Below are positions 1 through 33,301 of a stretch of DNA of 33,301 nt, piece by piece. Numbering within the stretch: the first letter of the stretch is position 1; each line of letters begins with the position of its first letter. Source of the DNA: Akkermansiaceae bacterium (GTDB lineage Bacteria > Verrucomicrobiota > Verrucomicrobiia > Verrucomicrobiales > Akkermansiaceae); contig CAIRGO010000026.1 in the NCBI GenBank assembly GCA_903878115.1, forward strand, positions 1 to 33,301. The letters are read 5' to 3'. The notes beneath the pieces are model-generated. The model searched no databases. It was not told the DNA's origin and was given only the letters and a program-made list of their open reading frames with translations. Made by a program: the position numbers and the translations under genes.

Positions 1-45
1 GCCATCCTGAGGCTTCACTTTTGAGTCGGGTGAGAAGCTCAGCGC

Positions 46-345
46 CTACTCCTTGTTGATCGATTTTTTGACGCGGTCTGGACATGCATGACTATTGCAG
101 ACTTTAACAATTCCGACAAGGTAATTATTTAAATGGTATAAGGCCTCCTTTTTAGCTTCGTCAATGCTGCTGAACATTTTGCGCATCCTGCGGCCATCCC
201 TGTAGAAGCTGAGAGTGTAGCGGATTCGCCCTTTTGATTCAGTGCGATAGATGGGGACCACGGCAGATCCTGATTTGACCTTGAGAAAAGGCCCAACCTT
301 CTTGGCCCGCCCCTTGGGGGCAGTGGTTCCCACATTTGTCGCCAT
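46..345 (-). CDS. Integrase N-terminal-like fragment next to tRNA-Leu
   Basis: Encodes 99 residues from the ATG at 345, chosen because a GAGGGTGG stretch lies just upstream; an earlier in-frame ATG at 459 would run into the tRNA gene. The centre (VPIYRTESKGRIRYTLSFY, then RDGRRMRKMF and an EAKKEA helix) has the three-strand-plus-helix pattern of the arm-binding domain at the start of tyrosine recombinases. The catalytic domain with its R-H-R-Y residues is absent: the frame stops at 46. One other frame stays open to the window edge, so a frameshift or an integrase remnant is possible. Its place just downstream of a tRNA 3' end, on the same strand, is typical of integrated elements. It could instead be an intact small DNA-binding protein. 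Family assignment is by eye. Confidence 0.5.
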   Translation of the reverse strand: MATNVGTTAPKGRAKKVGPFLKVKSGSAVVPIYRTESKGRIRYTLSFYRDGRRMRKMFSSIDEAKKEALYHLNNYLVGIVKVCNSHACPDRVKKSINKE

Positions 346-405
346 TTTGTCGCCACCCTCGTTCATGCGAGTGTGGGACGTGTCAACAACATTATGATTA
401 CAACT

Positions 406-433
406 ACTTTCCCCTTGATTTGAAAGGGAAAGT
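406..433 (-). other. Hairpin abutting the tRNA-Leu 3' end
   Basis: An 11-base-pair inverted repeat (one G-U pair) with a 6-base loop starts at the tRNA discriminator base and runs away from the gene. No T-run follows, so it is not a standard intrinsic terminator. It may guide 3' processing or be part of an integration site. Confidence 0.5.
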
Positions 434-514
434 GCTCGAAAGGTGACTCGAACACCCACAGATTTCTCTACTAGATCCTTAGTCTAGCGCGTCTACCAAT
501 TCCGCCATCCGAGC
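433..514 (-). tRNA. tRNA-Leu, anticodon AAG
   Basis: An 82-base gene with all arms visible. The acceptor stem GCTCGGA pairs with TTCGAGC, followed by discriminator A as in leucine tRNAs. The D-arm is class II with GGTAGAC. The anticodon stem CTAGA/TCTAG encloses the loop CTAAGGA, giving anticodon AAG. A variable arm AGA-GAAA-TCT and the T-arm GGGTG-TTCGAGT-CACCT follow. CCA is not encoded. Bacterial tRNA-Leu normally has GAG here; AAG differs by a single G34A change and would read CUU, with wobble extension if A34 is deaminated to inosine. Confidence 0.93.
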
Positions 515-549
515 TTGATGTTTACCGCGACTTGCGCCGCGGGGCGGCG

Positions 550-578
550 ATAAAAGAGAAAATTTTACTCATTGGCAA
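550..578 (-). promoter_or_regulatory. Probable promoter of tRNA-Leu
   Basis: On the minus strand TTGCCA (573-578) and TTTTAT (550-555) are separated by 17 bases. A GC-rich discriminator and leader (CGCCGCCCCGCGGCGC) lead to the tRNA start at 514, resembling stringently controlled stable-RNA promoters. The -10 match is 4 of 6. Confidence 0.45.
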
Positions 579-663
579 GTAAATCTTTATGAAATGTTGA
601 ATTTAGTAAAAAAGACTTTTTTATCGACCGTTGAATTTTTTATAAAAAAGTTTTCAGGATAGC

Positions 664-691
664 TTGACAAGTTGCTGGCGATTCCTATGAT
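664..691 (+). promoter_or_regulatory. Sigma-70 promoter of rpmE2
   Basis: Consensus -35 TTGACA (664-669), 16-base spacer, near-consensus -10 TATGAT (686-691). It is the best promoter match in the window. Predicted transcription start is near 698, giving a leader of about 33 bases. Confidence 0.8.
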
Positions 692-701
692 TCGCCTCCC
701 G

Positions 702-716
702 CGCGTTGGAAACGCG
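702..716 (+). promoter_or_regulatory. Hairpin in the rpmE2 leader
   Basis: CGCGTT-GGA-AACGCG forms a 6-base-pair stem with a 3-base loop, extendable by one G-U pair, ending 14 bases before the start codon. Its position allows it to influence translation, and r-protein leaders are often autoregulatory. That role is inference only. Confidence 0.4.
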
Positions 717-730
717 TTGGAATTATCGAT

Positions 731-1000
731 ATGAAACCAAATCTTCATCCTAACTATAATCCCGTTATCTTCGTTGACATGACGACGGGCGCTCGTGTTG
801 TCACTCGCTCCACCAAATCATCGGATCGCAAAGAAGTGATCGATGGCGTGGAACACTCCATCATTTCCGTTGGTATCACTTCTGATTCGCATCCGTTCTT
901 CACTGGACAGAAGCAATTTGTTGATACCGAAGGTCGCATCGACAAGTTCCAAAAGCGTTTCGGCGCACCTGTCCGTCGCGCCGGCAAGCCAAAGCTATAA
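731..1000 (+). CDS. rpmE2: 50S ribosomal protein L31 type B
   Basis: The 89-residue protein has the L31 signatures MKPNLHPNYNPVIFVD near the start and SHPFFTGQKQFVDTEGRIDKF in the middle. It binds the large ribosomal subunit at the bridge to the small subunit. The zinc-binding cysteines of type A L31 are absent (no cysteine at all) and the length suits the type B (C-minus) form. It is monocistronic, with a strong promoter at 664-691 and an intrinsic terminator at 1049-1086. No clear Shine-Dalgarno sequence precedes the ATG. Type B paralogues are induced under zinc limitation in some bacteria; no Zur-box-like palindrome was recognised here, so it may be the only L31. Confidence 0.96.
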   Translation: MKPNLHPNYNPVIFVDMTTGARVVTRSTKSSDRKEVIDGVEHSIISVGITSDSHPFFTGQKQFVDTEGRIDKFQKRFGAPVRRAGKPKL

Positions 1001-1048
1001 GTTTTGGCCTGGGAACTTTCCTAGATCATTTTTTTCATTGTTGTTTTT

Positions 1049-1086
1049 ACCACCTGTCTCATTTACGTGAGTCAGGTGGTTTTTTT
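1049..1086 (+). terminator. Intrinsic terminator after rpmE2
   Basis: ACCACCTG (1049-1056) pairs with CAGGTGGT (1073-1080). An inner CTCA/TGAG stem sits beyond one T-T mismatch, and seven T residues follow. Confidence 0.92.
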
Positions 1087-1155
1087 GTTACCTTTGTCGG
1101 AGCTCGCGGTATTTTATCATCGCCATTACTAACGCGTTCCCATAGAAGATAGAGA

Positions 1156-2193
1156 ATGCCTTCAACGAAAGAACGATTGCTCCAAGCAACTGCCAAAATA
1201 TCCGACTCTGGTCATCAGCGGTTTATCGTTCAGTTGCAGAAATTTTTTAGCTGTCTGGAAACAGCTGCAGTGTCTGATCATCCAGCGGCAGGATTGTATC
1301 AATCGTCAGCGCGGCAATGGTTGTTTTACCTGCAAGCGCTTTGCCGTGTGTATAAAAAAGTTCAGGATGACGATTTATTCGAAGAACTGGCTGAAGCGAT
1401 CAAATTGTTGGAAGATCAGCTCGGTGCCATTGACTACTGGGATGGCTGGATCAAAGAGTATTCTGTGAATGCCACTTTCCCGCCCTTGTTGATGGACGCC
1501 TTAAAGCATCACAAAGAACTCGAACTGCAGCAATTGGCTGAATTGTTAGAAAAAGGAAAGTGGATCGCCAAAGATTTTGCACAGATCCGTGACATGATGG
1601 ATTCGTTAGAAAAAGTCGATTGGCACAAAGCCAACAAAGATCGCAAAAAAATTGCCGAATTCCTTGCTAAGGAAATCGAGAAGATCGAAGACATGTATCA
1701 CAACGGCGAAATCGACTTCCAAGAGTTGGAAACAGGTGTTCACGAGCTGCGCAGAAAACTTCGTTGGATCAGCATTTATGCTCAAGCGCTGGATGGCCTG
1801 CTACAACTTAAGGATGTTCCCAAACCCGCGGCACTTTATCAAAAATACATGACGGATGCTATTGTCAAGTCGCCCTTCAATCGCATGCCGATCGCGCCAT
1901 CGGGCATTGAACCGATCTATCTCACAACGCCAAATTTTTTCGCGCTCAGCTGGATCATTTCACAAATCGGTTCGATCAAAGATGAAGGGCTTAAAGAAGA
2001 AGCGTTGTTAGAAATTGTCACAGAAACAAAAATCGCCACAGGTGCGGCCGCGAAAAAATTGATCGCCCAGTTCATTCCGAAAGCATCGCACACCTTGGCT
2101 ACAATCCCCGCAACGGTTGAAGCGATGGCGCGCGTATTCATTGATGATGATAAAATTCTCCACCGCTTGCGTGATGATTTTGAGGCGGTGTGA
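1156..2193 (+). CDS. Hypothetical helical protein, possibly CHAD-like
   Basis: A 345-residue soluble protein, almost entirely predicted helix and rich in Leu, Lys, Glu and Asp, with no signal peptide or membrane segment. A stretch near residues 196-218 (VHELRRKLRWISIYAQALDG) resembles the His-x-x-Arg helices of CHAD domains, which bind polyphosphate. Only one such helix is clear, so the link is tentative. The middle (about residues 115-190) contains charged heptad-like stretches that could form coiled coil. It is a single gene between the L31 terminator and a convergent GH10-like gene, so context gives no clue. No function is assigned. Confidence 0.75.
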   Translation: MPSTKERLLQATAKISDSGHQRFIVQLQKFFSCLETAAVSDHPAAGLYQSSARQWLFYLQALCRVYKKVQDDDLFEELAEAIKLLEDQLGAIDYWDGWIKEYSVNATFPPLLMDALKHHKELELQQLAELLEKGKWIAKDFAQIRDMMDSLEKVDWHKANKDRKKIAEFLAKEIEKIEDMYHNGEIDFQELETGVHELRRKLRWISIYAQALDGLLQLKDVPKPAALYQKYMTDAIVKSPFNRMPIAPSGIEPIYLTTPNFFALSWIISQIGSIKDEGLKEEALLEIVTETKIATGAAAKKLIAQFIPKASHTLATIPATVEAMARVFIDDDKILHRLRDDFEAV

Positions 2194-2280
2194 TTCATTG
2201 CGTAACCATCTGCATATTATGTTAGATTAGCGCAATGCTAAAATCCACTCAGACAAAAACATCAATGAATGGTTGCAGAA

Positions 2281-4011
2281 CTAACGAATTAACGTTGCAT
2301 TAGGCTTGCTCTTGCTTGCTTCAAACAATTTGCCATCGCACAGATACCAGCCAGTAAAGCCGCGCCAACGCGCTACGCCATTCGCATCGGTGGTGACGGT
2401 AACTTCAGTGCGCCATTTTTTGCCGATCCATTCTTCGATAATTTTTCCACGTTGGCGAATGCTCCAATCTTTATTCCATGAAGCCGTCTCTGGACGCCAG
2501 TGCGAGCCCTCCCAAAACCCCCAATAAACAAAACTATCATAAGCGGGATCACTAAAACAAGCGATCAACAAATCGCGAGTGAAGTCGGCAGCAAGTTCTT
2601 CATCGTGGTCCGTGACGATATCAAACTCTGTGATCGCTTGTCGCGGAACAATTTCTGCATACTTATGGGTGACTTGTAAAACGTGCTCCATGGAGGGCAG
2701 ATAGCTTTCGTGAAAATGCGCTTGATTGCCTAAGCCAGCTACCGTGAGCCCTGCATCGTTGAGTTGTTTAATGTAGCGATAGGTTTCATCATGCTGTGGA
2801 CCAGGTCGAAAAACTTGATCTTCATTCACGAAGAATGGTTTTTTGCTAATGCCGCGTGCGAGTCGAAAAATATCACGATCTAACGATTCTAATCCCTGCC
2901 GTTTATTCAGTAGGTCGGCACCTTCCCAGGCGATGGGGTGATTGATGACATCCCATTCACAAACATGCTCGTCAGCAAAAGCGATGCGTTGCTTGGCGGA
3001 AGTCATAAAATGTTCCCTGATTTGTTCATTATCGGTGATTTTTGCTAGGTTCGGAGGGGTGGCCACCTGCATTAAGTAATGACCACGTAGGCGAATTTTT
3101 CGCTGCTCTAACCAATCAAATGCAGTCGTCATATCCGCATTACGTTTCGCTTGCTGATTGGAGGGCTTATCTTGTGCCCAGTTGAAATCCTTGAGGTCAT
3201 TTTCAAATACGACGATGCTAAAATAGCGGTCAACAATTTCGCGCATTTTTTGTCCATCCGTAGAGGGATCGACGAACCATTTCACTGGCACAGCTGAGCC
3301 GAAGCCAAATTCGTTGCGCGATAACGAAAGAGTTACTTTCTCATTGGCTAACGGTTTTCCTGCCGTATCTTGCAGAGTGATACTGAGGTCAGCTTTACGG
3401 ATTTTTTCAATGCGAGCGAGAGCTTCTTGGCGCCATGGCGCATCAACTTCACGTCCGGGATAACTGCGGCGAATCCTTGGGAAATTTGTCACATCCGTTG
3501 CGGCGGGATAGCGGAAAAGTTTGATGCTCGCGATCTCTATGCGTTGTTTTTTTTGGCCAGTGAGACAAGCGAAAGCTGCCTCGCCATCTGCTGCATCTGC
3601 ATTTGCCGTGAAGCTCAGCGGATAATCTTGCCACGTTGATGAAATTTCAATTCTCGTATCTGAGCCCAGCGACGTGTATGGCGCTTTTTTTAACTGGAGT
3701 TTCGCGACCATCGCTCCTGCTGACGCATCATCAGTAATGGCCCGCGCTTTGATTACTGCAAAGATGATTTCTCCTTTTTTCACCTCGCCACCAGATTGGG
3801 AAAACTGTGCGTTAAATGGTTTCGCGGGATTAGCGACAGTAACATCGACGAAAATACCTTCTTCTGTTAGTTTTCCTGATTTACCAAAGTCAGCGTTCAC
3901 ATAACGCTGAATCGTAGTATCGTGATTCCATGCTTCGCCACCCGCTGGGATTTCTACGGCATAGCCGACATAAGCACTTAGTAAAAATCCGCAAAGAAAT
4001 TTCGTTATCAT
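2281..4011 (-). CDS. Secreted GH10-like protein lacking the acid/base Glu
   Basis: A 576-residue protein from ATG 4011, chosen because residues 1-19 (MITKFLCGFLLSAYVGYA) form a signal peptide; the longer frame from 4080 has no such leader. Residues of about 25-190 look like a carbohydrate-binding beta-sandwich. A linker strand (FGFGSAVPVKWF) follows, then a GH10-type TIM barrel. GH10 enzymes cleave xylan by a retaining mechanism with two glutamates. The nucleophile motif ITEFDI is intact (Glu462, codon 2626-2628). The acid/base motif, usually WDVxNE, reads WDVINHPIAW, with His358 (codon 2938-2940) in place of Glu. The late motif WGFWEGSHW is conserved. Spacing of 104 residues between the two sites fits GH10. 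It may have altered chemistry, act on other glycans, or only bind. It is divergent from the TIM-barrel gene at 4191. Confidence 0.85.
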   Translation of the reverse strand: MITKFLCGFLLSAYVGYAVEIPAGGEAWNHDTTIQRYVNADFGKSGKLTEEGIFVDVTVANPAKPFNAQFSQSGGEVKKGEIIFAVIKARAITDDASAGAMVAKLQLKKAPYTSLGSDTRIEISSTWQDYPLSFTANADAADGEAAFACLTGQKKQRIEIASIKLFRYPAATDVTNFPRIRRSYPGREVDAPWRQEALARIEKIRKADLSITLQDTAGKPLANEKVTLSLSRNEFGFGSAVPVKWFVDPSTDGQKMREIVDRYFSIVVFENDLKDFNWAQDKPSNQQAKRNADMTTAFDWLEQRKIRLRGHYLMQVATPPNLAKITDNEQIREHFMTSAKQRIAFADEHVCEWDVINHPIAWEGADLLNKRQGLESLDRDIFRLARGISKKPFFVNEDQVFRPGPQHDETYRYIKQLNDAGLTVAGLGNQAHFHESYLPSMEHVLQVTHKYAEIVPRQAITEFDIVTDHDEELAADFTRDLLIACFSDPAYDSFVYWGFWEGSHWRPETASWNKDWSIRQRGKIIEEWIGKKWRTEVTVTTDANGVARWRGFTGWYLCDGKLFEASKSKPNATLIR

Positions 4012-4190
4012 AGTTTCTGTCGCATTGGACAAGAACGTGGAGGCTGACGCAAGTGAACTCAGTGTCATGAATTTTGCCATGTTTACATTCTACTATATTT
4101 ATCGAAAAAGAACTTTTCTTTTCGTGGAAGAATGTGAAAATATTGTCCGTAATTCTCTATTAGAAAGAGAAATATCGTTTTTTATTACCT

Positions 4191-5033
4191 ATGAAAATCA
4201 TCCATCACCTCGCCCTTATTGCTGCCGTTTCATTTGCTACAGTTCATGCCGATCCGATTCCGGAAAACCTCCTTCAAAATGGTTGGTTCATCGGGGCGCA
4301 AGCATACACTTTCAAGGAGTTCACCGCCTTCGAGGCGATTGCCAAGACCAAGGAAGCTGGCGGCAATATGATCGAGTTCTACCCTGGGCAAATTCTTAAA
4401 CCAGGTTCTACGGTAAAAGTGCATCACACCATGGATCAAGCCGCGATGGATGAGCTCAAAGCTGAGTGCACCCGTGTAGGTGTGCGCGCTGTGAACTATG
4501 GAGTTGTCGGTGCGAGCAACGCTGAGGAAGTAAAAAGCATCATGAGCTTTGCGAAAAAAATGGGACTCTATTCGGTCTGCACCGAATCCACCGAGCAAAT
4601 CGCCGCATGGGAAGCGAACGCCAAAGAGTTTGATATGAAGGTAGCATTTCATGAACACGGCGGTTCGATGGACAAGCCAAATTACAAAGTCTGGAACCCG
4701 CTCTACATTCTTGGTGTGGTGGAAAGTCGTGACCACCGCGTGGGTGCCTGTGCAGATCTTGGCCACTGGTGCACTTCTAATCTCAAACCAGTGGAGTGCC
4801 TGCGTATACTCAATGGTCGCATCATTAGTGTGCATCTTAAAGATAAGCAAACATATGGCCCTTCACCTGTCGTCGTCGCTGGTAAGGGAGTGGTCGATAT
4901 TGCGGCTTGTTTGGAAGAATTGAGAAAACAAAAATTCAATGGACATATTTCCATCGAGCACGAAAACGACTGGAAAGATAACGTGCCTCAGGTGCGCGCT
5001 AACATCGATTTCATCAAAGCTCACGGAAAGTGA
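4191..5033 (+). CDS. Secreted sugar isomerase/epimerase-like TIM barrel
   Basis: A 280-residue protein of the xylose-isomerase-like TIM-barrel superfamily. Residues 1-20 are a signal peptide ending VHA before Asp-Pro-Ile, so it is exported. Metal-site and barrel motifs are in the expected order: IEFYPG, VNYGVVG, AFHEHGG, CADLGHW, SVHLKDK, and the terminal HISIEHEND. Exported members are common in Verrucomicrobiota and Planctomycetota, where substrates are mostly unknown. The 179-base divergent region separating it from the GH10-like gene suggests possible co-regulation for extracellular or periplasmic sugar use. No Shine-Dalgarno sequence is present. The exact substrate cannot be told. Confidence 0.88.
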   Translation: MKIIHHLALIAAVSFATVHADPIPENLLQNGWFIGAQAYTFKEFTAFEAIAKTKEAGGNMIEFYPGQILKPGSTVKVHHTMDQAAMDELKAECTRVGVRAVNYGVVGASNAEEVKSIMSFAKKMGLYSVCTESTEQIAAWEANAKEFDMKVAFHEHGGSMDKPNYKVWNPLYILGVVESRDHRVGACADLGHWCTSNLKPVECLRILNGRIISVHLKDKQTYGPSPVVVAGKGVVDIAACLEELRKQKFNGHISIEHENDWKDNVPQVRANIDFIKAHGK

Positions 5034-5081
5034 GTCGAGAGGAATTTAGTCGGCATAAAATGACGTCCATCTCGTTGATCA

Positions 5082-5762
5082 TTACGGCGCGGTGAAGCCC
5101 GCACCGCGATGAATTGCATCGATTACTTCTTGAGCACTTTCGAATTGATAATCAGGCTTCAGTGCCAGTAAGGCATCTCGATCGTGATAGCCCCAAGTAG
5201 CCGCTGCAGCTTGCGTTCCTAATGCTTGAGCGGTTTGCAGATCCATTGTGCTATCGCCTAACAATACGCACGTTGCTGCGGGTAGTTGCCATTGATCGAG
5301 AATTTCTTGCAATCCCGCAGGGTCTGGTTTGTGAGGAATCCCGATACGTTGGCCGATGATGTGATCAAACATTTCCGGGAAAAGATATTCTACAATCTCT
5401 ACGGTAAAGGCGTGTGGTTTATTAGATAACACTGCCAGTCGTGCGCCTTGCTTCTTTAGGACATCCAGCAATTCGTGGATGCCTTCATAGACATCGGTAC
5501 CCTCGTTCCAGCGTAGAGCGTAATCGTCGCGGAATAGTCGCAAGACTTCAGCACGTTCCTCCTCATTTGCCTCGGGTGTGGCGCGATGGATCAACATTAT
5601 GATGCCATCGCCGATGAAACTGCGCACTTCGGCTGACGAATAGGTGGAGCGTCCGCAAGCAGCTAAGGCGCGATTAAGGCTACCAGCAATGCCGGGAAGG
5701 GAATCAACTAAGGTGCCGTCCAGATCAAAAATCCAGCCATGCTGCTGAGGTGCTCGGCTCAC
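5082..5762 (-). CDS. gph: HAD hydrolase, phosphoglycolate phosphatase-like
   Basis: A 226-residue HAD-superfamily phosphatase starting with GTG (5760-5762). Motif I is FDLDGTLVDS (nucleophile Asp13, Asp15), motif II LSNKPH, motif III Lys in HKPDP, and motif IV GDSTMD. A four-helix cap lies between motifs I and II. Length and motifs fit the Gph/PGP subfamily, which removes phosphate from 2-phosphoglycolate arising from DNA repair or oxygenase side reactions. Related phosphatases such as pyrophosphatase PpaX share these motifs, so the substrate is not certain. It lies 24 bases downstream of the membrane protein gene at 5787 and is probably cotranscribed with it. Confidence 0.85.
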   Translation of the reverse strand: MSRAPQQHGWIFDLDGTLVDSLPGIAGSLNRALAACGRSTYSSAEVRSFIGDGIIMLIHRATPEANEEERAEVLRLFRDDYALRWNEGTDVYEGIHELLDVLKKQGARLAVLSNKPHAFTVEIVEYLFPEMFDHIIGQRIGIPHKPDPAGLQEILDQWQLPAATCVLLGDSTMDLQTAQALGTQAAAATWGYHDRDALLALKPDYQFESAQEVIDAIHRGAGFTAP

Positions 5763-5786
5763 GAGATGGTAATCAAAAAGCCGAGA

Positions 5787-6191
5787 TTAAAACCCGATTA
5801 AGGTAACGAGTTCTGAATCAGAAAATTCATTCAGGTGATCAGTTGCGACTAACAAAAGTTCTTGGCTGGCCACTTCATCGAGTTGAGAAAACACCTCTGT
5901 TTCAACTGGAGTTAATGTCGAAATTTGGGCGACCTCAGTAGATTTTGGCAAATAAAACAAAGCACATGAGATGGCGACGAGCGCCGCGGCCGCACTAGCA
6001 CGCATCCAGATGGGTAGTAATAAAGCGCGCTCCCACCAAGGTTGAGGAGACTCTTGTTGGCGAACGGCACGCAATACCCGATCAGCAAATTGTGGGCTCA
6101 CTTGCACAGCAGGTGATTTCCGTAACAAATCCCAAACGGGATCTGCGGCGAGCTCATCTTGTTTTGGTACTTGTTGATTTTTGCTGTTCAT
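5787..6191 (-). CDS. Hypothetical single-pass membrane protein
   Basis: A 134-residue protein with an N-terminal cytoplasmic part (DPVWDLLRKSPAVQVSPQFA then DRVLRAVR), one membrane helix near residues 68-88 (SAAAALVAISCALFYLP), and a short acidic C-terminal tail with repeated Glu-Leu/Asp-Glu pairs. This layout resembles small membrane proteins that accompany ECF sigma factors in Verrucomicrobiota, but no sigma factor gene is beside it. It has the best Shine-Dalgarno sequence in the window: AGGAGG seven bases before ATG, unusual against neighbouring genes that lack one. Function unknown. Confidence 0.75.
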   Translation of the reverse strand: MNSKNQQVPKQDELAADPVWDLLRKSPAVQVSPQFADRVLRAVRQQESPQPWWERALLLPIWMRASAAAALVAISCALFYLPKSTEVAQISTLTPVETEVFSQLDEVASQELLLVATDHLNEFSDSELVTLIGF

Positions 6192-6266
6192 CGGTTTACC
6201 TCCTGCACTTGATCAAACAACGAATGCCCCGAAAAGTCGCGTAAAAATTACTTTTATTATAAAAAA

Positions 6267-6884
6267 TTACGCTGCTTGACGTAATAATGCAACCAGCACT
6301 CCTTGAACGATCAATTCGCGGGCGGGAATCAGGTCGGGGAAGTTTTTATTTTCCGCATGCAAAAATGGTTTCCCGTTTTCAACTAAATAGCGCTTCAATG
6401 TGGTCTCTCCATCGATCAAGGCCGCTACAACATCGCCATGGCGTGGCTCGCGAAATTCCATAATAACTACATCGCCATCGCAAATGTGAGCGTCGACCAT
6501 CGATTCGCCGCGGACTTTGAGGGCAAAAGTGCGAGCCGAGCGCTGAATGCCCAACGAACGGATATCGATCGAGAGACAGCCTTCTTTCTCCGGCGTGGTA
6601 TCGTCGCCGTAGCCTGCGGCAATACGTCCGTAGATCGGTATATCGACAATTTCTTCGCGATCCAACTCATCAGGGAACGCGACGGCGCGTGCCTTGCCTG
6701 GCAGTCGCTGAATGGCACCTTTTTTTTCTAATGCACGCAAATGACTCATCGCCGCCGTTTGACTGGCGAAGCCAAAATAATGCTGCAATTCTCGCGTCGA
6801 AGGCATGATGCCAGTCTTACGCTGAGAATTTTTCAAATAATCCAGGATCTCCTGCTGACGTTTCGTTAGTGTTTGTGAGCTCAT
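6267..6884 (-). CDS. lexA: LexA SOS repressor
   Basis: A 205-residue repressor-protease. The start at 6884 gives MSSQTLTKRQQEILDYL, matching the normal LexA N-terminus; the longer frame from 6998 would cross the operator. Residues 1-70 are a winged helix-turn-helix (STRELQHYFGF, then the recognition helix around SQTAAMSHLRALEKKG). Residues 80-205 are the S24 peptidase domain, with cleavage site Ala90-Gly91, catalytic Ser128 in GESM and Lys164 in TTLKRY. LexA represses DNA-damage genes until RecA filaments stimulate self-cleavage. A perfect LexA operator at 6896-6909 overlaps its upstream region, indicating autoregulation. Confidence 0.97.
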   Translation of the reverse strand: MSSQTLTKRQQEILDYLKNSQRKTGIMPSTRELQHYFGFASQTAAMSHLRALEKKGAIQRLPGKARAVAFPDELDREEIVDIPIYGRIAAGYGDDTTPEKEGCLSIDIRSLGIQRSARTFALKVRGESMVDAHICDGDVVIMEFREPRHGDVVAALIDGETTLKRYLVENGKPFLHAENKNFPDLIPARELIVQGVLVALLRQAA

Positions 6885-6889
6885 CTGAT

Positions 6890-6909
6890 GAACAGTGTTC
6901 GAGAGAACA
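6890..6909 (-). promoter_or_regulatory. LexA operator cluster, three half-sites
   Basis: TGTTC-GAGA-GAACA at 6896-6909 is an exact 14-base palindrome matching the TGTTC-N4-GAACA consensus known for Verrucomicrobiota LexA. A third half-site, GAACA at 6890-6894, forms an overlapping palindrome (GAACA-G-TGTTC, 6890-6900) with the first arm. The cluster lies 5-25 bases upstream of lexA and 80 bases upstream of the divergent GAF gene. Confidence 0.9.
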
Positions 6910-6952
6910 AAACACTTTCTTGCGGTATCGACAAGAAAAAAATTCAGAAAAT

Positions 6953-6980
6953 TTGCGGAGTTAAAAAATTCTGTTATGAT
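6953..6980 (+). promoter_or_regulatory. Promoter of the GAF gene
   Basis: TTGCGG (6953-6958), 16-base spacer, TATGAT (6975-6980). Only nine bases separate the -10 box from the ATG at 6990, so the mRNA would be leaderless or nearly so. Confidence 0.65.
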
Positions 6981-6989
6981 CACCGCGCG

Positions 6990-7418
6990 ATGAATCATCA
7001 GTTATGGTTAGAAGATGTGTTGAAAGAATTCCAGTGTCAGACCGGCACGATTCACCGAACTGCGCCTGACGGCCAGCATCTCAGTCTCGTTTTTCAAATC
7101 GGTGTTCCAGAAATATTGCTCGATAAAATTTCCTACATTCCCTTCGGAAAAGGAATTGCTGGAGCGGCCGCAGAAAAACGAGAGCCCATTGAGTTGTGCA
7201 ATCTGCAACAAGATCTCGGTGGCGTGGCGAGGCCTGACGCGCGAAAAACGAATGTCTCTGGCTCACTGGCTGTGCCGATCTTTTCCGCTGACAGCACGCG
7301 TGTGATCGGTGTGGTTGGTGTTGGCATGATGAGCGCGCATGATTTTACTTGTGAAGAGAAACTTCGATTGTCGCAAAAATCAATTGAGTTGCGCGAAGAA
7401 TTCGATACTCAGGGTTGA
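6990..7418 (+). CDS. GAF domain protein
   Basis: A 142-residue protein that is essentially one GAF domain. The diagnostic core is YIPFGKGIAGAAAEKREPIE, then SGSLAVPIF and VIGVVGVG. GAF domains bind small ligands, chromophores or nucleotides, or sense redox state. There is no attached output domain and no signal peptide. The start at 6990 follows from the domain boundary and from the promoter whose -10 box ends at 6980; the frame upstream would run through the promoter and LexA operator. No Shine-Dalgarno sequence. It is divergent from lexA. The ligand is unknown. Confidence 0.85.
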   Translation: MNHQLWLEDVLKEFQCQTGTIHRTAPDGQHLSLVFQIGVPEILLDKISYIPFGKGIAGAAAEKREPIELCNLQQDLGGVARPDARKTNVSGSLAVPIFSADSTRVIGVVGVGMMSAHDFTCEEKLRLSQKSIELREEFDTQG

Positions 7419-7442
7419 CCTTTACTGTAGTCCTGCTAGGCT
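7415..7442 (+). promoter_or_regulatory. Possible promoter of the KH/R3H gene
   Basis: TTGACC (7415-7420), 16-base spacer, TAGGCT (7437-7442), six bases before the ATG at 7449. The -35 match is good and the -10 match only fair. It overlaps the stop codon of the GAF gene. Confidence 0.4.
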
Positions 7443-7448
7443 TTTTGC

Positions 7449-7904
7449 ATGAAAGCCGAAGACGCTGCAAAAAAAGTTCTCGATACCATGCTCGGCCACC
7501 TAGGTTTTACCGCTACGATTGAGCTGGAACAAGAGGAAGAAGGACCGTGCCTACAAATCAACATGGCGCAGCCAGAGAGCATTATTGGCGACGATGGCGA
7601 TCGATTGGATGACCTTCAATATCTCGTTAACCGTTTGCTGCGCAAACACTACGAAGATGCACCACGCATCAAAGTGGACTGTGCACATTTTCGCAGAATA
7701 CAGGAGGAAAAATTAAAGGCTGAAATCAGTAGTCTTGCTGAGCGTGTGAAGGCGAATAATAAGCCGTTTCAAATGCGCCCGCTTAATGCTTACTATCGTC
7801 GCTTAGTTTATCAAGCTGTGCTTGCTCATCCTGAGATCGAAGCGCATTCTCCTGATGGCACATCGCGGCTGAAGCGCATCACTCTCTCGCTCAAATCAAA
7901 CTAA
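7449..7904 (+). CDS. Jag/KhpB-like KH-R3H protein with degenerate motifs
   Basis: A 151-residue protein with the domain order of Jag (SpoIIIJ-associated, KhpB): N-terminal Jag_N-like helix-strand, KH type II around residues 32-80, R3H around 95-148. Family members bind RNA and affect cell envelope growth. The KH GxxG loop is Gly47-Asp48-Asp49-Gly50 (IIGDDGDRLDDLQYLVNRL), where a basic residue is usual. The R3H signature Arg-x3-His is Arg117-x3-Tyr121 (RRLVY). Both nucleic-acid-binding hallmarks are therefore altered. The usual neighbours yidC and mnmE are absent. It is followed after 9 bases by the DoxX gene, so a small operon is likely. The homology call is firm; RNA-binding activity is doubtful. 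Confidence 0.85.
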   Translation: MKAEDAAKKVLDTMLGHLGFTATIELEQEEEGPCLQINMAQPESIIGDDGDRLDDLQYLVNRLLRKHYEDAPRIKVDCAHFRRIQEEKLKAEISSLAERVKANNKPFQMRPLNAYYRRLVYQAVLAHPEIEAHSPDGTSRLKRITLSLKSN

Positions 7905-7913
7905 CAAAACGAT

Positions 7914-8363
7914 ATGAAAAGATTGTTCTTTAACAATGGCACTTCAGAAAACGTTGCTTCACTTGGCGTGTTGGTTTTGCGTCTTAGTATCGGGTTGATG
8001 ATGATTCTCGGTCACGGCTGGGGGAAATTCCAAACCTTCGCTGATTCCGAAGGTAAATTTCCGGTGCCAAATATTTGGATGCTGGGATGGATGAATAATA
8101 CCACTAGTTTGATCGCTACGATTTTTGCGGAAGTGGTTTGCTGCGCGTTGATCGTGATTGGTCTAGCTACTCGACCAGCTGCTGCGGTGCTGGCATTTAC
8201 GATGACCATCGCAGCGTTTGTCGTGCTGCGTGATAAACCATTCGCTATGAAGGAAATGGCGATTCTCTATCTCATTCCTGCCGTGGTAATCTTGATTATG
8301 GGCGCTGGAAAATATTCTTTTGATGCTGCGATCTCAATCGAAAAGAAAAGAATGTTTCGTTAG
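7914..8363 (+). CDS. DoxX family membrane protein
   Basis: A 149-residue integral membrane protein with four hydrophobic helices (about residues 18-36, 62-80, 83-100, 112-130). The first helix carries the DoxX-type LRLSIGLMMILGHGWGKF segment and the second ends in GLATRPAA, as in the family. DoxX proteins are linked to redox metabolism or small-molecule handling in the inner membrane, with no settled activity. It sits between the Jag-like gene (9-base gap) and the thioesterase gene (22-base gap), probably cotranscribed. No Shine-Dalgarno sequence. Confidence 0.88.
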   Translation: MKRLFFNNGTSENVASLGVLVLRLSIGLMMILGHGWGKFQTFADSEGKFPVPNIWMLGWMNNTTSLIATIFAEVVCCALIVIGLATRPAAAVLAFTMTIAAFVVLRDKPFAMKEMAILYLIPAVVILIMGAGKYSFDAAISIEKKRMFR

Positions 8364-8385
8364 ATTTTTCTAACACGATAAATTC

Positions 8386-8733
8386 ATGCAAACCCAACGC
8401 CTTGTCCTGCCAGCCGATTTGAATCAGTATGGTTTTCTGTTTGGTGGTCGCATGCTTTCATGGGTCGATGAGGCATCATGGATCGCTGCCAGCTTGGATT
8501 TTCCTCAATGTCGATTCGTCACCATCGCCATGGATCAGGTGCAGTTTCATCACAGCGTGCGTGAAGGTACGATTCTCACCATCGAGTCCACACGCATCAG
8601 CACGGGTCGGACCTCTGTTACCTACCAAGTGATTGTGAATGATACCAAACACGCTGCCGCTAACCCGTTGTTTGCCACGCGCGTCACCTTCGTCAATGTC
8701 GACGAAGCAGGAGAAAAATCGCCACTGTGCTAA
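8386..8733 (+). CDS. Acyl-CoA thioesterase, hotdog fold
   Basis: A 115-residue single hotdog domain of the YciA/BFIT type. The hallmark NQYGFLFGGRMLSWVDEA provides the long central helix with its catalytic-region Asn and Asp. It is followed by strands with VQFHHSVREGTILTIES and GRTSVTYQV. Such enzymes hydrolyse acyl-CoA to free acid and CoA in the cytosol; chain-length preference cannot be read from sequence. It is slightly short for the family (130-160 residues), lacking the C-terminal extension. It is the last gene of the plus-strand cluster and ends 15 bases before the convergent lyase gene. Confidence 0.88.
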   Translation: MQTQRLVLPADLNQYGFLFGGRMLSWVDEASWIAASLDFPQCRFVTIAMDQVQFHHSVREGTILTIESTRISTGRTSVTYQVIVNDTKHAAANPLFATRVTFVNVDEAGEKSPLC

Positions 8734-8748
8734 CTGTCAGTTTCGCGA

Positions 8749-10083
8749 TTATTTCCCTGATTCAAAAGCTCCAAAATCGGGAGCTTTACCATGAAAGGGC
8801 TGATGCAGATCGACACCATGATCAATCGCAGGATTTCCCGCTTTGAGACGCATCAGCGGGATTTCAGGCAACTCGCCATTCGCTTGGCGGCTTTTCATTA
8901 ACTCAGCATCATCGAGACTTTCGAAAAGATCATCGCGTAATTTCCATGACTGTGAAAAATAATCTTTCTTCACATCGCCGGATTCCATGTTGAGACTGGC
9001 GACTTCTCTACGACCTTTATAACCAAGATTATTTATCATCACATGATCATAGCCGGGCACATCAGCGGTATGTTCTTCGTTGCGACCTAACAGATTAAAA
9101 TTGACGCCATTCAGGTAGGCTGTGTTATGGATAAAATCGATGCCACCTGGCTGATGATTGGCGTAAAATCCTGAAGCTCTATTGCGCACTGCCAGCGATC
9201 TGCGAATGACGTGTCGTGGAATTTTGTTAGGTAATGTAATCTTGCTATCCACACCATAGCCACCGAGCTTAAAGCCATTGCCGTCACCACGTGCGATGAA
9301 TCCTTTTTCATAACCATTGTAAAATGCCCAACAATTTTCGATCAATACTGCTTCCCGGGTATTGATCAAATCAAACCCATCGTCGCTATTAAACCACGCA
9401 CGACATCCGCGAAAGATATTATTTACTGAGCCGCTTGGCACATGAAAGCCAAAGCCATCGACATTGCCGCCGCGTTTTGTTTCAGACGTGCAGTCGTAAT
9501 TCCGATAGGCATCGCAATTCAGCACCAAATTGTTAGACCCGCGACCTAACCAAAAACCAATCGCTTGCCCATCGTGCATTTGCAAGGTGTCATAAATATT
9601 ATGGCTACCCTCATTGTCGACACACACCGATTGTGTATGGCCAGTAATCGTTACTTGAACACCAATGATGGCAATATTTTTCAGGTGAATGTATGAGGCT
9701 GTTACATAAAAAGCATAGACGCGGAGTCCTACAGGTTTTACCTCGCTAAAATCGAAAATTGGATGTTCGTTTTGATAAGCCACATAGTGAATTAGTTTGT
9801 TAGGTTCGCCACTCTTGTGAAATGTGATCACCTGGGCACGACCACGCTGACACTGGGCAATTTGCGATTCGTTCATGCGGTAGGTGCCACCGCGAATAAA
9901 AATCGTGTCGCCCGGAATCGCCGTTTGCTGCGCTCGCATTATGCTAGCGAATGGTGCCGCGAACGAGCCTGCATTTTTATCATTGCCAGTAGTTGCGATG
10001 TAATATTCAGATGCGGGAAGCAATACAACCGTCAGCAAAAGTATGCAAACGCATAACGTTTGTGAAAGATAGTATCGAATCAT
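8749..10083 (-). CDS. Secreted PL9-type pectate lyase (beta-helix)
   Basis: A 444-residue protein with signal peptide MIRYYLSQTLCVCILLLTVV followed by LPASEYY. The N-terminus YYIATTGNDKNAGSFAAPFA is the opening found in right-handed beta-helix polysaccharide lyases. The core NVDGFGFH, CRAWFNSDDGFDLI and DGNGFKLGG matches family PL9: the aspartates bind calcium and the lysine of GFKLGG, 34 residues after the last Asp, fits the catalytic base. PL9 enzymes cleave polygalacturonate or rhamnogalacturonan by beta-elimination. It lies beside the secreted protein at 10181 and near GH10-like and TIM-barrel genes, a loose polysaccharide-use neighbourhood. Substrate is not certain. Confidence 0.87.
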   Translation of the reverse strand: MIRYYLSQTLCVCILLLTVVLLPASEYYIATTGNDKNAGSFAAPFASIMRAQQTAIPGDTIFIRGGTYRMNESQIAQCQRGRAQVITFHKSGEPNKLIHYVAYQNEHPIFDFSEVKPVGLRVYAFYVTASYIHLKNIAIIGVQVTITGHTQSVCVDNEGSHNIYDTLQMHDGQAIGFWLGRGSNNLVLNCDAYRNYDCTSETKRGGNVDGFGFHVPSGSVNNIFRGCRAWFNSDDGFDLINTREAVLIENCWAFYNGYEKGFIARGDGNGFKLGGYGVDSKITLPNKIPRHVIRRSLAVRNRASGFYANHQPGGIDFIHNTAYLNGVNFNLLGRNEEHTADVPGYDHVMINNLGYKGRREVASLNMESGDVKKDYFSQSWKLRDDLFESLDDAELMKSRQANGELPEIPLMRLKAGNPAIDHGVDLHQPFHGKAPDFGAFESGK

Positions 10084-10180
10084 ACACCCATAATCGACTC
10101 ACTTTAACCACCAAAGACGAGAATGAAATGCGTCATGTTTTTCATGAAAATGTTCTTGTTTACGGCTAACTAAACACATC

Positions 10181-11650
10181 TCACCGCATGCGCGGATTGC
10201 TGAGATCCAAACGGTAGAGCAACTGGTTGTAATCATAACGAGGAGTAGCATGGGTTTGTGGAGAAAATTCTTTGGTATAAGTGCCTTCGAAATAGATAAT
10301 GCGACCACCTTCGCGATCAAAAAACTCATGATGAATCGGATTGTAAAAACTATAGGCTGGATGCGAGGCGACTTTGATCGCAGTAGTCCATGGACCATCG
10401 ATCGCCTGGCTTTCAGCATACCAGACTTCCCCTAAAGGCGAGGGGTCGGACGCCTCACCCGCTTGCACGGTAATCATCACAAAACGTTTTCGCCATTCGT
10501 TCCACTGAATGCTCGCGCGATGTAGGTGAATCAACTTTCCTGTCGTCCGCTCTCTGACTTGGTAGCGCGCTTGTTCAGGTTTCATCAAACCATTTTCTAA
10601 CATCATCTTTTCCTCTGCTGCTGTGGTCGGTGGATCTTTGGATTGCCAAATCCACGTTGATGCAGCGGAATCAAAGCGCAGCATCTCATAGGCATCGGCA
10701 TCGCGTATGGCTTCGACGTTGGCGCGGACGCGCACCTGAGCGAATGGCGCAGTAAAATACCAATGATCTCCCGCCTTTGTCTTCGCGCGCACGGCATGTC
10801 CCATCGGCATGCGCCAATTTTCGTTTTTATCGCGCACTGCAAGTGGACGAAATTGCCCGGTCTCCGTTTGGTATTCAGCTACGCCTTTTTTATCTGCTGA
10901 CACCAAGCCCTGCTGACGTGAGTAACCCGAGAACAAACGCTCGCGCCCCTGCGCATCGGTCATCGCTAACAAGCCAAACATCCACACCGCGCCTGGCTCT
11001 GTCATCGGCATCATTTTCCGCAACTGCTGCGGTTGCCCCTTCTCTGTAAAATAATCATAAACGATGCCTTTCTCTGGATCCGCATCACGTGCCGTCCACG
11101 CACTGGTGGTGTGAAAATTTCCCAGTGGATAGCGAGCCACGGAAGTATCACCCCACAACCAGAATATTTTCCCTTGGAAAGGAACTGCTTGCACGGAATC
11201 TTGCCCTAGTAAACCAAGTTCACTGCCGTTAGGAAGAGGCGTTGCAAGACCTAATAAAGTACTGTCGCGATACAAGCCTTGGCCAGTCAGGCGTCCGACT
11301 CTTGTTGCAATCGTTGTTACCTGCACACGCAAGGTTGCCGTTTTTCCCGGAGTGGTACGTGCTCGAAAACAGGCATACCCAAAACCATCTTTGGCTAGCG
11401 TGATGCCCGGGCCACTGACCAACCAACTTACATCACGATCCATCAAACCTGGCTCCTGAAAAGCAATCCAGCCCGCATTGTCGGTCACCCAAGAAACTCC
11501 ATGTACCATTCGCAGCTCGACCAAAGGAATGCCGACACCAGTTTTTTCATCGACCACATGAATGCCAAATGGACGAGGAGCTGTATCATCCTCCGCCATC
11601 ACTGGAGACAATATACAAAGCGCGTAACATAGTCTGAGCCATCGTTTCAT
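10181..11650 (-). CDS. Secreted beta-propeller-like protein, unknown function
   Basis: A 489-residue exported protein with signal peptide MKRWLRLCYALCILSPVMAE. Residues of about 25-110 resemble a carboxypeptidase-regulatory/Ig-like domain (VDEKTGVGIPLVELRMV, TDNAGWIAF). The rest is rich in strands with Trp-containing segments such as FWLWGDTSVA, VWMFGLLAM, GEVWYAESQ and IIYFEGTY. That spacing suggests a five-bladed propeller of the GH43/DUF4185 kind, but no catalytic triad could be placed, so no enzyme activity is claimed. It neighbours the PL9-type lyase on the same strand (97-base gap) and may share its substrate. A TATAAT box ends eight bases before the ATG. Confidence 0.75.
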   Translation of the reverse strand: MKRWLRLCYALCILSPVMAEDDTAPRPFGIHVVDEKTGVGIPLVELRMVHGVSWVTDNAGWIAFQEPGLMDRDVSWLVSGPGITLAKDGFGYACFRARTTPGKTATLRVQVTTIATRVGRLTGQGLYRDSTLLGLATPLPNGSELGLLGQDSVQAVPFQGKIFWLWGDTSVARYPLGNFHTTSAWTARDADPEKGIVYDYFTEKGQPQQLRKMMPMTEPGAVWMFGLLAMTDAQGRERLFSGYSRQQGLVSADKKGVAEYQTETGQFRPLAVRDKNENWRMPMGHAVRAKTKAGDHWYFTAPFAQVRVRANVEAIRDADAYEMLRFDSAASTWIWQSKDPPTTAAEEKMMLENGLMKPEQARYQVRERTTGKLIHLHRASIQWNEWRKRFVMITVQAGEASDPSPLGEVWYAESQAIDGPWTTAIKVASHPAYSFYNPIHHEFFDREGGRIIYFEGTYTKEFSPQTHATPRYDYNQLLYRLDLSNPRMR

Positions 11651-11658
11651 TTCTTCAC

Positions 11659-11687
11659 ATTATAGAAAAAAACATTTCTGCCAAGAA
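11659..11687 (-). promoter_or_regulatory. Possible promoter of the propeller-like gene
   Basis: Perfect -10 TATAAT (11659-11664, minus strand) eight bases before ATG 11650. The -35 region is poor: TTCTTG at a 17-base spacing. If used, the transcript has no leader. Confidence 0.5.
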
Positions 11688-11728
11688 TCATTGTTGCTCA
11701 GGACTATGAAGCAGCCCAGTGATTGCAT

Positions 11729-11757
11729 AAAAAAAGCCCCGGCATGGCCGGGGCTTT
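11729..11757 (-). terminator. Intrinsic terminator of the autotransporter gene
   Basis: A perfect 11-base-pair stem (AAAGCCCCGGC with its complement) and 3-base loop, followed on the minus strand by a run of T, 29 bases after the stop codon. Confidence 0.93.
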
Positions 11758-11785
11758 GAGAGGTATGAGATGATCGCAGAGATCC

Positions 11786-14542
11786 TTAGAATGCCGCGTG
11801 CAAACCAAAGTTTACACCGTGGACATCTTCGGCATCGCTATCAAGCGCCAGTTCACCAAGGTAGCCAATATCACCTGACCAGACATCGCCGAACTGTTGA
11901 ATGATACCACCGCGGAGGATGATCGAATCTGCCGACAGAGCCAGCGGCTGAGCCACGTTGAACGAGCTGCCTTCGAAGGTAGCGGTGTAGCCGGTGGTTT
12001 CGCCCTCGAATTCATGCGCCCATTGAGCACTGATGTAAGGATGTGTTTTATCAAAGGTGAATTCAGCACGCACGCCTAACAAACTGCGGATGCTTTCCAT
12101 TTCATCTGCATTGAGGCTCATCGATGGTAGGTTTGGTCCAGGTGTGATTGTTGCTTGATCCATGTCAACGCTGGAGTATTCTACGCCAAAGGTAGGACCC
12201 CATTTGCAGCAACCTTTTTCCATCATGTAGGCACCTGAGAGCAAAGCTTGTAAACCTGAGCCTTCGGGCGTAAGTCCGATCACATCGCTTACTTCTGGGC
12301 AAAGACCAAACGTATCGCGATTACTTTCCGATTCAACCGAAGAAATGCCAACATATCCATTCCACTGCCAACCTGTGGTGGTGCCACTGGAGAAATACGC
12401 GCCATACGATAAGGCATCGAGATCGGCGTCAACATTGGTCAATCCGATGTCGCCATTGTTGTATTGGGAAACCAATACACCCACTGTCAAACCACCGATG
12501 TCTGTAGCTGCACCCAAAGTAAAGCGTGTGCCATCGCTGTTGTCGCCAGAGTTACCATTGAAGTTACCCCAGAAGTGATTATTTTCTTCAGAGATGCGCC
12601 CTACTGAATTTTGTTGTTCTACAATACGGTGAATTTCCCGCGAGCTTTGCAACGCGATTGCTTGCACTGGTATCAACGCATCAGGCTCGTAGGCATTCAT
12701 GACGCAGGCCACAGTGGTAGCATCGCTGTAATCAAGGAAGCCCAAGAAATCAGCTAAAACAGGGTTGCCAAGTGCCGAACCGACTTGTGTGTTGAGATTC
12801 TCGCCGAAAGAGACACCGAATGGACTTAAGCCTGTGACGGTATCATAGTTATGTATCACGCGTAGACCGATGTCAGTGCCGACCACAACCGAAGCGAGCG
12901 ACATAGTGGAACTGGTGAAAGCCCCAGTGCCGCTTGTTGCTTGTAGTCCACCATCCGCAGCATTGCTGTCGAAGAAGAATGAGGCAGATGTGTAGTTTCC
13001 TGTAAGTGTTCCTGTCGTATCAATAACGATTTTTGTGCCATTTTGTAATGGACCATCTTTGCTTGTTGGGGCTACGAGCATCGTGGCACCTGCAATAGAA
13101 GTATTGCCGCCAACATTGATTCTATCAATTGTGTCAGCTGTAGGATTGGTGTTTACGAGTAAACTTCCATTAGTCACCGTGAGGTTGCCGCTATTGCCAT
13201 TGCCGTCTTTGGCAAGAGTGAGGGTGCCCACAGCCGATGGTCCTGAACCAGCGGAAAGGTTGCCACCGTTCTGCACGATGTTTGCATCCCAGCTGCCCGT
13301 GCCACCAAATTCACCTGCCGTCAGTGTAACAGCGGTCTCAAGGAGCGTGCTAGGGTTTACATTGCCATTGAGGTAAAGTGAACCAGTAGTGTTGACGGAA
13401 ACGGTGTCGGTGACAGTAGTTCCGTTAACTACTGCAGCTCCTGAGCCCGTGCGAACAATGCTCTCAAATGCTTGAACGTTGCCAGTGATGGTCGAGGCAC
13501 CATTAATATTAAGCGTATCAACGCCTGCACCTCCGTCCACATTGCCTGTAACCAATGCCCCACCTTCGATGTTGAAGATGTCTGCGCCACCACCAAGAAT
13601 GGCAGCATTTCCGCCAGTACCTGTTAGAAAGCCAGCATTGATGTTGATGGTGTCAATTCCGCCAGCTGTCTCAAGGCCTGTAGCGCCACGAATGGTGCCT
13701 GTGCTGGTTACTGTATTTGTTGCGCCACCACTAATGATAATGCCGCGATCGCCTCCAATGATCGAGCCTAATGTATTGGTGATCGTGCCATCGGTAATGT
13801 CGATGCCGTCATCGGTGGTGCCAGTGATCGTACCGGTATTGGTGATGGAAGCAGTCGTTGTCGCATTGATGCCGTCAAGACGACCAGTGATGATGCTAGA
13901 GTTGGAAGTCACATTTAAACTTGCGCCAGCGAGAATGCCATTACCGTTGCCGCGGATTGTACCTGCGTTGCCGATGGTGGCGGAGGCTCCTGCGCTGATG
14001 CCATCGGATGCCGCACCCGTGAGGCCATCGATTAGGCCAGTCGCGGTATTGCTGATGTTGATGGTGGCAGTGCGAATCAGAATGGCGTCGTCAGTACCGG
14101 TGATCGTGCCGTTGTTGATGATCGATGCAGTGGCACCGCCGCTCATGTCGATGCCTTGCACTGTAGCACCTGTTCCGGCAATGGTATTACCTAGATTGTT
14201 ATTGATGATCGCAGAAAAACCAGTAACGCGGATGCCATCTAAAGCACCTCTGATGCTACCGTCATTGGTAATCGTATAGCCTGCTACAGTCGTGTTGATG
14301 CCGATCTGGGCAACAGCGTCACCAGTGAGAGCGACGCCTGTATTCACAGTAATCGTTGGTGTTAGATTTGTGCCGCCAGTCGCAGCTACGGTATTGGCAC
14401 CCGCATTGGCATTACCCGCAGGGATGTCAACGACGAGATCACCCGTAGCGGTGACCGCAATGGTGGCTGCTTGAATACTGATCGGCAGAAGCACGAGCGA
14501 GAGCATACTGCAAAGTATGGCATTGGTTTTATTTCTTTTCAT
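11786..14542 (-). CDS. Autotransporter (type V secretion) adhesin-like protein
   Basis: A 918-residue protein. Residues 1-25 are a signal peptide (LSLVLLPISIQA, then ATIAVTATG). Residues of about 30-380 hold irregular repeats of roughly 20-25 residues built on I-x-N-x-G-x-I-x-G (INNNLGNTIAGTG, IINNGTITGTDDAI, SITNTGTITG), typical of beta-helical passengers. A region with GNLTVTNGSLLVN (about 440-560) leads into a C-terminal beta-barrel of about 270 residues, with alternating hydrophobic strands and the terminal Phe of outer-membrane proteins. The passenger is low in charge and rich in Thr, Ile, Gly and Asn. Function is probably surface attachment or display. No Shine-Dalgarno sequence; a strong terminator follows. 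Confidence 0.9.
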   Translation of the reverse strand: MKRNKTNAILCSMLSLVLLPISIQAATIAVTATGDLVVDIPAGNANAGANTVAATGGTNLTPTITVNTGVALTGDAVAQIGINTTVAGYTITNDGSIRGALDGIRVTGFSAIINNNLGNTIAGTGATVQGIDMSGGATASIINNGTITGTDDAILIRTATINISNTATGLIDGLTGAASDGISAGASATIGNAGTIRGNGNGILAGASLNVTSNSSIITGRLDGINATTTASITNTGTITGTTDDGIDITDGTITNTLGSIIGGDRGIIISGGATNTVTSTGTIRGATGLETAGGIDTININAGFLTGTGGNAAILGGGADIFNIEGGALVTGNVDGGAGVDTLNINGASTITGNVQAFESIVRTGSGAAVVNGTTVTDTVSVNTTGSLYLNGNVNPSTLLETAVTLTAGEFGGTGSWDANIVQNGGNLSAGSGPSAVGTLTLAKDGNGNSGNLTVTNGSLLVNTNPTADTIDRINVGGNTSIAGATMLVAPTSKDGPLQNGTKIVIDTTGTLTGNYTSASFFFDSNAADGGLQATSGTGAFTSSTMSLASVVVGTDIGLRVIHNYDTVTGLSPFGVSFGENLNTQVGSALGNPVLADFLGFLDYSDATTVACVMNAYEPDALIPVQAIALQSSREIHRIVEQQNSVGRISEENNHFWGNFNGNSGDNSDGTRFTLGAATDIGGLTVGVLVSQYNNGDIGLTNVDADLDALSYGAYFSSGTTTGWQWNGYVGISSVESESNRDTFGLCPEVSDVIGLTPEGSGLQALLSGAYMMEKGCCKWGPTFGVEYSSVDMDQATITPGPNLPSMSLNADEMESIRSLLGVRAEFTFDKTHPYISAQWAHEFEGETTGYTATFEGSSFNVAQPLALSADSIILRGGIIQQFGDVWSGDIGYLGELALDSDAEDVHGVNFGLHAAF

Positions 14543-14658
14543 ATATATGGTTACGGTGTATTGAGAGTTGATTAATTGGGTGGCAAACGCAATGGCGTTT
14601 ACTGATAGGAAAACTAGGGAGTAAAAAATTCATCACAAGGAAAAAAATCAGATTCCAC

Positions 14659-14690
14659 AAAAAAAGCATGGGCTGGTGGGCCCATGCTTT
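14659..14690 (-). terminator. Intrinsic terminator of the cytochrome gene
   Basis: An 11-base-pair stem (AAAGCATGGGC with its complement), 6-base loop, and a T-run on the minus strand, 19 bases after the stop codon. Confidence 0.92.
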
Positions 14691-14709
14691 GGAAGATAAT
14701 CAGGCCTTC

Positions 14710-16245
14710 TTAAGTGCCGGTTTCTACTACGCAAGTAGGAAGTTTTTTCTTGAACTCCTCGATCCCCGCCGGTGTTACTTTACTGCGCCATACATAGAGT
14801 TTTTTGAGACCTTTGAGAGTTGCGATTTTTTGCAAACCAGCATCGGTTATTTCGGTGGCGTAAACGTTGAGTGATTCGAGTGATGCCATTTTTACAATGG
14901 AATCAATTCCAGCATCAGTAATTTTTGTTTCTGAAACACGAAGGTTTTTCAGACCAGTGGCGCCGGTTAACAATGCGAGTGATTTGTCGGAAATCAGCGA
15001 GGCGGAAAGATCGGCAGAAACTAGGCTAGCAATGACGGGGGTCACTTTGGCCATGTCTTCATCGGAAAACTTACCACGCATGCTTACAGCAGTGAAGGTG
15101 AGTCCATTGGAATCTTGCGATTCAAATTGCACAGCGCCAGGGAATGATTTTTGCACTTCGGCCACTGCGAGTTGGATTTTATCACGTCCATCAGTTTTGG
15201 CTTTTGCGGCATCGGCTTCTTTTGCAGCATTCGCTTGAGCCTCGCCTGGATTATGCTGCTTGGCGACTGGAGCGCGTCTGGTGATCGCGGCAGCGATATC
15301 GGCTGGAGGATTTGCCACGGCTAATTTCTGATCAGGAGATGCTCCTGCATTGATCCACCATTTGACGATCATCAATTCGTCGGCGGTGAGGCCGGGTTTT
15401 TCATCGGGCGGCATGCGTTCGTCATCATCGATGGGAAGCAGTGAGCGCACGATGATCAAACTATTATCTGCATCGCTTGGAATGAGGTCTTTGCCTTCTT
15501 TGCCGCCTTTGAGCAACAATTCGTAGGTATCCATGCGGAATTTCCCTTTGATTTTATCAGCATTATGGCATTTCCAGCATTTTTCTTCGAGGATCGGCGC
15601 TACTACGTCATCGTAGACGGTTTTCTCAGCGGCAGGTTTTTCCACAACTGCTGCAACAGCTTCGCCACCGAACAGTGGTTTTAAGGCAGGCGGCGCGTAT
15701 TTGGAGAGATAATCAGCACCGTGAACAAGTGTGGCACCACCATGACTGGCGTAGGTCATGACACCAACACCGATGAGTAACATGGCCCGATAAAGCCAAG
15801 CTGCAGATGCACCTGCATCTGTCCATGCTTTGATAATAAAGCCAACGATGACGACACACGAGAAAGCAATGCCTCCCCACAGGTGATTCGTAAGAACTTC
15901 TGTGGGAGTTCCCTCTGTTTCACCTTGGTATAATAAAAAACCTGCAAGCACTGCGATCACTGAAGTTGCGGCGGCAAAAAACATCGGTATCTTTGTCGAG
16001 GTGTTAGAATTTTTAGAAAAGATTGCGCCAATTTCTAACAATATGACCAAGGTGAGAATGCCAATCGGCAGGTGCAAAATCACTGGGTGAAAACGACCGA
16101 TGAAACGCACTGTGTCCGAGACGGCTTCGCTGTTGGGTGGTCCAGCCAAGCCAGGCATGGCTAGCAAGCCTCCACAGATGATTAAACCGAGAAGGGTGAC
16201 TGCAATCGGTTTCCGACTTATTGTATTTTCCGCAATATCGCTCAT
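14710..16245 (-). CDS. Membrane c-type cytochrome with DUF2231 and LRR domains
   Basis: A 511-residue protein. A first helix near residues 13-33 is followed by a DUF2231-type block of four membrane helices (FHPVILHLPIGILTLVILLE at the start, to about residue 175). Next comes a periplasmic haem domain of planctomycete-cytochrome type with CWKCH (residues 223-227, codons 15565-15579) and distal-ligand candidate in DERMPPDEKPGL. An Ala/Lys-rich linker (315-345) and a C-terminal leucine-rich repeat part (SLESLNVYATEITDAGLQKI) complete it. It probably carries electrons at the membrane, with the repeats as a partner-binding surface. It starts 78 bases after gdhA on the same strand. No Shine-Dalgarno sequence. 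Confidence 0.88.
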   Translation of the reverse strand: MSDIAENTISRKPIAVTLLGLIICGGLLAMPGLAGPPNSEAVSDTVRFIGRFHPVILHLPIGILTLVILLEIGAIFSKNSNTSTKIPMFFAAATSVIAVLAGFLLYQGETEGTPTEVLTNHLWGGIAFSCVVIVGFIIKAWTDAGASAAWLYRAMLLIGVGVMTYASHGGATLVHGADYLSKYAPPALKPLFGGEAVAAVVEKPAAEKTVYDDVVAPILEEKCWKCHNADKIKGKFRMDTYELLLKGGKEGKDLIPSDADNSLIIVRSLLPIDDDERMPPDEKPGLTADELMIVKWWINAGASPDQKLAVANPPADIAAAITRRAPVAKQHNPGEAQANAAKEADAAKAKTDGRDKIQLAVAEVQKSFPGAVQFESQDSNGLTFTAVSMRGKFSDEDMAKVTPVIASLVSADLSASLISDKSLALLTGATGLKNLRVSETKITDAGIDSIVKMASLESLNVYATEITDAGLQKIATLKGLKKLYVWRSKVTPAGIEEFKKKLPTCVVETGT

Positions 16246-16323
16246 TGTTGGTGTCTGTTACGTAATCGCGAATGAAAGTCTTTCGCGTTTTTTTTGAGAA
16301 GTTGTCCAATCATGACTAATGCG

Positions 16324-17586
16324 TCAAGGGAAAAGTCCGCGTAGTGCTTTGGCGTCTGCCACTGTTTTGATGGCGATTGACTGCGCCGCCATGCGTTGAG
16401 AAATTTTATTTCGCTCGGCATAGCTGGTGACTTTGTCAAAAGCGCGTTGCATCATGGTCTCCAGCTTGGTTATGACCTCGCGCTCATTCCATTGAAAGCG
16501 TTGGAAATTTTGCACCCACTCGAAGTAGGATACCGTAACACCCCCAGCATTGCACAAAATATCGGGAATGACGAAAATATCACCGCGCTGTTGTAAAATG
16601 CGATCCGCATCGGGAGTGGTCGGGCCGTTGGCCCCCTCTGCGAGAACCCGACATTGCAATTTACCGGCATTTTCCGCAGTGATCACACGATCGAGTGCTG
16701 CAGGTGCTAGAATATCACAGGGCATGCACAGTAAGGCATCGGCATCGATAGCATCTGCACCAGGGAAATCTTTTATCGTGCCGTGCTGAGCTACATAAGT
16801 CCGCAGTGCCGCCACATCGATACCGCCAGGATTCCATAAGCCGCCTGTGGCATCTGAAATACCGGTGATTTTCACTCCATAGGAAGAGAGAGTAGCAGCG
16901 GTGTGTGAGCCGACGTTGCCAAATCCTTGTACGATGGCCGTAGTAATTGTTAGGCTAAGACCTAACTTATGTAAAGCGTTAGATGCTAGAAATGCCACTC
17001 CGTGACCCGTCGCTTGTGCGCGTCCTGCCGAGCCCTGCATGCCTAGCGGTTTTCCGGTAACGATCGATGGCACCAAATAACCAGTGTGGCTCGCATAGGT
17101 ATCAGTGATCCACGCCATGGTCTGCTCATTGGTGCCCATGTCTGGTGCCATTACATCGATTTCTGGGCCGATAAAAGGAAGAATTTCCATCGTGAATCGA
17201 CGTGTCAATCTTTCCAATTCGCCAAGGCTCATGGCACGTGGATCACAAGCAATGCCACCTTTTCCGCCGCCATAGGGTAGATCCATCAGCGCGCATTTCC
17301 AATTCATCCACATCGCTAAGGCCGCGACTTCTCCGAGATCGACCGCTGGATGATAACGCAGTCCGCCTTTTACTGGACCACGGGTCAGATGGTGCTGCAC
17401 GCGATGGCCGTAAAATACCTTCGTGCTTCCGTCATCTAGCTTGACAGGCACAGCCACACTGATGAGGCGTTTTGGCCATTTGCAACGCTCACGCAAATCG
17501 TCAGGGAGCGCTAAAAAATCTGCCACCTGATCGAATTGTTCGGCGGCCATGGCAAACACTGGATTTGCAAGTAGTTCTCTCTGCAT
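16324..17586 (-). CDS. gdhA: Glutamate dehydrogenase (Glu/Leu/Phe/Val family)
   Basis: A 420-residue cytosolic enzyme interconverting glutamate with 2-oxoglutarate and ammonia. Residues of about 30-160 are the substrate domain, with GPVKGGLRYHP and the lysine-bearing DLPYGGGKGGIACDP. Residues 190 onward are the Rossmann domain with QGFGNVG. C-terminal motifs AEGANGPTTPDAD and PDILCNAGGVTVSYFEW match the hexameric small glutamate dehydrogenases of about 420 residues. The acidic residue that would favour NAD was not resolved by eye, so coenzyme is left open. It ends in LRGLFP, 78 bases before the cytochrome gene, and begins just after tRNA-Arg on the same strand. Confidence 0.95.
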   Translation of the reverse strand: MQRELLANPVFAMAAEQFDQVADFLALPDDLRERCKWPKRLISVAVPVKLDDGSTKVFYGHRVQHHLTRGPVKGGLRYHPAVDLGEVAALAMWMNWKCALMDLPYGGGKGGIACDPRAMSLGELERLTRRFTMEILPFIGPEIDVMAPDMGTNEQTMAWITDTYASHTGYLVPSIVTGKPLGMQGSAGRAQATGHGVAFLASNALHKLGLSLTITTAIVQGFGNVGSHTAATLSSYGVKITGISDATGGLWNPGGIDVAALRTYVAQHGTIKDFPGADAIDADALLCMPCDILAPAALDRVITAENAGKLQCRVLAEGANGPTTPDADRILQQRGDIFVIPDILCNAGGVTVSYFEWVQNFQRFQWNEREVITKLETMMQRAFDKVTSYAERNKISQRMAAQSIAIKTVADAKALRGLFP

Positions 17587-17651
17587 CTGCCATCATAGCT
17601 AGCATGTTTTCAGAAATTGAAAAGACCGCTGAGGAAATAATTCATGAAAAG

Positions 17652-17723
17652 TGGGCCCGACAGGAATCGAACCTGTACCTACGGCTTCGGAGACCATCGT
17701 CCTATCCATTGGACTACGGGCCC
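17652..17723 (-). tRNA. tRNA-Arg, anticodon CCG
   Basis: A 72-base cloverleaf. Acceptor GGGCCCG/CGGGCCC with discriminator A, D-stem GTCC/GGAC, anticodon stem ATGGT/GCCGT with loop CTCCGAA, T-arm ACAGG-TTCGATT-CCTGT. Reads CGG. CCA is not encoded. Confidence 0.96.
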
Positions 17724-17747
17724 AGTTTTCACACGGGGTGGACGGAG

Positions 17748-17777
17748 ATAGTAGCAGCAATTTGAATGGTCTGGCAA
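17748..17777 (-). promoter_or_regulatory. Promoter of tRNA-Arg
   Basis: On the minus strand, TTGCCA (17772-17777) and TACTAT (17748-17753) are 18 bases apart. The -10 box ends 24 bases before the mature tRNA. Confidence 0.6.
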
Positions 17778-17805
17778 GCATCGTTTTTAAAGTAAAAAAT
17801 TCCTA

Positions 17806-17833
17806 TTGCGGGGCGACGAATCAGCGGTATCAT
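17806..17833 (+). promoter_or_regulatory. Promoter of the small membrane protein gene
   Basis: TTGCGG (17806-17811), 16-base spacer, TATCAT (17828-17833), six bases before ATG 17840. Its -35 box and spacer length are the same as in the promoter at 6953-6980. Confidence 0.5.
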
Positions 17834-17839
17834 AGGGGC

Positions 17840-18076
17840 ATGAAGAAGCTCATTGTCTTAGTGATTGCGATTGTTAGTGGGATTTCTTTGTGCGCAGATA
17901 TTTTTATTATAGATCTATTGCCATTTCTTGATGAAGCCATTTTGCTGGCAATTTTCACCAAGTCTGTCGCCTACCTTGGCTTCGATGTTACGCGGTTCAT
18001 TCCGTTCATGCGCAAGAAGGGAAAAGCTGCTGCGCCTACTTCTCCCGACGACAGGAGCGCACCGATTGATGTTTGA
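17840..18076 (+). CDS. Small membrane protein, unknown
   Basis: A 78-residue protein. Residues 1-18 are hydrophobic (MKKLIVLVIAIVSGISLCAD), either a signal peptide or first helix. A second segment DLLPFLDEAILLAIFTKSVA faintly resembles the DUF1232 core, and the tail is short and charged (RKKGKAAAPTSPDD). The start at 17840 was chosen because upstream reading passes back through the tRNA. An AGGGG stretch sits too close to the ATG (1 base) to be a normal ribosome site. It precedes the rhomboid-like gene by 26 bases, so the two may be cotranscribed. Confidence 0.65.
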   Translation: MKKLIVLVIAIVSGISLCADIFIIDLLPFLDEAILLAIFTKSVAYLGFDVTRFIPFMRKKGKAAAPTSPDDRSAPIDV

Positions 18077-18102
18077 TTGTGACTCATTAGAGATTTTCAG
18101 AT

Positions 18103-18948
18103 ATGTATTCCTCTTACGGTTCCTATAACAGACGCGAGCCATTTTTTGTGTTAGGAAAATTTCCGATGCACATCACACAACTTGTTTTTGTGGCGTTGAT
18201 TGCAGGTTTGGTGTGCACGATTTTTCTAGGAGCAGCTAACATATTTGGTTCTGCCGCTTTTGCTATCAACGGAAATTCTTCCCCCAAATGGTGGACACCA
18301 TTCACCTATATTTGGTTCACCGTTCCAAGTTTTTGGAACATCGTCGGCTTGATTTTTTTCGTGATCTATGGATCACGTGTTGAGGCTGATTTAGAGCGTA
18401 AATGGTTTGCCGGATTGATGGTGTATTTATGGCTTGTGCCACCGTTATTGCTGTGGGCGGCATCGGCGCTAGGAGGGGTCTTCTTGGCCGGGCCATATTT
18501 GGTAGGCACTAGTGTTTTTCTGGCTTATAGCTTTATGCATCCGCATCAGATGATATGGTCTGTGATTCCCATGAAATGGTTTGGGCTGATCATTATGGTC
18601 GCCGCCATTGGGCAGGACATAGCATTTCGTCAGTGGCCGATGGCGATTGCGGAATCGATTTTATGGCTAGGGATGTATGGACTTCTGCGTTACTTGGGCA
18701 ATGCGCGAGAGTGGCATCTTCTTGCCGATATGGGATTTTCATGGGAACGAAATCCCACCCCGTCTCATCAGAAAACTCTGTCCAATTCTCGGCGATCACC
18801 TAAGCTCAAGCCACGTACCGTGATTGATCTGAAACGAAGTAGTGCAGTGGATGTCATATTGGATAAAATCAATACAGAAGGCATCCATAGTTTGACTGAG
18901 AAAGAAAAAGCCCTGCTTAAAAATACCTCTGACGAATTCGCAGAGTAG
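18103..18948 (+). CDS. Rhomboid-like membrane protein, probably non-catalytic
   Basis: A 281-residue protein with about six membrane helices between residues 25 and 205 and a soluble tail. The tail VDVILDKINTEGIHSLTEKE matches the small C-terminal domain (DUF6576-like) found on rhomboid-family proteins of Bacteroidota and relatives. In the membrane part, a GTSVF segment aligns with the serine loop GxSG, but its last Gly is Val, and no histidine occurs in the final helix (MYGLLRYLG). The protease dyad is thus incomplete, which suggests a Derlin-like or pseudoprotease role in membrane-protein handling. An internal Met at 18166 is an alternative start. Family call is by tail and topology. Confidence 0.7.
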   Translation: MYSSYGSYNRREPFFVLGKFPMHITQLVFVALIAGLVCTIFLGAANIFGSAAFAINGNSSPKWWTPFTYIWFTVPSFWNIVGLIFFVIYGSRVEADLERKWFAGLMVYLWLVPPLLLWAASALGGVFLAGPYLVGTSVFLAYSFMHPHQMIWSVIPMKWFGLIIMVAAIGQDIAFRQWPMAIAESILWLGMYGLLRYLGNAREWHLLADMGFSWERNPTPSHQKTLSNSRRSPKLKPRTVIDLKRSSAVDVILDKINTEGIHSLTEKEKALLKNTSDEFAE

Positions 18949-19075
18949 TTTTCGAGTGCTTCCATCGCACGTAGTCTTGGTTGATCGGCGGCATTACAAA
19001 AAAAGCCAAAAATTCTCATGGCGAGATATGCAATCGCGCTTAGAATGGGTGGTCGTGCAGCGATAACTAACCATT

Positions 19076-19480
19076 ATGAATCAAGAAAATCAACAAGCCG
19101 AGAATCAAGGCGTCCCAGAATCGGCGGGCGCAAAACATTTTCAATCATTTTCCGATGCCGTTGATGCGGCGCGGCGCAATGCCACGGAACGGGCGCGAGA
19201 GGCGGCTCCCAAGGTGAAGGAAGCATTTTCTGGTGCGGCTTTCGATCTTGCGTATGGAGCGGCTTTTGGCGCCTGCTTTGCTGCTGCATTTGCGCAGGAG
19301 TTTGTACCAGGATTCGTGAAAGAAGGAGTGCGCTCTGTCAAAGCGGGATTACGCCAGGGCAAGCAAGCCGGAGCCACTGCTGGTCAACAGCAAGCGGGCG
19401 AGGTCAAAGAAGCCGTTTCTCCTGAGCAAAATCAAACAGGCTATTACGGAGCGGCAGCAGATGCGCCATCGTATTCGTAA
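19076..19480 (+). CDS. Hypothetical alanine-rich protein
   Basis: A 134-residue protein with about a quarter alanine. The N-terminal 60 residues are hydrophilic and helical (SDAVDAARRNATERAREA). Residues of about 62-83 (AAFDLAYGAAFGACFAAAFAQ) are small and mildly hydrophobic with glycine spacing, and could pack in or on a membrane. The C-terminus is Gln/Gly-rich and flexible. No known domain was recognised. It is monocistronic, ending at the bidirectional terminator 19521-19554. No Shine-Dalgarno sequence. Confidence 0.7.
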   Translation: MNQENQQAENQGVPESAGAKHFQSFSDAVDAARRNATERAREAAPKVKEAFSGAAFDLAYGAAFGACFAAAFAQEFVPGFVKEGVRSVKAGLRQGKQAGATAGQQQAGEVKEAVSPEQNQTGYYGAAADAPSYS

Positions 19481-19520
19481 TCACTGACAATTTTTACAGG
19501 AAAAGATTTTTAGGGGTATA

Positions 19521-19554
19521 AAAAAGCCGCTGCGATTGTGTGTCGCAGCGGCTT
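19521..19554. terminator. Bidirectional terminator between convergent genes
   Basis: AAGCCGCTGCGA (19524-19535) pairs with its exact complement at 19543-19554 over a 7-base loop. A-rich sequence precedes it and T-rich sequence follows, so it can serve the plus-strand gene ending at 19480 and the minus-strand gene ending at 19605. Confidence 0.92.
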
Positions 19555-19604
19555 ACATTTTTATATGATCTTTCTCGAATTGAGCAGGCGTAGTGGCCGC
19601 AGTC

Positions 19605-20258
19605 TTACGGCTTTTTCGGTGCTCCTATCGGTGGCGCGGGGCGCTCAGTTTCAGCGGCCGGAGCTGGCAACTCAGCTGGAGCACTAGGTTTTTTGTCCGC
19701 CGCGGCAGGTGGCAACTCGGGAATGCTTGGTGGTTCGATGGGTGGCGCAGGTGTGCCATTGCCCAAATCGGATGGAGGCAATGGTGATGCAGCAGGTTGA
19801 AGGTCAGCTGGCAGTCCGCCTCCAGGCAAAGGCAGCGGTAGGCCGGTATCGCCACCGACGGGTGGGTAGACTTGGATCTCTCCACTGGGCAGCCCATTGG
19901 TTGATTTTCCATCAGTCACCATTACCGAAGAAACATAGCCGACTTGTCCGTTATCGAGTTCTACTTTGACAAATGAACCGTCAACCTTCACCACCCGCAT
20001 GGAAGTGCCAGCGGCTAAGAGTTGTTCGGCTTCTGCATTACCTGTGGGGCGGTTGCTAAAAAATGCAGTCGAGTTAGAAACTGCGGTGACGTATTGTCCA
20101 GGTTGCAAGCCCGTCATGGCAGAAACATCTGGGGTTTTGTTAGCGGCACCAGGAGCGGTGAGTGGATCAAAATCTCCGCTAAGTGGCTTATTAAAACCAC
20201 CGCAATGGTTTAGAAATAACGACGAAATAACAAGTGGAGGAAGGAAAAACCATTTCAT
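19605..20258 (-). CDS. SH3-domain lipoprotein with proline-rich tail
   Basis: A 217-residue protein from ATG 20258, chosen because MKWFFLPPLVISSLFLNHC is a lipoprotein leader; the frame upstream to 20354 is hydrophilic and unlikely. The lipobox LNHC is atypical because Asn and His sit where small residues are usual. After the Cys comes GDFDPLTAPG. Residues of about 54-120 form a bacterial SH3 domain (GQYVTAVSNSTAFFS, LLAAGTSMRVVKV, VKVELDNGQVGYVSS). The last 90 residues are Pro/Ala-rich with poly-Pro segments, suited to span the periplasm or cell wall. A role in peptidoglycan or envelope binding is inferred. Confidence 0.85.
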   Translation of the reverse strand: MKWFFLPPLVISSLFLNHCGGFNKPLSGDFDPLTAPGAANKTPDVSAMTGLQPGQYVTAVSNSTAFFSNRPTGNAEAEQLLAAGTSMRVVKVDGSFVKVELDNGQVGYVSSVMVTDGKSTNGLPSGEIQVYPPVGGDTGLPLPLPGGGLPADLQPAASPLPPSDLGNGTPAPPIEPPSIPELPPAAADKKPSAPAELPAPAAETERPAPPIGAPKKP

Positions 20259-20367
20259 AACGGCGAAATCTAGTCTTGGATATGATGATTCGTCAATATT
20301 TTTCCTTTGTCGATTCTGTGTGAAGGCAGCAAGCCGAAAAAAAATCTCCGCCAACCAATCTTACCGC

Positions 20368-20395
20368 TTGCCAGATGCATAGTTTTTCCTACATG
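20368..20395 (+). promoter_or_regulatory. Possible promoter of coaE-rho
   Basis: TTGCCA (20368-20373), 16-base spacer, TACATG (20390-20395), eight bases before the ATG at 20404. The -10 match is weak (3 of 6), but spacing repeats that of other genes here. Confidence 0.35.
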
Positions 20396-20403
20396 CTCTG
20401 CGC

Positions 20404-22305
20404 ATGCGAATTTTCGCCTTAACCGGCGGCATCGCCAGTGGCAAGTCCACTGTCTGTCGATTGCTGCGCGAACTATGCCCTACCATAACACTCTTTGATT
20501 GTGATGCAGCGACCCGTCGTCTGCATAGCGATCCAAATGCAGTGGAACAATGTCGTGCCGTTTTTGGAGATGAGGCAGTCTTTGAACCGAAGAGCTGTCT
20601 CGACCGAGAATTTTTAAGAAAAAAGGTCTTTGCTGATGAGGGCTTGCGCAAACAACTGGAGGATATTTTACATCCATTGATTCGCGTAGAATGCATGCAA
20701 GCGTTAGAGCGGGCTACGGAGCAGGGGACATCAAGTGCGTTCATTGCTGATGTGCCATTGCTGTTTGAAAATAATTTTGATCTGGGTCATGAAAAATCAT
20801 TGTTGGTAGCGTCCAGTCGTGAAACGCAAGTCAAGCGACTGCGAGCGCGCACACGATTTGACGATGATATGATCAATTCGATCATCGCCGCACAGATGCC
20901 AGTTGAAGAAAAAATCTTACGCGCGGACGTTGTGTTTTGGAATGAGGGTCCGCTAACCTCGCTGCGCACGCAGTTGGCTAGATTTCTGGAATCCCAGGGT
21001 GTAATCACTACTGATACGCTGCTGATTAATGCCAAACCGGTCCTTTTGCCGCCGGCGATTGATATCAATGAATTTCGCCAAAAAACGCTCGCGGAATTGC
21101 ACGATATGGCGGATGCCGTGCCGAGTTTGCAAGTGGCTCATGCAACAAAAAGTCAACTTGTTTACGAGTTGCTGCAATTTTATTCACGCGAGGGAGTAGA
21201 ACTTACCTGCGAAGGAGTCTTAGAATCTACGAAGGAAAAATTCGCCATGCTGCGTGATCCAGCGCGGAGTTTTCGCAATGCGCAGGATGACATTCATGTC
21301 CCTAACAATTTGCTGAATCAATACGGCTTACAGACGGGTCACCGCGTCAAACTGCGCGCTCGCGCCTCTCGGGAAAAAGATAAATTTATCAGCAGTTACG
21401 AGATTTTAGAAATTGAAGGTATCGCGGCTGCGGAATGGGTAACGCCTAATGATTTTGAAAAATTAACACCGCTATTTCCTGACCGGCGAGTTTATTTAGA
21501 AGGGGAAGGTGCGGATTTCCTCAGTGTGCGCCTTGTTGACCTTATTGCTCCGCTCGGCATGGGGCAGCGGGCCTTGATCGTAGCACCACCACGTGGCGGA
21601 AAGACGATTTTGTTAAAACAAATTGCAAAAGCGATTCGTACGAATCATCCGAAAGTGGAGTTGATTGTATTACTATTGGATGAACGGCCGGAAGAAGTCA
21701 CTGATTTTGAAGAAACCGTGGGGTGCACGGTGTATGCATCGACATTTGATGAAACGCCAAAGCGCCATGCGCAGGTAGCAGATATTGTGTTAGATCGTGC
21801 CAAGCGTTTGGTGGAAACGGGTAAAGATGTGATTTTATTGCTCGACTCGCTGACTCGTCTGGCTCGTGGGCACAACTCCGCAGGGCAAGCCGGCCCGATC
21901 GGCTCCGGCGGCATTTCGCCCATGGCGTTGCAAAAATCGCGGAAATTTTTCGGTGCAGCGCGTAATGTAGAGGAAGGTGGCTCACTGACCATTCTTGCCA
22001 CCGCCCTGATCGAGACGGAATCGCGCATGGATGATGTAATTTTTGAGGAGTTCAAGGGCACCGGCAATATGGAAATCCGCCTCGACCGTGAGCTGTCGGA
22101 GCGCAGAATTTATCCAGCGATCCATATTCCGCAATCAGGCACCCGCAATGACGAGCGGCTTTATCATCCTGATGAATTTTCCAGAATTTTAGAAATTCGT
22201 CGACAATTAGCGCAACTTCCCTACGGAGAAGCGATTGAAGTATTGATGAAAAATCTCAAAACCACCCAGAACAACGCCGAATTGCTCCTTCGCGGAATCC
22301 GGTAA
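20404..22305 (+). CDS. coaE-rho: CoaE-Rho fusion: dephospho-CoA kinase and terminator Rho
   Basis: One uninterrupted 633-residue frame. Residues 1-199 are a complete dephospho-CoA kinase (last step of CoA synthesis): P-loop GGIASGKST (8-16), FDCDAATRRLH, ADVPLLFE and a lid with RLRARTRFDD. From about residue 219 to the end (415 residues, close to the 419 of E. coli Rho) is a full Rho helicase: N-terminal helices (LAELHDMA, ATKSQLVYELLQFY), RNA-binding cold-shock fold (DDIHVPNNLLNQYGLQTGH), Walker A APPRGGKT (394-401), Walker B VILLLDSLTRLAR, and R-loop region FKGTGNMEIRLDR. The linker (200-218) has no plausible internal ATG start. No Shine-Dalgarno sequence; a possible promoter ends 8 bases before ATG. 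Rho terminates transcription as a hexamer, so six kinase domains would ring it. Confidence 0.95.
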   Translation: MRIFALTGGIASGKSTVCRLLRELCPTITLFDCDAATRRLHSDPNAVEQCRAVFGDEAVFEPKSCLDREFLRKKVFADEGLRKQLEDILHPLIRVECMQALERATEQGTSSAFIADVPLLFENNFDLGHEKSLLVASSRETQVKRLRARTRFDDDMINSIIAAQMPVEEKILRADVVFWNEGPLTSLRTQLARFLESQGVITTDTLLINAKPVLLPPAIDINEFRQKTLAELHDMADAVPSLQVAHATKSQLVYELLQFYSREGVELTCEGVLESTKEKFAMLRDPARSFRNAQDDIHVPNNLLNQYGLQTGHRVKLRARASREKDKFISSYEILEIEGIAAAEWVTPNDFEKLTPLFPDRRVYLEGEGADFLSVRLVDLIAPLGMGQRALIVAPPRGGKTILLKQIAKAIRTNHPKVELIVLLLDERPEEVTDFEETVGCTVYASTFDETPKRHAQVADIVLDRAKRLVETGKDVILLLDSLTRLARGHNSAGQAGPIGSGGISPMALQKSRKFFGAARNVEEGGSLTILATALIETESRMDDVIFEEFKGTGNMEIRLDRELSERRIYPAIHIPQSGTRNDERLYHPDEFSRILEIRRQLAQLPYGEAIEVLMKNLKTTQNNAELLLRGIR

Positions 22306-22381
22306 ATTTTTTTAAAAAAGATTTGCTTTTTACCATACATCGTATTCACTTATCTCTGTTCCCTCCAACCAAAAACTTGAT

Positions 22382-24043
22382 ATGAAAAAAACTGTTACTC
22401 TTTCTGCCTTACTCGCTCTGAGTTCTTCTATTGTTAATGCGACTCCGACTATTGCTGTGTCGATCTCACGCTCGTTCTTCATGACGGCTCCCAAAACGGC
22501 AACCTATACGGGTGGAGCTACTTCTGTTTTTATGAATGATGGAAGTATTGCAATTTGGGGTGATTGCGAACTTGATCCATCGGCTGTCTATATTGCACCA
22601 TTTACAGCAAATCCATTCCCCGATTGCCCCTCAGGCACCACCGGACTAATTATGGCAGGTGATGTTAATAAAGATGGTGTGGCTGATGACCGGCAATTTT
22701 GGTCAGTCGCTTCTGCTGATTCCGCCAGCTACATGGAAGCATTTTTACCAGAGAAAATCCTTTTATCTGCTGCGCCGCCTTCAAAATTGCAGAGGCCCAA
22801 AGGCGACTTTGTTGATGATTCTCTCGGATTGTTTTTTAATACGGTGAGTCAAGAGATTGACGAATACAACATTGCCACTTATCGCTATAACGAAACATTT
22901 ACCGACTACGCCGATCATCACGAAACATGGGTTCCTGGAGTTTATATTTATTCAGTGCCAAAGAGAAGACTTTCCGATGACGTCACCACTCCTTCGCAAG
23001 TGCCTCTCCAAATGACGATCACCAGCATGATTGAAGCAAATGGCTACCGCAAAGGTCTACTTGGCTTTGGTGTGGTAACAAAACAGTGGAGCAATGGCGC
23101 GCAAGAAATGGATCCTCGTTTGATATCTGTCATGGCGTGGGAAGGAACTGTCCGCGCTAATACCATCACTTCTGACCTCTTGAAATTTGGCATTCGTGAT
23201 AGTATGGGAGACATTCAGTATCCTACCACTCGTGGTCTTCTTACTGTCCCTAGCAATGTGCAAACGACTTTGAAAATGTTGCCCTATGCATTCGCCAAAG
23301 GTGAAACTGGCGTCGCTCAAATCAGCTGCATTCGCAATAAACAAACTTCTGTGTTAGCTAGCGAAAATGGAGTTCGTGACTTTTTCTGGAACATGCGCTT
23401 CATCGATTCATACACTGGTCACATCCAATATGAGTATCGATTTGTCACGGCTCCTGCAGTTACAGGAATTAAAGTTGCAGGAGTAATTAAAACTCTTGGC
23501 GCAGCTGCAGCTGACTATGATGGTGATGGCCTATCAAACATCATAGAATTTGCCTTCTCACAAGACGACGGTAACGATCTCAGCTCTTCACTTGAGTGGA
23601 CCACTTTCAATCAGTTTCTTTTGCCTGCTCCAGTATTACCCCTAGGGATTACTGCTCCGATTGGTGTTGGCCCTGTTTTTGTTGATACACTTGCTGCAGG
23701 TGTCCCTAACACACCATTGTCTGCCACGAAACGTGCAAATGTAGGCGCCTCCATCACATACGGTTATCAAGTCAACTACAACACCGCTGATCCGAAATCG
23801 AAATGGGTAGCCATCAAAGGACCAATACCAGGTGGCACTCTTGTCGTGAAAGACACAAAGGCTGGTGCACTTGCTGGTAATCCCAACTTTACTTGGACTA
23901 TCACCGATACTTTCGATACTGCTGCTGTAGTGCTTCCTCTCCCGTTACCTGCTACAACTGGCACCACAACGATTCAAGCTTCCGATGCTCTACCTCCTAC
24001 TGTGCGTGTTCGCTCCACAGCTGCGGTGACTAGTGGATATTGA
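22382..24043 (+). CDS. Large secreted protein with calcium-loop motifs
   Basis: A 553-residue exported protein of unknown function. The signal peptide is MKKTVTLSALLALSSSIVNA. Two Asp-rich loops resemble dockerin or thrombospondin type 3 calcium sites: GDVNKDGVADDRQF near residue 97 and DYDGDGLSNIIEFAF near residue 378. The second form is common before the C-terminal part of secreted Verrucomicrobiota proteins. Other parts are strand-rich, with paired cysteines in the first 90 residues. The C-terminal 120 residues hold Thr/Pro-rich strands (TTIQASDALPPTVRVRS) with no recognised sorting signal. It is a single gene with its own terminator at 24070-24103 and no Shine-Dalgarno sequence. Confidence 0.8.
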   Translation: MKKTVTLSALLALSSSIVNATPTIAVSISRSFFMTAPKTATYTGGATSVFMNDGSIAIWGDCELDPSAVYIAPFTANPFPDCPSGTTGLIMAGDVNKDGVADDRQFWSVASADSASYMEAFLPEKILLSAAPPSKLQRPKGDFVDDSLGLFFNTVSQEIDEYNIATYRYNETFTDYADHHETWVPGVYIYSVPKRRLSDDVTTPSQVPLQMTITSMIEANGYRKGLLGFGVVTKQWSNGAQEMDPRLISVMAWEGTVRANTITSDLLKFGIRDSMGDIQYPTTRGLLTVPSNVQTTLKMLPYAFAKGETGVAQISCIRNKQTSVLASENGVRDFFWNMRFIDSYTGHIQYEYRFVTAPAVTGIKVAGVIKTLGAAAADYDGDGLSNIIEFAFSQDDGNDLSSSLEWTTFNQFLLPAPVLPLGITAPIGVGPVFVDTLAAGVPNTPLSATKRANVGASITYGYQVNYNTADPKSKWVAIKGPIPGGTLVVKDTKAGALAGNPNFTWTITDTFDTAAVVLPLPLPATTGTTTIQASDALPPTVRVRSTAAVTSGY

Positions 24044-24069
24044 TCCTGTAAAGGTTTAGACCTTCTTCT

Positions 24070-24103
24070 ACCGCGCTTCCCCTCTGGGTTGCGCGGTTTA
24101 TCA
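24070..24103 (+). terminator. Probable terminator after the secreted protein gene
   Basis: ACCGCGC (24070-24076) pairs with GCGCGGT (24091-24097) around an inner CCC/GGG, followed by a T-rich but interrupted tail (TTATCATTTT). Confidence 0.65.
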
Positions 24104-24126
24104 TTTTCTCGCGTTATTATTATCTC

Positions 24127-25197
24127 ATGCCGATCATTGTAAGTGACTCAACTAGCCTAAATGAACTCTTGGAACGCATTTCTCCGATTGCTCCAGTCTG
24201 CGCCATTGATACAGAGGCTGATAGCCTTCATCGCTACAAGGAATCACTTTGCCTTATTCAATTGTCTGCTGGTGGTGAAAACGTTTTGATTGATCCTCTG
24301 GCGATCAGTGATATCGCGCCTTTTGGTAAATACTTAAATCGCTCTGAAGTCTGGATGCACGGTGCGGACTATGATATGACAATGATCAAGCGCGAGTTCG
24401 GCACACTGCCCCCTAAAGTTTGGGATACGCAAATTGGTGCGCGGTTACTGGGGTTGCGAAAATTTGGCCTATCAGATTTAGTCGAGCACTGGTTCGGTGT
24501 TGTGTTGTTAAAAACTTCGCAAAAAGCTGATTGGGGGAGACGCCCCATGACTGACAAAATGACGGAATACGCCATCAATGATGTCGTTTACTTGCTGCCA
24601 ATGGCAGAGTGCATCGTCGAGGAATTGTTAGATAAAGGGCGCTATGATTGGTTTGTGCAAAGCTGTGAAGCGGCGCGGAAGAAAGTGTTAGAGCGCGATG
24701 ACAATAAAGATGATCTTTGGCGCATCAACGGCAGTGGGCGTTTACAATCGCGCGCCCTCGCTTATTTGAAATCGCTATGGGAATGGCGCGACGCAGAGGC
24801 GGCCTCGTGGGACAAACCATCGTTCATGGTTGTGAACAACAAGGAGATGCTAGTGTGGGCCGAAACTCTGGGCAGTGGTGAGACCTTAGATCTTCCCCGG
24901 CATTTGCAACGACCAGATCGCTTGCGTCGGTTTGAGAAATACATAGCAGAAGCGAAGGCACTGAGCGACGAAGAGTGCCCACATAAAATCAAAGTTCCGC
25001 GTCGCAAAAAAGATGCCGCGTTTGAAAAGGAAGTAGATAAAATTATCCAGAAGCGCGACCAAGCTTCTTCAGTTCTCGACATCGACCCATCGCTTGTGAT
25101 CGCTCGCAGTGTGGCTGAATCCATCGCGGCAGGAGAAGTATCACCCTCCGATGTACTGCTGCCATGGCAACGTGAGCAATTGCAAATCGAGGGCTAA
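24127..25197 (+). CDS. rnd: Ribonuclease D
   Basis: A 356-residue 3'-5' exoribonuclease that trims tRNA and other stable-RNA 3' ends. The DEDDy catalytic set is present: AIDTEADS (Asp28, Glu30), HGADYDMTMI, and YAINDVVYLLPM (Tyr and Asp). An HRDC domain follows (about residues 205-290, LAYLKSLWEWRDAEAASWD). E. coli RNase D is 375 residues with two HRDC-like domains; here the second is reduced to a basic tail (KIKVPRRKKDAAFEKEVDK). Since neither tRNA gene in the window encodes CCA, 3' trimming before CCA addition is a likely job. No Shine-Dalgarno sequence. The zinc-ribbon gene follows after 36 bases. Confidence 0.93.
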   Translation: MPIIVSDSTSLNELLERISPIAPVCAIDTEADSLHRYKESLCLIQLSAGGENVLIDPLAISDIAPFGKYLNRSEVWMHGADYDMTMIKREFGTLPPKVWDTQIGARLLGLRKFGLSDLVEHWFGVVLLKTSQKADWGRRPMTDKMTEYAINDVVYLLPMAECIVEELLDKGRYDWFVQSCEAARKKVLERDDNKDDLWRINGSGRLQSRALAYLKSLWEWRDAEAASWDKPSFMVVNNKEMLVWAETLGSGETLDLPRHLQRPDRLRRFEKYIAEAKALSDEECPHKIKVPRRKKDAAFEKEVDKIIQKRDQASSVLDIDPSLVIARSVAESIAAGEVSPSDVLLPWQREQLQIEG

Positions 25198-25233
25198 TAA
25201 CCGCGATTACGAGTTTCATTTTACATCATACCT

Positions 25234-25683
25234 ATGAATCAGCTAGATAACATAGAGACAACACTGATGACGCCGCAGATATTATTTCAGTGCCATCATT
25301 GTTTTGTAAAATTGCAGGTTACTATTTATCTATCGGGACAAGATGGCCCTTGCCCACAGTGTGGGAAAATGATCCAAACTCCCAACGTTGCCTCAGGCAT
25401 TGTTGAAAAATCTCTCGCTACCTCTGCGCCTCGCCGCTGGGCAGATCCAACGGCGGGTAGCGCTTCAGTTTTGGGAGGTCTTAATAGCAAACCAGTGTTC
25501 TCAGAAGCTCCTGCCCAGCGTTCGATTAACCGTGGAATCATCGCGGATAACGCCGTAAGCCGCGGTGATTTGGAGAAAAAAGAAGGGCGCATCATGGCTA
25601 AGATTTTAGGTTGGTTTTTCCTAGTGCTTTTGATCATAGCATTGGCAACACATTTGATGAATTCTTTTGTTGCGGGTAAGTAA
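25234..25683 (+). CDS. Zinc-ribbon membrane protein, unknown
   Basis: A 149-residue protein. An N-terminal zinc ribbon (FQCHHCFVKL, then GPCPQCGKMI; two CxxC knuckles about residues 22-51) is followed by a disordered Ala/Ser/Pro-rich linker. One C-terminal membrane helix (WFFLVLLIIALATHLM, about residues 128-144) ends in a short tail. This ribbon-linker-anchor layout occurs in many uncharacterised Verrucomicrobiota and Planctomycetota proteins. An internal Met 12 residues on, just before the ribbon, could be the true start. It lies between rnd and gyrB; the gyrB upstream palindrome may end its transcript. Function unknown. Confidence 0.75.
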   Translation: MNQLDNIETTLMTPQILFQCHHCFVKLQVTIYLSGQDGPCPQCGKMIQTPNVASGIVEKSLATSAPRRWADPTAGSASVLGGLNSKPVFSEAPAQRSINRGIIADNAVSRGDLEKKEGRIMAKILGWFFLVLLIIALATHLMNSFVAGK

Positions 25684-28320
<2,637 letters not shown>

Positions 28321-28419
28321 TCATTCGCTACATGCATGGAAAACAAACTCAAAGATTACATTCTGCTCATTTAAGTATTTTTCACACCGTTACTTTCGTC
28401 GCTACCATTATTATTCATC

Positions 28420-31038
28420 ATGTCAATTGAACACATCAAAGCCATCAGCGTTGCCGAGGAGCTCTCGACCTCTTTCCTCGACTACTCCATGTCCGTCATT
28501 ATTTCACGCGCTCTGCCTGATGTTCGTGATGGATTGAAGCCTTCTCAACGGCGGATTCTTTACGCCATGCGCGAGCTTAACCTCGCACCTGGTAAGCAGC
28601 ACATCAAGTGCGCCAAGATTTGCGGCGATACCTCTGGAAACTATCACCCTCACGGCGAAGCGGTCATTTATCCGACTCTTGTGAACATGGGGCAGCATTG
28701 GACGTACCGTGAAACACTGATCGACGGTCAGGGTAACTTTGGTTCAGTAGAAGGTGACCCTCCCGCCGCCATGCGTTACACGGAAGCGCGCCTCACCCAT
28801 CTCGGCATGGCGATGATGGAGGATCTTGAAAAAGATACCGTTGATTTTGTTCCTAACTATGATGAACGACTTACGGAGCCAACCGTTCTGCCATCTGCTT
28901 TTCCCAATTTGTTAGTCAATGGCGGCACGGGTATCGCCGTGGGCATGGCGACAAACTTAGCTCCGCATAACCTGCGAGAAGTAGTCGATGCCATTTGCGC
29001 ACAGATCGATAATCCTGAAATCACCTTGCCGGAATTGATGCAATTTGTCAAAGGACCAGACTTCGCTGGAAAATGTGAAATCCGCGGTTTGAAAGGAATT
29101 GAAGAATACCTCCGCACCGGTCGTGGTTCTTTCCGCCTACGTGGGCGTATGGAAATCGATGAGCAAGAAGGCGGCAAAAGCATCATCACCATCCGTGAAG
29201 TGCCACATGGCGTGAACCGTGCTACGTTACAAGAACGCATCGCAGAACTGGTGAACGAAAAAATTCTCACCGGAATCTCTGGCATGCGCGATCTGTCGGA
29301 CGAAGAAACACGCATCGAGATTGAGCTGAAACGTGATGCACGACCACAAGTTGTTGCGAATCAAATTTTTAAACTCACCAGCATGGATACGTCATACAGC
29401 GTGAACATGCTCGCGATCCATGAGAAGCGTCCTAAGATGCTTTCTCTTAAAGATGCCATCGATTGCTACATCGAGCATCGCCGCGAAGTCATCATTCGTC
29501 GCACCAAGTACTTGCTGCGCAAAGCGGAAGATCGCGCAGAAAACTTAGAAGCGTATCTGCTCGCCCTTGGTCATCTTGATGATTTTATTCATATCATCCG
29601 CTCTTCGAAAAATCGTGATGAAGCGCGCGAGCGCCTTGCTTCTTATACTTTCCCTGTGGCGACCGCAGAAAGCCTCGGCATTCTTATTCGTGGTCAGGCA
29701 TCTATCCAAGGTGATAGATATGTGTTTTCCGAGCGTCAGGTCAACGCGATCCTTGAACTCCGACTCTATCAACTCACCGGCATGGAGCGCGATAAGATTA
29801 AAGGAGAATACGACAATGTTCTCGCTGAGATCATCGACTTCATGGACATCATTGCTCGTGAAATTCGTGTGTTGACGATTATCAAAAACGAACTGCGTGC
29901 GATTGCTGAAAAATACGGTTCGCCACGTCGCTGCCCGATCCTACCTGACGAAGGCGAGATCGCGATCGAAGACCTGATTGCTAACGATTCGATGGTCGTC
30001 ACTCTAACACATCGCGGTTATATCAAACGCACACCATCGAGCGAATTCCGTGTTCAAGCACGTGGTGGTAAAGGATTGCGCGGCATGGAAACACGCACCG
30101 CGGGCGATCAAGAAGATGATTTTATCGAGCATCTATTCTCGACACAGGCACACGACTATCTTTTGTTCTTCACGAACACTGGTCGCGTCTATGTAGAACG
30201 CGTTTATGAAATTCCAGAAGGCTCACGCGCCGCGAAAGGCCGCGGTATTCGCAACGTGCTAAATCTGCAACCACATGAAAAAATTGCAGCATTACTTCGC
30301 TTGGAACGTATCACCGATGAGAGCGGCAACGACATTACCTTCCGCGAAGAAGCTGGTTTCATTCTCTTCGCAACCAAAGTAGGACTCGTCAAGAAAACTC
30401 CACTCAACGACTACCGCAATTATCGTAAAGCTGGCCTCAATGCGATCAATCTTGAAGAAGATGATGAACTCATCGGCGTTCGCTTGACTAACGGAAATGA
30501 CGAAGTTGTTCTAGTAACACGCAACGGCATCAGCATTCGTTTCCATGAAAGTGGTGCCCGTAGTATGGGCCGCACTGCCACTGGTGTATGGGGAATTCGC
30601 CCAGAAGATGGTGACCAAGTTGTTAGTCTTGCACTCGTAACTCCTGGTAGCACATTGCTTGTAGCTGCTGAAAATGGTCTTGGGAAACGTACCGCTTTTG
30701 AAGAATATCGACTCCAGTCGCGCGGTGGTAAAGGAATCATCACCATGAAAGTCACTGAGAAAACTGGCCTTGTTGTCGGTGCAGTGACAGTGGAGGCCAG
30801 CGATGAGTTGATGCTCATGACCAATACTGGTCTCAGCATTCGCATCAAAGTCAGCACCATCCGCGAAACCGGACGTAACGCACAAGGCGTAAAACTTCTC
30901 ACCATGAAAGACGGTGAATTACTGCAAGACATCTCCAAAGTCATTCCTGATGGAGAAGATAGTAGCGCCGATGCCGCCGAACTTGCTCCATCAGATGAAG
31001 AAATCCCAAGCGAAGAAATCGGTAACGAGGAAGAGTAA
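28420..31038 (+). CDS. gyrA: DNA gyrase subunit A
   Basis: An 872-residue breakage-rejoining subunit. Catalytic Tyr120 lies in AAMRYTEARL (E. coli Tyr122). The C-terminal propeller has a GyrA-box-like QARGGKGLRG and later QSRGGKGI, which supports gyrase over topoisomerase IV, and an acidic tail (SDEEIPSEEIGNEEE). In the quinolone-contact helix, HPHGEAVIYPT replaces the E. coli HPHGDSAVYDT: Ala81 (28660-28662) stands for Ser83 and Pro85 (28672-28674) for Asp87. It forms a tetramer with GyrB and introduces negative supercoils. It ends before a strong hairpin. No Shine-Dalgarno sequence. Confidence 0.97.
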   Translation: MSIEHIKAISVAEELSTSFLDYSMSVIISRALPDVRDGLKPSQRRILYAMRELNLAPGKQHIKCAKICGDTSGNYHPHGEAVIYPTLVNMGQHWTYRETLIDGQGNFGSVEGDPPAAMRYTEARLTHLGMAMMEDLEKDTVDFVPNYDERLTEPTVLPSAFPNLLVNGGTGIAVGMATNLAPHNLREVVDAICAQIDNPEITLPELMQFVKGPDFAGKCEIRGLKGIEEYLRTGRGSFRLRGRMEIDEQEGGKSIITIREVPHGVNRATLQERIAELVNEKILTGISGMRDLSDEETRIEIELKRDARPQVVANQIFKLTSMDTSYSVNMLAIHEKRPKMLSLKDAIDCYIEHRREVIIRRTKYLLRKAEDRAENLEAYLLALGHLDDFIHIIRSSKNRDEARERLASYTFPVATAESLGILIRGQASIQGDRYVFSERQVNAILELRLYQLTGMERDKIKGEYDNVLAEIIDFMDIIAREIRVLTIIKNELRAIAEKYGSPRRCPILPDEGEIAIEDLIANDSMVVTLTHRGYIKRTPSSEFRVQARGGKGLRGMETRTAGDQEDDFIEHLFSTQAHDYLLFFTNTGRVYVERVYEIPEGSRAAKGRGIRNVLNLQPHEKIAALLRLERITDESGNDITFREEAGFILFATKVGLVKKTPLNDYRNYRKAGLNAINLEEDDELIGVRLTNGNDEVVLVTRNGISIRFHESGARSMGRTATGVWGIRPEDGDQVVSLALVTPGSTLLVAAENGLGKRTAFEEYRLQSRGGKGIITMKVTEKTGLVVGAVTVEASDELMLMTNTGLSIRIKVSTIRETGRNAQGVKLLTMKDGELLQDISKVIPDGEDSSADAAELAPSDEEIPSEEIGNEEE

Positions 31039-31050
31039 TACCAGCAGCTT

Positions 31051-31101
31051 TTCATCCAAGGGGCCAATTCGTTGCGCCCTTGGATGAATCACAGCCTGTG
31101 A
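31051..31101 (+). terminator. Tandem hairpins after gyrA
   Basis: TTCATCCAAGGG (31051-31062) pairs exactly with 31077-31088 (14-base loop). The palindrome TCACAG-C-CTGTGA (31089-31101) follows directly. Only an AT-rich, T-interrupted stretch follows, so it may act by blocking decay or by Rho-linked termination rather than as a classic intrinsic terminator. It ends at the stop of the convergent lipoprotein gene. Confidence 0.5.
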
Positions 31102-31103
31102 AA

Positions 31104-31799
31104 TTATTTCTTATACTGTTTTTTCACGCTCTCCCAAAATGCAGGGAAGCGGGTAATGAGTTGTTGCTTGGCTCTGCTGCTAGCGCGTCTTTGTCCCGCA
31201 TCCGCTGCTGCTTCGGCTTCGAGAAATGTTAGCGATACGGCAGTGCTTTTTCCTGCATCTCCTATCGTGCCATAAATGAATCCCGTGCGAGCATCCATGA
31301 GCACGGCATCAAGCTGAACGTTGGCTTTTGTTGATTCTGGATTTACGATTCCTAGGCTCAGATATTGTAATGGCGGCAAGTGCTGTTGGGTGTCCTTACT
31401 GCTGCTCTGGTCGCAAAGTAAGATAAGGTCTAGATTGAGAAATTTGGTGTTATCGATGATTTGCGCGCGCTGATACGTTAGATCTGTCATTTGATAACGA
31501 TGACTATCGCCTGCATAAGTATTGATGGGAATGATAGATGTGATGCCAGATTGTTGCAGGCTTTTTAATTCTTTATCTGTTATGGAGCTAGCATCAAAAC
31601 GGGAAGATGTTAGAACGCCGAGTCGTGCGGGCACATGTAAGTTTGGCTTGCCGCTCACGCTGCGAACGCCCTTTAGCGACGGCACACTTTGTGGCCCGTT
31701 AGGTGATGATACTGTTTCATAGGAGCCGCATGAGGATAGTGCCAAAGTAAGCAATGCTGCTCCGATAAGTCTGAAATGTGATGAGTTGATTGTTTTCAT
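31104..31799 (-). CDS. Lipoprotein, unknown function
   Basis: A 231-residue protein from ATG 31799, chosen because MKTINSSHFRLIGAALLTLA followed by LSSC is a classic lipoprotein leader. After the Cys comes a Ser/Pro-rich linker. From about residue 55 there is a compact alpha/beta domain (ARLGVLTSSRFDASSITDKE, then LNLDLILLCDQ), a pattern seen in lipoproteins that assemble envelope structures, such as the CsgG/TolB-N group: VQLDAVLMDARTGFIYGTIG resembles their 'variant by tissue or stress' strand pair. That link is tentative. The C-terminus is basic (KKQYKK). It is divergent from the LysR gene, separated by 97 bases, so the LysR protein could regulate it. Confidence 0.75.
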   Translation of the reverse strand: MKTINSSHFRLIGAALLTLALSSCGSYETVSSPNGPQSVPSLKGVRSVSGKPNLHVPARLGVLTSSRFDASSITDKELKSLQQSGITSIIPINTYAGDSHRYQMTDLTYQRAQIIDNTKFLNLDLILLCDQSSSKDTQQHLPPLQYLSLGIVNPESTKANVQLDAVLMDARTGFIYGTIGDAGKSTAVSLTFLEAEAAADAGQRRASSRAKQQLITRFPAFWESVKKQYKK

Positions 31800-31896
31800 A
31801 ATTTTAAATTCATGCATTCGTCTGCACGGTCGTCATCATAACGAATTTTTTTCATTTACATAATTCATGATTTTGATACTTTCATAAGAAAAATCG

Positions 31897-32817
31897 ATGG
31901 AAAAAGAATCAGTAAATTGGTATGCCGTGGAGTTGTTTTTAACCATTTGTGATGCTGGCGGAATCACAGCTGCGGTGAAATCAGGCACCGCGAAAATCAG
32001 TCAGCCTGCCTTGAGTGCGCAGATGCTAGCCCTAGAAGAAATGGTGGGTCAGGTGCTGTTTGAGCGGAAACCGTTCCGCTTGACGCAGGATGGGTTATTA
32101 TTTCGATCAGAGTTCGAGGCCATACGCCATCGCATGCATGAGTCATTGCAAAAAATCAAACATCAGAACCAAGAGGTATTGCGCATTGCTGCATCAGATT
32201 TGGTGATTAGCAAACACCTGCCGCAGTTGATTGAGCACATGAAGATGCCGAAAAACGCGCGCCTCTTGCTCAAAGATGCGCAATCTCATCAATTGCCCGC
32301 TTTGGTAAGCGAAGGAGTTGTGGATCTTGCCATTGGCGTGATGCCCGCTCATGCCGACCGAGGAAAGAGCCCGCTCGCAGAAGTTTTGATGCAAGTGCCG
32401 GTAGGTATTTTGATCAAAAAACAACGATCGCAGAAAATTAGCGATTGGAACAATCTTAAGGCGTTAATTTTAGGGAAAGATGCGCCTAGCTTGATCTGTT
32501 TACCGAAAGAAAATTTGATCAGTGATCATGTGATTTCTTCTTTGCGAAAAAAATCCATTCCGTGGCCAATCACCGTAGAGGTTTCATCACTCAGCCATGT
32601 GGCTACTTATGTTTCGTTAGGCTTGGGCTACGGAATCAGTCTCGATCATGCAGTGGCGGATCGTGATAAGGAGTTTGATTGGATACCTTTTCCCACAAAC
32701 ATCGTGGCTCCAATCAAAATTGGCATGTGGTACGGAGATCATCCACCATTGTTGGCGAAGCAATTCATGCAAACTGCTCGCTACTATACGCAGAAAATGG
32801 TTGGGAAAATCAAGTGA
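31897..32817 (+). CDS. LysR-family transcriptional regulator
   Basis: A 306-residue regulator. Residues 1-65 are the winged helix-turn-helix (FLTICDAGGITAAVKSG, then ISQPALSAQMLALEEMVGQ and LFERKPFRLTQDG), a clear LysR signature. From about residue 90 onward is the periplasmic-binding-protein-like effector domain (LRIAASDLVISKHLPQLIEH, VVDLAIGVMP, and YVSLGLGYGISL near the C-terminus). LysR regulators usually control a divergent neighbour and their own gene; here that is the lipoprotein at 31104-31799. The inducer cannot be inferred. No Shine-Dalgarno sequence. Confidence 0.92.
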   Translation: MEKESVNWYAVELFLTICDAGGITAAVKSGTAKISQPALSAQMLALEEMVGQVLFERKPFRLTQDGLLFRSEFEAIRHRMHESLQKIKHQNQEVLRIAASDLVISKHLPQLIEHMKMPKNARLLLKDAQSHQLPALVSEGVVDLAIGVMPAHADRGKSPLAEVLMQVPVGILIKKQRSQKISDWNNLKALILGKDAPSLICLPKENLISDHVISSLRKKSIPWPITVEVSSLSHVATYVSLGLGYGISLDHAVADRDKEFDWIPFPTNIVAPIKIGMWYGDHPPLLAKQFMQTARYYTQKMVGKIK

Positions 32818-32866
32818 GTTCTCGCTATAGTAAAACCGAGTAAATGAATCAGCATCTCTCGAATTT

Positions 32867-33301
32867 CTAGAAAGGCAGGAGATAACAGGGGGTGATGCCG
32901 CCAGACTTGAGAACCTCGATGACTTCGATCAAAATGATTGCTAGCAGAAACCAGATAATTTCCCGAAGTGAGCGAGTAAATATTTTCGTGTCCACCTCTA
33001 AAATTTGGTGATCGCGCGGGATCGACAAGCGTGGCCAGAATCTAGGGGTGCTAGAGATGTAATTTGTAAATTTGTCGCCGAAGACACGCTGCAGTCGCTC
33101 TTCCTCTCCTTCGATCACAAAGTGATAACAGATTAAGTAAATAGGAACTGCAACAAGTGTTAGTATGATATTTTGACCAGCGAGGCAAATGCCTAAGAGT
33201 CCTGCGAAAGAGAATAGATACAACGGATTGCGACACATGCTATAGGGTCCTTCTGAGCAAAGTATTTTGTTTTTTCTGCCAGCAATATAAAGAGTGCACC
33301 A
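32867..33301 (-). CDS. ICMT-like membrane methyltransferase, 5' truncated
   Basis: The frame is open to the right window edge, giving 144 visible C-terminal residues; the first visible Met (33238) is internal. SEGPYSMCRNPLYLFSF is the substrate-entry helix start of the isoprenylcysteine carboxyl methyltransferase/PEMT-like family. EGEEERLQRVFGDKFTNY then STPRFWP is its conserved C-terminal cofactor-binding segment. Bacterial members methylate unknown small molecules or lipids with S-adenosylmethionine. An unusual extra membrane helix (REIIWFLLAIILIEVIEVL) follows the motif. Family call is firm; substrate unknown. Confidence 0.85.
   Translation of the reverse strand, partial: WCTLYIAGRKNKILCSEGPYSMCRNPLYLFSFAGLLGICLAGQNIILTLVAVPIYLICYHFVIEGEEERLQRVFGDKFTNYISSTPRFWPRLSIPRDHQILEVDTKIFTRSLREIIWFLLAIILIEVIEVLKSGGITPCYLLPF

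Follow-up and report, generated by a model that had tools for sequence, protein, structure and literature searches.

The lexA gene of an Akkermansiaceae bacterium (GCA_903878115.1, contig CAIRGO010000026.1) is preceded by an exact palindrome, TGTTC-N4-GAACA, followed one base closer to the gene by a third half-site, TGTTC. Because the third half-site is conserved among relatives as strongly as the palindrome, it is probably a real second LexA contact in lexA control. That a half-site is kept at the exact spacing in three or more families, and nearly exclusively at lexA, strongly argues for selection on a multi-contact autoregulatory operator. The window referred to below is the whole stretch of DNA analyzed (33,301 nucleotides).

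The product was matched by the LexA family model (TIGR00498, 161.7 bits; cut-off, 110.95) and by PF01726 and PF00717 (both above curated cut-offs), and was related to solved LexA structures down to an E value of 1e-27. Read by eye, the translation has a putative Ala-Gly cleavage site (RIAAGYG) and likely catalytic Ser (GESM) and Lys (TLKR) motifs. The features of the region are given below; information content is from an alignment of 81 lexA promoters, whose restriction to at most three mismatches inflates absolute conservation and leaves the spacing test unaffected.

6267-6884, minus strand: lexA coding sequence, 205 amino acids, with a winged helix-turn-helix DNA-binding domain and an S24 peptidase domain
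6890-6894, minus strand: HS3, the third half-site, TGTTC, 1 base (C on the lexA strand) past HS2
6896-6900, minus strand: HS2, GAACA (TGTTC on the plus strand), 1.7-1.8 bits per column
6905-6909, minus strand: HS1, TGTTC, its first three bases forming the end of the predicted -10, 1.7-1.9 bits per column
6907-6912, minus strand: predicted lexA -10, TTTTGT, a non-consensus hexamer overlapping HS1
6929-6934, minus strand: predicted lexA -35, TTGTCG, separated from the predicted -10 by 16 bp and supported by a TTG conserved at -25 to -23 in the alignment
6953-6958 and 6975-6980, plus strand: candidate GAF gene promoter, TTGCGG and TATGAT, at least 43 bp from the operator
6990-7418, plus strand: GAF-domain gene (PF13185), divergent from lexA

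On the plus strand, the operator reads GAACA (6890-6894), G (6895), TGTTC (6896-6900), GAGA (6901-6904), and GAACA (6905-6909). The lexA strand reads TGTTC-TCTC-GAACA-C-TGTTC-ATCAG-ATG, where HS1 and HS2 form the palindrome (6896-6909) and five bases (6885-6889) separate HS3 from the ATG (6882-6884). This layout, with HS3 five bases before lexA, is as an earlier note on this DNA had described it, as is the 80-base distance from the operator (6909) to the start of the GAF gene (6990). HS2 and HS3 are separated by one base, not by the two of the Gram-positive-type GAACA-N2-TGTTC, a spacing found in 0 of 71 lexA promoters. The slot for a fourth half-site reads GATGA in the window (2/5 mismatched), and a second complete palindrome is not present there. 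A generic sigma-70 promoter scan called no lexA promoter; the placement given above is a prediction based on conserved alignment columns, and with it the start site would be expected near 6900, placing HS3 at about +7 to +11. Downstream of lexA on the same strand (5082-6191, minus), a 134-amino-acid open reading frame without a family match and a HAD phosphatase follow at short gaps and may be cotranscribed with it.

The divergent GAF gene, raised in the earlier note as a possible SOS member, is probably not a LexA target. It was rejected as a co-target because its candidate promoter does not overlap the operator and its adjacency is not conserved: it adjoins lexA in 5/10 genus members, while the operator is present in 10/10.

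Exact copies of TGTTC-N4-GAACA, the Verrucomicrobia LexA-binding motif of Erill et al. (2016, Front Mol Biosci 3:33, PMC4951493) as cited in PMC8565304 and PMC7739468, were counted across the 4.4-Mb genome (95.3% complete). Nine were found, against two for the reversed pattern; from this excess and from the genes concerned, which include lexA, recA, and others of SOS type, we take the motif to be the LexA box of the genome. The recA copy sits about 130 bp before the RecA match, and further copies precede a dinB-like Y-family polymerase (IMS domain), a DinD gene (NF008573, 344.8 bits; cut-off, 242), ssb, and an integron integrase (TIGR02249, 333.8 bits; cut-off, 265). The remainder lie at an IS91-type transposase, a short open reading frame without a family match, and another open reading frame without a match. 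A second DnaE (DnaE2) was not found in this genome, which has one PF07733 match; the dnaE2 and imuB promoters suggested in the earlier note thus provided no check of the motif, and an imuB-dnaE2 mutasome is not indicated as an SOS member here. The earlier note had read the site as a LexA operator through which lexA is autoregulated, and had made this depend on motif enrichment at recA and other SOS genes; the identity of lexA, the recA site, and the nine-to-two count agree with that reading at the level of sequence. Scanning with one mismatch allowed was uninformative (85 matches; control, 63). About 1.5 matches with up to one mismatch are expected by chance in a 33-kb window, and such a match taken alone is unremarkable; the operator owes its significance to position and conservation.

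Conservation was assessed on lexA loci collected through LexA protein homology, with the motif not used, giving 100 unique upstream stretches, of which 71 held the exact palindrome. An exact TGTTC followed at spacing 1 in 63 of these 71 and at all other spacings from 0 to 30 combined in 3; the number expected from base composition is about 0.06 for each spacing. In the 81-promoter alignment, mean mismatches were 0.15, 0.21, and 0.12 for HS1, HS2, and HS3, with neighboring lattice positions at background. Information content was 1.7 to 2.0 bits in all 15 half-site columns, 0.8 bits at the HS2-HS3 spacer base (mostly C), and 1.1 bits at the position following HS3 (A); flanking columns were mostly below 0.3 bits, the exceptions being a stretch rich in T and a TTG, at -35 to -23.

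The full 20-mer (palindrome plus HS3) is nearly confined to lexA. The third half-site was absent from the other eight palindromes of the genome (0/8), and 29 of 30 fetched 20-mer loci sat directly upstream of lexA. Seven genus members together held 42 palindromes and 8 20-mers, 7 of the latter at lexA. Genus recA promoters retain the palindrome; among recA promoters of relatives, 1 of 29 (L214) had an exact third half-site, on the opposite side. The 20-mers away from lexA stood at genes that could each plausibly belong to an SOS regulon (a dinB-like polymerase, an integron integrase, and a uracil-glycosylase-linked radical SAM gene), and this speaks for LexA as the ligand.

Several other loci with such sites were recorded. 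The radical SAM gene of G136:C44 (L186; TIGR03916, 594.7 bits) lies behind a three-half-site operator, which is in line with the SOS control of the uracil-glycosylase system reported for Verrucomicrobia (PMC8565304). The integron integrase of G000:C299 (L007, 182-1453) has an exact LexA box in its promoter (1501-1514), and that of G260:C211 (L189; both matched TIGR02249 above cut-off) has the three-half-site form, which suggests that integrons may be under SOS control in the family of the window. In several f2 genomes, complete TGTTC-N4-GAACA sites occur in pairs with about 6 bp between them (e.g., G055:C33:237737-237770 and G124:C123:17750-17783; L101 records). Near-identical repeats with TGTTCGCAAGAACA-W-TGTTC beside REP-associated-transposase-like open reading frames were seen in G103 (L190, L191, and L193) and G139 (L194) and may represent a mobile element with LexA-like sites.

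Within the order of the window, 97 of 289 genomes carried the 20-mer (reversed control, 0). Order-wide, a third TGTTC was matched about 110 times at spacing 1, against about 130 times for spacings 2 to 20 together (about 7 each). A phylum-wide draw of 387 genomes yielded 13 with the 20-mer, all in the family of the window, and sampled phylum genomes outside the order yielded none (0/342). The "phylum-type" label of the earlier note therefore suits the 14-bp motif and not the exact three-half-site form, found only in this order. Among relatives read individually, most of families f1, f2, and f6 had an exact HS3, as did some of f4, whereas it was seen at 0/6 loci of f3. Some f4 matches to the spaced pattern were not counted as half-sites, as the third TGTTC lay within ATGTTC and coincided with the lexA start codon. 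Ten genomes (99 to 100% complete) of genus g3, possibly Akkermansia, in family f1 (G011, G057-G061, G063, G067, G071, and G075), had no LexA DNA-binding domain and no 20-mer, and their palindromes about equaled control matches; lexA and its regulon appear to have been lost there.

The reading that we favor, and hold to be somewhat better than even, is a three-half-site autoregulatory operator at which one LexA dimer would occupy the palindrome and HS3 would anchor another. The HS1-HS2 dimer would cover the -10 and the start site and block lexA transcription; with the predicted -10 reaching into HS1 and HS3 placed in the leader, it would already repress alone. HS3, in the 5' leader, would hold one head of the second dimer, and the other head would rest on DNA of little conservation. 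The dimers would sit in tandem at a distance of 15 bp, occupying roughly opposite faces, and repression of lexA would be stronger or more finely tuned than that of single-palindrome SOS genes. What the sequence shows is the identity of lexA, the motif there and at recA and further SOS-type genes, and an HS3 of fixed spacing and strong conservation that is almost confined to lexA; LexA occupancy of HS3, two-dimer binding, the place of the promoter, and any influence on expression are inferred. Against two dimers, the fourth half-site is usually missing and its slot hardly rises above background (mean mismatch of 3.01; shuffled, 3.45; 81 promoters); we gave this residue little weight because it is marginal and overlaps the start-codon region. 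By analogy, the weak half-site of phage GIL01, never seen doubly occupied, and the one-operator E. coli lexA promoter, which behaves like the two-operator wild type, would also count against it. A bolder version, which we consider doubtful, is a lexA-specific one-and-a-half operator of an order, where two LexA dimers would overlap on opposite faces, give a repression threshold unlike that of the rest of the regulon, and supply inverted, everted, and direct half-site pairs for new LexA motifs.

Alternatively, a single dimer might bind either HS1-HS2 (N4) or HS2-HS3 (GAACA-N1-TGTTC) in mutually exclusive registers, much as the earlier note had envisaged in a competition of overlapping palindromes; we regard this as unlikely. 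Both pairs are inverted repeats of one half-site, the spacing in GAACA-N1-TGTTC falls a single base short of that in the Gram-positive-type GAAC-N4-GTTC, and L043, L053, and L058 keep an exact HS2-HS3 with a degenerate HS1, all of which would suit alternative registers. So would the lack of a doubly bound complex in the GIL01 study (PMC4551915). However, HS2, used in both registers, should then be the most conserved half-site, and it was exact in 75/89 where the outer half-sites were exact in 79 and 80, although these differences are small. In four Rubritalea-like promoters the operator comes directly after a TTGACA-like -35 and N1 is kept; Rubritalea-like promoters retain HS1 and HS3 with a degenerate HS2. 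L046 and L047 (two f6 genomes) have four half-sites in a 15-bp lattice, complete in these only among the promoters viewed, and in L047 the full second palindrome at 15-bp spacing accompanies a degenerate HS2. With the shared half-site not the most conserved, HS1 and HS3 kept beside a poor HS2, and a second palindrome in L046 and L047, the N4-N1 competition becomes less likely and two dimers are modestly favored.

HS3 might also be kept for another role, as an initial-transcribed-region or translation element or a site for another regulator, with LexA on HS1-HS2 only. Its position in the predicted leader, often 5 to 10 bases from the ATG, and the few 20-mer copies at non-lexA genes would fit, yet HS3 is an exact LexA half-site, and the other annotated genes with the 20-mer are of SOS type. 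Moreover, its distance to the ATG ranges from 4 to about 90 bases among relatives and its distance to the -35 varies in Rubritalea-like genomes, while the single-base spacing to HS2 is constant, which ties HS3 to the palindrome rather than to translation or the promoter and makes another role improbable. Chance or common ancestry without function would draw on the similarity of the entire promoter within the genus; with 1.7 to 2.0 bits in HS3, against mostly below 0.3 in the flanks, and its persistence across f1, f2, and f6, we give this explanation next to no weight.

Novelty is modest, because the motif is known for the phylum and Erill and colleagues reportedly described, in 2016, lexA promoters of Verrucomicrobia with tandem LexA sites, which they are reported to have proposed as a route of motif evolution. 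In papers citing the motif study, we found no description of tandem Verrucomicrobia lexA sites. The present analysis adds figures for the conservation of HS3, its fixed spacing, its near confinement to lexA, and the bounds of its distribution. HS3 offers a target at one-base-pair resolution for testing multi-contact lexA autoregulation, and a three-half-site operator is relevant to the way LexA motifs diverge from phylum to phylum.

Among known systems, the closest within the phylum is the Verrucomicrobia motif itself, as the same 14-bp palindrome stands at lexA, recA, and other SOS genes here. E. coli lexA likewise has more than one LexA site near the start site (here predicted), but there these are two complete, separate operators, whereas here a half-site abuts the palindrome; lexA promoters often have multiple LexA sites, and in E. 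coli the double operator had no detectable effect, its one-operator version behaving as wild type (PMC7440846). Acinetobacter UmuDAb, an S24-type SOS repressor, also has an overlapping two-site operator (PMC11332147), and differs as another member of the protein family with a core-plus-arms motif and a need for DdrR. In phage GIL01, dinBox1 and dinBox1b similarly combine a LexA palindrome with an adjoining single half-site, the second head being thought to rest on nonspecific DNA; LexA bound the dinBox1b half-site weakly, with no doubly bound species and a minor effect in vivo (PMC4551915). That arrangement belongs to a phage promoter with a Gram-positive motif and a weak half-site aided by gp7, whereas the half-site described here lies in a host lexA promoter and is conserved across an order.

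Follow-up and report, generated by a model that had tools for sequence, protein, structure and literature searches.

Dephospho-CoA kinase and Rho in a single reading frame: a coaE-rho fusion gene in an Akkermansiaceae-like family

Introduction

Why would a dephospho-CoA kinase (CoaE) and the Rho factor, two proteins that are normally separate and essential, be encoded by one gene? The question is raised by a locus of an Akkermansiaceae bacterium, found in a stretch of 33,301 nucleotides that is named the window hereafter. A preliminary description of this DNA reported that a complete CoaE runs into a complete Rho, and speculated on a physical coupling of CoA synthesis to transcription termination. 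The explanation that we hold to be probable is that of a genuine bifunctional fusion protein, born in an Akkermansiaceae-like family from the loss of the stop between the neighbouring genes coaE and rho, and both halves of which are functional. A CoaE-Rho fusion was not found described in the titles and abstracts listed by our searches of open-access papers, and a literature search on transposon essentiality in Akkermansia returned nothing. For the Akkermansiaceae MUL2 locus, a figure legend of PMC13174399 gives dephospho-CoA kinase and Rho as two separate names.

The fused gene and its modules

The gene and its parts, all on the forward strand, are the following.

20404-22305, forward strand: coaE-rho fusion gene, 633 amino acids, ATG start, stop at 22303-22305
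20410-20952, forward strand: CoaE (dephospho-CoA kinase) module, residues 3-183 (PF01121, 135 bits)
20425-20451, forward strand: CoaE P-loop GGIASGKST, residues 8-16 (sequence, and conservation in 36 fused proteins)
20977-21060, forward strand: linker, residues 192-219 (old rho start position, without ATG in the genus; low model confidence at 201-211)
21061-22302, forward strand: Rho module, residues 220-633, with N-terminal part, RNA-binding domain and ATPase (NF006886, PDB chains, fold match)
21583-21606, forward strand: Rho Walker A, residues 394-401 (sequence; all 44 fused proteins compared carry K400 and T401)

The translation of 20404-22305 is free of stops over its 633 residues, and the one frame translated from the opposite strand contains many. 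The first part of the protein is recognized as CoaE by PF01121 of Pfam (residues 3-183, 135 bits for a cut-off of 27) and by TIGR00152 of NCBIfam (residues 3-192, 123 bits for a cut-off of 65.6), and a search among solved structures retrieves CoaE chains for it (best E-value 1.2e-19). The second part matches the Rho RNA-binding domain PF07497 (residues 270-339, 43 bits, cut-off 27), PF00006 of Pfam (residues 375-578) and the Rho model NF006886 (residues 220-628, 488 bits, cut-off 315), and retrieves Rho chains of the PDB with a best E-value of 4.5e-100. With the Rho model TIGR00767, the fusion protein scores 479 bits, below the cut-off of 509. These profile matches over both domains confirm the single frame with a complete CoaE and a complete Rho, and the positions first given for the P-loop and the Walker A motif are correct. 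The linker, initially put at 19 residues, comprises about 28 (192-219) when the domain borders are considered.

The AlphaFold model, calculated for a monomer with an alignment of the 36 fused proteins only, has a mean pLDDT of 80.4 and a pTM of 0.59. The CoaE module is confidently predicted, pLDDT drops to about 55 at residues 201-210, and the Rho module is mostly confident up to about residue 530 and weak beyond. The best 50 Foldseek matches of this model are all Rho, none being CoaE. A scan of promoter-like and terminator-like motifs was uninformative (4 promoter-like for 2.6 expected, 1 terminator-like for 3.2 expected).

Distribution of the fused state

It had been suggested that relatives may share the fusion, and this proved to be the case for at least 139 of the 260 genomes of the Akkermansiaceae-like family. 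Among these 139, 124 display a single alignment across both domains, as read by hand, and 15 were resolved by their ORFs; the former include one alignment ending at 603 (G558), and the latter one gene with a frameshift inside CoaE (G543) and one cut by a contig end (G554). Two genomes with an open frame of 691 (G603 and G607) were considered, but stops separate their genes and they are split. In the window's genus, 9 of 10 genomes are fused, and the intact frame at all 10 loci of these 9 genomes excludes a chance open frame. Neither the fusion nor any CoaE was found in the tenth genome (G674, 92% complete), which is therefore uninformative either way. Genome G675 possesses two different fused copies (L305 and L307), 81% and 76% identical to that of the window, reflecting either a duplication or a mixed bin.

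Outside the family, none of 120 loci is fused (50 from the order, 25 from the class or phylum, and 45 from other phyla), and a phylum-wide fusion is rejected. Among the matches listed for 387 genomes of the phylum, those that are full-length and in a single frame all belong to the window's family. Six of 80 named loci, some of which represent the same organism as a coded locus, are fused; one is Roseibacillus ishigakijimensis, and the other five are metagenome assemblies under the names Akkermansia or Akkermansiaceae.

As many of the genomes are draft metagenome assemblies, and as the frameshifted G543 stands among those counted as fused, an assembly or sequencing artefact had to be envisaged. 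It is refuted for practical purposes, with a chance close to nil: the fusion is present in four single-contig genomes (G251, G319, G254 and G547) and in a named strain, R. ishigakijimensis KCTC 12986, and the 10 loci of the genus agree with each other. The initial reservation that resequencing might reveal a frameshift does not hold.

An old gene pair as the probable source of the fusion

The coaE-rho neighbourhood is old and is apparently the source of the fusion. Adjacency was defined as coaE lying directly upstream of rho, on the same strand and within 1 kb. From 80 genomes of the order outside the family, we set aside 8 for which a CoaE but no full-length Rho row was listed, and 2 for which no CoaE was listed; coaE is directly upstream of rho in 69 of the other 70, the sole exception (G450) having its Rho at a contig edge. 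This is a fairer count than that of the 50 order loci, of which 30 come from the best Rho matches and 20 were picked with the CoaE coordinates visible. In the rest of the phylum, with loci chosen from Rho matches and the coaE position unseen, the arrangement is found in 22 of 25; of the exceptions, L147 ends near a contig edge, while L109 and L133 have more than 2 kb upstream without coaE. In the unfused named loci, coaE adjoins rho in 26 of 27, a count that is biased since these loci were found partly via CoaE patterns, and that omits L166 and L170, in which Rho is cut by contig ends; nearly all of them belong to Verrucomicrobiota, Kiritimatiellota or Lentisphaerota, and one is unplaced. In other phyla, adjacency is observed in 7 of 45 loci: three Omnitrophota (one of which, L198, has a partial CoaE match), three Planctomycetota and one Vermiphilus assembly.

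The gene order in Chlamydia is, we presume, rho-coaE-polA. An excerpt of PMC8762339 mentions STRING links of Rho with coaE, sohB and polA in that genus. In a Gemmataceae locus, polA is the next gene upstream of coaE-rho, while an Omnitrophota locus has one other gene in between, and a secretin gene is upstream of the pair in Roseibacillus, Prosthecobacter and one Verrucomicrobia assembly (L183, L175, L153, L207 and L168 for these contexts). In the window, the upstream neighbour (19605-20354, reverse strand), which has a weak SH3 match below the cut-off, is divergent; the fusion gene is therefore outside the polA or secretin context of its relatives. Further downstream, 24127-25197 (forward strand) encodes a ribonuclease D-like protein, with a 3'-5' exonuclease domain and an HRDC match just below the cut-off.

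Among the loci listed, the split junctions are often tight, with either an ATGA overlap or a stop immediately followed by ATG. In at least 11 split loci (L014, L062, L123, L129, L140, L150, L156, L159, L160, L162 and L187), coaE and rho are in the same frame with a single stop in between; these are candidates for read-through or for a recent change of state.

Repeated transitions between split and fused genes

The fused state came or went several times within the family. A tree of 83 rows, calculated on the joined CoaE and Rho domains with the linker omitted (36 fused and 47 split rows, including 10 outgroup rows), implies at least 10 changes between the fused and split states, 6 of which are forced by starred, well-supported branches; support is SH-aLRT from a quick search, and long rows are present, L258 being the longest. 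One single change of state is thereby rejected. An earlier tree of 81 rows had yielded only 3 changes, as it sampled the fused genera with few of their split members; its two long branches, L164 and L171, were dropped from the second tree. The number of changes cannot separate gain from loss, one fusion followed by fissions fitting equally well as repeated fusion.

The junctions differ between groups. In a first one, the split genes overlap by ATGA and the fused genes exhibit one more base before the same ATG. In a second one, the fused genes are devoid of about 17 bases that contain the stop. In the Akkermansia group, neither stop nor start is present in the fused genes, and their N-terminal extension is mostly missing.

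Open and sealed fusions

Two types of fusion exist, an "open" type that keeps the old rho start codon and a "sealed" type that has lost it. Linkers range from 22 to 130 residues across the fused proteins; in the window's genus, 9 of 10 loci have a linker of 28 codons. The open type gathers the genera coded g3, g4, g225 and g227 and their kin, leaving out L258 (g224), which has ATGs at codons 1 and 14; the old rho ATG is kept in 32 of 32 loci, at linker codon 8-11, amid columns that vary. Not one of the 10 loci of the window's genus has an ATG at linker codons 7-12, and hence the window gene is of the sealed type and the old route to a start of Rho alone is lost; a TTG at linker codon 23 is a candidate non-ATG internal start.

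To note, the gene starts of this organism exhibit almost no Shine-Dalgarno pairing: for 20 starts of the window, pairing with the anti-Shine-Dalgarno has a mean of -0.36 and a median of 0.4 kcal/mol, and 1 of 20 is at -4 or below.

The persistence of the ATG in all open-type loci despite a variable linker is consistent with the making of two products, in which internal initiation or cleavage would give Rho alone and the full-length protein would be minor or an intermediate. The sequence upstream of the junction ATGs points in the same direction: its pairing with the anti-Shine-Dalgarno is weak (23 of the 32 open-type loci scored, mean 0.77 kcal/mol), like that of the 20 window starts; the means for the rho starts of split genes are 0.82 kcal/mol for overlapping ones (n=24) and 0.21 for others (n=9). 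This context differs from that of 187 other in-frame ATGs of the same genes (mean -3.32 kcal/mol), with a Mann-Whitney p of about 1e-9 that overstates the case, the compared rows being related. Conversely, retention of the ATG may just reflect a recent fusion, and the weak-pairing pattern is absent from the candidate coaE starts (mean -2.88 kcal/mol, n=25, a biased measure as the best of several codons was taken for each). Furthermore, the homologous site of 19 fused loci of the sealed type (window's genus, Akkermansia and Roseibacillus types) displays an ordinary coding context (mean -2.48 kcal/mol), and the window's genus does not keep the junction ATG at all. A two-product scheme is therefore considered rather unlikely, and a genuine bifunctional protein remains our preferred explanation.

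Conservation of the two halves

Within the 36 fused proteins, G8, G13 and K14 of the CoaE P-loop are invariant and G9, A11, S15 and T16 nearly so, while the polar residues D34, R72, H90, R145 and Q164 are conserved and D32 nearly always; the roles of these residues in the fused proteins are assumed here. The Rho half was compared over 171 hand-picked rows. K400, T401, E427 and D481 are found in 44 of 44 fused proteins, and R581 in all 43 with data; we take these positions to fulfil the roles of Walker A, catalytic glutamate, Walker B aspartate and arginine finger, and the RNA contacts to be those of E. coli Rho.

At the RNA-contact positions, F62, R66 and D78 are kept as compared to E. coli Rho, whereas L58 is changed to T, F64 to M, Y80 to H, E108 to D, Y110 to F and K283 to P, together with the conservative changes T286 to S and K326 to R. 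As these positions differ from E. coli, the termination activity of the fusion is uncertain. Three of the changes, F64 to M, E108 to D and K283 to P, are equally common in split relatives (36, 35 and 28 of 37, respectively), and are thus no consequence of the fusion; Y80 to H is commoner in fused proteins (18 of 44) than in split ones (7 of 37).

Wherever relatives allow a measurement, both halves are found to be under purifying selection. NG86 omega values are 0.10-0.39 for CoaE and 0.015-0.039 for Rho in the 3 of 11 pairs with dS below 1 in both halves (L026/L027, L244/L245 and L106/L234). For most pairs, those of the window's genus included, dS is saturated or above 1, and selection in this genus is therefore deduced from its relatives. 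With intact ATPase residues and low omega, both halves look functional, which suggests that an active kinase is tethered to a Rho ring that is active as well.

Gene copies and the second Rho

The fusion is the only CoaE found in its own genome (331 contigs, 95.3% complete), the search for a second coaE elsewhere in these contigs being negative. Across the order, exactly one CoaE is found in 110 of 112 genomes and none in the other 2. The situation of Rho is different. The preliminary description had raised the possibility of stand-alone copies of both genes: a second, separate Rho does exist as a diverged paralogue, whereas no second coaE was found. This paralogue, RhoB, is located on contig C1 of the same genome (L002:1489-3222, reverse strand), is 577 amino acids long, shows 45% identity, and has an N-terminus rich in Lys/Ala and in Gln/Asn. 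In the tree, the RhoB proteins group apart, in a clade of their own with a long branch. In the 20 RhoB rows, a number reached once L292, a wrong stretch without Rho, is set aside, R353 is replaced by Y or F and Y110 by G in all 20, and E108 is kept in only 2. In each of the four single-contig fused genomes, exactly two proteins pass the Rho cut-off, namely the fusion and RhoB. In total, 10 of 15 fused genomes checked have RhoB above the cut-off besides the fusion, and five fused drafts do not (G196, 98% complete; G497, 93%; G548, 87%; G565, 94%; G673, 82%).

The presence of RhoB in these 10 genomes and the unusual RNA-contact residues of the fused Rho could suggest that RhoB is the main terminator, and that the fused Rho half mainly serves as an oligomerising or RNA-tethering scaffold for CoaE. 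Such a role appears highly improbable: the fused Rho keeps its ATPase residues and is under the strong constraint given by its omega values, its F64, E108 and K283 changes occur just as often in split relatives, the copy that has diverged more is RhoB, with its R353 change and its long branch, and RhoB does not reach the cut-off in five fused drafts.

A probable path from gene pair to bifunctional protein

The bifunctional fusion may be pictured as follows. The old neighbours coaE and rho would have been tightly packed and often overlapping, and the loss of the stop between them inside the Akkermansiaceae-like family would have yielded one polypeptide. Its CoaE module would make CoA as usual, and its Rho module would form the usual ring and terminate transcription, six CoaE modules hanging by flexible tethers from the N-terminal side of the ring. 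Fusion would set the ratio of the two at 1:1 and have them translated together, which is not far from the ancestral overlapping arrangement, and probably has little regulatory meaning beyond this. The dosage control proposed initially holds in this weak sense only, coaE and rho being already close neighbours and fusion fixing their ratio. The ATP/CoA sensing or the processing after translation suggested at the same time are not supported, the sequence analysis providing no apparent pointer to either.

Anything past fixed stoichiometry is conjecture, although it would be somewhat surprising if two essential proteins that are normally separate had long been kept fused to no use. CoA or dephospho-CoA bound by CoaE might alter Rho, or Rho activity might alter CoA synthesis. 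The old neighbourhood and the fused state of several clades suggest that joint expression is useful, and the nearly fixed linker length of the genus would fit as well; nevertheless, fused and split states interchange among close relatives, and linkers vary widely between fused proteins and are of low confidence in the AlphaFold model, making such functional coupling unlikely.

A bolder proposal, a long shot, is that, in the sealed fusions, the termination machinery has come to include CoA synthesis as an obligatory component, six CoaE per Rho ring travelling with RNA polymerase. If true, dephospho-CoA could be consumed where transcripts start and kept out of 5' RNA ends or, alternatively, the CoA pool could tune termination; the coaE-rho pair, conserved in the phylum and outside it, would in that case represent the link in an older and looser form. 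Dephospho-CoA has been argued to be too scarce for co-transcriptional capping, according to an excerpt of PMC10761072, which weakens this proposal.

Significance and comparison with known systems

Two unrelated housekeeping proteins, a metabolic enzyme and a ring-shaped transcription motor, are thus joined in at least half of the family genomes searched, and living relatives still display the steps from separate genes to overlapping genes and to one protein. With split genes, open fusions and sealed fusions side by side, it becomes directly testable whether gene order, coupled translation and fusion of the proteins serve joint dosage or real cross-talk. If the Rho half works, Rho tolerates a folded enzyme on every subunit.

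As compared to stand-alone CoaE (PF01121, TIGR00152; PDB IDs 1uf9, 1vhl and others), the fusion has the same complete domain, P-loop and conserved residues, but continues into an entire Rho at its C-terminus, and the genome has yielded no other coaE. CoaE is likewise part of a longer protein in PRK03333 (a 395-position model), 6n39 (415 amino acids) and the bifunctional CoA synthase 2f6r; compared by name, their extra parts aside, none of these is called a CoaE-Rho fusion. With respect to Rho (NF006886; PDB IDs 1pv4 and 8hsj), the checked ATPase residues, the N-terminal part and the RNA-binding and motor domains are the same, while the N-terminus is joined to CoaE, the positions F64, Y80, E108 and K283 differ, and the score is below the TIGR00767 cut-off. 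Rho proteins with added sequence are known: the Rho of Bacteroides thetaiotaomicron has a disordered region, as stated in an excerpt of PMC10284900, and in the present genome it is RhoB that has such an addition, its N-terminus rich in Lys/Ala and Gln/Asn. In the fusion, the addition is a folded metabolic enzyme.
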